Positions 1 through 43,444 of a stretch of 43,444 nucleotides of DNA are shown here, piece by piece. The notes below the pieces were generated by a model, which saw only the letters and a program-made list of their open reading frames with translations, was not told where the DNA came from and did no database searches. Positions within the stretch are counted from its first letter, which is position 1. Every line of letters starts with the position of its first letter. Position numbers and translations under genes: made by a program. Origin of the DNA: Christensenellaceae bacterium (GTDB taxonomy: Bacteria > Bacillota > Clostridia > Christensenellales > UBA1750); the NCBI GenBank assembly GCA_031280685.1, contig JAITGM010000040.1:1-43444 (forward strand), given 5' to 3'.

Positions 1-252
1 TTAATTCTCGCTACTGCAGCTGATGGAAGCACCAGTGAGTCGTTAATAACCAATTCGCAGATCGGGGAGGGAAAAGAAGCGCTACAAAGCGCCGTAGCAA
101 ATTCACTATCAAAAGCGCAGGAGAGAACGAAAACAGACACAATCAATACACACCATATCGTGGCACAAACTGCTCCATTAGCGCAACCCGCGCGGGATAT
201 ATTGCAACTATTGAAGCAATTGCGAAGGGCGAGTACGATGGTGTGTCGCTAG
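1..252 (+). pseudogene. Possible nuclease-toxin C-terminal fragment (HHIVAQ motif)
   Basis: Frame 1 is open from the window edge to a TAG at 250-252, giving the last 83 codons of a protein whose start lies outside the window. It contains THHIVAQTAPLAQPARDIL, which resembles the start of the HNH/AHH-type nuclease domain of polymorphic toxins (a His-His-Ile-Val motif followed by an A..AR.IL helix). The family normally continues about 50 or more residues past this motif, whereas this frame stops about 31 residues later, so the gene is probably truncated or frameshifted. Base composition is visibly AT-richer than the rest of the window, in keeping with foreign DNA. The identification rests on one short motif and is tentative. 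Confidence 0.33.
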
Positions 253-461
253 GGTTTCGTTCGTATATCTCGCATCGTATTAGCCCTGATTGCCATTATT
301 GCGAATTTCCGGGGGTAGTTCTGTCGGGTTCCTTTATTTATGATGGAACACTCGAAACCATTCCATGGGAACGTCAGAACTCTCAGGTTCTTATTACTCA
401 AGAGATCGCCCAAACCATTCTAGAAAAGCTGGATAGGAATTATGAACAAAGGAATGGATAA
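243..461 (+). CDS. Hypothetical protein in AT-rich island remnant
   Basis: The 72-codon ORF starts with GTG. Its frame is open further upstream, from about position 39, so the true start could be earlier or the frame could be a remnant joined to the preceding fragment by a frameshift. The product has a Cys-containing segment (SPDCHYCEF) and a helical C-terminus, and I do not recognise it. A 39-codon ORF starts in the stop codon of this one (ATG at 461, stop at 578-580) and is equally unrecognised. From 581 to 738 I see no credible gene. The whole stretch reads as decayed mobile or island DNA. Confidence 0.22.
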   Translation: MSLGFRSYISHRISPDCHYCEFPGVVLSGSFIYDGTLETIPWERQNSQVLITQEIAQTILEKLDRNYEQRNG

Positions 462-738
462 TGATAAAACGCATGATTCTGGCTGGCTGTATAAACGGGT
501 ACAACATTAAATCGGACCCTGGCTTGAGGTGTTGTACGAAGCAACAGCAATACTCATATTTGCGTCCCATCAGGGCGTAGATGTGAACATTGCTTATGTA
601 CCCCGCCTTTCGGCAGGTGCTCGCGACGTAATGCCTGATTGGCAAACCAAAGGCAAACTGGCCGCGCAATGCGGTGTGAGAATGCCTGAACTCAAGCATT
701 TTCGAGGGCGATGATACATTGATGGGGTTCAAGAGGCC

Positions 739-766
739 GGAGGTTCAAATCCTCTCACCCAGACCA
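739..766 (+). other. tRNA 3'-end fragment, probable att site
   Basis: This can be read as the 3' end of a tRNA. A T-stem GGAGG (739-743), T-loop TTCAAAT (744-750) and pairing arm CCTCT (751-755) are followed by a seven-base acceptor strand CACCCAG (756-762), discriminator A and CCA (764-766). The matching 5' acceptor strand (CTGGGTG), D-arm and anticodon arm are not found upstream, so this is not a complete tRNA. Duplicated tRNA 3' ends are the classic attachment-site scar of elements that integrate into tRNA genes, and a tyrosine-recombinase remnant lies about 110 bases away. The isotype cannot be assigned. Confidence 0.6.
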
Positions 767-875
767 CGGAATTGGGGTTAGAAAAGCCTGAATTAAGGCG
801 TTTCTGGCTCCTTTCTTTTTCGCTGGAATTCATGAAGGATTTGGGAAAAGCATGCCTGAACACTCCTGAGTACGC

Positions 876-1082
876 CTAAGTTTGCGCGAATGGCAAACCG
901 TCTTGCCTGAGATTATCCAATTCGTCCCTTGAAGAATGCGTTGCTTTAGCCATTTCTGCTATGGATGCGAAGGTGTACGTGCCGAGCATAGTTTGGATAT
1001 CGGCGTGCCCAAGTAGTTCCTGAACAACTTTTGGGCTGACCCCTAGTTCCATCATCACTGTGGCAAAAGTGTGCGCATACGG
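876..1082 (-). pseudogene. Tyrosine recombinase (integrase) C-terminal remnant
   Basis: The reverse strand encodes about 68 residues matching the end of phage/ICE tyrosine recombinases: AHTFATVMMELG, then VVQELLGHADIQ with the conserved LGH box, then LGTYTFAS, which holds the catalytic tyrosine. The catalytic HxLR box normally sits immediately before HTFAT and is missing. Upstream (1083-1224) the frame runs into unrelated sequence, so everything N-terminal of the last catalytic segment is deleted. The surviving 3' end points at the tRNA-fragment att site, as is usual for integrases beside their attachment site. It cannot be functional. Confidence 0.85.
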
Positions 1083-1224
1083 TATAAGAGCAAAAAAGGA
1101 GGCTGTTACAGTAAGACAAAAAAACGAAGCAATAGGCGCGAGCGGGCTTTCTGCCGGCCTGGCCGCAGAAAGGATCATGGAAGGGCTGGAATGCTTTAAA
1201 AGATAAGGCGCATTTGCGCCTAAA

Positions 1225-1264
1225 AACTGGCCCGCTCGCGGCAAGGCGAGCGGGCCAGTTTTGG
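1225..1264. terminator. Bidirectional intrinsic terminator after ksgA
   Basis: A perfect 14-bp stem (1225-1238 with 1247-1260) encloses an 8-base loop, with an A-tract on the left and a T-tract on the right. It lies just beyond the ksgA stop and would end ksgA transcription on the minus strand. It also marks the boundary between chromosomal genes and the decayed island to its left. Confidence 0.85.
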
Positions 1265-1266
1265 CT

Positions 1267-2103
1267 TCACACATGGGGAGGCAGCTTGGCGATTTCCCCG
1301 CAGAGCAGAAGAAAGCTATCGAGCGGAACGGCTTCGGCGCGGATGCCGGCGGGCAGCCCGGCGCCCTGGATGGCTTCGGCCGCGCCTTCGCGGCCAAGCA
1401 GCGGGGAAAGGTTGTTATGCAGCGTTTTACGGCGGGCGGCGAAGGCCGCGCGCAACAGGTCGCGCAAAGCTTCTTCCTGGCACGGCTCCCCACCCTCGCG
1501 TCGCACGAGACGCAGGATGGAGGAAGTGACCGAGGGCTCGGGAAGGAAGCTTTCGGGGCCGATTTCGCCCAGGATTTCGGATTCGAAGAAATACTCCCGC
1601 AGGATGGAAATCGGGCCGTACTCGCGCGAGCCGGGCCCGCAGAGGATGCGCTCAATGGCCTCCTTTTGCAAAAGGACGGTGATGCTCTCGGCGCCGCGCA
1701 GGGCGAAAAGCCGCAGCATGATCTCGCTAGTGATGCCATAGGGCAGGTTCGCGGCCACGATGAAGCCTTCGCCCAGTTCCTTGGCGCAAAGGGGCTCAAG
1801 CTTCAGGCGCAGGGCGTCGCCCTGCAGGATTTTCACGTTTTGGAAAGGGGAAAGCACGGTTTCGAGTATGGGAATGAGGTTGCGGTCGATCTCAATGGCC
1901 AAAACCCGCTCCGCAAGCGGTGCGAGGGCCTTCGTCAGGCAGCCCGCGCCGGCACCGATCTCAAGCACGGCCCGCCCCGTTGCGCCGGAGCGCTCCGCGA
2001 TGAAGGCAAGGCGCTCCTCGTCCATGAGGAAGTTTTGCCCAAGGCTTTTGACGAAGTGAAAGCCCCGCGCGCGCAAAAGAAGTTCGAGCTGCGCACAGCT
2101 CAT
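1267..2103 (-). CDS. ksgA: 16S rRNA dimethyladenosine transferase KsgA/RsmA
   Basis: The 278-residue product is of normal family length. KsgA dimethylates two adjacent adenines in helix 45 of 16S rRNA using S-adenosylmethionine, late in small-subunit assembly. Visible signatures are SLGQNFLMD near the N-terminus, the SAM-binding LEIGAGAGCLT, the acidic strand AIEID, and the NLPY catalytic motif in AANLPYGITSE; the C-terminal domain has RRKTLHNNL. The frame is open further upstream, but that part is antisense or shadow of the preceding gene. ATG at 2103 is chosen because it gives the normal N-terminus just after the upstream stop, although no strong Shine-Dalgarno is seen. It probably depends on translation of the 3D-domain gene that ends 22 bases before it. 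Confidence 0.93.
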   Translation of the reverse strand: MSCAQLELLLRARGFHFVKSLGQNFLMDEERLAFIAERSGATGRAVLEIGAGAGCLTKALAPLAERVLAIEIDRNLIPILETVLSPFQNVKILQGDALRLKLEPLCAKELGEGFIVAANLPYGITSEIMLRLFALRGAESITVLLQKEAIERILCGPGSREYGPISILREYFFESEILGEIGPESFLPEPSVTSSILRLVRREGGEPCQEEALRDLLRAAFAARRKTLHNNLSPLLGREGAAEAIQGAGLPAGIRAEAVPLDSFLLLCGEIAKLPPHV

Positions 2104-2125
2104 CGCGCGGGGTTGAGCATTTTCG

Positions 2126-3406
2126 CTATTCAAGGATGTATACCGCCTTGTCGCGCCTGCGGCCAAAGCTGCGGCACTCGGCCTCGGTGTTGAGGAAGAC
2201 ATCCACGCGCAGGCCGTGCACGCCGCAATCCCGCGCCACGCCGAAGCCGTAGCCCTCAACAAAGAGCTTCGTGCCGTAGGGGATGACCGAAGGGTCGATT
2301 GCCAGAGTGCCGATATCCGGCCAGGTGCCGGTGGCGGTCTTTTGGCCGGTGTGGGTGTAGGCGGTGAGCTCCATATTGAGCTTTTCGCTGTATTTATAGG
2401 TCTTCCCATCCACGGTGATGGTGCCCGAGCCATTATCGCTGGCGTTTTTCTTGTTGGGGTCGGGCGTGACCTTCGGGGCCGCGCTCTTGGTCGCGCCGGC
2501 GCTTGGCTTGGCGCTGGCCTTGGGCGTGGCCTTCGGCGTGGGGGTGGGGCGCTGCTTGACGCCGCGCGCGATGATGCGGTTTTGGGCGGGAACCAGAACT
2601 TCCTCACGCAAGAGGGTGCGCTCGACCTCCTTACCCTCGCGCTCGGTGACGCGAAGCTGGAGCAGCTTGACGCCCTCGCTGCCCTGGCGCTTGGTTTCCT
2701 CATTGCCCGTGAAAAGGGTCGCATCCTCCTGATAGACCGTTTGGTAGGCGATGCCTTCCTCTTGCGTTTCGATGTAGACGCGGACCCTGGCGACCTCGAT
2801 GCGCATTCCGTCGCTGATCTGGGCGCCTAGCGGGGGGAAGACCTCGTCGTTTTCGCCCAGGCTCACGCCCGCCAGCAGCAGAGCCTGCCGCACGGGGCCC
2901 GCCATCATGGCCAGGCGCCTTTCCTTGCCGTCGGCCACGACGGTTACGCGCATGGCGCTTTTTAGCAGGACGCTGTCACCGCTTTGCAGCAGATGAGAAA
3001 GCTCCGGGTAGATGACCGTGCCCTCATCAAGCTCTATATCGACGGCCCCGATCAGCTCGGCCACGGTTTTGGCGTCGGTATCAATACGAAAGGCCTTGTC
3101 GTCGATCTGTAAATCCACCCGCTTATTGGCGGCGATGGCGAAGGCGCTCGGGAGCGAGGCAAAGCAGCCAAGGAGGGCGATCGCCGCTAAGGCGACGAAG
3201 AAAACCCCCTTGCCCGGGCGCTGCTCCATGGCATCGTGAAAGAAGTGCACGGCCCAGTTGAAGAGATACTCGAGCTTTTGGGCGCATTTTTTAAGTAGAT
3301 AGAGCAAAAAGCCGAAGGCCAGGGCGAAGCCGCCGACCTTTTGGGGCTGCCGCCTGCCGGGCTGGTCTTCGGTTGGGCGCGCGGAGCGCCGGAATTGATC
3401 TCGCAT
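2126..3406 (-). CDS. YabE-type cell-wall protein: DUF348, G5 and 3D domains
   Basis: The 426-residue product has a cytoplasmic N-terminus, one membrane anchor (about residues 68-93, FFVALAAIALLGCFASL) and an extracellular part. DUF348 repeats (about 95-200) are followed by a G5-like segment ending in a VLVPAQNRIIARG-type strand. A Pro/Ala/Thr/Lys-rich linker leads to a C-terminal 3D domain with its three aspartates (AIDPS, ARDCG, RVDVF). Family members are resuscitation-factor-like peptidoglycan lytic enzymes of Firmicutes; the 3D domain resembles MltA lytic transglycosylases. Start and Shine-Dalgarno (AGGGAGGC) fit, and a strong promoter lies upstream. In Bacillus, yabE is followed by rnmV and ksgA; here rnmV is absent and ksgA follows directly. 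Confidence 0.88.
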   Translation of the reverse strand: MRDQFRRSARPTEDQPGRRQPQKVGGFALAFGFLLYLLKKCAQKLEYLFNWAVHFFHDAMEQRPGKGVFFVALAAIALLGCFASLPSAFAIAANKRVDLQIDDKAFRIDTDAKTVAELIGAVDIELDEGTVIYPELSHLLQSGDSVLLKSAMRVTVVADGKERRLAMMAGPVRQALLLAGVSLGENDEVFPPLGAQISDGMRIEVARVRVYIETQEEGIAYQTVYQEDATLFTGNEETKRQGSEGVKLLQLRVTEREGKEVERTLLREEVLVPAQNRIIARGVKQRPTPTPKATPKASAKPSAGATKSAAPKVTPDPNKKNASDNGSGTITVDGKTYKYSEKLNMELTAYTHTGQKTATGTWPDIGTLAIDPSVIPYGTKLFVEGYGFGVARDCGVHGLRVDVFLNTEAECRSFGRRRDKAVYILE

Positions 3407-3452
3407 GCTGCCTCCCTATCGAAAGTCAAAAAAACCAATTCTGCCGTCTATC

Positions 3453-3481
3453 AGTATAGCGAAGGGGAGGGGCGCTGTCAA
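3453..3481 (-). promoter_or_regulatory. Sigma-A promoter of the 3D-domain/ksgA operon
   Basis: On the minus strand a perfect -35 TTGACA (3476-3481) is followed after 17 bases by TATACT (3453-3458). It lies about 50 bases upstream of the 3D-domain gene start. Confidence 0.8.
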
Positions 3482-3568
3482 AGCGGAACTGGAAACGTTA
3501 CAAGATTGTGGAATTTAAAGAGCCATGCGCCGCGAAAGCGCTGAAAGGCCGAAACAAAGAGAAGTGGC

Positions 3569-3598
3569 TTGAATTGGAATGGCTTGCTGTGCTATGAT
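3569..3598 (+). promoter_or_regulatory. Sigma-A-like promoter of rubrerythrin
   Basis: TTGAAT (3569-3574) and TATGAT (3593-3598) are separated by 18 bases, 65 bases ahead of the rubrerythrin start. No operator-like palindrome (such as a PerR box) was evident. Confidence 0.6.
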
Positions 3599-3662
3599 TT
3601 GGGCATACCCAGCTCGTGGGCCGGAAGGCCTGAGCATGCCAAATCGAAAGGGGTTTTTTACG

Positions 3663-4205
3663 ATGGGTGAACTGAAGGGCAGCAAGACCGAAAAAAACTT
3701 GTTGGCGGCCTTTGCCGGCGAGTCCCAGGCCAGCATCAAGTATGCCTATTACGCGAGCCAGGCCAAGAAGGACGGCTATGAGCAGATCGCGGGCTTCTTT
3801 GCCGAAACCTCGGGCAACGAAAAAGAGCACGCCAAGATCTGGTTCAAGCTCCTGCACGGCGGCGCCGTCCCCCCGACGCTCGCCAACCTTGAAGACGCCG
3901 CGGCGGGCGAGAACTACGAGTGGACCGAAATGTATAAGGAGTTTGCCGAAACCGCCAAGGCCGAGGGCTTTGCGAAGATCGCCGCGCTGTTTGAAGGCGT
4001 TGGCAAGATCGAAAAGGAGCATGAGGAGCGCTACCGCAAGCTCGGGGCCAACATCGAGCAGGCGCAGGTCTTTGTGCGCGGCGAGGAGCAGGTTTGGATC
4101 TGCGCCAACTGCGGGCACATCCACTACGGCAAGCAGGCGCCGGAGCTTTGCCCGGTATGCAGCCACCCCAAGGCCTACTTCCAAATTCGCGCGCTGAACT
4201 ACTAA
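3663..4205 (+). CDS. rbr: Rubrerythrin
   Basis: The 180-residue cytosolic non-haem iron protein reduces hydrogen peroxide to water in anaerobes. The N-terminal ferritin-like four-helix domain carries the diiron ligands (E20, the EKEH motif at 53-56, E86/E89 region, and IEKEHEERY at 117-125). The C-terminal rubredoxin-like domain has CxxC pairs C147/C150 and C163/C166 for the FeCys4 centre. The start at 3663 is preceded by AAAGGGG at good spacing; an ATG nine codons upstream is less well placed. It is monocistronic, with its own promoter and terminator. Confidence 0.96.
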
Positions 4206-4220
4206 GCTAAAACCTTAAAA

Positions 4221-4255
4221 ATGGCCGCAAGCTTCGTGCTTGCGGCCATTTTCTT
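4221..4255. terminator. Intrinsic terminator between convergent rbr and nth
   Basis: A 12-bp perfect stem ATGGCCGCAAGC (4221-4232) pairs with 4238-4249 around loop TTCGT, with A-rich sequence before and TTTCTT after. It can serve both converging genes. Confidence 0.85.
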
Positions 4256-4263
4256 ATCCGTAT

Positions 4264-4917
4264 TCACGCCTTTTTTTGCGCCAGATAGTGTACGCAGAAG
4301 GGGTTCAGGGCGCAGCCTTCGCATTTGGGGCCGCGCGCCGAGCAAACCCGCCTGCCGTGCCAGATTAGCCAGTGGTGCGCCTTGGACCAATCGGCCTTTG
4401 GGATGACGGCCTGGAGCTGAAGCTCGGTCTGGAGCACATCCTTGGCGTGGGCCAGGCCCAGTCGGTTTGAAACGCGGAAAACGTGGGTGTCCACGGCGAT
4501 GGCATCCCCGCCGAAGGCGTTGGCGTAGACGACATTGGCGGTTTTGCGGCCGACGCCGGGCAGGGCCTGCAGCTCATCGAGCGTTTGCGGGATCTCGCCG
4601 CCGAAGCGCTCGCAGAGCATCCTGCAGCTAAGGACGATGTTCTTGGCCTTGTTGTGGTATACGCCACAGCCTCTGATATAAGGCTCCAAATCGGCGGGTT
4701 CCAGCGGCGCGATGGCGGCCGGGCCCGGGAAGGCCGCAAAAAGGGCGGGTGTGACCTTGTTGACCTGCTTATCGGTGCACTGGGCCGAGAGGATGGTGGC
4801 GATCAGGGTTTCGAAAGGGCTGCTGAAGTGCAGTTCCGGGCCTGCGCCCGGGTAGAGCTCCGCAAGGATTTTGAGGATTTTCGGGGCGGCGTTCAAAAGA
4901 AGGGCCTCCTTTGGCAA
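4264..4917 (-). CDS. nth: Endonuclease III (DNA glycosylase/AP lyase)
   Basis: The 217-residue base-excision repair enzyme removes oxidised pyrimidines and cleaves the resulting abasic site. The helix-hairpin-helix LPGVGRKTA carries catalytic Lys125, and VDTHV carries catalytic Asp143. The C-terminal [4Fe-4S] loop is C192-x6-C199-x2-C202-x5-C208, the canonical spacing. Length and domain order match the family. It converges on rubrerythrin across the shared terminator. Confidence 0.96.
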   Translation of the reverse strand: MPKEALLLNAAPKILKILAELYPGAGPELHFSSPFETLIATILSAQCTDKQVNKVTPALFAAFPGPAAIAPLEPADLEPYIRGCGVYHNKAKNIVLSCRMLCERFGGEIPQTLDELQALPGVGRKTANVVYANAFGGDAIAVDTHVFRVSNRLGLAHAKDVLQTELQLQAVIPKADWSKAHHWLIWHGRRVCSARGPKCEGCALNPFCVHYLAQKKA

Positions 4918-4973
4918 AAAGCCTCATTTTTCATTCTCCAAGTATACACCTTTTGAGCGCCGCCCTGCAAACC

Positions 4974-5243
4974 CTAGAATCCGCCGACCGGGGTGACCGT
5001 GGTGCGCGCGCCCTCGCGGGTCACGTTGAAGAAGCCGACGAGGTTTGCCACGGGGCTGCCCTGATAGGCGGCATAAGCCTTGGGCAGGTCGCCCGCGCTG
5101 AAGCTGACCGAGAGCCCGCAGCCGACCGAAACCTGGTGCGGGGTGGAAATGATCCTTGGCTGCAAGCCGTTGCGGCGCAGGATGGATTCAAAGGCAAAAA
5201 CCGACTGCCGCGAGCGGAAGGCGGCGATAGCGAAGCGATCCAT
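4974..5243 (-). CDS. DUF3343 protein (putative Se/S carrier-like)
   Basis: The 89-residue protein matches the small DUF3343 family, annotated as putative selenium/sulfur carrier-like proteins. It has FAFESILRRNG, a Pro-rich strand IISTPHQV, and the hallmark Cys-Gly in SVGCGLSVSF. Such proteins are often found beside SelD, YedF or class V PLP enzymes in anaerobes; their biochemistry is not well established. Here the gene is divergent from a class V aminotransferase/cysteine-desulfurase-like gene starting 172 bases away. The ATG has an AGGAGG-like Shine-Dalgarno (GGGAACCTCC on the opposite strand). Confidence 0.72.
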   Translation of the reverse strand: MDRFAIAAFRSRQSVFAFESILRRNGLQPRIISTPHQVSVGCGLSVSFSAGDLPKAYAAYQGSPVANLVGFFNVTREGARTTVTPVGGF

Positions 5244-5414
5244 AGGCGGGAACCTCCTATTTTATTGAGAATGCCTTTACGTTTATGGAATCTTTTTGGG
5301 CAGCGCCCACATACCCTATACTATGGGGGAACGGGGGCAAAAGGTGCGCGCCCGCGCGGGCTTTCTTTGCCGAAGGCCCTATCCTCCCGCATCTGAGAGG
5401 GGGCGGCAGCAAAA

Positions 5415-6524
5415 GTGCTGTATCTGGATAACGCGGCGACGACCTTCCCCAAGCCGCCGGAGGTGGTGCGGGCCGTGGAAGAAACAATGCTGTATGCCGG
5501 GGCGAACCCGGGCCGCGCAGGGCATCGGCTTTCGCTGGCCGCGGGCCGGGTGGTGGATAGGACGAGGCGCTCGCTGGCCTCGTTTTTGCGGGTGAGCAAT
5601 CCGGAAAACCTGGTCTTTGGGCTAAATTGCACGGATATGCTCAACACCGCGATCTTCGGCGCGGTGCAACGGGGCTGGGAGGTCGCTTCGACGGTTTGGG
5701 AACACAACTCGGTTCTTCGGCCCCTGCATTATTTGCAGGCGGAGGGCGTTATCAAGCTGCGCCTGGCGCCGACCATCGAGCAGGCCATCACGCGGCGGAC
5801 GAAGATGGTGGTTTTAACGCACGCCAGCAACGTCACGGGGCTGATTCAGCCCATCGAGGCCGTGGCGGAACTTTGCCGGATGCGCGGCATCCTCCTCATC
5901 GTGGATGCGGCGCAGACCGCGGGGATTTTGCCCCTCTTCCCCGAGGATTGGGGCATCGACATGGTGGCGATGCCGGGGCACAAGGGCCTGTATGGCCCGC
6001 AGGGCACCGGCGCGCTCTATATCCGCGAGGGGCTTAACCTGCAGCCCGCCAGGCATGGGGGCACGGGAACCTCCTCGGCGCAGGTTTTGCAGCCCGCCGA
6101 GCGTCCGGAGCGCTATGAGGCGGGCACCCTCAACACCCCGGGGCTTGCGGGCCTGGGCGCCGGGATCGAGTACGTCATAAAAAACCGGGCGAAGATCTAC
6201 GCCCATGAGCTTTTGATGGTCAAGCGCCTGCTCGTCGGGCTTTGCTCGATGGATAAGATCACCGTCTATGGTGGCCCGGAGGCGCACGCCAGGGTGGGCA
6301 CGGTTTCATTCAACGTTCGGGGTCTTGGCTCCCAGGAGGTCGCGGACGGGCTTGACGAGCTCGGCATCTGCGTGCGGGGCGGGCTGCATTGCGCGCCCCT
6401 GACCCACCAAAGCTTGGGGACGGCGGAGCAGGGCGCGGTGCGGGTGAGCCTGGGGGCCTTTAATAGCTTTGACGATGTGGAGGAGTTCCTCGGCGCGGTG
6501 AAGTTCATCGCCGCGAAGGCGTAG
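5415..6524 (+). CDS. Class V PLP enzyme, cysteine desulfurase/selenocysteine lyase-like
   Basis: The 369-residue fold-type I PLP enzyme resembles the cysteine-desulfurase-like family common in Clostridia (YLDNAATTFPKP start). The PLP lysine is K190 in MPGHKGLYGPQG. DAAQTAG supplies the cofactor-contacting Asp/Gln, and HGGTGTSS is the phosphate-binding region. A cysteine in RGGLHCAPLTHQ (C326) sits where desulfurases hold their persulfide cysteine. The start is GTG at 5415 with AGAGGGGGC upstream. It should abstract sulfur or selenium from cysteine or selenocysteine. The divergent DUF3343 carrier-like gene suggests an acceptor, but that link is inferred. The true substrate is unknown, and no isc/suf scaffold genes are nearby. 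Confidence 0.85.
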   Translation: MLYLDNAATTFPKPPEVVRAVEETMLYAGANPGRAGHRLSLAAGRVVDRTRRSLASFLRVSNPENLVFGLNCTDMLNTAIFGAVQRGWEVASTVWEHNSVLRPLHYLQAEGVIKLRLAPTIEQAITRRTKMVVLTHASNVTGLIQPIEAVAELCRMRGILLIVDAAQTAGILPLFPEDWGIDMVAMPGHKGLYGPQGTGALYIREGLNLQPARHGGTGTSSAQVLQPAERPERYEAGTLNTPGLAGLGAGIEYVIKNRAKIYAHELLMVKRLLVGLCSMDKITVYGGPEAHARVGTVSFNVRGLGSQEVADGLDELGICVRGGLHCAPLTHQSLGTAEQGAVRVSLGAFNSFDDVEEFLGAVKFIAAKA

Positions 6525-6913
6525 CGCCGCTCCGCGGCTTCGCAGGGGGGGGGGGACTCAGTCCCCTCTACGGAATCCCTCTCTGACAATAGCGCTTTCT
6601 ACGCAGCCAATTCGTCACTACGAGATGTAACGAGAACGGGAGCGGGCGCGCTTGCTTGCGCTCGCGCGCCGGGGGCCAGCTCCGCGCTGCGCGCGGGCTG
6701 CCGCTGCGCGGCAGAGGGCAGCTTCGCTGCCATCTGCCCCCTGCCCTTCGGGCCTTCGCGGGTGGGTACTGCGAGGCTCCCCGAAAGAAGCAAGCCCGCC
6801 CTCGCCATCCATTGCGAGAAGCGAAGCGGCGCGGCAATCCAGAGGGCTGAAAAGGCCTGAAAAGGCGCGGCCCACCGCCAGCAGGGCTTAAAAAGCGCAA
6901 ATCAGGCCAACGT
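6525..6913. other. Gene-free GC-rich gap
   Basis: No credible gene is seen. The gap holds a run of G residues just after 6545, very GC-rich imperfect palindromes at 6640-6720 (GGCGCGC...GCGCGCC) and one copy of the dispersed repeat (6807-6842). ORFs on both strands here are compositional. Confidence 0.6.
6807..6842 (+). repeat. Dispersed repeat, copy 1
   Basis: The core ATTGCGAGAAGCGAAGCGG followed by CGCGGCAATCC matches the other two copies in the window (16099-16132 and, inverted, 26061-26091). It is partly palindromic (ATTGC...GCAAT) and lies between genes. Similar short intergenic repeats occur in many bacterial genomes. Confidence 0.7.
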
Positions 6914-6957
6914 AACGGCCCTTCGCCCGGCGAGCGCCCGGCGAAGGGCCGTTTTCT
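6914..6957 (-). terminator. Terminator of the MATE gene
   Basis: A 13-bp perfect stem AACGGCCCTTCGC (6914-6926) pairs with 6941-6953, with additional GC pairing inside the loop. It lies 28 bases beyond the MATE stop. A T-tract follows on the plus strand; on the minus strand the downstream tract is weaker. Confidence 0.65.
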
Positions 6958-6984
6958 TTGAACTGAAGGGGGCGAAGGCGATGT

Positions 6985-8370
6985 TCAGGCCTTCGCGCCC
7001 TCGCCCTTGGCAAAGGCTGCCGCCCTGCGCTGCCATCTGCCGGAGTGGTAGAGCCAAAGCGAGGGGATCATCGCCACGACCCAGCTCAGCGGCGCCGCGA
7101 ACCAAAGCCCCGTCGCGCCATACAGCGCGGCCAGCCCGAACGACAGGCCGATTTTCACGGCCAGCTCAAGCAGGCTCGAAAAGAGGGGAATCGAAACCTC
7201 GCCCATGCCGCGCAGCACATTGTTGTAAAGCAAAATCATGCACAAAACAGGGTAAAACGGAGCATAAATGCGCAGCATTTCTACGGCGATGGCCGCGATT
7301 TGCTCGATTTGCGGATCGCTTGGCGAGATGAAGATGCGCAAAAGGCTGTCTTTCGAAAGGAAGATGCCCAGCACGATCAGCAGGGCGATGGCGATGTTGA
7401 CTAGGGCGATCTTTTTAAAGCCCTCGCGGATGCGCGCCGGCTGCCGGGCGCCTAGGTTCTGCCCGGCGAAGACCGAGGTGGCCTGCGCAATTGCGTTGTA
7501 AGAAAGCATCGCAAATTCTTGAATGCGCTTGTAGGCCGTGTAGGCAGCTAGCACGTTGGTGCCGAAGGAGTTGACCACACTCACGATGGCCATGTCCGCA
7601 ACCGAAACGAGCAGGCTCTGCAGACCCAGCGGCAAGCCAATCTTGAGCACGTGGGCAAGACTTGAACGGTCGGGGCGGAAATCCGTGCGCGCGAGGCGGA
7701 AGATGCGGTAGCGCGAAAAGATGTAGAACGCGCTCAGGAACGCCGCCAGGAACTGCGAAAACACCGTGGCATAGGCCACGCCGGCAAGCCCCATGCCAAA
7801 GCAAAGAACGAAGAGCAGATCGATCGCGACGTTCAAAATGCAGCTAAAGATGAGGAAATAAAGCGGGGTCTTGCTATCGCCCACGGCGCGCAAGACCGAG
7901 GCTGCGCCGTTGTAGCTGAGCTGAAAGGCAGTGCCCGCGATGCAGATGCGCAGATAGAGCACCGAGTTTTCAAGGATTTCTGCCGGGGTGTTGAGCAGGG
8001 TCAGCAAGGGCCTTGCGGCGAGGAGACCGGTGGCGGTGAAGAGCAGGGAGCAGGCTGCGGTGATGTAGATGCCGCTGACGAGGGTGGTTTTAACCATCCT
8101 TTCGTTTTTGGCCCCAAAATACTGGGCCGTGACGATGGAAAAGGCGTGGGTCAGCCCCATGGCGATCGAGAGCAGGAAGAAGGTCGCAGGGCCGGTGGCG
8201 CCTATTGCCGCAAGCTCGGCCGAACCCATGGCCTGGCCCACCACGATTGCGTCCGCCACGTTATAGAAGCGCTGAAAGAGACTACCCAGCAGAATCGGCA
8301 GCATAAAGAGCAGGATATGGCGCAACGGGCCGCCCGAGGTCATATCCCGGGTTCTGGAAGCCGAGGGCAT
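6985..8370 (-). CDS. MATE-family multidrug/sodium antiporter
   Basis: The 461-residue, 12-helix inner-membrane exporter belongs to the MATE family, which extrudes cationic compounds using a sodium or proton gradient. The family pattern is visible in both halves: FMLPILLGSLFQRFYNVADAI and VVGQAMGSAELAAIGA in the first, GLPLGLQSLLVSVADMAI and GQNLGARQP in the second. Length is normal. The substrate cannot be read from sequence. The gene stands alone with its own terminator. Confidence 0.93.
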   Translation of the reverse strand: MPSASRTRDMTSGGPLRHILLFMLPILLGSLFQRFYNVADAIVVGQAMGSAELAAIGATGPATFFLLSIAMGLTHAFSIVTAQYFGAKNERMVKTTLVSGIYITAACSLLFTATGLLAARPLLTLLNTPAEILENSVLYLRICIAGTAFQLSYNGAASVLRAVGDSKTPLYFLIFSCILNVAIDLLFVLCFGMGLAGVAYATVFSQFLAAFLSAFYIFSRYRIFRLARTDFRPDRSSLAHVLKIGLPLGLQSLLVSVADMAIVSVVNSFGTNVLAAYTAYKRIQEFAMLSYNAIAQATSVFAGQNLGARQPARIREGFKKIALVNIAIALLIVLGIFLSKDSLLRIFISPSDPQIEQIAAIAVEMLRIYAPFYPVLCMILLYNNVLRGMGEVSIPLFSSLLELAVKIGLSFGLAALYGATGLWFAAPLSWVVAMIPSLWLYHSGRWQRRAAAFAKGEGAKA

Positions 8371-8558
8371 TGTGGCGTCGCCTGCCTTTCAAAAGGGGAG
8401 TTGCCATGGAATTGTAGCACGATCGCTCCACGTATGTAAAGCGCCGGGCTGAAGCGCCCGCCGGAGGATGGCCATGCCCTAAAGCAAGGAATTGGCAGGC
8501 AAGAAAGCGATTTGAAGGGGGGAAAATAGACCGAAAAAAGGACGGGAGGATTTGAGGA

Positions 8559-8681
8559 ATGAGGGATTTGAGCGCGGAAGGCCTGGCCTGGGCGCTGTTT
8601 GAGCTGACGGGCTGCGTTGCCTATTATGCATTGTATGTGAAGCTTTGCCGGGAGGAAAAAAGGGCCGCGCGTGGAACTTAA
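8559..8681 (+). CDS. yqzL: YqzL-like small protein upstream of recO
   Basis: The 40-codon ORF has a clear Shine-Dalgarno (GGGAGGA, about 9 bases upstream). Its product has the W..F..TG...YY.LY.KL pattern (WALFELTGCVAYYALYVKL) of the tiny YqzL family. In Bacillus, YqzL (about 47 residues) is encoded just upstream of recO, and the same order is kept here. Function is unknown in the family. Position, ribosome site and motif together make it a real gene despite its size. Confidence 0.75.
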   Translation: MRDLSAEGLAWALFELTGCVAYYALYVKLCREEKRAARGT

Positions 8682-8717
8682 AGACGGTAAGATTCTTGCG
8701 CGTGGAGGCGAGAAGCG

Positions 8718-9443
8718 CTGCCGTTTCCGATTAAGACCGAAGGGATCGTGCTGCGAAGCGTAAACTACCGGGATTACGACCGGATGGTTACGCTCTTTTC
8801 GCGCGAGCACGGCAGGGTCTCCTTCGCGGCGCGCGGCGCACATCGAGCGGGCAGCCCGCATTTGGCGTCCACAACGCCCTTTTGCCTGGGCGAGTACCTC
8901 CTGCAGGAGCGTTCCGGCGGCTATACGCTCAAGGGCTGTACGCTCGATAAGACCCATTACGCCCTGCGCGAAAGCCCGGTGCACCTAAGCTGCGCCGCGC
9001 TTTGCGCGCAGCTCATTTTAGAGGAGCTGCAGCCCGGCGAGGCCAACGCGGCGCTGTTTTCGCTGTTTTTGCAGGCCCTGGCCTATTTCGAAAGCCATGT
9101 GGAGGAACCGCTAGGGCTGGTGGCCGGGTTTTTACTGCGCTTTGCCGGGGCGATTGGCCAGGGAATGCGGCTTGGGCGCTGCGCCGTCTGCGGCGGGCCG
9201 CTGCGCGATGCGCGCTTTGATTTTGAGCAAGGCGGCACGGTTTGCGCGGCGCACGCCGCGCCGGGCAGCCCCGTCGCGACGAAGGCGCTGATTTTGGCGC
9301 TTGCGGCGGGCATGCGGGGCGAAAGGCTCCTGCCCGTTGAGGGCGTGGGGCGGAAGGCCTATGCGCTGGCGAAGGACTACATCGAGTTTAGGCTGGAGCG
9401 GCGTTTCCCCGGCTTTGCCTATTTGGAGGCGCTGCTGCCCTAG
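8718..9443 (+). CDS. recO: DNA repair protein RecO, probable CTG start
   Basis: The 241-residue RecO helps load RecA at gaps and anneals strands in RecF-pathway recombinational repair. The N-terminal OB-fold begins PFPIKTEGIVLRSVNYRDYD, the family signature. The conventional GTG at 8748 would remove the conserved IKTEGI strand. The frame is open back to 8691 with no ATG, GTG or TTG before that strand. CTG at 8718 stands 8 bases after GGAGGCG (8704-8710) and gives a normal N-terminus, so I choose it. The C-terminal half carries a zinc-type CxxC (CAVCG) and a later CxxH (CAAH). It follows yqzL by 36 bases. Confidence 0.9.
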   Translation: MPFPIKTEGIVLRSVNYRDYDRMVTLFSREHGRVSFAARGAHRAGSPHLASTTPFCLGEYLLQERSGGYTLKGCTLDKTHYALRESPVHLSCAALCAQLILEELQPGEANAALFSLFLQALAYFESHVEEPLGLVAGFLLRFAGAIGQGMRLGRCAVCGGPLRDARFDFEQGGTVCAAHAAPGSPVATKALILALAAGMRGERLLPVEGVGRKAYALAKDYIEFRLERRFPGFAYLEALLP

Positions 9444-9455
9444 AGCTGCCTGGGG

Positions 9456-9511
9456 CGCGCAAAGAGGGCGTTTTTCTGGCCGTCAGGCCCGGAAAACGCC
9501 CTCTTTGCGCG
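9456..9511. terminator. Long hairpin after recO
   Basis: CGCGCAAAGAGGGCGTTTT (from 9456) pairs with AAAACGCCCTCTTTGCGCG (9493-9511), about 19 bp, with a second small GGCC/GGCC hairpin in the loop. It lies 12 bases after the recO stop. There is no terminal U-tract, so it may act as a transcript-end stabiliser or a factor-dependent terminator. Confidence 0.55.
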
Positions 9512-9677
9512 GGGCTGCGAAGCTTAACGGATTCGTGCGCGAACTTTAACCGCAAAGCGAGAATGCCTGCGGCCGAAACCTCGTTTATATGGATGAACAA
9601 AGAAAAAATGGCCGACGCCAGCCGCGCTTCTGCTCCGCCCAAAGTCGAATTTCTGAAAAAAGTTTGTGTGAACGGGG

Positions 9678-9705
9678 TGCAAAACACGGCTAAGTGTGAT
9701 AAAAT
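9678..9705 (+). promoter_or_regulatory. Probable promoter of the hydrogenase operon
   Basis: An extended -10 (TGA then TAAAAT at 9700-9705) lies 75 bases before the first hydrogenase gene; the -35 (GTGCAA, 9677-9682) is weak. No Rex-type TTGTTAA palindrome was recognised, so redox control is not shown by sequence. Confidence 0.45.
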
Positions 9706-9779
9706 TATCAAGGCTTGCCCGGAGCCTTCGATTAGCCCGGGATCTGGCCGTGAAATTCAGTTAGGGGGGTCGAAAGTCC

Positions 9780-10262
9780 ATGTCTATTGACCGCAATGGG
9801 AAGGGCAAGGCAAAGTTTGACCAGCTGCAGGCATTTATAGAGGAAATGCGGCTGGAACCGGGTGCGCTCATGCCCGTGATGCAAAAAGCGCAGGAGATTT
9901 TTGGCTATCTGCCGGAAGAGGTGCAGCGCTTCGTTGCAGAGGGGCTCGGCGTGACGCTGAGCGAGGTGTATGGCGTGGCTACGTTCTATTCGCAGTTCGT
10001 GCTGGAGGAGCAGGGCGAGCACGTCATCGGCGTGTGCATGGGCACCGCTTGCTACGTCAAGGGCTCCCAAGCCATTTTGGATCGCCTTGCGGGCGAGCTG
10101 AAGGTGGAGGTGGGCAAGACCACGCCGGACGGCAAGTTCACCCTGAACGCGACGCGCTGCCTGGGCTGCTGCGGTCTGGCCCCCGTGATGATGATTGGGG
10201 ACGAGGTTTTTGGCAGGCTCACGCCTGACGATATCCCAGGCATTGTGGCAAAGTTCAGGTAA
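9780..10262 (+). CDS. hndA: [FeFe]-hydrogenase NuoE-like subunit (HndA/HydC)
   Basis: The 160-residue thioredoxin-fold [2Fe-2S] protein of the NuoE family is a diaphorase partner of multimeric NAD(P)-linked [FeFe]-hydrogenases. The cluster ligands are C86-x4-C91 in CMGTACYVKGS and C127-x3-C131 in RCLGCCGLAPV. The helical N-terminal domain includes QEIFGYLPEEVQ and SEVYGVATFYSQF, typical for the family. It starts at ATG 9780 after GGGGGG-type ribosome-binding sequence and opens a five-gene operon. It probably passes electrons between the flavin subunit and the hydrogenase chain. Confidence 0.93.
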   Translation: MSIDRNGKGKAKFDQLQAFIEEMRLEPGALMPVMQKAQEIFGYLPEEVQRFVAEGLGVTLSEVYGVATFYSQFVLEEQGEHVIGVCMGTACYVKGSQAILDRLAGELKVEVGKTTPDGKFTLNATRCLGCCGLAPVMMIGDEVFGRLTPDDIPGIVAKFR

Positions 10263-10304
10263 ACTCAGGCAAAGAAGGCGGCTGGCGGGAAAGGGATCTG
10301 GCGC

Positions 10305-10856
10305 ATGAAGGAACTCTCACTGCACATTCTGGATCTGGCGCAGAATTCCATTGTCGCTGGCGCCAAACTGATCGAGATCGAGGTGGCGGAATCAAAAAAA
10401 AACGATTCCCTAACCATCCTGATCCGCGATGACGGCAAGGGCATGGCAGCGGATTTTGCCAAGACCGTGACTTCCCCCTTTTCGACGACCCGCACCACCA
10501 GGAAGGTGGGCCTGGGCATCCCGCTCTTTGAAGAAAGGGCGGAAATGACCGGCGGCAGGCTGAGCATTCGGAGCGAACCCGGGAAAGGGACCGAGCTTTT
10601 CGCGGAATTTGGCCTGAGCCATGTTGATCGCGTGCCGATGGGCGATTTGGCGGGAACCGCCTTCCTGCTGATGAACTCTAACCCTCAGCTTGATTTTCGG
10701 CTGCTGGTGCGCGTGGACGAAGACGAGTTCATGTTTGACACCCGCCAGATCCGCGAGGCCTTGGGGGCGGAAATTCCCCTCAACAGCCCGGAAGTGGCGG
10801 CTTGGATGATGGAAAGCCTGAAAGAAGGCATCGAATCTCTGCATGGAGGTATGTAA
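10305..10856 (+). CDS. GHKL ATPase-domain protein in hydrogenase operon
   Basis: The 183-residue soluble protein has a histidine-kinase-like ATP-binding domain (N-box DLAQNS, G1 box DDGKGM, G2-like GLGIPLFEE, and GTELFAEFG). It lacks a dimerisation/phosphoacceptor helix pair or sensor. It is therefore not a classical kinase and may resemble anti-sigma-factor-type ATPases. The last about 80 residues (from LMNSNPQLDF) form an extra domain that I do not recognise. Such ATPase-domain genes recur between hndA- and hndB-like genes in clostridial hydrogenase operons, but their role is not established to my knowledge. The next gene starts 2 bases after its stop, so the two are coupled. Confidence 0.8.
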   Translation: MKELSLHILDLAQNSIVAGAKLIEIEVAESKKNDSLTILIRDDGKGMAADFAKTVTSPFSTTRTTRKVGLGIPLFEERAEMTGGRLSIRSEPGKGTELFAEFGLSHVDRVPMGDLAGTAFLLMNSNPQLDFRLLVRVDEDEFMFDTRQIREALGAEIPLNSPEVAAWMMESLKEGIESLHGGM

Positions 10857-10858
10857 TC

Positions 10859-11227
10859 ATGAAATCCCTAAAGGATCTGGAAGCAATCCGTCAAAGAACC
10901 CTTCAGGATGTCGGCATCCGCAACGACCGCAAGGGCACCCGCATCGTGATCGGCATGGCGACCTGCGGCATCGCGGCGGGCGCCAGGCCCGTGATGATGA
11001 AGTTCGTAGAGGAAGTCGCCAACCGCAAGCTGCAGGATGTTGCCGTTTCGCAAACGGGATGCATCGGCATGTGCGAGTTTGAGCCACTGGTCGAGATCTA
11101 CGCCCCCGGGCAGGAAAAGGTCACCTACGTGAAGATGACGCCCGAAAAGGCGGCCAGGGTGATGAGCGACCACATCGTCAACGGCCAGGTCGTGGGCGAA
11201 TACACCATCGGCAGCGTAAAGAAATAA
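10859..11227 (+). CDS. hndB: [2Fe-2S] thioredoxin-like hydrogenase subunit (HndB)
   Basis: The 122-residue protein matches HndB-type subunits of NADP-reducing hydrogenase and is related to the N-terminal domain of NuoF-like HndC. Cysteines in MATCGIAAGA and TGCIGMC are the likely [2Fe-2S] ligands. EFEPLVEIYAPGQEKVTY is the typical C-terminal sheet. ATG at 10859 follows TGGAGGT (10845-10851) and is 2 bases past the preceding stop. It probably relays electrons within the cytosolic hydrogenase complex. Confidence 0.9.
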   Translation: MKSLKDLEAIRQRTLQDVGIRNDRKGTRIVIGMATCGIAAGARPVMMKFVEEVANRKLQDVAVSQTGCIGMCEFEPLVEIYAPGQEKVTYVKMTPEKAARVMSDHIVNGQVVGEYTIGSVKK

Positions 11228-11256
11228 AGCGCAAAACAGTTTGGGAGGGATAGGAA

Positions 11257-13053
11257 ATGGATTTATACCGTTCGCATGTGATGGTTTGCGGCGGCACCGG
11301 GTGCACTTCCTCGGGCTCGGTCGAGCTGATTCGCCTCTTTGAAGAGGGAATCGGCCAGGCGGGCCTCGAAAAGGAAGTCCGGGTTGTGCGCACGGGCTGC
11401 TTTGGTCTGTGCGAGATGGGGCCTATCGTCATCGTCTACCCGGAGGGGGCGTTCTACGCCAGGATCACGCCTGAGAATGTGGATGAAATCGTGCAGGAGC
11501 ACCTTTTGAAGGGCCGCATCGTCAAAAGGCTTCTGGTATCGGATGCGGTGAAGGAAGACGACACGATCAAGTCCCTGGATGAGGTGGATTTTTACAAGAA
11601 GCAAAAGCGCGTGGCGCTGCGTAACTGCGGCGTTGTTGACCCTGAGCGCATCGATGAATACATCGCCTTTGACGGCTACAAGGCCCTTGCCAAGGCGCTG
11701 ACCGAGATGCAGCCCCAGGAGGTCATCGACGTGGTGAAGGCCTCAGGTCTGCGCGGCCGCGGCGGCGCGGGCTTCCCCACTGGCACGAAGTGGCAGTTTA
11801 CTCGCAACGCCGTGGGCGATAAAAAATACGTTTGCTGTAACGCCGATGAGGGCGACCCCGGCGCCTTTATGGACCGATCGGTTCTGGAAGGCGATCCGCA
11901 CGCGGTCATCGAGGCCATGGCGCTGGCCGCCTACGCCATTGGCGCGGATCAGGGCTATATTTACGTGCGCGCGGAGTACCCCATCGCGGTCAAGCGCCTG
12001 CAGATCGCCATCGGCCAAGCCAGGGAATACGGCCTGCTGGGCAAAAACATACTCGATACCGGCTTTGACTTCGATCTCGACATTCGCCTGGGCGCCGGTG
12101 CCTTCGTCTGCGGCGAAGAAACCGCGCTGATGAACTCCATCGAGGGCAAGCGCGGCGAGCCGCGGCCCCGCCCGCCTTTCCCGGCCAACAAGGGCCTGTT
12201 CGGCAAGCCCACCGTGCTCAACAACGTAGAAACCTATGCGAACATCGCCCAGATCATCTTAAATGGCGCCGATTGGTTCGCCTCGATGGGCACAGAAAAG
12301 TCCAAGGGCACCAAGGTCTTCGCCCTGGGTGGCAAGATCAACAACACCGGCCTGGTCGAGATCCCCATGGGCACGACCCTGCGCGAGATCATCTACGACA
12401 TCGGTGGCGGCATCCCGGGCGGCAAGGCCTTCAAGGCAGCGCAGACCGGCGGCCCCTCGGGCGGCTGCATTCCGGTTTCGTGCCTGGATGTTTCCATCGA
12501 CTACGATTCGTTGATTGAGATCGGTTCGATGATGGGCTCCGGCGGCATGATCGTGATGGATGAAGACAACTGCATGGTCGATATCGCCCGCTTCTTCCTC
12601 GATTTCACCGTGGATGAAAGCTGCGGCAAGTGCCCGCCCTGCCGCATCGGCACCAGGCGCATGCTCGAGATTTTAGAGCGCATCGTCGAGGGTAAGGGCG
12701 AGGAGGGCGACATCGAAAAGCTCGAAACCTTGGCCAAGAACATCAAGGCGGCGGCGCTCTGCGGCCTTGGGCAGACGGCGCCAAACCCGGTTCTGTCTAC
12801 CCTGCAGTACTTCCGCGACGAGTACGAGGCCCACATTTACGAAAAGCGCTGCCCCGCGGGCCACTGCAAGTCGCTCCTGCAATACACAATCGACGAAGAA
12901 AAGTGCACCGGCTGCTCGCTCTGCTCGAGAATTTGCCCCGTTGGCGCGATTTCGGGCGAGGTGCGCAAGAGCTTCACGATCGACCAGTCAAAGTGCATCA
13001 AGTGCGGCGCCTGCATGGAAAAATGCCGCTTCGCGGCGATCTCCCGCAAGTAA
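11257..13053 (+). CDS. hndC: Hydrogenase flavoprotein subunit, NuoF-like (HndC/HydB)
   Basis: The 598-residue subunit reacts with NAD(P)H. Domains in order: a thioredoxin-like [2Fe-2S] domain (about 1-90; [18 protein letters not shown]); the NuoF FMN/NAD-binding domain with [14 protein letters not shown] near residue 167 and [14 protein letters not shown]; an SLBB segment; the [4Fe-4S] motif [13 protein letters not shown] near 455; and a two-cluster ferredoxin tail ([12 protein letters not shown] from about 550, [11 protein letters not shown] from about 579). This architecture is that of HydB/HndC of bifurcating or NAD(P)-linked hydrogenases. Whether this complex bifurcates with ferredoxin cannot be decided from sequence alone. 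Confidence 0.95.
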
Positions 13054-13074
13054 AGCCAAGGAGGAAAAGCGAAA

Positions 13075-14817
13075 ATGGACATGGTTAAGCTCACCATTGA
13101 TGGCATTGCGGTAGAGGCCCCCGCCGGTTCCACCGTGCTGGAGGCCGCGAAGCTTGCCAATATCTACATCCCCACCCTGTGCTACCTCAAGGACGTAAAC
13201 CAAATCGGCGCCTGCCGCATGTGCGTGGTCGATACCGGCGCCAGGGCATTGAGCGCCGCCTGCGTGATGCCGATCAACGAGGGCATGGTGGTCAAAACCA
13301 ACACGCCGGCCGTGCGCGAGGCACGCAAGGTCAATCTGGGGCTCATCCTTTCCTGCCACGATAGAAAGTGCCTCACCTGCGTGCGCAACCAGAACTGCGA
13401 ATTGCAGGCCATGGCCGAAAACCTGGGCGTGCGCGATATCGCCTTTGAAGGCGCGATGAACAGCTACGACACCGACCTGAGCTCCCCTTCTATCGATCGG
13501 GATGCCAATAAGTGCATCCTTTGCGGCCGCTGCGTCGCGGCTTGCCACAGCGTGCAGGGCGTAGGCGTGATTGGGCGCGTAAACCGCGGCTTCAACACCA
13601 TCGTCGAACCTCCCTTCAATGCGGATATCGGCTCCGTAGCCTGCATCAACTGCGGCCAGTGCATCATGGCCTGCCCGGTGGGCGCGCTGCGCGAGAAGGA
13701 TTCGACCAAGGCGGTCTTCGATGCCCTGGGCGACCCCGAAAAGGTCGTCATTGTGCAGCCTGCGCCGGCCGTGCGCGTGGCGCTGGGCGAAGAGTTCGGC
13801 ATGCCGATGGGCACCCGCGTGACCGGCAAGCTGGCGGCCGCCCTGCGCAGGATGGGCTTTAACAAGGTCTTTGACACGAACTTCGGCGCGGATCTGACCA
13901 TTATGGAAGAGGGGACCGAACTGTTGGGCCGCATCAAAAACGGCGGCGTTCTGCCGATGATCACCTCCTGCTCGCCGGGTTGGATCAAGTTCATAGAGCA
14001 CAACTACCCCGAGTTCCTGCCCAATCTCTCAAGCTGCAAATCCCCGCACGAGATGCTGGGCGCCGTGATTAAGAGCTATTACGCCAAGGTCGCGGGCATC
14101 GACCCCAAGAAGATCTTCACCGTTTCGGTCATGCCCTGCGTGGCCAAGAAGTTCGAGGCCCAAAGGCCCGAAATGAACGTGAACGGCTTGCAGGACGTGG
14201 ACGCGGTGATCACCACCCGCGAGCTCGCCCGCATGATTAAAGAATTGGGCATCGACTTCGTGAACCTGCCCGACGAGGGCTTTGACGACCTTCTGGGCGA
14301 ATCCACCGGCGCTGCGGCCATCTTTGGCACCACAGGCGGCGTGATGGAGGCCGCGCTTCGTACCGTGGCCGACATTTTGGAGGGCAAGGATCTTCAAAAG
14401 CTCGATTATACCGCGGTGCGCGGCATTGAGGGCGTGAAGGAAGCCAGCCTGACCCTGGCCGGCAAGGAAATCAAGGTGGCCGTGGCCAACGGCACAGGCA
14501 ATGCCCGCAAGCTGATGGAAAAGGTCAAGAGCGGCGAGGCGGAATATGCCTTCATCGAGGTTATGGGCTGCCCGGGCGGTTGCGTGACCGGCGGCGGCCA
14601 GCCCATCGTTTCCTCCCGCGTGCGCCTGGATATGGACCCGCGCCAGGTGCGCGCCAAGGCCATCTACACCGAGGATGAAGCTATGACGCTGCGAAAATCC
14701 CATCAGAATGAATCGCTGAAGAAGCTCTATGCCGAGTTTTTGGGCGAGCCCAATGGCCATCTTGCGCATGAGCTCCTGCATACGCACTACACCGACAGAA
14801 GCGCGGTCAAGGCCTAA
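13075..14817 (+). CDS. hndD: [FeFe]-hydrogenase catalytic subunit (HndD/HydA)
   Basis: The 580-residue catalytic subunit makes or oxidises hydrogen. In order: a plant-type [2Fe-2S] domain (TLCYLKDVNQIGACRMC from about 35); the His-Cys3 [4Fe-4S] region HDRKCLTCVRNQNC (about 95-108); two [4Fe-4S] ferredoxin motifs (CILCGRCVAAC near 147, CINCGQCIMACP near 189); and the H-cluster domain with L1 TSCSPGW (about 296), L2 MPCVAKKFE (about 351) and L3 EVMGCPGGCVTGGGQ (about 495-509). It ends with the small-subunit-like tail (YTEDEAMTLRKSHQN). All four H-cluster cysteines are present. The HydE/F/G maturases are not in this window. It ends the operon at a strong terminator. Confidence 0.97.
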   Translation: MDMVKLTIDGIAVEAPAGSTVLEAAKLANIYIPTLCYLKDVNQIGACRMCVVDTGARALSAACVMPINEGMVVKTNTPAVREARKVNLGLILSCHDRKCLTCVRNQNCELQAMAENLGVRDIAFEGAMNSYDTDLSSPSIDRDANKCILCGRCVAACHSVQGVGVIGRVNRGFNTIVEPPFNADIGSVACINCGQCIMACPVGALREKDSTKAVFDALGDPEKVVIVQPAPAVRVALGEEFGMPMGTRVTGKLAAALRRMGFNKVFDTNFGADLTIMEEGTELLGRIKNGGVLPMITSCSPGWIKFIEHNYPEFLPNLSSCKSPHEMLGAVIKSYYAKVAGIDPKKIFTVSVMPCVAKKFEAQRPEMNVNGLQDVDAVITTRELARMIKELGIDFVNLPDEGFDDLLGESTGAAAIFGTTGGVMEAALRTVADILEGKDLQKLDYTAVRGIEGVKEASLTLAGKEIKVAVANGTGNARKLMEKVKSGEAEYAFIEVMGCPGGCVTGGGQPIVSSRVRLDMDPRQVRAKAIYTEDEAMTLRKSHQNESLKKLYAEFLGEPNGHLAHELLHTHYTDRSAVKA

Positions 14818-14840
14818 GGAAAAAGTCAAAAAGCAATAAG

Positions 14841-14878
14841 AAAAGGGGCGGTTCCGCTTGGCGGAGCCGCCCCTTTTT
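14841..14878. terminator. Terminator of the hydrogenase operon
   Basis: GGGGCGGTTCCG (14845-14856) pairs with CGGAGCCGCCCC (14862-14873) with one G-U pair, preceded by AAAA and followed by TTTTT. It is shared with the convergent divIC gene. Confidence 0.88.
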
Positions 14879-14908
14879 GGCGAGCATTAAAAATCGCAAG
14901 ACATGGAA

Positions 14909-15226
14909 TTATTCGGGCGGGGGGCTGGCCGAAGGCTCGGGCACGGCGCTGCCGTCGGAGGCGATGAACTTGATTTCCCCCTCCTTGATGAAGCCAAATT
15001 CGCGGGCGATCCGCTCGATGTATTCGTCTGAGCGCGAAAGCGCAAGGTCGCTCTTGAGCGCGGAACGGCGCAGATCAAGGGCGGCGAGCTCCTCGCGAAG
15101 GGCTTTGTTTTGGGCGCTGATCTGCGCGATTTCATCCCGCTGGCGCAACGCGGCCGCGCCAAAATAGCAAAGGGCCAGTAGCGCGCATAGCCCGATGAAG
15201 AGAAGGATTTTACGTTTGTTTGACAT
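14909..15226 (-). CDS. divIC: DivIC/FtsL-type septum initiator
   Basis: The 105-residue bitopic membrane protein has one transmembrane helix (about residues 7-28, ILLFIGLCALLALCYFG) and a heptad-rich coiled coil (about 30-68, QISAQNKALREELAALDLRRS). The conserved IAREFGFIKEGE and a short Pro-rich tail follow. Family members act with FtsL and DivIB in septal peptidoglycan synthesis. In Firmicutes divIC lies after yabQ in the sporulation gene cluster, the same order as here. An FtsL assignment cannot be excluded from sequence alone, but the neighbourhood favours DivIC. Confidence 0.85.
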   Translation of the reverse strand: MSNKRKILLFIGLCALLALCYFGAAALRQRDEIAQISAQNKALREELAALDLRRSALKSDLALSRSDEYIERIAREFGFIKEGEIKFIASDGSAVPEPSASPPPE

Positions 15227-15290
15227 TGCGCCCCCACCGTTAAGTCATTTCGTTACTAAAGCCTATCCTAGCGCGTGGAGCCAAGCTTTG

Positions 15291-15644
15291 TCAACGAAAG
15301 AATTGCCCGGTAATACGGTTTTTGCGCAGCCTTTTTGGGAGCGAGCCCAAAAACGCAGCGATCTTGCGAAAAAGTTGCCCGAGCGAAAGCAAATAGAGGC
15401 ACCAGCCCACGCCCATGCCCAAGACCGTGTAGGCGCGAAGCTCCCCGGCGTTCACCCGCAAAAGGACCGAGAAAGCGGCATAGACGCAAAGGGCGAAGAA
15501 GAGGGATTCGAGCAGCCAGCGCAAGGCGCGCGCGGGGAAGAGCAGATAGATCAGCTCGACCCCGTCGTGCACAAGGCCCATGGCAGCGCCCAATGCCACC
15601 GTGACCAAGAAGATATGGGCCTGCCCGGCGGTTGAAAACAGCAA
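15291..15644 (-). CDS. yabQ: Spore cortex biosynthesis protein YabQ
   Basis: The 117-residue multi-pass membrane protein has hydrophobic segments at about 7-27, 45-63 and 74-90 and a basic tail (KRLRKNR). The N-terminal pattern (F...GQAHIFLVTVALGAAMGLVHDGVEL) is that of YabQ, a mother-cell protein of the outer forespore membrane needed for cortex formation. It lies between yabP and divIC, the canonical order. It implies that the organism forms endospores. Confidence 0.82.
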   Translation of the reverse strand: MLFSTAGQAHIFLVTVALGAAMGLVHDGVELIYLLFPARALRWLLESLFFALCVYAAFSVLLRVNAGELRAYTVLGMGVGWCLYLLSLGQLFRKIAAFLGSLPKRLRKNRITGQFFR

Positions 15645-15682
15645 TTCCTTTCCCTCTTTCGCGTTTGCGCTAAAGCTTGGCG

Positions 15683-15979
15683 CTACTTTAGAATCTTGCC
15701 GAAAAGGCCGCGCCTTTGGGGCTTGTTCCCGTCGATGTATTCCACTGCGTCCACCCTTCCTTCCACGACGAGCTGGCCGTCTTCAAGGTTGAGCTTGGAA
15801 ATGTGCAGCTCCTGCCCAGCCAGGACGATGACGCCCAGTTCCGTGACCATGACGACCTCCTCATCGTTGAAGCTTTCCAGATCCGTGACGCCGGAAAAAC
15901 TTGCCCTTTCCCTATTATCGAGGGAAATCATATGCGCTCTGCCGCGCAGTTGCCTTGTTTCTTCGTGTGTGCCCATCAT
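15683..15979 (-). CDS. yabP: Sporulation protein YabP
   Basis: The 98-residue member of the YabP/YqfC sporulation family has HMISLDNRERASFSGVTDLESFND followed (in two parts) by MVTELGVIVLAGQELHIS and NLEDGQLVVEG, the family's beta-strand pattern. The frame is open much further upstream through a repeat-rich region. ATG at 15979 is chosen because AAGGAGG lies 8 bases before it, and it gives the normal length. It is the first gene of a yabP-yabQ-divIC operon. No sigma-E promoter was confidently seen upstream. Confidence 0.86.
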   Translation of the reverse strand: MMGTHEETRQLRGRAHMISLDNRERASFSGVTDLESFNDEEVVMVTELGVIVLAGQELHISKLNLEDGQLVVEGRVDAVEYIDGNKPQRRGLFGKILK

Positions 15980-16098
15980 CGGTGCCGCCTCCTTCAAGCG
16001 AAGTACTCTTCCCTTCATTGCTATGAATGCACCCGCGAAGCTATGCAGGCCGGGGCAAGAAAAGGGGATTCGGCGGGGGAGGGGCGCCGGCTTCGTTG

Positions 16099-16200
16099 CC
16101 ATTGAGAGGAGCGAAAGCGCCGCGGCAATCCGGCAGATGTTTCGTTCGGCCCGACACAAAGGGGAAACGCTGGATTGCTTCGCCGCCGCTCGCAACGACG
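16099..16200. repeat. Dispersed repeat, copy 2, as an inverted pair
   Basis: The direct half (16099-16132, ATTGAGAGGAGCGAAAGCG then CCGCGGCAATCC) is followed 38 bases later by an inverted half (16170-16200, CTGGATTGCTTCGCCGCCGC then TCGCAACGACG). Together they could fold into a long imperfect stem. Flanking AAAGGGGAAACGCTGGATTG also resembles the flank of copy 3. It fills the gap between yabP and the VanZ-like gene, where I see no gene. Confidence 0.65.
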
Positions 16201-16245
16201 ATAGAGCGCGGGCCTTGAAGGGCGAGGAACTGCCTTCAAAGAAGG

Positions 16246-16761
16246 CTATTGCGGTTGCGCCATCACGAAATGGCTTAAGAAAAAGAGATAGCCAAAACAG
16301 ACCAGCGCATAGCCGGTCGCGGCCAGGGCGAACGCGCTGAGAACGGGCAAAACCCGGCCCTTTAAGAGCCTGCGCAGCAGGGCGAAGGCCCCGATGCCGA
16401 GCGCGCCGCCGAGGGTGTTGCCGATGAGGTCGCTCAGGTCGCTGATGCCGATCCCGAAGGCGAACTGAAGCAGCTCAAACGCCAGGGAGGCGGCGAAGAT
16501 GGGCAGAAGCCGTACAAAAAAGGGCCATTCGCCCCTGAGCATGGAGAGATAGAGCCCAAAGGGGACGAAAAGCAGGATGTTGAGCAGGATTTCGTGCCGC
16601 GCTGCGCCTTCGCCCACGCCTTGGAAGGGAACCAGGTTAACGACTCGCGCCCGCTCTGAAAAGTCTGAATAAAAGGGCAGCTTAAAGAGGATAACCCCCG
16701 CCAGGAGCAGCGCATAAAGCGCAAAAAGGGTTGTGATCAGGCTTTTTTGCGTTTTTCTCAT
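16246..16761 (-). CDS. VanZ-like membrane protein
   Basis: The 171-residue membrane protein has about four helices and the VanZ-family pattern: RVVNLVPFQGVGEG, ILLNILLFVPFGLYL, and ELLQFAFGIGISDLSDLIGNTLGGALG. VanZ itself gives modest teicoplanin resistance; most family members have no known function. ATG at 16761 has GGGAGG upstream; an in-frame upstream extension lacks a comparable ribosome site. No van resistance genes are nearby, so no resistance role is implied. Confidence 0.85.
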   Translation of the reverse strand: MRKTQKSLITTLFALYALLLAGVILFKLPFYSDFSERARVVNLVPFQGVGEGAARHEILLNILLFVPFGLYLSMLRGEWPFFVRLLPIFAASLAFELLQFAFGIGISDLSDLIGNTLGGALGIGAFALLRRLLKGRVLPVLSAFALAATGYALVCFGYLFFLSHFVMAQPQ

Positions 16762-16807
16762 CGGGGCTGTGGCCTCCCAACTCATAAGGGCGTCGCGGCG
16801 GCCGCGC

Positions 16808-17581
16808 CTAGCCCGGGATATCCCCCACCCCATCGAGGATGTAACTGGGCCTGTAGGGGTAATCCTCGACGTGTTCGCGCGCGGTGACGCCGGAAAGAAC
16901 CAGGGCAGTTTCGATTTCGGACTCGATGCCGGCCACGATGTCGGTGTCCATCCTGTCGCCGATGATGGCCGTATCCTTCTGGTCTTCGCCGAGGGCGCGC
17001 ATGGCGTGGCGCATCATTAAGGGGTTGGGTTTGCCCACATAATAAGCCAGCTTGCCCGTGGCCATTTCAATCGGGGCGATGAGCGCCTTGGTCGCTGGCA
17101 TGATGCCCCTTTCGCTCGGGCCGGTGAGATCCGGATTGGTGCCCAGAAGCCGCGCGCCTTTTTGCACCAGCCAGATCGCTCGCTCGATGCGCTCGAAGGA
17201 GTAGCTCCTGGTTTCGCCCACGATGACATAGTCGGGGTTGACCTCGTTCATCGTCACCCCGGCGCTGTAGAGGGCGCCCACGAGGCCCGGTTCGCCGATC
17301 ACATAGGCACTGCAACCGGGCCGCTGCGTGGCCACGAACTGCGCGGTGGCCAGGGCCGAGGTGTAGAAATGCTCCGCGCTCACGTCGAGCCCCAGGCGGC
17401 TGAGCTTTTGCTGAAGCTCAAGGGGAGAACGCTCCGAGGAGTTGGTTAAAAACAGGAAGCTTTTGCCCTCTTCGTAAAGCCAGGCGATGAATTCCTTCAC
17501 GCCCGGCAATAGATGGTTGCCTTGGTAGATCACCCCATCCATATCGCAGATGAAGCCGCGCTTTCGGCGCAATGCGTCCAT
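16808..17581 (-). CDS. HAD-IIA family sugar-phosphate phosphatase (NagD-like)
   Basis: The 257-residue cytosolic hydrolase has the HAD motifs: I, CDMDGVIYQGN (nucleophile Asp and acid Asp, about 13-15); II, FLTNSSERS; III, the lysine in VGKPNPLMM; and IV, IIGDRMDTDI. The cap between motifs II and III is of the IIA type. Family members dephosphorylate phosphoglycolate, sugar phosphates or nucleotides, and the substrate cannot be read here. Start with AAGGGGG upstream. It lies 28 bases after the acyltransferase-like gene. Confidence 0.93.
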   Translation of the reverse strand: MDALRRKRGFICDMDGVIYQGNHLLPGVKEFIAWLYEEGKSFLFLTNSSERSPLELQQKLSRLGLDVSAEHFYTSALATAQFVATQRPGCSAYVIGEPGLVGALYSAGVTMNEVNPDYVIVGETRSYSFERIERAIWLVQKGARLLGTNPDLTGPSERGIMPATKALIAPIEMATGKLAYYVGKPNPLMMRHAMRALGEDQKDTAIIGDRMDTDIVAGIESEIETALVLSGVTAREHVEDYPYRPSYILDGVGDIPG

Positions 17582-17609
17582 GCCGATTCCCCCTTGCTAT
17601 GATTGGCTC

Positions 17610-18311
17610 TTAGTAGCTTTGGCTCAGCGCCGCCCGCAGGTTCTGCATCAGGATCTCCTTAGCTTCGGCGAAGGGCCGTTCCGTGTCGAGGCTCAGGCTC
17701 TCGCCGATGCGCAGGCGGTGCGCCTTGCGGCTCAGGGCGACGGGCGCGAACTCGAGCGCTTCGCCCGTGGCCTTGAAATAGCGCCGGGCAAGCTGCGCCA
17801 CGCCGGAATACAGCTCGCCCACTTCCCTTTGGGTGCTGCGATAATCCTTATCGACCAGGATCATGATGTTTTCGCCTCTTTGCAGGGCCCGCACAGAGCA
17901 GTCGATGGTTTCGAGAATGCGCTTGCTCATGCGGTGGACTGGGATGCAGCGCAGGCCCTTGAGCAGCACCGCGGTGGGCCCGCTAAGGGCGAAGGCGAAG
18001 AGCGCGGCGATGGGCGCGGGGAAGCGCATGCGCTGGCTGAAGGTGTATTGACGCAGGTGGCGATAGCAGCTCTTGCCCTGCATAAAGGCGCCGAAGGCCC
18101 ACAGCCTGAAATGCACCGGCATGTGCAGATACATCGCTACGGGGCCGTAATTATTGAGATGCCGGCCGATGAACACTCGCGGGTTGGGGCGAAAAAGCAC
18201 CCCCTCCGTGCGCACTCGCCCACGGAAACGCGAAAAAAAGCGCAACAACGCGATCAGCGCCCGCGGGAGGGGGGCATATTGGGGCGAATTGGCCATTCCC
18301 TTGCGTTCCAC
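17610..18311 (-). CDS. PlsC-like acyltransferase fold, degenerate active site
   Basis: The 233-residue protein has a central region laid out like 1-acyl-glycerol-3-phosphate acyltransferases: FIGRHLNNYGPVAMYLHMP where the family has NHxSxxD, GLRCIPVHR where block III usually stands, and GENIMILVDKDYRS where the family has a FPEGTRS-like block. The catalytic HxxxxD is present as H-LNNY-G, so the Asp is replaced. It may be an inactive or altered member, or a distant family. The reading starts at GTG 18311; an ATG five codons later is possible but has no better ribosome site. It lies 12 bases after a small membrane protein gene. Confidence 0.5.
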   Translation of the reverse strand: MERKGMANSPQYAPLPRALIALLRFFSRFRGRVRTEGVLFRPNPRVFIGRHLNNYGPVAMYLHMPVHFRLWAFGAFMQGKSCYRHLRQYTFSQRMRFPAPIAALFAFALSGPTAVLLKGLRCIPVHRMSKRILETIDCSVRALQRGENIMILVDKDYRSTQREVGELYSGVAQLARRYFKATGEALEFAPVALSRKAHRLRIGESLSLDTERPFAEAKEILMQNLRAALSQSY

Positions 18312-18323
18312 TTCGCTTGCGGC

Positions 18324-18530
18324 TTACTTGTAAAGTGCTACCCTGCGCCGCACCCGAAGCACACTGATGAGCAGCGTCAGCAGTGCGAGCAGCAGGAGCG
18401 CGCCGCCCGCGATTAGGGCGGCTTGCGCCGCGAAGAAGAGAAAATCGAGCCTGGCGGGCAGCGCCTGCGGCATGTAGGGCGCGAGCAGGCCCTGAAAAAA
18501 CTCGGCCAGCGGCTTTAGAACGGCGTCCAT
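18324..18530 (-). CDS. Small single-pass membrane protein
   Basis: The 68-residue protein has an amphipathic N-terminus and one strong hydrophobic stretch (about 29-57, FLFFAAQAALIAGGALLLLAL), then a basic tail (RVRRRVALYK). A good Shine-Dalgarno (AAGGAGG) supports translation. It precedes the acyltransferase-like gene by 12 bases, so the two are probably cotranscribed. No family was recognised. Confidence 0.6.
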   Translation of the reverse strand: MDAVLKPLAEFFQGLLAPYMPQALPARLDFLFFAAQAALIAGGALLLLALLTLLISVLRVRRRVALYK

Positions 18531-18731
18531 GCAAAGCCTCCTTGAACTGAGTGGATAACGATCATTCCAGTGGAATTATACCATCTTTACCCCCGCCTTG
18601 GGAAGCTGGCATTTTATATGATGTTAACCTGCCGATTCACGGCGTTGGCCAGCGCTTTTTAGCATAAAGGCGCTTTTTTTGCCGTTTACGATAAAAAATG
18701 CGGATATTTATGGGGTTGCGCCTAGATGGAC

Positions 18732-18760
18732 TTGAAAAGTTTACACAACCCTTATATACT
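18732..18760 (+). promoter_or_regulatory. Sigma-A promoter of the oligopeptide-binding protein
   Basis: TTGAAA (18732-18737) and TATACT (18755-18760) are separated by 17 bases, 80 bases before the coding start. The remainder of the gap (18541-18731) is AT-richer and shows no gene. Confidence 0.75.
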
Positions 18761-18840
18761 GCAAGGACGGCGTAATTCGCGCCGCATATGGGGGAGTGCG
18801 AAAGCGTTCCTCAAACGCATTAAAAGGAGGAAACATCATA

Positions 18841-20574
18841 ATGAAGAAGCTAGTGGCACTGGTTTTGAGCCTGCTGCTCGCCACGAGCCTGCTCGCGGGC
18901 TGCGCGAGCCCGAGCCCGACGCCCGACGCGGGCGGCGAGGCGACCGCGGCACCGACCCAGGGCCAGAGCGCCGAACCTACGGCGACTGACGCGCCCCCGG
19001 CGGATGGCGGGAAGAGCATCGTGATCAACCTTGGGCAGGAGCCCCCTGAAATGAACACCATCCTGACGACCTCGACCGGTTCCATGAACGTGCTGCGTCA
19101 CATCGTGGACGGTCTGACCATACTCGACCAGAACGATAACCCCATCCCCGGCGTGGCCGAGAGCTGGGACTATGACGCGGAAACGCTGACCTATACCTTC
19201 CACCTGCGCCAGGGCGCCGCGTGGAACGACGGCAGCCCCGTCACCGCGAAAGACTTCGTTTTCGCCTGGGATACCTTCTTCACGCCCGAAACCGGCGCGG
19301 AGTACGCGGGCACCTGGGCTTCGCTCTTCCTGGGCGCGAGCGAGAAGCTCAACGCCGCCGAGCTGAGCGCCGAAAACAAGGCCCTGCTCACCGCGCTGGG
19401 CTACGAGGGCAACGTGGGCTGGAAGGCGATTGACGAGAGCACCCTGCAAGTCACCATGGCCTTCCCGTGCCAGTACTTCCTCTCGGTTCTGGCCTTCCCG
19501 AGCACCATGCCGGTGCCCCAGGCAGGCTATGAGACCATCGGCGCCACCGCATACGGCACCGAAAAAGAAAATATCATGACCAATGGCGCCTACACCATCG
19601 CCGACTGGGTGCACGAGAGCTATATGGTGCTCAAGAAGAACCCGAGCTACTGGGACGCCGCGAATATCGACGTGGAAGAAATCCGCATCGAGATGATTTC
19701 CGACACGAACACGGCCTACAACGCCTTTGTGAGCGGCGAAATCGACATGATTGGCCTGAACGCCGAGCAGTCGGCTCAGCTCACGAGCGAGGGCAAGGAA
19801 GTGCTGCACTACGACGACGGTTCGGCTTGGTACTTTGAATACAACACCGCCCAGAAGGGGCTGAATAACAAGAAGGTTCGCAAGGCCCTCACCCTGGCGG
19901 TGGATGCCGAGCTGTTCATCTCCACCGTGATCAAGAACTCCTCGACCGCGGCGTATTCCTTCGTGCCCCCGGCGATCCAGGGCGGCAGCTTCGCCGAAAA
20001 GGTGGGCAAGCTCTATGAGCGCATCCCGACCGATGGGGACTACAGCGCCGTGAAAGCCCTCTTTGAGGAGGGCCTGGCCGAGGAAGGCATGACCGCGGCC
20101 GACCTCAAATTCGTCATCATCACCGATGAGGGCGACACCGCCGCCAAGAACTGCGCCTTCTTCCAGGAGCAGTGGAAGACGCACCTGGGCCTTGATGTCG
20201 AGATCCAGCAGATGACCTATCAGAACCGCCTTGAGCGCATGACGAACAAGGACTTTTCTGTGGTCATGGCAGGCTGGGGTCCCGACTATAACGACCCGAT
20301 GACCTTCCTTGATCTCTTCGTTTCGGGTTCGGGCAACAACCACACCTCCTACGCGAACACCGAATATGACGCGCTCGTGGCACAGGCCCTTTTCGAGTCG
20401 GATGCGGCAAAGCGCGACGAGATGCTGATCGCGATCGAGAAGATCATCGCCGAAGATATGCCCATCGGCCCGATCTATAACCGCCGCCGCGACTACATCA
20501 CTTCCGACAGGCTGACCGGCGTGGTCCGCACCGCTTTTGACGACATGAACTTCCGCTGGGCCAAGGTGGCCTAA
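18841..20574 (+). CDS. oppA: Oligopeptide ABC transporter substrate-binding lipoprotein
   Basis: The 577-residue family-5 extracellular solute-binding protein has a lipoprotein signal (hydrophobic 4-19, lipobox LLAGC with Cys21), then an Ala/Pro/Thr/Glu linker to about residue 58. The binding-protein body follows with the family signatures VAESWDYDAETLTYTFHLR, WNDGSPVTAKDFVFAW and GWGPDYNDP. It captures peptides outside the membrane for OppBCDF. Start at 18841 after AAAGGAGGAAAC. A terminator separates it from oppB, so it is probably made in excess over the permease. Dipeptide or other ligands cannot be excluded. Confidence 0.92.
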   Translation: MKKLVALVLSLLLATSLLAGCASPSPTPDAGGEATAAPTQGQSAEPTATDAPPADGGKSIVINLGQEPPEMNTILTTSTGSMNVLRHIVDGLTILDQNDNPIPGVAESWDYDAETLTYTFHLRQGAAWNDGSPVTAKDFVFAWDTFFTPETGAEYAGTWASLFLGASEKLNAAELSAENKALLTALGYEGNVGWKAIDESTLQVTMAFPCQYFLSVLAFPSTMPVPQAGYETIGATAYGTEKENIMTNGAYTIADWVHESYMVLKKNPSYWDAANIDVEEIRIEMISDTNTAYNAFVSGEIDMIGLNAEQSAQLTSEGKEVLHYDDGSAWYFEYNTAQKGLNNKKVRKALTLAVDAELFISTVIKNSSTAAYSFVPPAIQGGSFAEKVGKLYERIPTDGDYSAVKALFEEGLAEEGMTAADLKFVIITDEGDTAAKNCAFFQEQWKTHLGLDVEIQQMTYQNRLERMTNKDFSVVMAGWGPDYNDPMTFLDLFVSGSGNNHTSYANTEYDALVAQALFESDAAKRDEMLIAIEKIIAEDMPIGPIYNRRRDYITSDRLTGVVRTAFDDMNFRWAKVA

Positions 20575-20606
20575 GCCCAAAGGCAAGATCCGCGCCAGGA
20601 GGGCGC

Positions 20607-20644
20607 AAGCGGGGCCATCGCATGAATGGCCCCGCTTTTTCTTT
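20607..20644 (+). terminator. Terminator between oppA and oppB
   Basis: AAGCGGGGCCAT (20607-20618) pairs perfectly with ATGGCCCCGCTT (20626-20637), followed by TTT C TTT. It lies 32 bases after the oppA stop. Confidence 0.85.
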
Positions 20645-20652
20645 GGTTCCTA

Positions 20653-20681
20653 TTGCAGAGCGCGGAGCTTTGTACTATCAT
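20653..20681 (+). promoter_or_regulatory. Promoter of oppBCDF
   Basis: TTGCAG (20653-20658), a 17-base spacer and TATCAT (20676-20681) lie just after the oppA terminator and 44 bases before oppB. Confidence 0.6.
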
Positions 20682-20725
20682 AAGAAGGATGAAAACGGCG
20701 AATTTGCGAGAGGAGATGAGGGAAT

Positions 20726-21679
20726 ATGGCATTGCTCAGCTATATATTAAAGCGCGTCGGCTATGCGGCGCTGACGGTCTTCTTCCTGATGGTGCTGACC
20801 TTTTTGATGATGCAGCTCCTGCCGGGCAACCCCTTCCTTGGCGATAAGGCGATCAGCCAGGTGACGATGGACGCCCTTTATGCCAAATACGGGCTGGATA
20901 AGCCCCTTTGGGAGCAGTTTCTCATCTATATGAACAACTTTCTGCACGGCGATCTGGGCCTTTCGATTAAGTATAACCGGCCGGTGAACTCGATCATCGC
21001 CAGCAGCTTCCCCTATTCCGCAGAGCTTGGCATCCGCGCGCTGATCTTCGCCGCCTGCTTTGGCGTGGGGCTTGGCATCATCGCGGCCATCAAGCGCAAC
21101 ACCGCCTGGGATTCAGCAGCCATGACGCTTGCGGTCATCGGCGTGTCGATTCCCAGCTTTATCATGGGCGCGTTGCTGCAATATCTCTTTGCGGTCAGGT
21201 TCAAGGCCTGGTTCGGCTTCGGCCTGCCCACCATGGGCTGGAAGGATGAGGCCACCAAGGTCTTGCCCACGCTGGCGCTCTGCTTTGGCACCATGGCCAC
21301 GGTGGCCAGGCTTACGCGCACCAGCATGCTGGACGTGCTCGGGCAGGATTATATCAAGACCGCGCGCGCCAAGGGCCTGACCGATTCCGCAATCGTGGGC
21401 CGGCACGCGCTGCGCAACGCGATTTTGCCCGTGGTGACGATTCTTGGCCCCACGGCGGCCACGCTCTTAACCGGCACCTTCGTGGTGGAATCCATCTTCA
21501 ATATCCCGGGGCTTGGGCAGTTCTTCGTCAAGTCCATTCGCGAGAACGATTACACCATGATCGCGGGCACGACGGTGTTTTACGGCATCTTTTTGGTGGT
21601 CGCGACCCTGGTGGTCGATATTCTTTATGGCTTCATCGACCCGCGCATCAAGCTGACGGGCTCCAGGAGGGAATCATAG
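20726..21679 (+). CDS. oppB: Oligopeptide ABC transporter permease OppB
   Basis: The 317-residue inner-membrane permease has six predicted helices. The N-terminal LSYILKRVGYAALTVFFLMV and LLPGNPF are typical of OppB/DppB. The EAA loop that contacts the ATPase is visible as ARAKGLTDSAIVGRHALRNA, and the FVVESIFNIPGLGQFF segment follows. It opens a four-gene permease/ATPase operon, with oppC starting one base after its stop. Confidence 0.95.
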   Translation: MALLSYILKRVGYAALTVFFLMVLTFLMMQLLPGNPFLGDKAISQVTMDALYAKYGLDKPLWEQFLIYMNNFLHGDLGLSIKYNRPVNSIIASSFPYSAELGIRALIFAACFGVGLGIIAAIKRNTAWDSAAMTLAVIGVSIPSFIMGALLQYLFAVRFKAWFGFGLPTMGWKDEATKVLPTLALCFGTMATVARLTRTSMLDVLGQDYIKTARAKGLTDSAIVGRHALRNAILPVVTILGPTAATLLTGTFVVESIFNIPGLGQFFVKSIRENDYTMIAGTTVFYGIFLVVATLVVDILYGFIDPRIKLTGSRRES

Positions 21680-21680
21680 C

Positions 21681-22676
21681 ATGAGCAACGCCAAAAACGC
21701 GGCAAAAGCCGCATTTGAGCCCGAAAAAACCTTGCCGGCCGACTGTGATCTGGGCGCCGAAGCCTTTGCCCATGTCGGCCCCGACGCGGAGCGGCGCGAC
21801 GAGATCGTCCGCCCTTCGATCAGCTACTGGCGGGACGCGATGCGCCGCCTCATGCAAAACAAGGTGGCCGTGGCCTGCATGGTCTTTCTCGTGGTTTTGG
21901 TTTTGTTCGCGCTCATTGTGCCGCTGGTCAGCCCATACACCATGTCGGAACAGCACTTGACGCACCCCAACAAGCCCATGTTCTTCCGCGCTGAAGACGG
22001 CCACCTGCATGTTTTCGGCACCGACGATTTGGGCCGTGATCTCTTCATGCGGCTGTGGCTGGGCACCAGAACCAGCCTGTATATCGCCGTCTCGGTCGTG
22101 GTGATCAACTTGCTCATCGGCGTGATTTACGGCGCGCTGGCCGGTTACTTCGGCGGCTGGATCGATAATATCATGATGCGTTTCATCGAGATCATCATCG
22201 GCATCCCCTACCTCATCATCGTCATCCTCTTGAGCATGATCATGAAGTCCGGCGTGACGAGCCTCATCATCGCCTACGCGATTGTAGGCTGGGTGGGCAG
22301 CGCGCGGCTCACCCGCGGCCAGGTACTGAGTTTGCGCACCCAGGAGTTCATCATCGCGGCGCACGCGCTGGGTTCCAGCCCCTGGCGGCTCATCACCAGG
22401 CACATCGTGCCCAACCTGCTCTCGGTGCTCATCGTCAACTTGACGCTGGCCATCCCCAGCGCCATCTTTACGGAGGCCTTCCTCTCTTACATCGGCATGG
22501 GCGTGCCGCTGCCCCACCCAAGCCTGGGCAACCTCGCGCAGGAGGGCACGCTTCGCTTCATGTTCTACCCTCAGCAGCTTCTTTTGCCTGCAGTCGTCAT
22601 CAGCCTGACGATGCTCTCGTTCAACATGCTGGGTGACGGATTGCGCGACGCGCTCGATCCGCGCCTGCGCACATAA
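21681..22676 (+). CDS. oppC: Oligopeptide ABC transporter permease OppC
   Basis: The 331-residue second permease has a cytosolic N-terminus of about 60 residues leading into helix 1 (VACMVFLVVLVLFALIVPLV). Then come HVFGTDDLGRDLFMRLWLGTRTSL, the OppC signature, and the EAA loop (AAHALGSSPWRLITRHIVPN). FTEAFLSYIGMGVPLPHPSLG is the usual C-terminal signature. The ATG follows the oppB stop directly, with AGGAGGG inside the end of oppB. It pairs with OppB to form the channel. Confidence 0.95.
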   Translation: MSNAKNAAKAAFEPEKTLPADCDLGAEAFAHVGPDAERRDEIVRPSISYWRDAMRRLMQNKVAVACMVFLVVLVLFALIVPLVSPYTMSEQHLTHPNKPMFFRAEDGHLHVFGTDDLGRDLFMRLWLGTRTSLYIAVSVVVINLLIGVIYGALAGYFGGWIDNIMMRFIEIIIGIPYLIIVILLSMIMKSGVTSLIIAYAIVGWVGSARLTRGQVLSLRTQEFIIAAHALGSSPWRLITRHIVPNLLSVLIVNLTLAIPSAIFTEAFLSYIGMGVPLPHPSLGNLAQEGTLRFMFYPQQLLLPAVVISLTMLSFNMLGDGLRDALDPRLRT

Positions 22677-22693
22677 GGAGGAGGGGACGCGAA

Positions 22694-23700
<1,007 letters not shown>

Positions 23701-23704
<4 letters not shown>

Positions 23705-24654
23705 ACGCCGAAAAGCTTTTAGAGGTCAGCGCCCTCTGCAAATACTTCCATGTCTCGGGCGGAACGCTCAAGGCGGTCGATGATGTGAGCTTTGACATCT
23801 TCCGCGGCGAAACCTTCGGGCTCGTGGGCGAGAGCGGCTGCGGAAAATCCACCCTAGGGCGGGTTTTGATGGGCATCTACGGCGCCACGAAGGGCAAAAT
23901 CCTCTATGGGGGCGCGGAATTGAACCCAAACCGGCCGGGCGCGCGCTTCCGCTACGCCAAAAAGGCCCAAATCATCTTCCAAGACCCCTACGCGTCCCTG
24001 GACCCGCGCATGACGGTAGGTTCCATCATCGCCGAGGGCATGATCATTCACGGCATGTACGACGCAAGGCGCAGAACCGAGCGCGTCACCGAGCTTTTAG
24101 AGATGGTCGGCCTGAATCGCGAGCACGCCAACCGCTTCCCGCACGAGTTTTCGGGCGGGCAGCGCCAGCGCATCGGCATCGCCAGGGCCTTGGCGATCGA
24201 GCCTGAGTTCATCGTCTGCGATGAGCCGATTTCCGCGCTCGACGTGTCGATCCAAAGCCAAATCATCAACCTGCTGCACGACCTGCAGGAGCGATTGAAC
24301 CTGACCTATCTTTTCATCGCGCACGACCTCAACGTGGTCAAATACATCTCAAGCCGCATCGGCGTGATGTACCTTGGCCATCTGGTGGAGCTGGCCTCAA
24401 GCGAGGAGCTTTATGCCCGCACCCTGCACCCCTACTCCAACGCACTGCTCTCGGCCGTGCCCATTCCGGACCCCAGGGCGGAGCGTGAAAAGCGCCGCAC
24501 CATCCTCACCGGGGATGTGCCAAGCCCCATCCACACCCCGCCGGGCTGCCCCTTCGCCAGCCGCTGCCCCAGCGCTTGCGGGCGCTGCCATGCCGAAAAG
24601 CCCGACTTGCGCGAGGTTACCCCCGGGCATCTCGTCGCCTGCCACCTGACCTGA
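23701..24654 (+). CDS. oppF: Oligopeptide ABC transporter ATPase OppF
   Basis: The 317-residue ATPase has Walker A GESGCGKST, Q-loop FQDPYASLDPRM, signature FSGGQRQR, Walker B FIVCDEPISALD and H-loop IAHDLNVV. The C-terminal extension has GCPFASRCPSACGRC. ATG at 23701 overlaps the oppD stop (ATGA), so translation is coupled; longer in-frame readings would lie inside oppD. It forms the ATPase heterodimer with OppD and ends the operon at a strong terminator. Confidence 0.96.
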
Positions 24655-24672
24655 AAGGGGCTGTAAACGCAT

Positions 24673-24700
24673 AAAAATCCGCCCGAAGGCGGATTTTTTT
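24673..24700 (+). terminator. Terminator of oppBCDF
   Basis: AAAAATCCGCC (24673-24683) pairs with GGCGGATTTTT (24688-24698) around the tetraloop CGAA, followed by more T. It is 19 bases past the oppF stop. Confidence 0.9.
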
Positions 24701-24830
24701 GTTACTCTGTGCCGTTTGGCGCCGCCCAAATTGCGCAGCAACAGCCTCCAGATCACGGGCTTTTCCGCGGCGCGCTCCGCCATGGCTTCGCGCCGCTCGC
24801 GCGCTTGCTGAATGAAGAGGTTTTGGCTGT

Positions 24831-25052
24831 CTATCTGCGGATATCTGCGATTTGCAGTGTGTCTAGAATCCCTTTGAGGGCCGCGGGTGCTCTGAGAGCT
24901 GCTTCGATGCCCTTGGGCGTCAGAACATCGCCCCGCACAAGGCCCGCAAGCCCGGCCACGACCTTTTCGCTCAGCGCGCTTTGAAAGCTTTCCCCCTCAA
25001 CCCGGAAGGCGATTAGCCTCAGCGTATTTGAACCAAGGTCGACAATCGCCAT
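24831..25052 (-). pseudogene. Truncated exopolyphosphatase (Ppx/GppA) N-terminus
   Basis: About 73 codons match only the beginning of Ppx/GppA phosphatases: MAIVDLGSNTLRLIAFRVEG is the phosphate-1 motif of the ASKHA fold. An LSEKVVAGLAGLV segment and a helix ending GILDTLQIADIR follow, and the frame stops at once. A whole enzyme is about 300-500 residues, so most of the catalytic domain is gone. In another frame just after the stop the minus strand reads QIDSQNLFIQQA, which faintly resembles the tail of polyphosphate kinase 1. That would fit a deletion between adjacent ppx and ppk genes, but it is weak. Probably non-functional. Confidence 0.6.
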
Positions 25053-25230
25053 TTCATCGTGTTTCGCCTCCCCCTTCTGCGCCGATGATGCTGTACTCTT
25101 CCGCATCTTGCTTTAAAATGCCATGCGCAAAATCGAGCTGAGCCGCCATGAATTGTAAAATTAGAGTGAGAACTGCGAGCCTTGTCGAAAAACAAGCTCT
25201 AAGCTTGCGCAAAAAGCACCAAAATGAATC

Positions 25231-25259
25231 TTGACGGCGAGCGCGGGCCAAACTAAAAT
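25231..25259 (+). promoter_or_regulatory. Sigma-A promoter of the TetR gene
   Basis: TTGACG (25231-25236), a 17-base spacer and TAAAAT (25254-25259) lie 24 bases before the TetR start, leaving a very short leader. Confidence 0.7.
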
Positions 25260-25283
25260 GGAAAAAAAGAAGGGGCGGATTTT

Positions 25284-26006
25284 ATGAAGAAGGGCGAGCG
25301 GAAGAAGGCGGAAATTCTGCGCGTGGCGGAGGAGCTCTTTTACCAAAAAGGCTATGAAAGCACCACCATTGACGATATTCTTGAGGTACTCGGCCTTTCA
25401 AAGGGTGGGTTCTATCACCATTTCGAGAGTAAAGAGGCCCTTTTGATGAGCATCTGCGAGGAAAAGGCGCTCTCGACCCACGAAGCGATCCGCGAGGCGG
25501 TCGTAAATTGCCCGGGGCAATGCGCCGACCAGATCAACGCGATGTTCGACAAGAACGGCCTTTGGCGCGGCGATCGCAGCGACTTTTTGGGCTTGCTCAT
25601 CCGCGTGGGCTATTTAGGCGGCAACCTGCTGCTGCGCGAGCATCTCAAGCGCCGCCTTTTTGAGCTTTGCCTGCCCATTGTGGATGAAATCGTGCAAAAA
25701 GGGGTCGATTCCGGCGAGTTTTTGACGCCTTATCCGGGCGGCGCCGGCGCGCTGGTGCTGCAGCTCGGGGCCAGTCTCTCGGATCAGATCGCCTTTTTGC
25801 TCACCGGCAAAGAGCCGCCGAACACGGCCAAAATCCTCGAATATCTCGAGCTCTACCGCTATGCCATCGAGCAGATTCTAGGCGCGCCCTTCGGTTCGAT
25901 TGACCTATACCAGATGCGCTACATGGCTGATCTGCTCCTTTCCATTTACCGCAAGCATTTGGAGCGCGGCATGCCCGCGCAGGGGGAAGCGCGCCTCCAG
26001 GCGTAA
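25284..26006 (+). CDS. TetR/AcrR-family transcriptional regulator
   Basis: The 240-residue protein has an N-terminal TetR helix-turn-helix (about 7-53: RKKAEILRVAEELFYQKGYE, STTIDDILEVLGLSKGGFYHHF). A variable all-helical ligand-binding domain of about 190 residues follows, longer than many family members. Ligand and targets are unknown. It has its own promoter. Flanking DNA is a ppx remnant and a repeat-rich gap, so no obvious target operon adjoins it; self-repression is typical of the family but is not shown by a visible operator. Confidence 0.9.
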   Translation: MKKGERKKAEILRVAEELFYQKGYESTTIDDILEVLGLSKGGFYHHFESKEALLMSICEEKALSTHEAIREAVVNCPGQCADQINAMFDKNGLWRGDRSDFLGLLIRVGYLGGNLLLREHLKRRLFELCLPIVDEIVQKGVDSGEFLTPYPGGAGALVLQLGASLSDQIAFLLTGKEPPNTAKILEYLELYRYAIEQILGAPFGSIDLYQMRYMADLLLSIYRKHLERGMPAQGEARLQA

Positions 26007-26060
26007 AAGCTGCGGCAGGCGAGGCAAGAAGAAGGCTCCCTCCATCAAGGGGGAAGCACG

Positions 26061-26115
26061 CTGGATTGCTTCGCTGGCGCTCGCAATGACGGAGAAGGGG
26101 CTCGCAATGACGACG
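26061..26115 (-). repeat. Dispersed repeat, copy 3 (inverted) plus partial unit
   Basis: CTGGATTGCTTCGCTGGCGC then TCGCAATGACG (26061-26091) is the reverse orientation of copy 1. A partial second end CTCGCAATGACGACG follows at 26101-26115. The preceding CAAGGGGGAAGCACG resembles the flank of copy 2. It lies in the gene-free gap 26007-26300. Confidence 0.65.
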
Positions 26116-26252
26116 AGTGACGCGGCGAAGGGACGGCGGCGGGCAGGCGCGATGGCGAAGAGAGCCGCCTGTGCTGGGCTAACGCGATTTGCCCCGGCGA
26201 GCCCCTAGCGGGGCTGGGCGAGGGCGTTGGGAATGACGCCGAACGATATAAA

Positions 26253-26287
26253 GCAAGGGGGCCGCGCCTTTGGCGCGGCCCCCTTGC
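26253..26287. terminator. GC-rich hairpin, likely terminator of the 26301 gene
   Basis: GCAAGGGGGCCGCGCC (26253-26268) pairs perfectly (16 bp) with 26272-26287 around a TTT loop. It lies 13 bases beyond the minus-strand gene stop. It lacks a long T-tract. Confidence 0.6.
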
Positions 26288-26300
26288 CGGTGTGCTTGGT

Positions 26301-27182
26301 CTATGGGTAGAGCATGAAGTCCATCAGGAGGAGGGAGCCACCGGACTGCTCCCAAAGCCTAAGAATTTTCGTGCCCTTCGGGATGGTGAGCTCCAGATCC
26401 AGAGGGTAATCGGAACGCTTGAAGGTATGGTTGTAGATCTCCTCGTCATCGGCGTAGATGATGAAGACGGCATCACGATCTGGACTTTCTTGATGAACCG
26501 CGACCTTGCCAACCAGTTTCGTATACGCTTGCCGAATATTGAACTCAGCGTAGCTTCTTTTATAATCGCTCGTCCACGTATAGTCATTGGTGATAACGTA
26601 GTGCTCGGGCGTGTACGTATTCCCGACGGAATCCTTCTTTGCACCCTCATCCAATGGCCAATTCTCGGAGTTCACGAGGGGAATCACCTTCGGGTCAAAA
26701 AGGGGTGTGCCGTCGCTAGGCGTCGGTGGTGTGGCAGAGGGTCCGCCGGTCGAAAACGCTGGCGCGGCGGGAATATCAACGGGCAGTGGTGCCCGCCCAG
26801 CGGCCCAAGCATCGTTTACCCCTCGTTCATAGCCTATGGATTCGCCCTTTGCCTGGCCCTCAACAAGGCCCAGCGAGTGGCCAGCGGCCTTCCCGCTGGC
26901 TTCGCCGTCAGGGACGCCTGCAGAATATCCCTCCTGGTAGGCCTCGCTAAGGCGCGCGGGGTCTTTCGCATTGTCGCTTCCCTTCGCGTAGCCGTTGTTA
27001 TACGCCGTTTGGGTTTCGATTTTTAGGGTTTCGGCGGCTTGCCCCAATACGCTGACCGTGGTTTCCTTGCGCACTTGGGGGATGATCGCGATGTAGGCGG
27101 CCCCCAGCGTTGCTGCTGCTGTGATGATCGTAGCGATGATAGTGGTTGCGGCTCTGGAAAGGCCCCTGCGTTCATAACTCAA
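26301..27182 (-). CDS. Membrane-anchored protein: GxxxG-repeat and NPCBM-like domain
   Basis: The 293-residue protein starts with TTG at 27182 after GGGAGGG. The N-terminal anchor helix is at about 13-35 (TTIIATIITAAATLGAAYIAI). Residues 85-121 carry a glycine at exactly every fourth position (ten in a row: 85, 89, 93 ... 121), preceded by G64 and G68, suggesting a helix with a continuous glycine face. A Pro/Ser/Thr linker (about 131-160) follows. The C-terminal about 110 residues form a beta-rich domain (VGKVAVHQES, DAVFIIYADDEEIYNHTF, LELTIPKGTKILRLWEQ) reminiscent of the NPCBM/NEW2 carbohydrate-binding fold. The fold call is by pattern only. Function unknown; probably faces the cell wall. 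Confidence 0.65.
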   Translation of the reverse strand: MSYERRGLSRAATTIIATIITAAATLGAAYIAIIPQVRKETTVSVLGQAAETLKIETQTAYNNGYAKGSDNAKDPARLSEAYQEGYSAGVPDGEASGKAAGHSLGLVEGQAKGESIGYERGVNDAWAAGRAPLPVDIPAAPAFSTGGPSATPPTPSDGTPLFDPKVIPLVNSENWPLDEGAKKDSVGNTYTPEHYVITNDYTWTSDYKRSYAEFNIRQAYTKLVGKVAVHQESPDRDAVFIIYADDEEIYNHTFKRSDYPLDLELTIPKGTKILRLWEQSGGSLLLMDFMLYP

Positions 27183-27278
27183 AGAAATCCCTCCCCACCA
27201 TGTTCTTTACTAATATAACATAGGGGGGGGAGGGGGGATTAGGGAAAAAAGCACAAGACAAGGCGGAAAATTGAAGAA

Positions 27279-28010
27279 TTAGCTTTCAAGGGGGCGGAAA
27301 TAGTCGAGAGTTTCATCGGGCGAGGCGCCGCCCACGGCTAGCACGTTGACCAGCAGCGCGCAGTCGCCCAAATCTCGCGCCAGATAGAGTTGGCTGGCGC
27401 GCAGGCCCTTGATTTGCACGCTGAAATAGAGCCAGCTCTGCCCGGCCAGCTCGAGGGGGCGAATTTGGCCGTCGCTCTCGTATTCGAAGCTTTGGCTTTG
27501 CAGCAGGGCGGCCAGCAGGGCCGGCATATAGCCCTCCCACTCGCCCGCGTAGCGGTGCAGGCGCAGGAGAAGATTGGCGCCGGTCAAGGGGTCATAGGCC
27601 TGCATGTCGAGCAGCATGGCGCCGGGAGGAGGGTTTTCTGGATAGGGCGCGCCCTCGGCTGGCAGGGCATCTTCCTCAAGCCCGAAGCGCTCGAGCAGCT
27701 CCGCGTCGCCGGCTGGCTGCCAATCGCCCGGAGGGGCGAAGGCGAGCGCGGCGAAGGGGTTGTAATACACGCCTGCCTGCCAGTAGCCGCGCGCGGGGAG
27801 CCTGGCGGCGGGCAAGGTGGGGGCTGTGGCGGCGAAGGCGGGGCCGCCGGCGGCCAGTGCGGTGCCCGGGGCCGAAAAAAGGGCGCCCGGCGCGGCCGAA
27901 GCCTGCAACAGTGGCGGCATCAGCGCGAGCAGGAGGGCCACGAAGGCCGCGCGCAGGCCAAAGTGGAGCAGGGCGCCGCACGCCCGGCCGAACCGACGTG
28001 GAGGAAACAT
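27279..28010 (-). CDS. Secreted protein of unknown function, end of LarA operon
   Basis: The 243-residue product has an N-terminal signal or anchor (about 12-38, basic then ALLHFGLRAAFVALLLALMP). An Ala/Pro-rich stretch to about residue 75 precedes a folded domain with YWQAGVYYNPFAALAFAPPGDW near its start, an LYFSVQIKGLRASQLYLARD hairpin and an ASPDETLDYFRPLE end. The latter part resembles proteins that test for a bacterial stress or nutrient envelope response only in general layout; no family was recognised. It begins 42 bases after the divergent LarA-like gene and is probably cotranscribed. No terminator hairpin was evident after it. Confidence 0.6.
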   Translation of the reverse strand: MFPPRRFGRACGALLHFGLRAAFVALLLALMPPLLQASAAPGALFSAPGTALAAGGPAFAATAPTLPAARLPARGYWQAGVYYNPFAALAFAPPGDWQPAGDAELLERFGLEEDALPAEGAPYPENPPPGAMLLDMQAYDPLTGANLLLRLHRYAGEWEGYMPALLAALLQSQSFEYESDGQIRPLELAGQSWLYFSVQIKGLRASQLYLARDLGDCALLVNVLAVGGASPDETLDYFRPLES

Positions 28011-28052
28011 AGTCTACCCTCCTACCCTTTTTGCCGTTTGCTGGGGTTAGGT

Positions 28053-29258
28053 TTAAAGCCTTTCCCCCCTGCCGCTTTGCAGAAGCTCGTCAAGCAGGGG
28101 CTGGCTGACCAGGATCTCATCCAGATGCAGGGTGTTGCGGATGCGCGCCAGGCGCAGGGCGGCCGGGTTTCGCGCGCCTGAAGAGGCGATGGCAAGCTCG
28201 ATGGCGCTTTTGTCATCGTCCCGAACGACGGGCAGAAAACCCCGCGCCAAAAAGCCGCTGGTGACGACGTTTTGGTAGGTCGCGCTCCAGTCGATCTGCT
28301 CCGCCAGGCGGCGGGTGCACACATCGGCCAGGCCCACGCCCAAGGCGTTGCCATGGCTGGCCGGGGTGAGGCCCAAAACCGCGATGGCGCCGACCTTTGG
28401 CAGGCCGTCCGCCTGCCCGTCGATGCGCAGGCGGCCGATCACGTTCGTATCCATGCCGGTGCCCGAAAGATCCTTGCCCATCTCATCGACCACGAGCACG
28501 TCGAGCTGCTCGAAGGGCAGCTTGGCCATCATCTGGCGGGAACGGGCGAGGAAGGCCTTGTCGAGCGCAAAGATCTCGTCGCCTGAGGCGAAGGCGAGGT
28601 CGGCGGTCTGGTCGTAACCGTCTTCCAGAACGGCCAGGCAACTCAGGATCTTGACGCTCTCAATCACTTTTTGCGAAACCCTGGGGATGTAGTCCCTAAG
28701 GCCCGAGGCACCGTAAGTGTGCATCTGGATGGCCTGGCGGTGCTTCCCCAGGCCGATGGTCAGCATCTTGACGATGCCGCTCTCGTGCTCGCCGTGAAAG
28801 TCGGTGTGGGGTTTGATGCGGTTGACCGCGATGACGCCGTCCGCCCCGAAGGCAGCCTTATCGATAAAGACCGGGATGTCGGGGTTTCCGCCCGTGGAGC
28901 CTAAGGAAACCACCTCGAGCGAAGAAAGCACGGGTGCGCCGATCTTCTCTTCGGTGATGCCGTAATCGGCCAGGACGGCGCGCTGGCCTTCGGGCGTCGC
29001 GCCGCCGTGGCTGCCCATCGCGGGGACGATGAAGCAGGATGTGCCGGCCTCGCGAAGGAGCCCGACCAAGGTCTGTGCGATGAGGGCGAGGTTGTTGATC
29101 CCTCGGGAGCCCAGGGCGAGGGCGATTCGCATCCCGGGCCGGAGCTTCGGCGCGACCGAGAGACTAAATTCGGCGCGGAGCTTTTGGGGAATGTCGCCCA
29201 GCGGGGCGGAAAGCTGCCTGAGCTTGACGCGGTGGAGCGGAACTTCGGAAAGGCGCAT
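28053..29258 (-). CDS. Divergent LarA-like (DUF2088) racemase/epimerase homologue
   Basis: The 401-residue protein has a LarA-type N-terminal domain. ALGSRGINN (Arg52) and PAMGSHGGATPEG (His84) lie where LarA has its Arg75 and His108. RIKPHTDFHG (His151) and SGIVKMLTIGLG (Lys164) correspond to His174 and the nickel-pincer-bearing Lys184, and His180 lies 16 residues after the Lys, as the nickel ligand does in LarA. The C-terminal part differs from lactate racemase (VVDEMGKDLSGTGMDTNVIGR), so its substrate probably differs. It starts 27 bases after the DUF1537 kinase, pointing to a sugar-acid substrate. The cofactor genes larB, larC and larE are not in the window. Confidence 0.78.
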   Translation of the reverse strand: MRLSEVPLHRVKLRQLSAPLGDIPQKLRAEFSLSVAPKLRPGMRIALALGSRGINNLALIAQTLVGLLREAGTSCFIVPAMGSHGGATPEGQRAVLADYGITEEKIGAPVLSSLEVVSLGSTGGNPDIPVFIDKAAFGADGVIAVNRIKPHTDFHGEHESGIVKMLTIGLGKHRQAIQMHTYGASGLRDYIPRVSQKVIESVKILSCLAVLEDGYDQTADLAFASGDEIFALDKAFLARSRQMMAKLPFEQLDVLVVDEMGKDLSGTGMDTNVIGRLRIDGQADGLPKVGAIAVLGLTPASHGNALGVGLADVCTRRLAEQIDWSATYQNVVTSGFLARGFLPVVRDDDKSAIELAIASSGARNPAALRLARIRNTLHLDEILVSQPLLDELLQSGRGERL

Positions 29259-29285
29259 GGGGAAGACCTCCTTCAGAAGGCGTTT

Positions 29286-30482
29286 TTAGTGCTGTGGTTG
29301 TGAAAGGAAGGCGGCGGCGCGCGGAATGACATCCACCGGGCCAAGACCGCCGGATTTGGTGAGGAGGGGGAGCTGCCCTGCGGGCGTTTGCGCGTGGCAG
29401 AGCACTACGCCGGGCGCAAGGGTAGAAAGCGGCTGCAGGGTTTGGCAGCGCATGGCGCGCATGGCGGCCAGCAAGGTATCCCCGCCGATGAGGAAGGGCG
29501 TGGCGGCCGGGTTTTGGGCGATGAGCAGAGCGGCGATCCTGCCTAAGGCTTCGGCGGTGGCAGCGCGGCGGGCTTCGCAGACAGGGCCTGCAACCGCCTG
29601 CGTGCGCAGGATGGCGCAGCCCGAGCGCAGGGCTTTTTCGATTTGGGCCAAGGGCAGCAGAGCCGGGTTTTCAAGCTCCCTTTCGCCCAGGGTGAGGCTG
29701 AACGCGCCGGCCCTTTCGGCAAAGCCAAGCTGGCCAAGAGAAAACTCGTTCAGGCTGCCGCAGAGCACGAGTAGCTGTGGCAGCGGGCGGAAGCCGGGCA
29801 GAGCCTTTGTGGGCAGATCCCAAAGCAAGGGCAAAAACTCGGCAAAGCCGGCGCAGCCCGCGGCAAGAGAGAAGTCCAGCGGCCGGAGCCGCCGCGCGAT
29901 AGCGGCAAGATCGGCCCGCGTTTTGCCCTCGAAGGCGTAAAGCGCCGGGAAGCGGCCGATTTTGGGCGCCTGGCCCGAGGGGACGAGCGTGAGCTCGCAG
30001 CCGAGGATATCTGGCAGCGCGGAGTGCGTTACGGGGTTGAAGGGGTCGCGGCCAAAGGGCGATTCCGCGACCGGCACGCCCTCGATGAACAGCGTGCTCC
30101 CCCGCAAATAGCGGTTCATCGCTGGGAAGGCGGGCACGAAGGCGAGATTTTGGCCAAATGCGTCGCGCAGGGCGCAAAGCTCGGGGCCCGGGTTGCCGCG
30201 CAGGGCGGAGTCGGTCTTTTTATAAGCGAAGGGGATGCCGAGCCGCCTTGCTTGGCGGGCCGCCGCAAAGCAGCGGCCGTAGGCTTCTTTGGGGGGCAAA
30301 TGGCGGCTTTCTAGGTTTAGAACGAGGGCATCCGCTCCGGCCGCGGCGAGTGGGAAGTCGCGCTCCACGGCGACCAGGGTTTCGATGCCCTGCTGCGAAA
30401 GGGCGGCGCCGCTGTCGAGCGCGCCAGTCAAATCATCGGCCAGAAGAAGGAGCCGAACAGGGCTGCCAGGCGCCGCGTTCAT
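29286..30482 (-). CDS. DUF1537 four-carbon acid-sugar kinase
   Basis: The 398-residue kinase belongs to the DUF1537 family, whose members phosphorylate D-threonate, L-threonate, D-erythronate or 3-oxo-tetronates with ATP. The N-terminal substrate domain starts LLLADDLTGALDSGAAL and has YKKTDSALRGNPGPEL and PAFPAMNRYLRGSTLFIEG, the family's core signatures. The C-terminal nucleotide domain carries PFLIGGDTLLAAMRAM and a closing GGLGPVDVI. It overlaps the preceding membrane-protein gene by four bases. With the adjacent PdxA-type dehydrogenase it would send a four-carbon sugar acid to dihydroxyacetone phosphate. The exact stereoisomer is not decidable. Confidence 0.9.
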   Translation of the reverse strand: MNAAPGSPVRLLLLADDLTGALDSGAALSQQGIETLVAVERDFPLAAAGADALVLNLESRHLPPKEAYGRCFAAARQARRLGIPFAYKKTDSALRGNPGPELCALRDAFGQNLAFVPAFPAMNRYLRGSTLFIEGVPVAESPFGRDPFNPVTHSALPDILGCELTLVPSGQAPKIGRFPALYAFEGKTRADLAAIARRLRPLDFSLAAGCAGFAEFLPLLWDLPTKALPGFRPLPQLLVLCGSLNEFSLGQLGFAERAGAFSLTLGERELENPALLPLAQIEKALRSGCAILRTQAVAGPVCEARRAATAEALGRIAALLIAQNPAATPFLIGGDTLLAAMRAMRCQTLQPLSTLAPGVVLCHAQTPAGQLPLLTKSGGLGPVDVIPRAAAFLSQPQH

Positions 30483-31090
30483 GCTCTTTCGCCCCCCTCG
30501 GCGGTTTTGAGCACCCAGAGCCCCAGGATGGCGGTGCTGAGCCCGCCCGCGAGGGCGCAGACGCCGGGGGCGAACGCCGAAAGGAAGCCCGTAGCCAGCG
30601 AGAGCAGCCCCAGCAGGGCGATGAGGATCACTGGCAGGGCGACCAGGCCGTGGATCTTGGTGCGATAGAGCATGCCCAGGGGGATGTAGTGCAGCCCGAC
30701 GATGAGCAGCACCGCCGGACCGATCTGGGCATAGAGCCTAAAAGCCCCCAAAAGCGTGCAGACCAGGCCGATCGCGCCGCCCTGCAGGCCAAAGATGAGG
30801 TTCCAGCGGCGTTCGGCCCGCCTTTCGGTCTCGCTGGGGGCTTCGCCGGCCGGCATGGCCTTGGCGCGGGCCAGGCAGGCCAGGCCGCCGCGCAGCAGCC
30901 AAATGGCCGGCAGCAAAAGGCAGACGGCCAGCGCGATGGGCAAGGCGGGCGGCAGCGGCGAAGCCAGCAGCCCAAACAGCATGAATCCGGCCCAAAGCAG
31001 CGTAAAAAACGACAGCAGGAGGATGGTTTGGCCAAGGGAGGCCTGCACGCCCCGGGTGCCACGGCGGAGGCCTTCGCGGGGCGCGCTCAT
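30479..31090 (-). CDS. Integral membrane protein in LarA/DUF1537 operon
   Basis: The 203-residue protein has about six hydrophobic segments (near 18-40, 45-63, 95-112, 118-137, 142-163 and 168-190) and a basic N-terminus. No transporter family signature was recognised, and it is small for a solute carrier. Four-base overlaps at both ends (with the pdxA-like gene and the kinase gene) show tight coupling. It could be a permease component or sensor for the pathway substrate, which is inferred from position only. Confidence 0.6.
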   Translation of the reverse strand: MSAPREGLRRGTRGVQASLGQTILLLSFFTLLWAGFMLFGLLASPLPPALPIALAVCLLLPAIWLLRGGLACLARAKAMPAGEAPSETERRAERRWNLIFGLQGGAIGLVCTLLGAFRLYAQIGPAVLLIVGLHYIPLGMLYRTKIHGLVALPVILIALLGLLSLATGFLSAFAPGVCALAGGLSTAILGLWVLKTAEGGERA

Positions 31091-32145
31091 GTGGCGGCCT
31101 CTTGGATCAGGCTGAGATGCTCCGCCATGCGCACGGCCATGAAGATCGCATCGAGCATGCTGTCTTCCCGCGAGAGGTTTTGCCCCGCGCGGTCGAAGGC
31201 CGTGCCATGATCGACCGAGGTGCGGATGATGGGCAGGCCGATGGTGCAGTTGATGCCGCGCACGGACGAGAACTGCCCCGTCTTTTCGTCCATCACGAAA
31301 CCCGAGAGCTTGACGGGGATATGCCCCTGGTCGTGGTACATGGCCACGACGATGTCGTACTGCCCTGCGAAGGCCTTGACGAAGATGGTATCGGGCGGGA
31401 TCGGTCCTTCGACGGGGATGCCCAGCGCCTGCGCCCGTTGGATGGCCGGGGTGATCGACTTATGCTCCTCAAAGCCGAAGAGACCGTTTTCGGAATTGTG
31501 CGGGTTTAGGCCGGCCACGCCGATCTTGCCCTGCAAGCCGATGAGCTTGCGGCAAAAATCAGCTAGCTGGATGGTCTTTAAAACCCGCTGCTTAGTCAGC
31601 GCGTCGCAGGCCTCGCGCATCGAGAGGTGCGTGGTGGCGTGGATGACGCGCAGCTTGGGGCTGGCCAGCAGCATGCCATAGTCCTTCGTGCCGGTGTAAT
31701 GCGAAAAGATCTCGGTATGGCCGGCGAAATGGTGCCCGGCCAGGTTGATCGCCTCTTTATTGATCGGCGCGGTGACGACAGCCTGCACGCGCTTTTCGAG
31801 CGCTAGCTGGATGGCCCGGGCGATCGCCTGGAAGGCTGCCTCCCCGGTGATGGCCTGCACCTTGCCCAGCGCCCAGCCATTTTCCTTCAGCAGGCCAAGG
31901 TCGATGTATTCGGCCACGCCGGGCTCGCCCTTGGCCTCTTCGGGCGAAGTAACGGGCCGCAGCGCGAGCGGATTGCCCAGCATTTCGTTGGTTAGGCGCA
32001 GGGAGGCCCCTTCGCCGATGAGCAGGGGGATGGAGGCGCGGTAGACTTCTTGGCTGAGCAGGGCCTTGAGGCTGACCTCAGGGCCGATGCCCGCGGCATC
32101 CCCCAGGGTGATGGCTAAAATCGGTCTCTTTTGCGCGTTTTGCAT
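31087..32145 (-). CDS. PdxA-family 4-phospho-acid dehydrogenase (PdxA2-like)
   Basis: The 352-residue metal-dependent NAD enzyme of the PdxA family has AITLGDAAGIGPEV at the start. The three metal-ligand histidine motifs are AGHTEIF, ATTHLS and YHDQGHIPVK, and VTAPINKEA forms the phosphate/substrate region. PdxA acts on 4-phospho-hydroxythreonine in vitamin B6 synthesis. PdxA2 paralogues beside DUF1537 kinases oxidise and decarboxylate 4-phospho-threonate or -erythronate to dihydroxyacetone phosphate. The neighbourhood favours PdxA2. ATG at 32145 has GAAAGGGG upstream; a longer in-frame reading is noncoding. Confidence 0.9.
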   Translation of the reverse strand: MQNAQKRPILAITLGDAAGIGPEVSLKALLSQEVYRASIPLLIGEGASLRLTNEMLGNPLALRPVTSPEEAKGEPGVAEYIDLGLLKENGWALGKVQAITGEAAFQAIARAIQLALEKRVQAVVTAPINKEAINLAGHHFAGHTEIFSHYTGTKDYGMLLASPKLRVIHATTHLSMREACDALTKQRVLKTIQLADFCRKLIGLQGKIGVAGLNPHNSENGLFGFEEHKSITPAIQRAQALGIPVEGPIPPDTIFVKAFAGQYDIVVAMYHDQGHIPVKLSGFVMDEKTGQFSSVRGINCTIGLPIIRTSVDHGTAFDRAGQNLSREDSMLDAIFMAVRMAEHLSLIQEAAT

Positions 32146-32179
32146 GGGGAAACCCCTTTCGGATTCAGTTTTTTGCCGC

Positions 32180-32959
32180 CTAGTCGCGGTTGGCGGCCCG
32201 CAGCTCGGCCCAGCTGACGCCCGGGTGCTTATATCGGCGCTCGGCGCGCCTTGCGCCTCTAAAGCCGATGGCCAGCGCCGGGCAGGACTGCGCGCAGGCC
32301 ATGCACTGCTCGCAGCGGTGGAGGAAGCGGGGCTTGCCTTCTTCGTTCGGCTCGATGTTTTGAACGGGGCAAAGCGCCGCGCAAGAGCCGCAGCCCGTGC
32401 AGGCCGCCGAAACTTCAAAAAGCTCGTCCTTTTTGGGGAGGGCGGCTCGCGAAGAAGAAAAGCTCGGGAAGAGAAAGCCCAGCGGCGGCGGGTTTTTGGG
32501 CTGTTTTTGAAGAATAAGCTCCGCGATGCGCTCGATTTTGGCCTGGGCGGCGATCGCCGACCTTTCGGAGTTTTTAAAGACGTTATAGGCCGCCAGGTAA
32601 TTGCCGGGCATTTTTAGGCTGAAGGCGGCGTGGAGCGGCAGCCCCCGGGCCACGAGGGCACGCTTGAGCTGCCCCAGGCAGTTCCCGGGCAGGCCGCCGT
32701 AATTGACCGCCGCGAAGAGATAATCGGCCCGGGGCAGTTCGGCCTGCGCGAGGAAGCGCGAAACGAGGTTCGGCATGCCCCAGAAATAGACTGGAAAGAC
32801 GAAGCCGACGCGTTCATAGGCAGCTTCGCTCGGGCGCCTGCCGCGCAGCGCGGCGGGCAGGGGGAAAAGCTCGGTATCGCCGAGCGTTTGGGCGATGGTC
32901 TTGGCCATATGCAGGCTGTTGCCCGTGCCGCTAAAGTAAAAGACAAGGTTTTTGGCCAT
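32180..32959 (-). CDS. EFR1-family flavodoxin/ferredoxin fusion
   Basis: The 259-residue cytosolic redox protein has an N-terminal flavodoxin-like domain with the FMN loop FSGTGNSLHMA and FPVYFWGMPN. The C-terminal two-[4Fe-4S] domain reads CTGCGSCAALCP and CEQCMACAQSCP. This is the EFR1 (ferrodoxin) family, common in Clostridia and mostly uncharacterised. It starts 2 bases after the LarA gene stop, so it is translationally linked to it. An electron-transfer role for the operon is plausible, for example keeping the nickel-pincer enzyme or the pathway oxidoreduction in balance, but no partner is proven. Confidence 0.85.
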   Translation of the reverse strand: MAKNLVFYFSGTGNSLHMAKTIAQTLGDTELFPLPAALRGRRPSEAAYERVGFVFPVYFWGMPNLVSRFLAQAELPRADYLFAAVNYGGLPGNCLGQLKRALVARGLPLHAAFSLKMPGNYLAAYNVFKNSERSAIAAQAKIERIAELILQKQPKNPPPLGFLFPSFSSSRAALPKKDELFEVSAACTGCGSCAALCPVQNIEPNEEGKPRFLHRCEQCMACAQSCPALAIGFRGARRAERRYKHPGVSWAELRAANRD

Positions 32960-32961
32960 GG

Positions 32962-34242
32962 TCAGCTCCTTTCGACGATGAGGGAAACGCCGTCCGGGAT
33001 GACGGCCACGCGCGCTCCCTCGCCCTTCATGGCGCGGGCGATGCCCAGCGCGCCGTCAAGGCTTTTGGCGTAGACCATCTTCATTTCCTCGACGACGGGG
33101 CGCAGAGCTTCGTTCGTTACGAAAATGACGGTGTGCCGGCTCAAGATGCGCGCTAAGATCTGCACCTGCCACTGATCGGGCAGGGTTTCTTCCATGGAGC
33201 GGGCCTCGATCTGGCGCAAGAGCGCGGCCGGGCTTTCGCATCGGGCCAGCGCTGCTTGGAATTCCTCGCCGCCGACGCCGTCTTCACAGGCTGCGCAAAG
33301 GATGATGACCGCGCCTTCCGCAGCGGCGCCCTCCGCCGTGGACATGCCCTTGACCGCCTGGTAGATGTTTTGATCAAGGGGCGCGCCGCCGTTGGAGCTG
33401 ATCACGATATCGGCTAAAAAGGGCGGGCGCACGGCGGCCGCCGCGCGCAGGGCGGCGCAGCCCGCCTCGTGAGCCGCCAGCGCGTCGCCCGCGAAGGCCG
33501 CGGCGACCTCCTTTTTGCCGTTTAGGATTACGTTTACGATGTAGCGCAGCTTTGCCATGCGGGCCGCAGCCTCCATATCGCGCTGAATGGGGTTGCCCAA
33601 AAGCACGCCGGCCACGGCGCCAGGGTCGCGGATGAAGGCGGCGCAATGGTTGCCCAGCACCGTGGCCCTTGCGCAAACCCCGGGCAGCACCGATTTGCGC
33701 CCGCCCGAAAAGCCCGCGAAGAAGTGCGGCTCGATGAAGCCTTCGGCCAGGAGCAGCTCGGTTTGAGCGGCGAGGCGGTTGATGCGAAGCTCCGCGCCGG
33801 AGGGCAGCGCCCCGAGGGAGATGAGGTTGGCTTCATCGTCACAATCGTGGATGAAAATGCGCTCGTTTTGGAGGATTTCGTCGCCAAACTTGCCGCGAAG
33901 CTCTTGGGTTGTGGTTTCGCGGTGGCAACCCGTGGCGATGAGCAGGCTGATTTGAATTTGCGGGTTGCCGCGCCGAAGCGCGGCCAGCATCTGCGGCACG
34001 ATATGGCGGCTGGGCACCGGTCTGGTGTGGTCGCTGCACAGGATCACCGCATTTTTGGCCGCCCTTGCCAGCTCTTCGAGAGGCTCGCAGCCCAGGGGCG
34101 CGGTCATCGCGGCCCGGACGAGTTCGTCCTGATCCCTTCCCTCGGGGAAAAAGCCGTGCTTAGGCTCCAGGACGGCAAGCCCTTGCCCGCCCGGCAAATC
34201 GAGGGGGAGCGAAGTTTGGCCGTAGGGGATGGAAAGGCGCAT
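32962..34242 (-). CDS. LarA-family nickel-pincer 2-hydroxyacid racemase
   Basis: The 426-residue enzyme resembles lactate racemase LarA, which moves a hydride at C2 of a hydroxyacid using a nickel pincer nucleotide tethered to a lysine. Key residues fall at or one place off the positions I recall for the Lactobacillus plantarum enzyme: D71 and R74 (SDHTRP), H107 (TGCHRE), H173 and K183 (EPHFFAGFSGGRKS), H199 (GNHC), Q295 and K298 (NIYQAVKG), W358. It is thus a bona fide LarA-type protein, although LarA homologues act on many hydroxyacids. It is first in a seven-gene operon with a DUF1537 kinase and a PdxA2-like enzyme. ATG has GGAGG 9 bases upstream. Confidence 0.9.
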   Translation of the reverse strand: MRLSIPYGQTSLPLDLPGGQGLAVLEPKHGFFPEGRDQDELVRAAMTAPLGCEPLEELARAAKNAVILCSDHTRPVPSRHIVPQMLAALRRGNPQIQISLLIATGCHRETTTQELRGKFGDEILQNERIFIHDCDDEANLISLGALPSGAELRINRLAAQTELLLAEGFIEPHFFAGFSGGRKSVLPGVCARATVLGNHCAAFIRDPGAVAGVLLGNPIQRDMEAAARMAKLRYIVNVILNGKKEVAAAFAGDALAAHEAGCAALRAAAAVRPPFLADIVISSNGGAPLDQNIYQAVKGMSTAEGAAAEGAVIILCAACEDGVGGEEFQAALARCESPAALLRQIEARSMEETLPDQWQVQILARILSRHTVIFVTNEALRPVVEEMKMVYAKSLDGALGIARAMKGEGARVAVIPDGVSLIVERS

Positions 34243-34284
34243 GGCGATCGACCTCCAGAGGAAAATCGTTACGGTTCATCCCCT

Positions 34285-34313
34285 AGTATAAGCCAAAAGG
34301 GGAAGGATGGGAA
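34285..34313 (-). promoter_or_regulatory. Promoter of the LarA/PdxA/DUF1537 operon
   Basis: On the minus strand TATACT (34285-34290) follows TTCCCA (34308-34313; 4 of 6 to the -35 consensus) at 17 bases. It is about 43 bases upstream of the first gene. No other promoter was seen inside the operon. Confidence 0.55.
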
Positions 34314-34402
34314 GCCCTCGCGCAAGGGGGCTATTCGCGCGGGGAAAGCGATGGTATACTAGCTAAAAGAAAAAGCGACTACGCAAAAAGGGGGCGAGGC
34401 AA

Positions 34403-34861
34403 GTGGCGGAAGCTGTGAAACAGCTCGCGCAGAACCGCAAGGCCTGGCATGATTACTTCATCGAAGAAAGCTTTGAGGCAGGAATCGAGCTTTCGGGTAC
34501 CGAGGTCAAATCCATCCGCCAGGGCAGGCTGAACCTGCGCGATAGCTTCGTGACCGCGCAAAACGGGCAGGCAGTGCTGCATGGCCTGCACATCAGCCCT
34601 TATGAGCAGGGCAACATCTTCAATAAAGACCCCATCAGGCCGCGGCGTCTGCTTTTGCACAAGGCCGAGATCCGGCATATGGGCGCCGAAGCGCAGCGGC
34701 AGGGTTATGCTATCGTGCCGCTGCGGGTTTATTTGAAGCACGGCCTAGTGAAGCTGGAAATCGCTTTGGCCAAGGGCAAAAAGCTCTATGATAAGCGCGA
34801 GGTCATGGCCGAAAAGGATGCGCAGCGCGAGATTGAGCGCAACTGGAAAAACGCGCGCTGA
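34403..34861 (+). CDS. smpB: SsrA-binding protein SmpB
   Basis: The 152-residue protein binds tmRNA and carries it to stalled ribosomes in trans-translation. Visible hallmarks are [24 protein letters not shown] (in parts: [17 protein letters not shown]), HISPYEQGN and the basic C-terminal tail [10 protein letters not shown]. Start is GTG at 34403 after GGGGGCGAGG. An extended -10 TGGTATACT (34352-34360) upstream could be its promoter. The tmRNA gene, often next door, was not found in the following 240 bases. Confidence 0.96.
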
Positions 34862-34923
34862 GCGGCCCTCTCTAGCAAGGTGGCTTTCAGCATAGCCTTT
34901 TCCGTCGTGCGATGGGGAACGAG

Positions 34924-34958
34924 CCCCTGGCGCGCAAGCTCCGCTCGCGCGCCAGGGG
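34924..34958. terminator. GC-rich hairpin between smpB and nitroreductase
   Basis: CCCCTGGCGCGC (34924-34935) pairs with GCGCGCCAGGGG (34947-34958), a 12-bp perfect stem with an 11-base loop. There is no clear T-tract. It sits between convergent genes. I see no gene in the rest of the gap 34862-35101. Confidence 0.45.
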
Positions 34959-35101
34959 GCTAGCGCTACGCTGCCGGCTGGCTCCACGAGGCCGCCAACC
35001 CGTTCGCGTCGGTAAAAACGGGGCCTTTCCCCGCCGCTGCGAGGGCTGCAAAGGAACCCAGGCGCGCTTTCTTTTGAAGGGCGCCCCGCCGGATCGCCGC
35101 G

Positions 35102-35689
35102 TCAGCGGATGATCTGGACGGTGCCCTCCTTGCGCGGGAGGGCCGGGCTTTCCTTGGCGATGAAACCGAAGGCGGCGGAGGAGCAAATCGTGTGCTCGCG
35201 GGGAATGCCGAGCGTAAGGAGGTAGTCCCGCACGCCGGGGTCGTCGCGCAGCCAGTGGGGAGAGTTGATGTAGCAACTGCCAAGCCCCAGCGATTCCGCA
35301 GCCAGGAACATGTTCTCGAGCGCCAGCGCGCAATCCGCCATGGCGTTTTCGTAATTGGGGCGGTTTGAGGCGATGATGAGCGTGGGCGCGTGGTTATAAA
35401 AGCAAAACTCGTTGCGCTGCGCGCTTTTTTTGGCACCGTGCTTGGCCGGGTAGTCGTCATCTGGCACATAGCGCAAAAGGAAGCCCTGCCGCATTTCCTC
35501 GTTGAGGCGGTCGAGAACGGTCTTGCTCTGGATGGCCGTGAAGAGCCAGCTTTGGCTGTTTGAGCCGCTCGGGGCCCAAATCGCCGCATCCAAAATGGCG
35601 TGAAGGGCTTCATCGGGGATTTGCTCCGGCAAAAAGGCGCGGGTGCTGCGCCGGTTGCGGATGGCCTGCAAGACCTGGTTGCTGGGCAT
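35102..35689 (-). CDS. Nitroreductase-family flavoprotein
   Basis: The 195-residue FMN-dependent oxidoreductase has the N-terminal IRNRRSTRAFLPEQIP (FMN phosphate contact RxSxR), PSGSNSQSWLF, MADCALALENMFLAAESLGLGSCY and the C-terminal FGFIAKESP typical of the family. Partners reduce nitroaromatics, quinones or flavins, and no substrate can be assigned. The ATG at 35689 is preferred over a GTG three codons earlier because AAGGAG lies 8 to 9 bases before it. It is divergent from the aro operon. Confidence 0.92.
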   Translation of the reverse strand: MPSNQVLQAIRNRRSTRAFLPEQIPDEALHAILDAAIWAPSGSNSQSWLFTAIQSKTVLDRLNEEMRQGFLLRYVPDDDYPAKHGAKKSAQRNEFCFYNHAPTLIIASNRPNYENAMADCALALENMFLAAESLGLGSCYINSPHWLRDDPGVRDYLLTLGIPREHTICSSAAFGFIAKESPALPRKEGTVQIIR

Positions 35690-35774
35690 GAAAATCACTC
35701 CTTAGTTTGCATATGCGTGCAAGGGAAGTATAGCATAAGGGGAGGAATCGGCGCCATCTTCAAATGGAATTAAC

Positions 35775-35803
35775 TTGACGGCGATAAAAAGAGGCCGTAT
35801 GAT
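35775..35803 (+). promoter_or_regulatory. Sigma-A promoter of the aromatic operon leader
   Basis: TTGACG (35775-35780), a 17-base spacer and TATGAT (35798-35803). Transcription should start near 35810, so a leader of about 200 bases precedes aroF. Confidence 0.8.
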
Positions 35804-35833
35804 GATTAAAATCACTTTGGGAGGGCTTTTCCC

Positions 35834-35923
35834 ATGCAGGCAAAGGCCATCGCGGCTCGGGGTTACTTTTACTTTAGCTTTACCGGCTCTGCGGGTAAGG
35901 CTCAGTTCGTTGCCGCGAAGTAA
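35834..35923 (+). CDS. Tyr/Phe-rich leader peptide of the aro operon
   Basis: The 29-codon ORF has GGGAGGG (35819-35825) 8 bases upstream of its ATG. Its middle reads Tyr-Phe-Tyr-Phe-Ser-Phe (codons at 35864-35881), five aromatic residues in six, the pathway end-products, and no Trp. It ends at TAA 35921-35923, 33 bases before an intrinsic terminator stem, and aroF follows. This is the layout of classical amino-acid attenuators such as pheL: ribosome stalling at aromatic codons when charged tRNA is scarce would alter folding of the following RNA. A longer AroF reading from 35775 overlaps it in another frame and is rejected. Confidence 0.8.
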   Translation: MQAKAIAARGYFYFSFTGSAGKAQFVAAK

Positions 35924-35956
35924 GGGAAGGCCCCAAAACCAGGCAAGAACAAACCG

Positions 35957-35987
35957 GCCCGCAGCAAAAACGCTGCGGGCTTTGTGC
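35957..35987 (+). terminator. Attenuator terminator in the aro leader
   Basis: GCCCGCAGC (35957-35965) pairs with GCTGCGGGC (35972-35980) around AAAAAC, followed by TTTGTGC. The sequence CTGCGGG at 35889-35895, inside the leader ORF just after the aromatic codons, can pair with CCCGCAG (35958-35964). It would thereby break the terminator, a candidate antiterminator. Confidence 0.75.
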
Positions 35988-36011
35988 ATCTTTGAAGAGG
36001 AGGTTTTTCAA

Positions 36012-37037
36012 ATGGTCGTCATTCTAAAGAACAGCCCGGACGAAAAGCAGCTTTCCCAGCTCACGGACTGGCTGGAGGGCATGGACATTCGAATTCAAAG
36101 AACCGTCGGCGTGCAGCAGACCATTTTGGGGCTGATCGGCGACACGACGCGGGTCGATATCGACCTGATCCGCGCGCTGGACATCGTGGCCGACGTGCGC
36201 CGCATCGCGGAGCCATACAAGAGCGCAAACCGCAAATTCCATCCGGACGACACCATCATAAGCGTTGGCGCTGGCGGCGTGACGGTCGGCGGGGGCGAAT
36301 TCAGGCTGATCGCAGGCCCTTGCTCGGTCGAGAGCGAGGAGCAGATCATCTGCGTGGCAAAGCGGGTCAAGGCGGCGGGGGCGACGATGCTGCGCGGCGG
36401 CGCCTTTAAGCCCAGAACCTCGCCCTATGCCTTCCAGGGCCTGCAGGCGGACGGCATTCGCCTGCTCGTAGAGGCGAAAAAGGAAACCGGGCTGCCCGTG
36501 GTCAGCGAGATCATGAACGCCTCGCATCTGGATCTGTTCGAAGAGGTGGACGTGATCCAGGTCGGGGCGCGCAACATGCAGAATTTCGAGCTTTTGAAGG
36601 TTCTGGGCATGCTGAACAAGCCGATTTTGCTCAAGCGCGGCCTGGCCAACACCCTGGAAGAGCTTTTGATGAGCGCAGAGTACATCATGGCCGGGGGGAA
36701 CAAGAACGTGATCCTTTGCGAGCGCGGGATTCGCACTTTTGAAACGCAGACCCGCAACACACTGGATATTTCCGCCGTGCCGGTCTTAAAGAGCCTGACG
36801 CATCTGCCGGTCGTGGTGGATCCGAGCCATTCCGGCGGCCTGGCCAGGCTGGTCAAGCCGCTTTCGTTGGCCTCCGCCGCCATCGGGGCCGACGGGCTTA
36901 TCATCGAGGTGCACAACGACCCGGCGCACGCCCTTTGCGACGGCCCGCAGTCCCTGACGCCCGAGGCCTTCGAGGATGTGGCCGCCGGGGTGCGCGCCAT
37001 CCTGCCGCACGCCTATAGGGAGGCGCCGCAGGTATGA
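36012..37037 (+). CDS. aroF: DAHP synthase, class I-beta
   Basis: The 341-residue enzyme joins phosphoenolpyruvate and erythrose 4-phosphate, the first step of aromatic amino-acid synthesis. An N-terminal ferredoxin-like regulatory domain (about 1-75) precedes the barrel with GPCSVES, LRGGAFKPRTSPYAFQG, QVGARNMQNFELL, LLKRGLANTLEELL and VVDPSHSGG. This is the type I-beta form without a fused chorismate mutase. The N-terminal domain suggests allosteric inhibition, in addition to the transcriptional control implied by the leader. ATG at 36012 has AGAGGAGG upstream. The next gene overlaps by four bases. Confidence 0.95.
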   Translation: MVVILKNSPDEKQLSQLTDWLEGMDIRIQRTVGVQQTILGLIGDTTRVDIDLIRALDIVADVRRIAEPYKSANRKFHPDDTIISVGAGGVTVGGGEFRLIAGPCSVESEEQIICVAKRVKAAGATMLRGGAFKPRTSPYAFQGLQADGIRLLVEAKKETGLPVVSEIMNASHLDLFEEVDVIQVGARNMQNFELLKVLGMLNKPILLKRGLANTLEELLMSAEYIMAGGNKNVILCERGIRTFETQTRNTLDISAVPVLKSLTHLPVVVDPSHSGGLARLVKPLSLASAAIGADGLIIEVHNDPAHALCDGPQSLTPEAFEDVAAGVRAILPHAYREAPQV

Positions 37038-38101
37038 CGCGAGAGGTGAAGGTGGGGCTTGCGCCCGGCTACGCGGTAAAGATCGGCTCCGGTCTGCTCG
37101 CAGACGCGGGGAGGGAGATTGCCGCCGTGGTCAAGCCCTGCAGGGCTGCGCTGATCAGCGACGACCGAGTTTTTGGGCTGTATGGGGAACAGACCATGGT
37201 TTCTTTAAAGGGGGCGGGCTTTGATCCCATGGCCTTTGCCTTCAAGAGTGGCGAAGGCTCGAAGGAACTTGGGACCTTGGCCCAAATTCTCGAGTTTTTG
37301 GCCGAAGAAAGGCTGACGCGCAGCGACATCGTGATTGCCCTGGGCGGCGGCGTCGTTGGGGATATGGCGGGCCTGGCGGCGAGCCTTTACCTGCGCGGGA
37401 TTCGCTTTGTGCAGATCCCCACGACCCTGCTGGCGATGGTGGATTCCTCGGTCGGCGGCAAGACCGCGGTGAACCTGCGCGCCGGCAAAAACCTTTGCGG
37501 GGCGTTTTACCAGCCCAGCCTGGTTCTCGCGGATGTGGATGCGCTGAAAACCCTGCCTGCCGAGGTTTTCGCGGGTGGCGCGGCGGAAGTCATCAAGACC
37601 GCAATGATCTTGGATGCGAGCTTGCTCCGGCTCTTGGCAGAGGGCGGACTGCGGGCCAAGCCGGCGGAAATCATCGAGCGCTGCGTCGCCCACAAGGCAA
37701 AAGTGGTCGAGGAAGACGAGAGGGACGAAGGCTGGCGGCAGATCTTGAACTTTGGGCACACCGTCGGTCACGGAATCGAGAAGCTGAGCGGCTTTGAAAT
37801 CCTGCACGGGCAGGCGGTGGCCATGGGCATGGCGGCAATCTGCAGGGCGCAGGACGCGCTTGGATGGAGTGAAAAACAGACCGTGATCTGTTTAATGCAA
37901 GCCCTGGAGGCTCACGGCCTGCCTGCCGACTGCCCTTACGCTGAGGAGGAGCTCTTTCGTGCCATCCTTTCGGATAAGAAGCGCAGGGGCGATGAGATCA
38001 CCGCCGTGACGCTGAAAAGAATAGGGCAGGCGGAGCTGAAAACGATGCCTGTTGAGGGCTTCCGCGCGTTGCTGCGCGCCGGGCTTGGGGGCAGGCCATG
38101 A
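37034..38101 (+). CDS. aroB: 3-dehydroquinate synthase
   Basis: The 355-residue NAD- and zinc-dependent enzyme of shikimate step 2 has SGEGSKELGTL, GGGVVGDMAGLAASLYLRGI, VDSSVGGKTAVN and AGGAAEVIKT (metal-ligand Glu). GHTVGHGIEKLSGF and HGQAVAMGM supply the zinc histidines. Length is normal. Start overlaps the aroF stop (ATGA) and its own stop overlaps the aroA start in the same way, so it is translationally coupled on both sides. Confidence 0.96.
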   Translation: MTREVKVGLAPGYAVKIGSGLLADAGREIAAVVKPCRAALISDDRVFGLYGEQTMVSLKGAGFDPMAFAFKSGEGSKELGTLAQILEFLAEERLTRSDIVIALGGGVVGDMAGLAASLYLRGIRFVQIPTTLLAMVDSSVGGKTAVNLRAGKNLCGAFYQPSLVLADVDALKTLPAEVFAGGAAEVIKTAMILDASLLRLLAEGGLRAKPAEIIERCVAHKAKVVEEDERDEGWRQILNFGHTVGHGIEKLSGFEILHGQAVAMGMAAICRAQDALGWSEKQTVICLMQALEAHGLPADCPYAEEELFRAILSDKKRRGDEITAVTLKRIGQAELKTMPVEGFRALLRAGLGGRP

Positions 38102-39303
38102 AGATGCGGATATGGCCGGGGGCATTGCGCGGCGAAGTGCGGGCAGTGCCGTCGAAGTCCTACGCGCACAGGGCGCTGCTCTGCGCGCTGCTCGCGGGCG
38201 AGGAATGCTCCGTTGAGCTCGAGGGACTGAACGACGATATCCGCTCTACAATGGGCTGCCTGCGCGCCTTGGGTGCGGGTGTGGAAGAAAGCCCGACTAA
38301 CCTGCGCGTCCTGCCCGGAATTTTGCCTGAAAACCCAGCGCTGGACTGCGGCGAAAGCGGCTCAACCCTGCGCTTTTTGCTGCCCATTCTCGCCGCGCTG
38401 GGCAAGGGCGCGAGTTTTTTTGGCGCGGGCAGGCTGCCGGAACGGCCGCTGGAGCCGCTTCTAGGCCAACTAAGGCAAAAAGGGATTCGCTTTGAGGGCG
38501 AAAGGCTGCCCTTACGCATGGAAGGAAGGCTGAGGCCCGGGGCGTTTGAGTTGCCGGGCAATATCTCGTCGCAATACGTTACGGGCTTGCTTTTGGCACT
38601 GCCTGTGCTCGAATGGGAGAGCAAAATCAGACTTACGTCGGTTTTGGAATCCGCGCCCTATGCCCAAATGACGCTGGATGTGCTCGCAAGCTTCGGCGTG
38701 CGTGCGGTCAAGATAAAAGAAGGGTTCGCTGTGCCCGGCGGGCAGCGCTTCCGCTCGCCCGGGCGTTACAGGGTCGAAGGGGATTGGTCCCAGGCCGCCT
38801 TTTGGGTGGCGGCAAACGCCCTGGGCTCCCAAATCAAAATCGCAGGGCTGAGTGCCCAAAGCGCGCAAGGCGATCGCGCGATTTTAGAGCTGACGCCCCG
38901 TGTTTTGGCCGGCAATAGCGAAATCAACCTCAGCGACTGCCCTGACCTGGCCCCAATTCTCTGCGTCGTGGCCGCGCTTTCCCCGGGAAATGCGCGGGTA
39001 ACCGGCATAGAGAGGCTCAGGCTGAAAGAGAGCGACCGCATTGCCTGCACGCTGGCTTGCCTGCGGGCCGTCGGCGCGAAAATCATAGAAACAGACCACG
39101 GTTTGTTGATAAACGGCAAGGAGCGGCTGCGCGGCGGCGAAGCCGATTGCTTCGGCGACCACCGCCTGGCGATGGCGCTGGCTATCGCGGCGCTTCGTTG
39201 CGAGAGTGCGGTGACGATTTTAGGCGCCGAGGCCGTGAACAAATCCTATCCTCGCTTTTTCGAGGACTTTATGAGCTTAGGGGGGAAGGCCGATGCGCTT
39301 TAA
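38098..39303 (+). CDS. aroA: 5-enolpyruvylshikimate-3-phosphate synthase
   Basis: The 401-residue enzyme is somewhat short for the family (usually about 420-430). It transfers enolpyruvyl from PEP to shikimate 3-phosphate. Visible motifs are PSKSYAHRALLCA (substrate Lys), DCGESGSTLRFLLPIL (the LRF loop), RLKESDRI and GDHRLAMALAIAAL. The start is a four-base overlap with aroB. Motif GESGSTLRF differs slightly from the GNAGTxxR seen in class I enzymes, as expected for class II-like sequences. Confidence 0.95.
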   Translation: MKMRIWPGALRGEVRAVPSKSYAHRALLCALLAGEECSVELEGLNDDIRSTMGCLRALGAGVEESPTNLRVLPGILPENPALDCGESGSTLRFLLPILAALGKGASFFGAGRLPERPLEPLLGQLRQKGIRFEGERLPLRMEGRLRPGAFELPGNISSQYVTGLLLALPVLEWESKIRLTSVLESAPYAQMTLDVLASFGVRAVKIKEGFAVPGGQRFRSPGRYRVEGDWSQAAFWVAANALGSQIKIAGLSAQSAQGDRAILELTPRVLAGNSEINLSDCPDLAPILCVVAALSPGNARVTGIERLRLKESDRIACTLACLRAVGAKIIETDHGLLINGKERLRGGEADCFGDHRLAMALAIAALRCESAVTILGAEAVNKSYPRFFEDFMSLGGKADAL

Positions 39304-40378
39304 AGGCGAAAGGTTGAGCTTTGAGGTTTTCGGGGCCTCGCACGCACCGTCAATTGGCGGCGTGGCGGAAGGGCTGCCCGCTGGAGAAGTCGTGGATTTG
39401 GCTGAATTGCAGTTTTTTTTGTTGCGGCGCGCGCCAGGCAGAGGGGAATGGGCGACAAAACGCAAGGAGGCCGACGAGCCCATCTTCCGCTCGGGGCTGA
39501 GCGAGGGCGCGCTGAGCGGCGAAGCGCTGCGCTTTGAGATACTCAACACGAATCAGCGATCAGAGGACTATGAAAAACTTGAGTTTTTGCCGCGCCCTGG
39601 CCATGCCGATTACCCGGCCTATGTCAAGAGCGGGGGCGCGGAGGATCTGCGCGGCGGCGGGCGCTATTCCGGGCGAATGACCGCGCCCCTCTGCGTTTTG
39701 GGAGGCATTGCCCTGCAGATTTTGCGGCGACGGGGCGTCGAAATCGGCGCGCACATCCTCTCTGTCGCGCAGGCGCAGGACGCAGCCTTCCCCTTCGAAA
39801 AAATCGACCCGGAGCTGCTACGTTCGGCGGCAAAAAAGCCCTTTCCCGTGCTGGACGACCATGCGGGCGAGCGGATGCGAGGCGCCATTGCCAGCGCGGC
39901 GGCGAGCGGCGATTCCGTGGGTGGCCGGGTCGAAGTCGCTGCCATCGGCCTGCCGATCGGCCTGGGCGGCCCCCTTTTTGAAGGCCTGGATGGCAGGCTG
40001 GCGCAGGCCTTTTTCGCAATCCCCGCGCTCAAAGGCGTAGAGTTTGGCGAAGGCTTTTCGCTGTGCAGGTTGCGCGGCAGCCAGGCCAACGACCCCTTCA
40101 CTCTTGAAAATGGTGAAATTGCAATCCTAAATAACCGATCGGGCGGCATTTTGGGCGGCATGAGCAGCGGCGCGCCCCTGATCGCGCGCCTGGCCTTTAA
40201 GCCGACGCCCTCCATCGCCCACGAGCAGCAAAGCGTCGATTTGCGGGCCATGCAGGGGCGGGTTTTGCGTGTGGGCGGCAGGCACGATCCCTGCATCGTG
40301 CCGCGCGCCGTACCGGTTTGCGAGGCGGTGACGGCCCTCGTCCTGCTCGATGGCCTTTTGGCGGCAGAATGGCTTTGA
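39293..40378 (+). CDS. aroC: Chorismate synthase
   Basis: The 361-residue FMN-dependent enzyme makes chorismate from EPSP. LPRPGHADYPAYVKSG and DLRGGGRYSGRMTAPL match the conserved FMN/substrate region, and NRSGGILGGMSSGAPLIARLAFKPTPSI is the core signature. The N-terminal motif is GASHAPSIGGVAEGLPAG rather than the common GESHG.., and the C-terminal part shows RHDPCIVPRAVPVCEA. Start overlaps aroA by 11 bases. It is a slightly divergent but complete family member. Confidence 0.93.
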   Translation: MRFKGERLSFEVFGASHAPSIGGVAEGLPAGEVVDLAELQFFLLRRAPGRGEWATKRKEADEPIFRSGLSEGALSGEALRFEILNTNQRSEDYEKLEFLPRPGHADYPAYVKSGGAEDLRGGGRYSGRMTAPLCVLGGIALQILRRRGVEIGAHILSVAQAQDAAFPFEKIDPELLRSAAKKPFPVLDDHAGERMRGAIASAAASGDSVGGRVEVAAIGLPIGLGGPLFEGLDGRLAQAFFAIPALKGVEFGEGFSLCRLRGSQANDPFTLENGEIAILNNRSGGILGGMSSGAPLIARLAFKPTPSIAHEQQSVDLRAMQGRVLRVGGRHDPCIVPRAVPVCEAVTALVLLDGLLAAEWL

Positions 40379-40415
40379 AATGAAAGAAAAGCGCATAAGA
40401 AAGGGGCATTCAACC

Positions 40416-41561
40416 ATGGACAGAAAGGGCATCCGCAAGGAAATCGATGAAATCGACGAGAGGCTCGCCGAGTTATTCAAAAGGCGGATGGAATTGAGCC
40501 GTTCGATGGCGAAATGGAAGCGCGAAAGCGGCGAGCCGGTCTTTGACCCGGGGCGGGAACGCGAGGTGATCCACCGCGTTTCCGAGCTGGCCGGCGAGGA
40601 GCTGGCCGGCTACGCGCGGGTTTGGCAGGGCGGGCTGCTCGATGTGAGCCGCTCGATTCAGCGCCAGGAACTTGCGGCCGAAGACATGCCCATAGCCAGC
40701 GAGATTCGAACGGCGCGCGAGGGCACGCCGCGGCTCTTCCCAGAAAGCGCGACGGTCGCCTGCCAGGGCGTGGAGGGCGCCTACAGCCAGGAGGCCGCCG
40801 TGAAGCTCTTTCAAAACCCCAAGATCCTCTATGTCGAGAGTTTCGACGGCGTCTTTCGTTCGGTCGAGAGCGGACTTTGCCGCTATGGCGTGCTGCCGAT
40901 TGAAAATAGCTCGGCGGGCTCGGTCACGACGGTCTATGACCTGCTCAAGAGCAAGGGCTTTTACGTGGTCAGATCGACCGCCCTGCATATTCGCCACGCC
41001 CTGCTCTGCAAGACTCAACTGCCGCCCGGGAAGATCCGAAAAATCTACTCTCACGAGCAGGCGCTGCGCCAGTGCGCGGGCTTTTTGGCCTCGCTTTCCG
41101 GCGTGCAGGTTCTGGAGTGCGCCAACACCGCGGTGGCCGCGAGGATGGCCTCCCAGGCGCAGGAGGACGAAGGCGTCGCGGCGATTTCCTCCCCGGGCTG
41201 CGCCGCGCTGTATGAGTTAAAAACCTTGAATTCGAACATTCAGGATGAGAGCAATAACCATACCCGCTTTATCTGCATCAGCAAAAAGCTCGAGATTTAC
41301 CCGGGCGCCAACAAGATCTCGCTGATGATGGCCTTGCCGCACCGCGCGGGTACGCTCTACCGCGCGCTGGCACGGATCGCCGCGCTGAACCTGAACCTGA
41401 TGAAGATCGAAAGCAGGGTCATCCCGGGCAGCGATTTTGAGTTCATGTTTTATTTCGACATCGGCGCGAGCATCGAGGACGAGCGCGTCATCCGCCTGGT
41501 GACCGAGTTTGAGCGCGACTATGAGGAGATGAACTTCATCGGCGCCTACAGCGAAGCGTAA
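40416..41561 (+). CDS. pheA: Chorismate mutase/prephenate dehydratase (P-protein)
   Basis: The 381-residue bifunctional enzyme converts chorismate to phenylpyruvate. An AroQ-type mutase is at about 1-90 (RKEIDEIDERLAELFKRRM). The dehydratase domain follows with GVEGAYSQEAA, GVLPIENSSAGSV and NNHTRFICIS (the catalytic Thr-Arg). The C-terminal ACT domain is PHRAGTLYRALARIAALNLNLMKIESR (in parts: NLNLMKIESR), which would bind Phe for feedback. ATG at 40416 has an AAAGGGG site. Phe is thus both an allosteric effector and, through the leader, a likely transcriptional signal. No tyrA lies in this operon. Confidence 0.95.
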   Translation: MDRKGIRKEIDEIDERLAELFKRRMELSRSMAKWKRESGEPVFDPGREREVIHRVSELAGEELAGYARVWQGGLLDVSRSIQRQELAAEDMPIASEIRTAREGTPRLFPESATVACQGVEGAYSQEAAVKLFQNPKILYVESFDGVFRSVESGLCRYGVLPIENSSAGSVTTVYDLLKSKGFYVVRSTALHIRHALLCKTQLPPGKIRKIYSHEQALRQCAGFLASLSGVQVLECANTAVAARMASQAQEDEGVAAISSPGCAALYELKTLNSNIQDESNNHTRFICISKKLEIYPGANKISLMMALPHRAGTLYRALARIAALNLNLMKIESRVIPGSDFEFMFYFDIGASIEDERVIRLVTEFERDYEEMNFIGAYSEA

Positions 41562-41572
41562 AGGGGCACAAA

Positions 41573-42817
41573 ATGGACTACTTTTTGCTGGGAAAGAGCC
41601 TTTCACACAGCTACTCGCCGGAGATCCACCGTGCGCTTGGCGGCTACGAATACGGCCTGATGAACCTGAATGAGGAGGAGCTGCCGACTTTCCTTCAAGG
41701 CGGCGGCTTCAAGGGCCTGAATGTGACGATTCCCTACAAGCAGGCGGTGATCCCCTACTTGGCGGAGCTTACGGCCGCGGCCCGGCGCATCGGCGCGGTG
41801 AATACCATCGTCCGGCGCGAAGACGGCAGCCTTTTGGGCGACAATACGGATCTGTATGGCATGGGCGAGATGCTGCGCCGCAAGGGCCTGAGCCTAAGGG
41901 GCAAAAAGGTGGCGATCTTTGGCAGCGGCGGTACGGCCCGCACGGCGAGGGTGCTTTGCGAAGAGGAAGGCGCGCGAGAGATTTTGGCCGTTTCGCGCTC
42001 CGGCCCGCTCGATTACGCAGCCCTGCAGGAGGGCCATGGCGACCTGGAGGCGATTCTTAACACCACGCCAGCCGGTATGTACCCGGGCAACCTCGTGCGT
42101 CTGGTGGATTTGCGGCGATTTTCGAGGCTTTCCGCCGTGGCGGACGCGATCTATAACCCCGGGCGAACCCTGCTGATGCAGGATGCGGAGGCGCTGGGCA
42201 TCCCCTGCGCGAGCGGGCTGCCCATGCTGGTTCTGCAGGCGCGCCGCAGCGCCGAGCGCTTTTTGGGGTGTGCCGTTCCGGAGGAAAGAGTGGCGGCGAC
42301 GCTGAGAAGCCTCGCCCGGGGCAAGGCCAATCTGGTGCTCGTGGGCATGCCGGGCTCGGGCAAGAGCCTGCTCGGAGCCCTTTTGGCCGCCAGGCTGGGC
42401 AAGGCTTTTTTAGACATGGACGCATTGATCGAGCAAGAAGCCGGAATGCCGATTCCCGCCATTTTCGCCCGGCAGGGCGAGGGCTTCTTTCGCGGTTTGG
42501 AGTCCAGGCTCATCCAAGAGAATGCGAAGGAGCAAAATCTCGTGCTCGCAACCGGCGGCGGCGCGGTGCTGCGCCAGCAAAACCGCGAGGCGTTGCGGCA
42601 AAACGCGGCTGTGGTCTTCATCCAGAGGGATCTGGCGCTGCTGGCCACCGAAGGGCGCCCGCTTTCGGCCGGCGGGCCCGAAGGGCTCCGCGCCATGGAA
42701 GCCGAGAGGGGCCCGCTCTATGCCGAAGCAGCGGATTTCAGGGTTAAAAACGAGGGCGCGCCGGAATCGGTCGCGCGGCGGATTGAGGAGGGCTTTTATG
42801 CGTTTTTTGGTGATTAA
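41573..42817 (+). CDS. aroE-aroK: Shikimate dehydrogenase-shikimate kinase fusion
   Basis: The 414-residue bifunctional protein has AroE at about 1-245 (SLSHSYSPEIH, NVTIPYKQAV with catalytic Lys, NTDLYGM, GSGGTARTARV, LVLQARRSAE). AroK runs from about 253 to the end (Walker A GMPGSGKS, FLDMDALIEQE, a GEGFFRGLE loop, LATGGGAVLR and a lid with EGRPLS). The two catalyse consecutive steps, dehydroshikimate to shikimate to shikimate 3-phosphate. The aroQ start lies within its last 20 bases. It is a single uninterrupted frame. Fusions of these two activities are uncommon in bacteria. Confidence 0.93.
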   Translation: MDYFLLGKSLSHSYSPEIHRALGGYEYGLMNLNEEELPTFLQGGGFKGLNVTIPYKQAVIPYLAELTAAARRIGAVNTIVRREDGSLLGDNTDLYGMGEMLRRKGLSLRGKKVAIFGSGGTARTARVLCEEEGAREILAVSRSGPLDYAALQEGHGDLEAILNTTPAGMYPGNLVRLVDLRRFSRLSAVADAIYNPGRTLLMQDAEALGIPCASGLPMLVLQARRSAERFLGCAVPEERVAATLRSLARGKANLVLVGMPGSGKSLLGALLAARLGKAFLDMDALIEQEAGMPIPAIFARQGEGFFRGLESRLIQENAKEQNLVLATGGGAVLRQQNREALRQNAAVVFIQRDLALLATEGRPLSAGGPEGLRAMEAERGPLYAEAADFRVKNEGAPESVARRIEEGFYAFFGD

Positions 42818-43244
42818 TGGCCCGAACATCAACCTTTTGGGCCTGCGTGAGCCTGGGATTTACGGCGGCGAAAGCTATGCGGAGCTGATCGCGAAGATCG
42901 AAAGGCATGCCGAAGCCATCGGCGTGGAGGTGCGCTGTGTTCAGTCCAACCACGAAGGCGCCCTGGTGGACGCCATTCAGGCGGCGCGCGGGGAATATGA
43001 GGGCATCGTCATCAACCCGGCCGCCTACACCCACACTTCCATCGCCATCTTGGATGCGCTCAAGGCGGTCGCCCTGCCCGCCGTGGAGGTGCACATTTCG
43101 AACGTGCGGGAACGTGAGGAGTTCAGGCGCGTTTCCTACGCGGGGATGGCCTGCGAGGCTTCGTTCATAGGCCTTGGCCTGGACGGCTATCTGCGTGGGC
43201 TGGATTTTTTAAAGAAAAGGCTTGCCGGGGGCGCGAAGGCCTAG
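42798..43244 (+). CDS. aroQ: 3-dehydroquinate dehydratase, type II
   Basis: The 148-residue dodecameric-type dehydratase of shikimate step 3 has INGPNINLLGLREPGIYGG (catalytic Arg and Tyr), CVQSNHEGALVDAIQAA, NPAAYTHTSIAILDAL (catalytic His) and VEVHISNVREREEFR. The start overlaps the aroE-aroK stop by 20 bases in another frame. It is the last gene of the operon; no terminator was seen before the window ends. Confidence 0.96.
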   Translation: MRFLVINGPNINLLGLREPGIYGGESYAELIAKIERHAEAIGVEVRCVQSNHEGALVDAIQAARGEYEGIVINPAAYTHTSIAILDALKAVALPAVEVHISNVREREEFRRVSYAGMACEASFIGLGLDGYLRGLDFLKKRLAGGAKA

Positions 43245-43444
43245 TTTAGGCGGGGCGGCAGCCGGTAACTGCGCGGCAAAATGCGCGGGGAGCCCGAATT
43301 GCGCCTTTGGGCGGCCAACGGCGAGCGTTAGCGAGCAGGCAAAGGTGGAGTGGGGGGGGGGGGGGGGGGGGTGGGGCCGCCACCAGATGAGGAGGGAGGG
43401 CGCCGCCGGGGGGGGGGGCGGCGGCGCCCGCCGCGGCGCGCGGG
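43245..43444. other. G-rich, low-complexity window end
   Basis: No gene is seen. From about 43352 there is a run of roughly twenty G residues, followed by GC-only sequence to the end. This is very unlike the rest of the window and is most simply explained as a read or assembly edge artefact. Confidence 0.6.

Follow-up and report, generated by a model that had tools for sequence, protein, structure and literature searches.

A six-gene operon in the window appears, on balance, to encode a module that breaks down four-carbon sugar acids, in which a nickel-pincer-nucleotide (NPN) isomerase of group 22 would act as a D-erythronate/D-threonate C2 epimerase and a DUF1537 kinase with a PdxA2-type enzyme would yield dihydroxyacetone phosphate. 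We infer the substrates, reaction direction and order of the module as follows. Through proton-coupled hydride transfer, the NPN-dependent group 22 enzyme would convert D-erythronate and D-threonate, which are C2 epimers, into one another. Whichever epimer the kinase prefers, probably D-threonate, would be phosphorylated at O4; C3 would then be oxidised by the PdxA2-type enzyme, and decarboxylation would give the product. Since C3 is common to both acids and the product no longer has the C2 centre, one kinase/dehydrogenase pair could serve both.

Operon organization

The operon occupies positions 34242 to 28053 on the minus strand of the window (the whole 43,444-nucleotide stretch of DNA analysed). 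Its genes run in the order LarA, EFR1, PdxA, membrane protein, DUF1537 and LarA-like, and all frames are open (Table 1). The preliminary description had six genes on one strand with overlaps or gaps below 35 bases, and this was confirmed: adjacent genes either overlap by 4 bases (PdxA/membrane protein, membrane protein/DUF1537) or are separated by 2–34 bases (LarA to EFR1, 2; EFR1 to PdxA, 34; DUF1537 to LarA-like, 27). The gene that follows is possibly the last of the transcription unit. No sugar-acid importer is found among the operon genes.

Table 1. Genes of the operon and the gene downstream
Feature	Coordinates	Strand	Basis
LarA, LAR-type nickel-dependent 2-hydroxyacid racemase homologue, 426 aa	32962..34242	-	NF033504, PDB matches, LAR residues
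EFR1-family flavodoxin-like/ferredoxin protein, 259 aa	32180..32959	-	NF038196, 207 bits (cut-off 75)
PdxA2-like dehydrogenase, 352 aa, predicted 4-phospho-D-threonate/erythronate 3-dehydrogenase	31087..32145 (first ATG 32145)	-	PF04166, PDB comparison
Membrane protein, 203 aa, about five hydrophobic stretches	30479..31090	-	No family; DUF7010 matched below threshold only
DUF1537 four-carbon acid sugar kinase homologue, 398 aa	29286..30482	-	PF07005, PF17042
Group 22 nickel-pincer-nucleotide isomerase, 401 aa, predicted tetronate C2 epimerase	28053..29258	-	NF052515
Uncharacterised 243-aa protein, 42 bases downstream of the group 22 gene	27279..28010	-	Also downstream in sister species G001

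The grouping is not due to chance, because the sister species G001 keeps it on two contigs. One holds PdxA, DUF1537 and group 22 together with the gene downstream of them. The other, which breaks inside LarA, carries LarA along with smpB and nitroreductase genes that flank it. The membrane protein is absent between PdxA and DUF1537 in G001, where a spacer with palindrome-like repeats takes its place, and it is therefore not a core part of the operon. For the same reason we rejected it as a conserved transporter.

The group 22 enzyme

The second LarA-like protein scores 478.8 bits against the NCBIfam model NF052515 (NPN_iso_grp_22, ‘group 22’; cut-off 400), which makes it a member of a family that carries no assigned reaction. 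Against PF09861 it reaches only 21.2 bits, under the cut-off of 23.3. The idea of two equivalent LarA enzymes was rejected, as model scores place the two proteins in separate families (NF033504 and NF052515).

Kinship with LarA is settled by the fold search. At the sequence level, the group 22 profile matched the PDB no better than expected by chance (9q3j, E 0.9). The AlphaFold model has a pLDDT of 95.7; it retrieved twelve LarA-superfamily entries at Z 19.7–21.9, with the next unrelated entry at 6.0. As modelled, the group 22 protein has the LarA fold.

Four putative catalytic or cofactor residues, H84, H151, K164 and H180, are invariant (76/76 group 22 sequences). Aligning the group 22 and LarA profiles pairs H84 with H107 and H151 with H173, in a weak match (E 0.00036, probability 37%) that leaves the lysine unpaired. 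The K164–H180 spacing of 16 equals that of K183–H199 in LarA. D153, two residues past the second conserved histidine, occurs in 21 of 22 cluster members and 32 of 54 other sequences.

Gene neighbourhoods across genomes

At the best 80 named group 22 loci, DUF1537 and PdxA are the two commonest neighbour families. Both are present at 19 of these loci, which span at least four bacterial phyla and one archaeon, and 39 of 40 DUF1537 or PdxA neighbour genes lie on the group 22 strand. Among relatives, G001 and G008 have direct PdxA-DUF1537-group 22 operons with 4-base overlaps; G032 and G036 have a PdxA and DUF1537 operon, next to which the group 22 gene is placed divergently. Independent annotation of a Rubrobacter indicoceani plasmid gives a four-carbon acid sugar kinase, pdxA and group 22. 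Alkalihalobacillus macyae (L057) has DUF1537, a TRAP importer, PdxA and group 22, followed by larE, larB and larC. On a group 22 tree built with a quick method, the context label was clustered but requires at least eight changes on well-supported branches.

Within the stretch seen, most group 22 loci are without DUF1537 or PdxA, so that membership of group 22 alone leaves the substrate unfixed. Other group 22 loci include an altronate-type (UxaA-type) dehydratase, arabinonate dehydratase, a dihydrodipicolinate-synthase-family aldolase and LarC. A sugar-acid role for group 22 is consistent with the dehydratases and aldolase at these loci.

The preliminary description would have been refuted by a neighbourhood not conserved in relatives; the association between a LarA homologue, DUF1537 and PdxA is in fact conserved across phyla. 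Its naming of ‘LarA homologues’ as the partners needs narrowing: the conserved partner is group 22, whereas LarA proper, a distinct family, accompanies it in few genomes. Its reading of the LarA homologues as C2 epimerases is borne out in part. Other members of the superfamily are known sugar-acid C2 epimerases, but the two homologues here are unlike each other, and it is group 22, not LarA, that is conserved.

Kinase and dehydrogenase

Both domains of the DUF1537 kinase, SBD_N and NBD_C, score above cut-off (PF07005, 145.9 bits, cut-off 25; PF17042, 46.8 bits, cut-off 28.3). Its best NCBIfam model is D-threonate kinase (NF047819, 128 bits), far under the cut-off of 450; the 3-oxo-tetronate kinase model gives 80 bits. 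In a scan of three clusters, D-threonate kinase was likewise the top-scoring NCBIfam model for each kinase.

PdxA exceeds the cut-offs of PF04166 (320.7 bits, cut-off 27) and TIGR00557 (327.6 bits, cut-off 290). Among PDB entries it scores higher with the PdxA2-type 2hi1 (294 bits) and 6e85 (286 bits) than with E. coli PdxA (1ps7, 179 bits), and so by sequence it resembles PdxA2 more than canonical PdxA. Its score with the D-threonate-4-phosphate dehydrogenase model NF002891 is 320.7 bits, under the equivalog cut-off of 583. The DUF1537 and PdxA2 pathway proposed in the preliminary description thus stands insofar as D-threonate kinase is the closest of the named models to the kinase and the dehydrogenase is PdxA2-like in PDB, but both proteins fall below the equivalog cut-offs.

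These sub-cut-off scores would also fit a module that degrades another sugar acid (a C5/C6 aldonate, an aldarate or another 2,3-dihydroxy acid), with group 22 still a C2 epimerase and the kinase and PdxA shifted in substrate. DUF1537 takes in other acids, a 3-oxo-isoapionate kinase model was matched in the cluster scan, and group 22 occurs elsewhere with the dehydratases and aldolase described above. We nevertheless judge this unlikely, given that D-threonate kinase is the best model in all three clusters and the nearest PDB entries to PdxA are PdxA2/D-threonate 4-phosphate dehydrogenase.

PdxA and DUF1537 might instead make or recycle the vitamin B6 precursor 4-hydroxythreonine phosphate, with the LarA-type enzymes acting on a related hydroxyacid. 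A DUF1537 kinase can phosphorylate 4-hydroxy-L-threonine (PMC10971088) and PdxA2 is able to perform the PdxA reaction (PMC9997740). However, the genome has no match to PF03740 (pdxJ) and hence no exit to pyridoxine phosphate, which argues against PdxA and DUF1537 serving DXP-dependent B6 synthesis. We therefore rejected this role as extremely improbable.

The first LarA-type enzyme

The first gene encodes LarA proper, scoring 563.8 bits against NF033504 (cut-off 460) and 422 and 381 bits against the solved LarA structures 2yjg and 6c1w. Alignment identifies H107, H173, K183 and H199, and the specificity residues F174, F175, W358 and Q359, which fit the LAR rule of F/F/W/(E or Q) (PMC11770544). 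Members of the LAR group vary in substrate, and LAR-type members weakly epimerise C2 of 4-deoxy-threonate/erythronate (PMC11770544). In relatives, LarA lies in unrelated neighbourhoods and is found with the cluster in few genomes only; Geodermatophilus again has the complete LarA-DUF1537-PdxA-group 22 set, and LarA lies near the set at L043. The likeliest role of LarA is that of a short-chain racemase of the lactate or glycerate type, expressed together with the module for one shared diet of 2-hydroxyacids; a side activity on C4 acids is possible.

The LAR residues and the unrelated neighbourhoods of LarA also suit a reading in which both LarA-type genes serve lactate or short 2-hydroxyacids and merely adjoin a tetronate pathway, with no functional coupling; lactate-oxidation genes adjoin the cluster in Rubrobacter. 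Such a reading fits LarA at most, because group 22 is no near relative of LarA proper. It also sits poorly with the tie of group 22 to DUF1537/PdxA across phyla and with the sets in Geodermatophilus and at L043, and we give it a rather small chance.

Cofactor genes

The preliminary description held that absence of larBCE would count against it. Two of the three genes are present, but larC was not found: the 97% complete assembly has zero PF01969 matches. larB was identified by homology (50–66% identical to proteins encoded beside larC in relatives) and larE by TIGR00268 (331 bits). larB is directly followed by larE, and both lie behind a nickel-type CbiM/CbiQ/ABC importer in the same genome. 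larC is present in 17 of 20 cluster genomes, and PF01969 is also unmatched in some other group 22 genomes.

For want of the nickel-inserting LarC, the LarA-type enzymes might be inactive here, the operon being a relic or working without epimerisation; the missing PF01969 matches in this and some other group 22 genomes are in line with this. It is made very unlikely by the intact reading frames and H, H, K, H residues of the operon and by larB and larE behind their importer, and larC could sit in an assembly gap. In a bolder extension of the epimerase proposal, a subset of group 22 would be a hitherto unassigned nickel-pincer tetronate 2-epimerase and would make up, with DUF1537 kinase and PdxA2, a sugar-acid catabolic cassette widespread in bacteria and archaea, with larC-less hosts using an unknown nickel inserter or their neighbours' cofactor; we regard this as a long shot.

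Comparison with known systems

The evidence proposes a reaction for the DUF1537/PdxA-linked part of group 22. It offers a testable reaction for part of an uncharacterised LarA-superfamily branch, links nickel-pincer chemistry to the catabolism of the four-carbon acids D-erythronate and D-threonate, and names cultivable carriers (Alkalihalobacillus, Rubrobacter). If true, it would extend the reactions ascribed to a rare organometallic enzyme class and aid annotation of the many group 22 genes that currently bear the name ‘lactate racemase domain-containing protein’.

Zhang et al. (2016, as cited in PMC9997740 and PMC10971088) reportedly described D-threonate and D-erythronate catabolism by DUF1537 kinases (DtnK, DenK) and PdxA2. 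The expected product of such a route is dihydroxyacetone phosphate. The operon resembles that system in placing a DUF1537 kinase alongside a PdxA2-type dehydrogenase. It differs in its conserved third member, a nickel-pincer isomerase, and in that one kinase would serve two epimers in place of separate kinases.

The papers searched contain no description of the combination, although Table S1 of PMC7583248, a list of neighbours by LarAH group, may already have these COGs under group 22; nor was a group 22 member with measured activity found in those papers. The LAR-group enzymes LarAH42, 43 and 51 (PMC11770544) are like the operon's first gene by model score and residues, whereas its second gene belongs to a distant branch (about 11–17% identity over the fold).

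C2 epimerisation of sugar acids is an activity of GntE and of other LarA homologues (PMC7583248, PMC11770544). GntE is LarAH19/LarAH20, a different LarAH group from group 22, and has the signature E/V/A/H (PMC11770544), compared with T152 and D153 after the second histidine in group 22. Its D-gluconate 2-epimerase activity was suggested by gene neighbourhood and later proven (PMC7583248), and the likeness lies there: both are cases of a LarA-superfamily C2 epimerase, here a predicted one, of a sugar acid first pointed to by its gene neighbourhood.

The operon and its proteins

The six genes lie in the place and order first described, LarA, EFR1, PdxA, membrane protein, DUF1537 kinase and LarA-like, with spacings of 2, 34, -4, -4 and 27 bases (negative values are overlaps). 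For PdxA, the best choice of start is an ATG (table). A 243-aa protein of unknown family is encoded 42 bases downstream of the LarA-like gene. The promoter-like site 5' of LarA is weak, and the chance rate of such sites is equally high.

LarA exceeds the cut-off of NCBI's model for lactate racemase, has solved LarA structures among its matches and keeps both catalytic histidines, the cofactor lysine and the nickel histidine. Its residues F/F/W/Q are the set for the lactate-racemase group in the 2024 survey of LarA homologues (PMC11770544). The second LarA-like protein matches the Pfam Lar_N domain below threshold and is a clear member of the NCBI family 'nickel pincer cofactor-dependent isomerase, group 22'. 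Its predicted structure, of very high confidence, resembles the known structures of LarA type (Z 20-22), and the next fold scores Z 6. H84, H151, K164 and H180 are invariant across 76 relatives. In a weak profile alignment, H84 and H151 fall opposite LarA H107 and H173; K164 and H180 are putative equivalents of LarA K183 and H199, judging from the shared spacing of 16.

Both DUF1537 domains are present in the kinase, whose best named model is D-threonate kinase, at a score far under the equivalog cut-off. PdxA is PdxA2-like, as proposed: PdxA2-type structures (2hi1, 294 bits; 6e85, 286 bits) are nearer than E. coli PdxA (179 bits). A role in vitamin B6 synthesis was ruled out, since no pdxJ was found in the window's genome.

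Coordinates of features in the window and at other loci
Feature	Location	Coordinates	Strand
Operon, LarA to LarA-like	window	34242-28053	minus
Group 22 (second LarA-like) gene	window	28053-29258	minus
PdxA start (ATG)	window	32145	minus
Promoter-like site	window	34313-34285	
DAHP synthase, AroB, AroA, AroC: aromatic amino acid cluster, identities read by eye	window	35775-40378	plus
About 20 consecutive G, near contig end	window	43352-43371	
larB-larE, adjacent, behind nickel/cobalt-type ECF importer	own genome, contig C38 (locus L007)	31773-33464 (L007 7774-9510)	
Intergenic palindrome-like repeat array (GTCATTGCGAGGAGC...) in place of membrane protein gene	sister species, L121	416-860	
Palindrome-like repeat array (GTCATTGCGAGGAGC...) between LarA and smpB	sister species, L132	1600-2250	
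Group 22 by altronate dehydratase-type genes, then larC directly	Sulfitobacter, L147	6962-9456	
Group 22 by altronate dehydratase-type genes	Sporomusa termitida, L148	6965-9791	
Group 22 and TRAP importer, then conserved small-protein set	Clostridia, L073	9254-11044	
Same	Clostridia, L081	11007-12142	
Same	Clostridia, L034 and L054		
Group 22 beside TRAP importer, aldolase-like gene and 2-hydroxyacid dehydrogenase	G013 (same order, 99% complete), L017 and L124		

Conservation of the neighbourhood

A sister species in the same genus retains the order PdxA-DUF1537-group 22-downstream gene and lacks the membrane protein; its LarA adjoins smpB and a nitroreductase gene, as in the window, and the contig ends inside LarA. 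A genome of the same family (G008) has PdxA-DUF1537-group 22 with 4-base overlaps, and in two of the same order (G032, G036) group 22 is divergent from PdxA-DUF1537.

The co-occurrence of LarA homologues with DUF1537 and PdxA recurs across phyla. Among the 80 top-ranked group 22 loci, a non-random sample of those nearest the query in named genomes, 19 have both genes within 8 kb, and 39 of 40 such genes are co-oriented with group 22. Both are found with group 22 in, among others, Bacillaceae, Clostridia, Erysipelotrichaceae, Rubrobacter, Geodermatophilus, Bacteroidota, Planctomycetota and one Bathyarchaeota bin; an independently annotated Rubrobacter plasmid has the same trio. The group 22 tree requires at least eight changes of DUF1537/PdxA context on well-supported branches, so the association was repeatedly gained or lost.

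LarA itself joins the trio in few genomes. Geodermatophilus obscurus has LarA-DUF1537-PdxA-group 22, then a UxaA-type dehydratase; in Alkalihalobacillus (L043) LarA is about 4.3 kb from the trio, in Tindallia (L077) it is near group 22, and in the remaining cases it lies apart. The pairing of two LarA homologues is therefore real and recurrent, but rare.

Other group 22 genes adjoin TRAP/TTT importers, UxaA/altronate-type dehydratases, arabinonate dehydratase, aldolases, 2-hydroxyacid dehydrogenases and LarC. Altronate dehydratase-type neighbours form a second recurring context. The small proteins of the Clostridia loci (126, 340, 120 and 192 aa) lack a Pfam family and are accompanied by one MoCF-domain protein of about 186 aa.

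Cofactor genes

The expected larBCE set is partly present: the window's genome has larB and larE by a CbiM/PDGLE-CbiQ-ABC importer, and larC was found neither between them nor elsewhere in the assembly. In larB-bearing genomes of the order, the larC matches are immediate neighbours of larB. larC occurs in 17 of 20 cluster genomes versus 12 of 61 genomes of the order, and Alkalihalobacillus macyae carries larE, larB and larC after the cluster, on the same stretch. Neither larB nor larC is present in several other group 22 genomes, among them one that is 99% complete; in G013 none of larB, larC and larE reaches the cut-off. The missing larC may reflect assembly loss, cofactor uptake or the use of another inserter.

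Proposed function

The only difference between D-erythronate and D-threonate is the configuration at C2. In the established chemistry of its family, PdxA2 oxidises C3 and decarboxylation then gives dihydroxyacetone phosphate; the C2 configuration is therefore lost. An upstream C2 epimerase, the role first suggested for one or both LarA homologues, would allow a single DtnK-like kinase to serve both acids. LAR-type enzymes weakly epimerise 4-deoxy-tetronates (PMC11770544), which shows that such a reaction is within reach of the superfamily. Sugar-acid metabolism is a role consistent with all group 22 contexts; assignment to tetronates is limited to the members linked to DUF1537/PdxA.

The searched literature gives neither a group 22 reaction nor this combination of genes, and the association may appear among the gene contexts tabulated in the 2020 survey (PMC7583248). 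What emerges is a strong functional prediction inside known families rather than a system of a new type.
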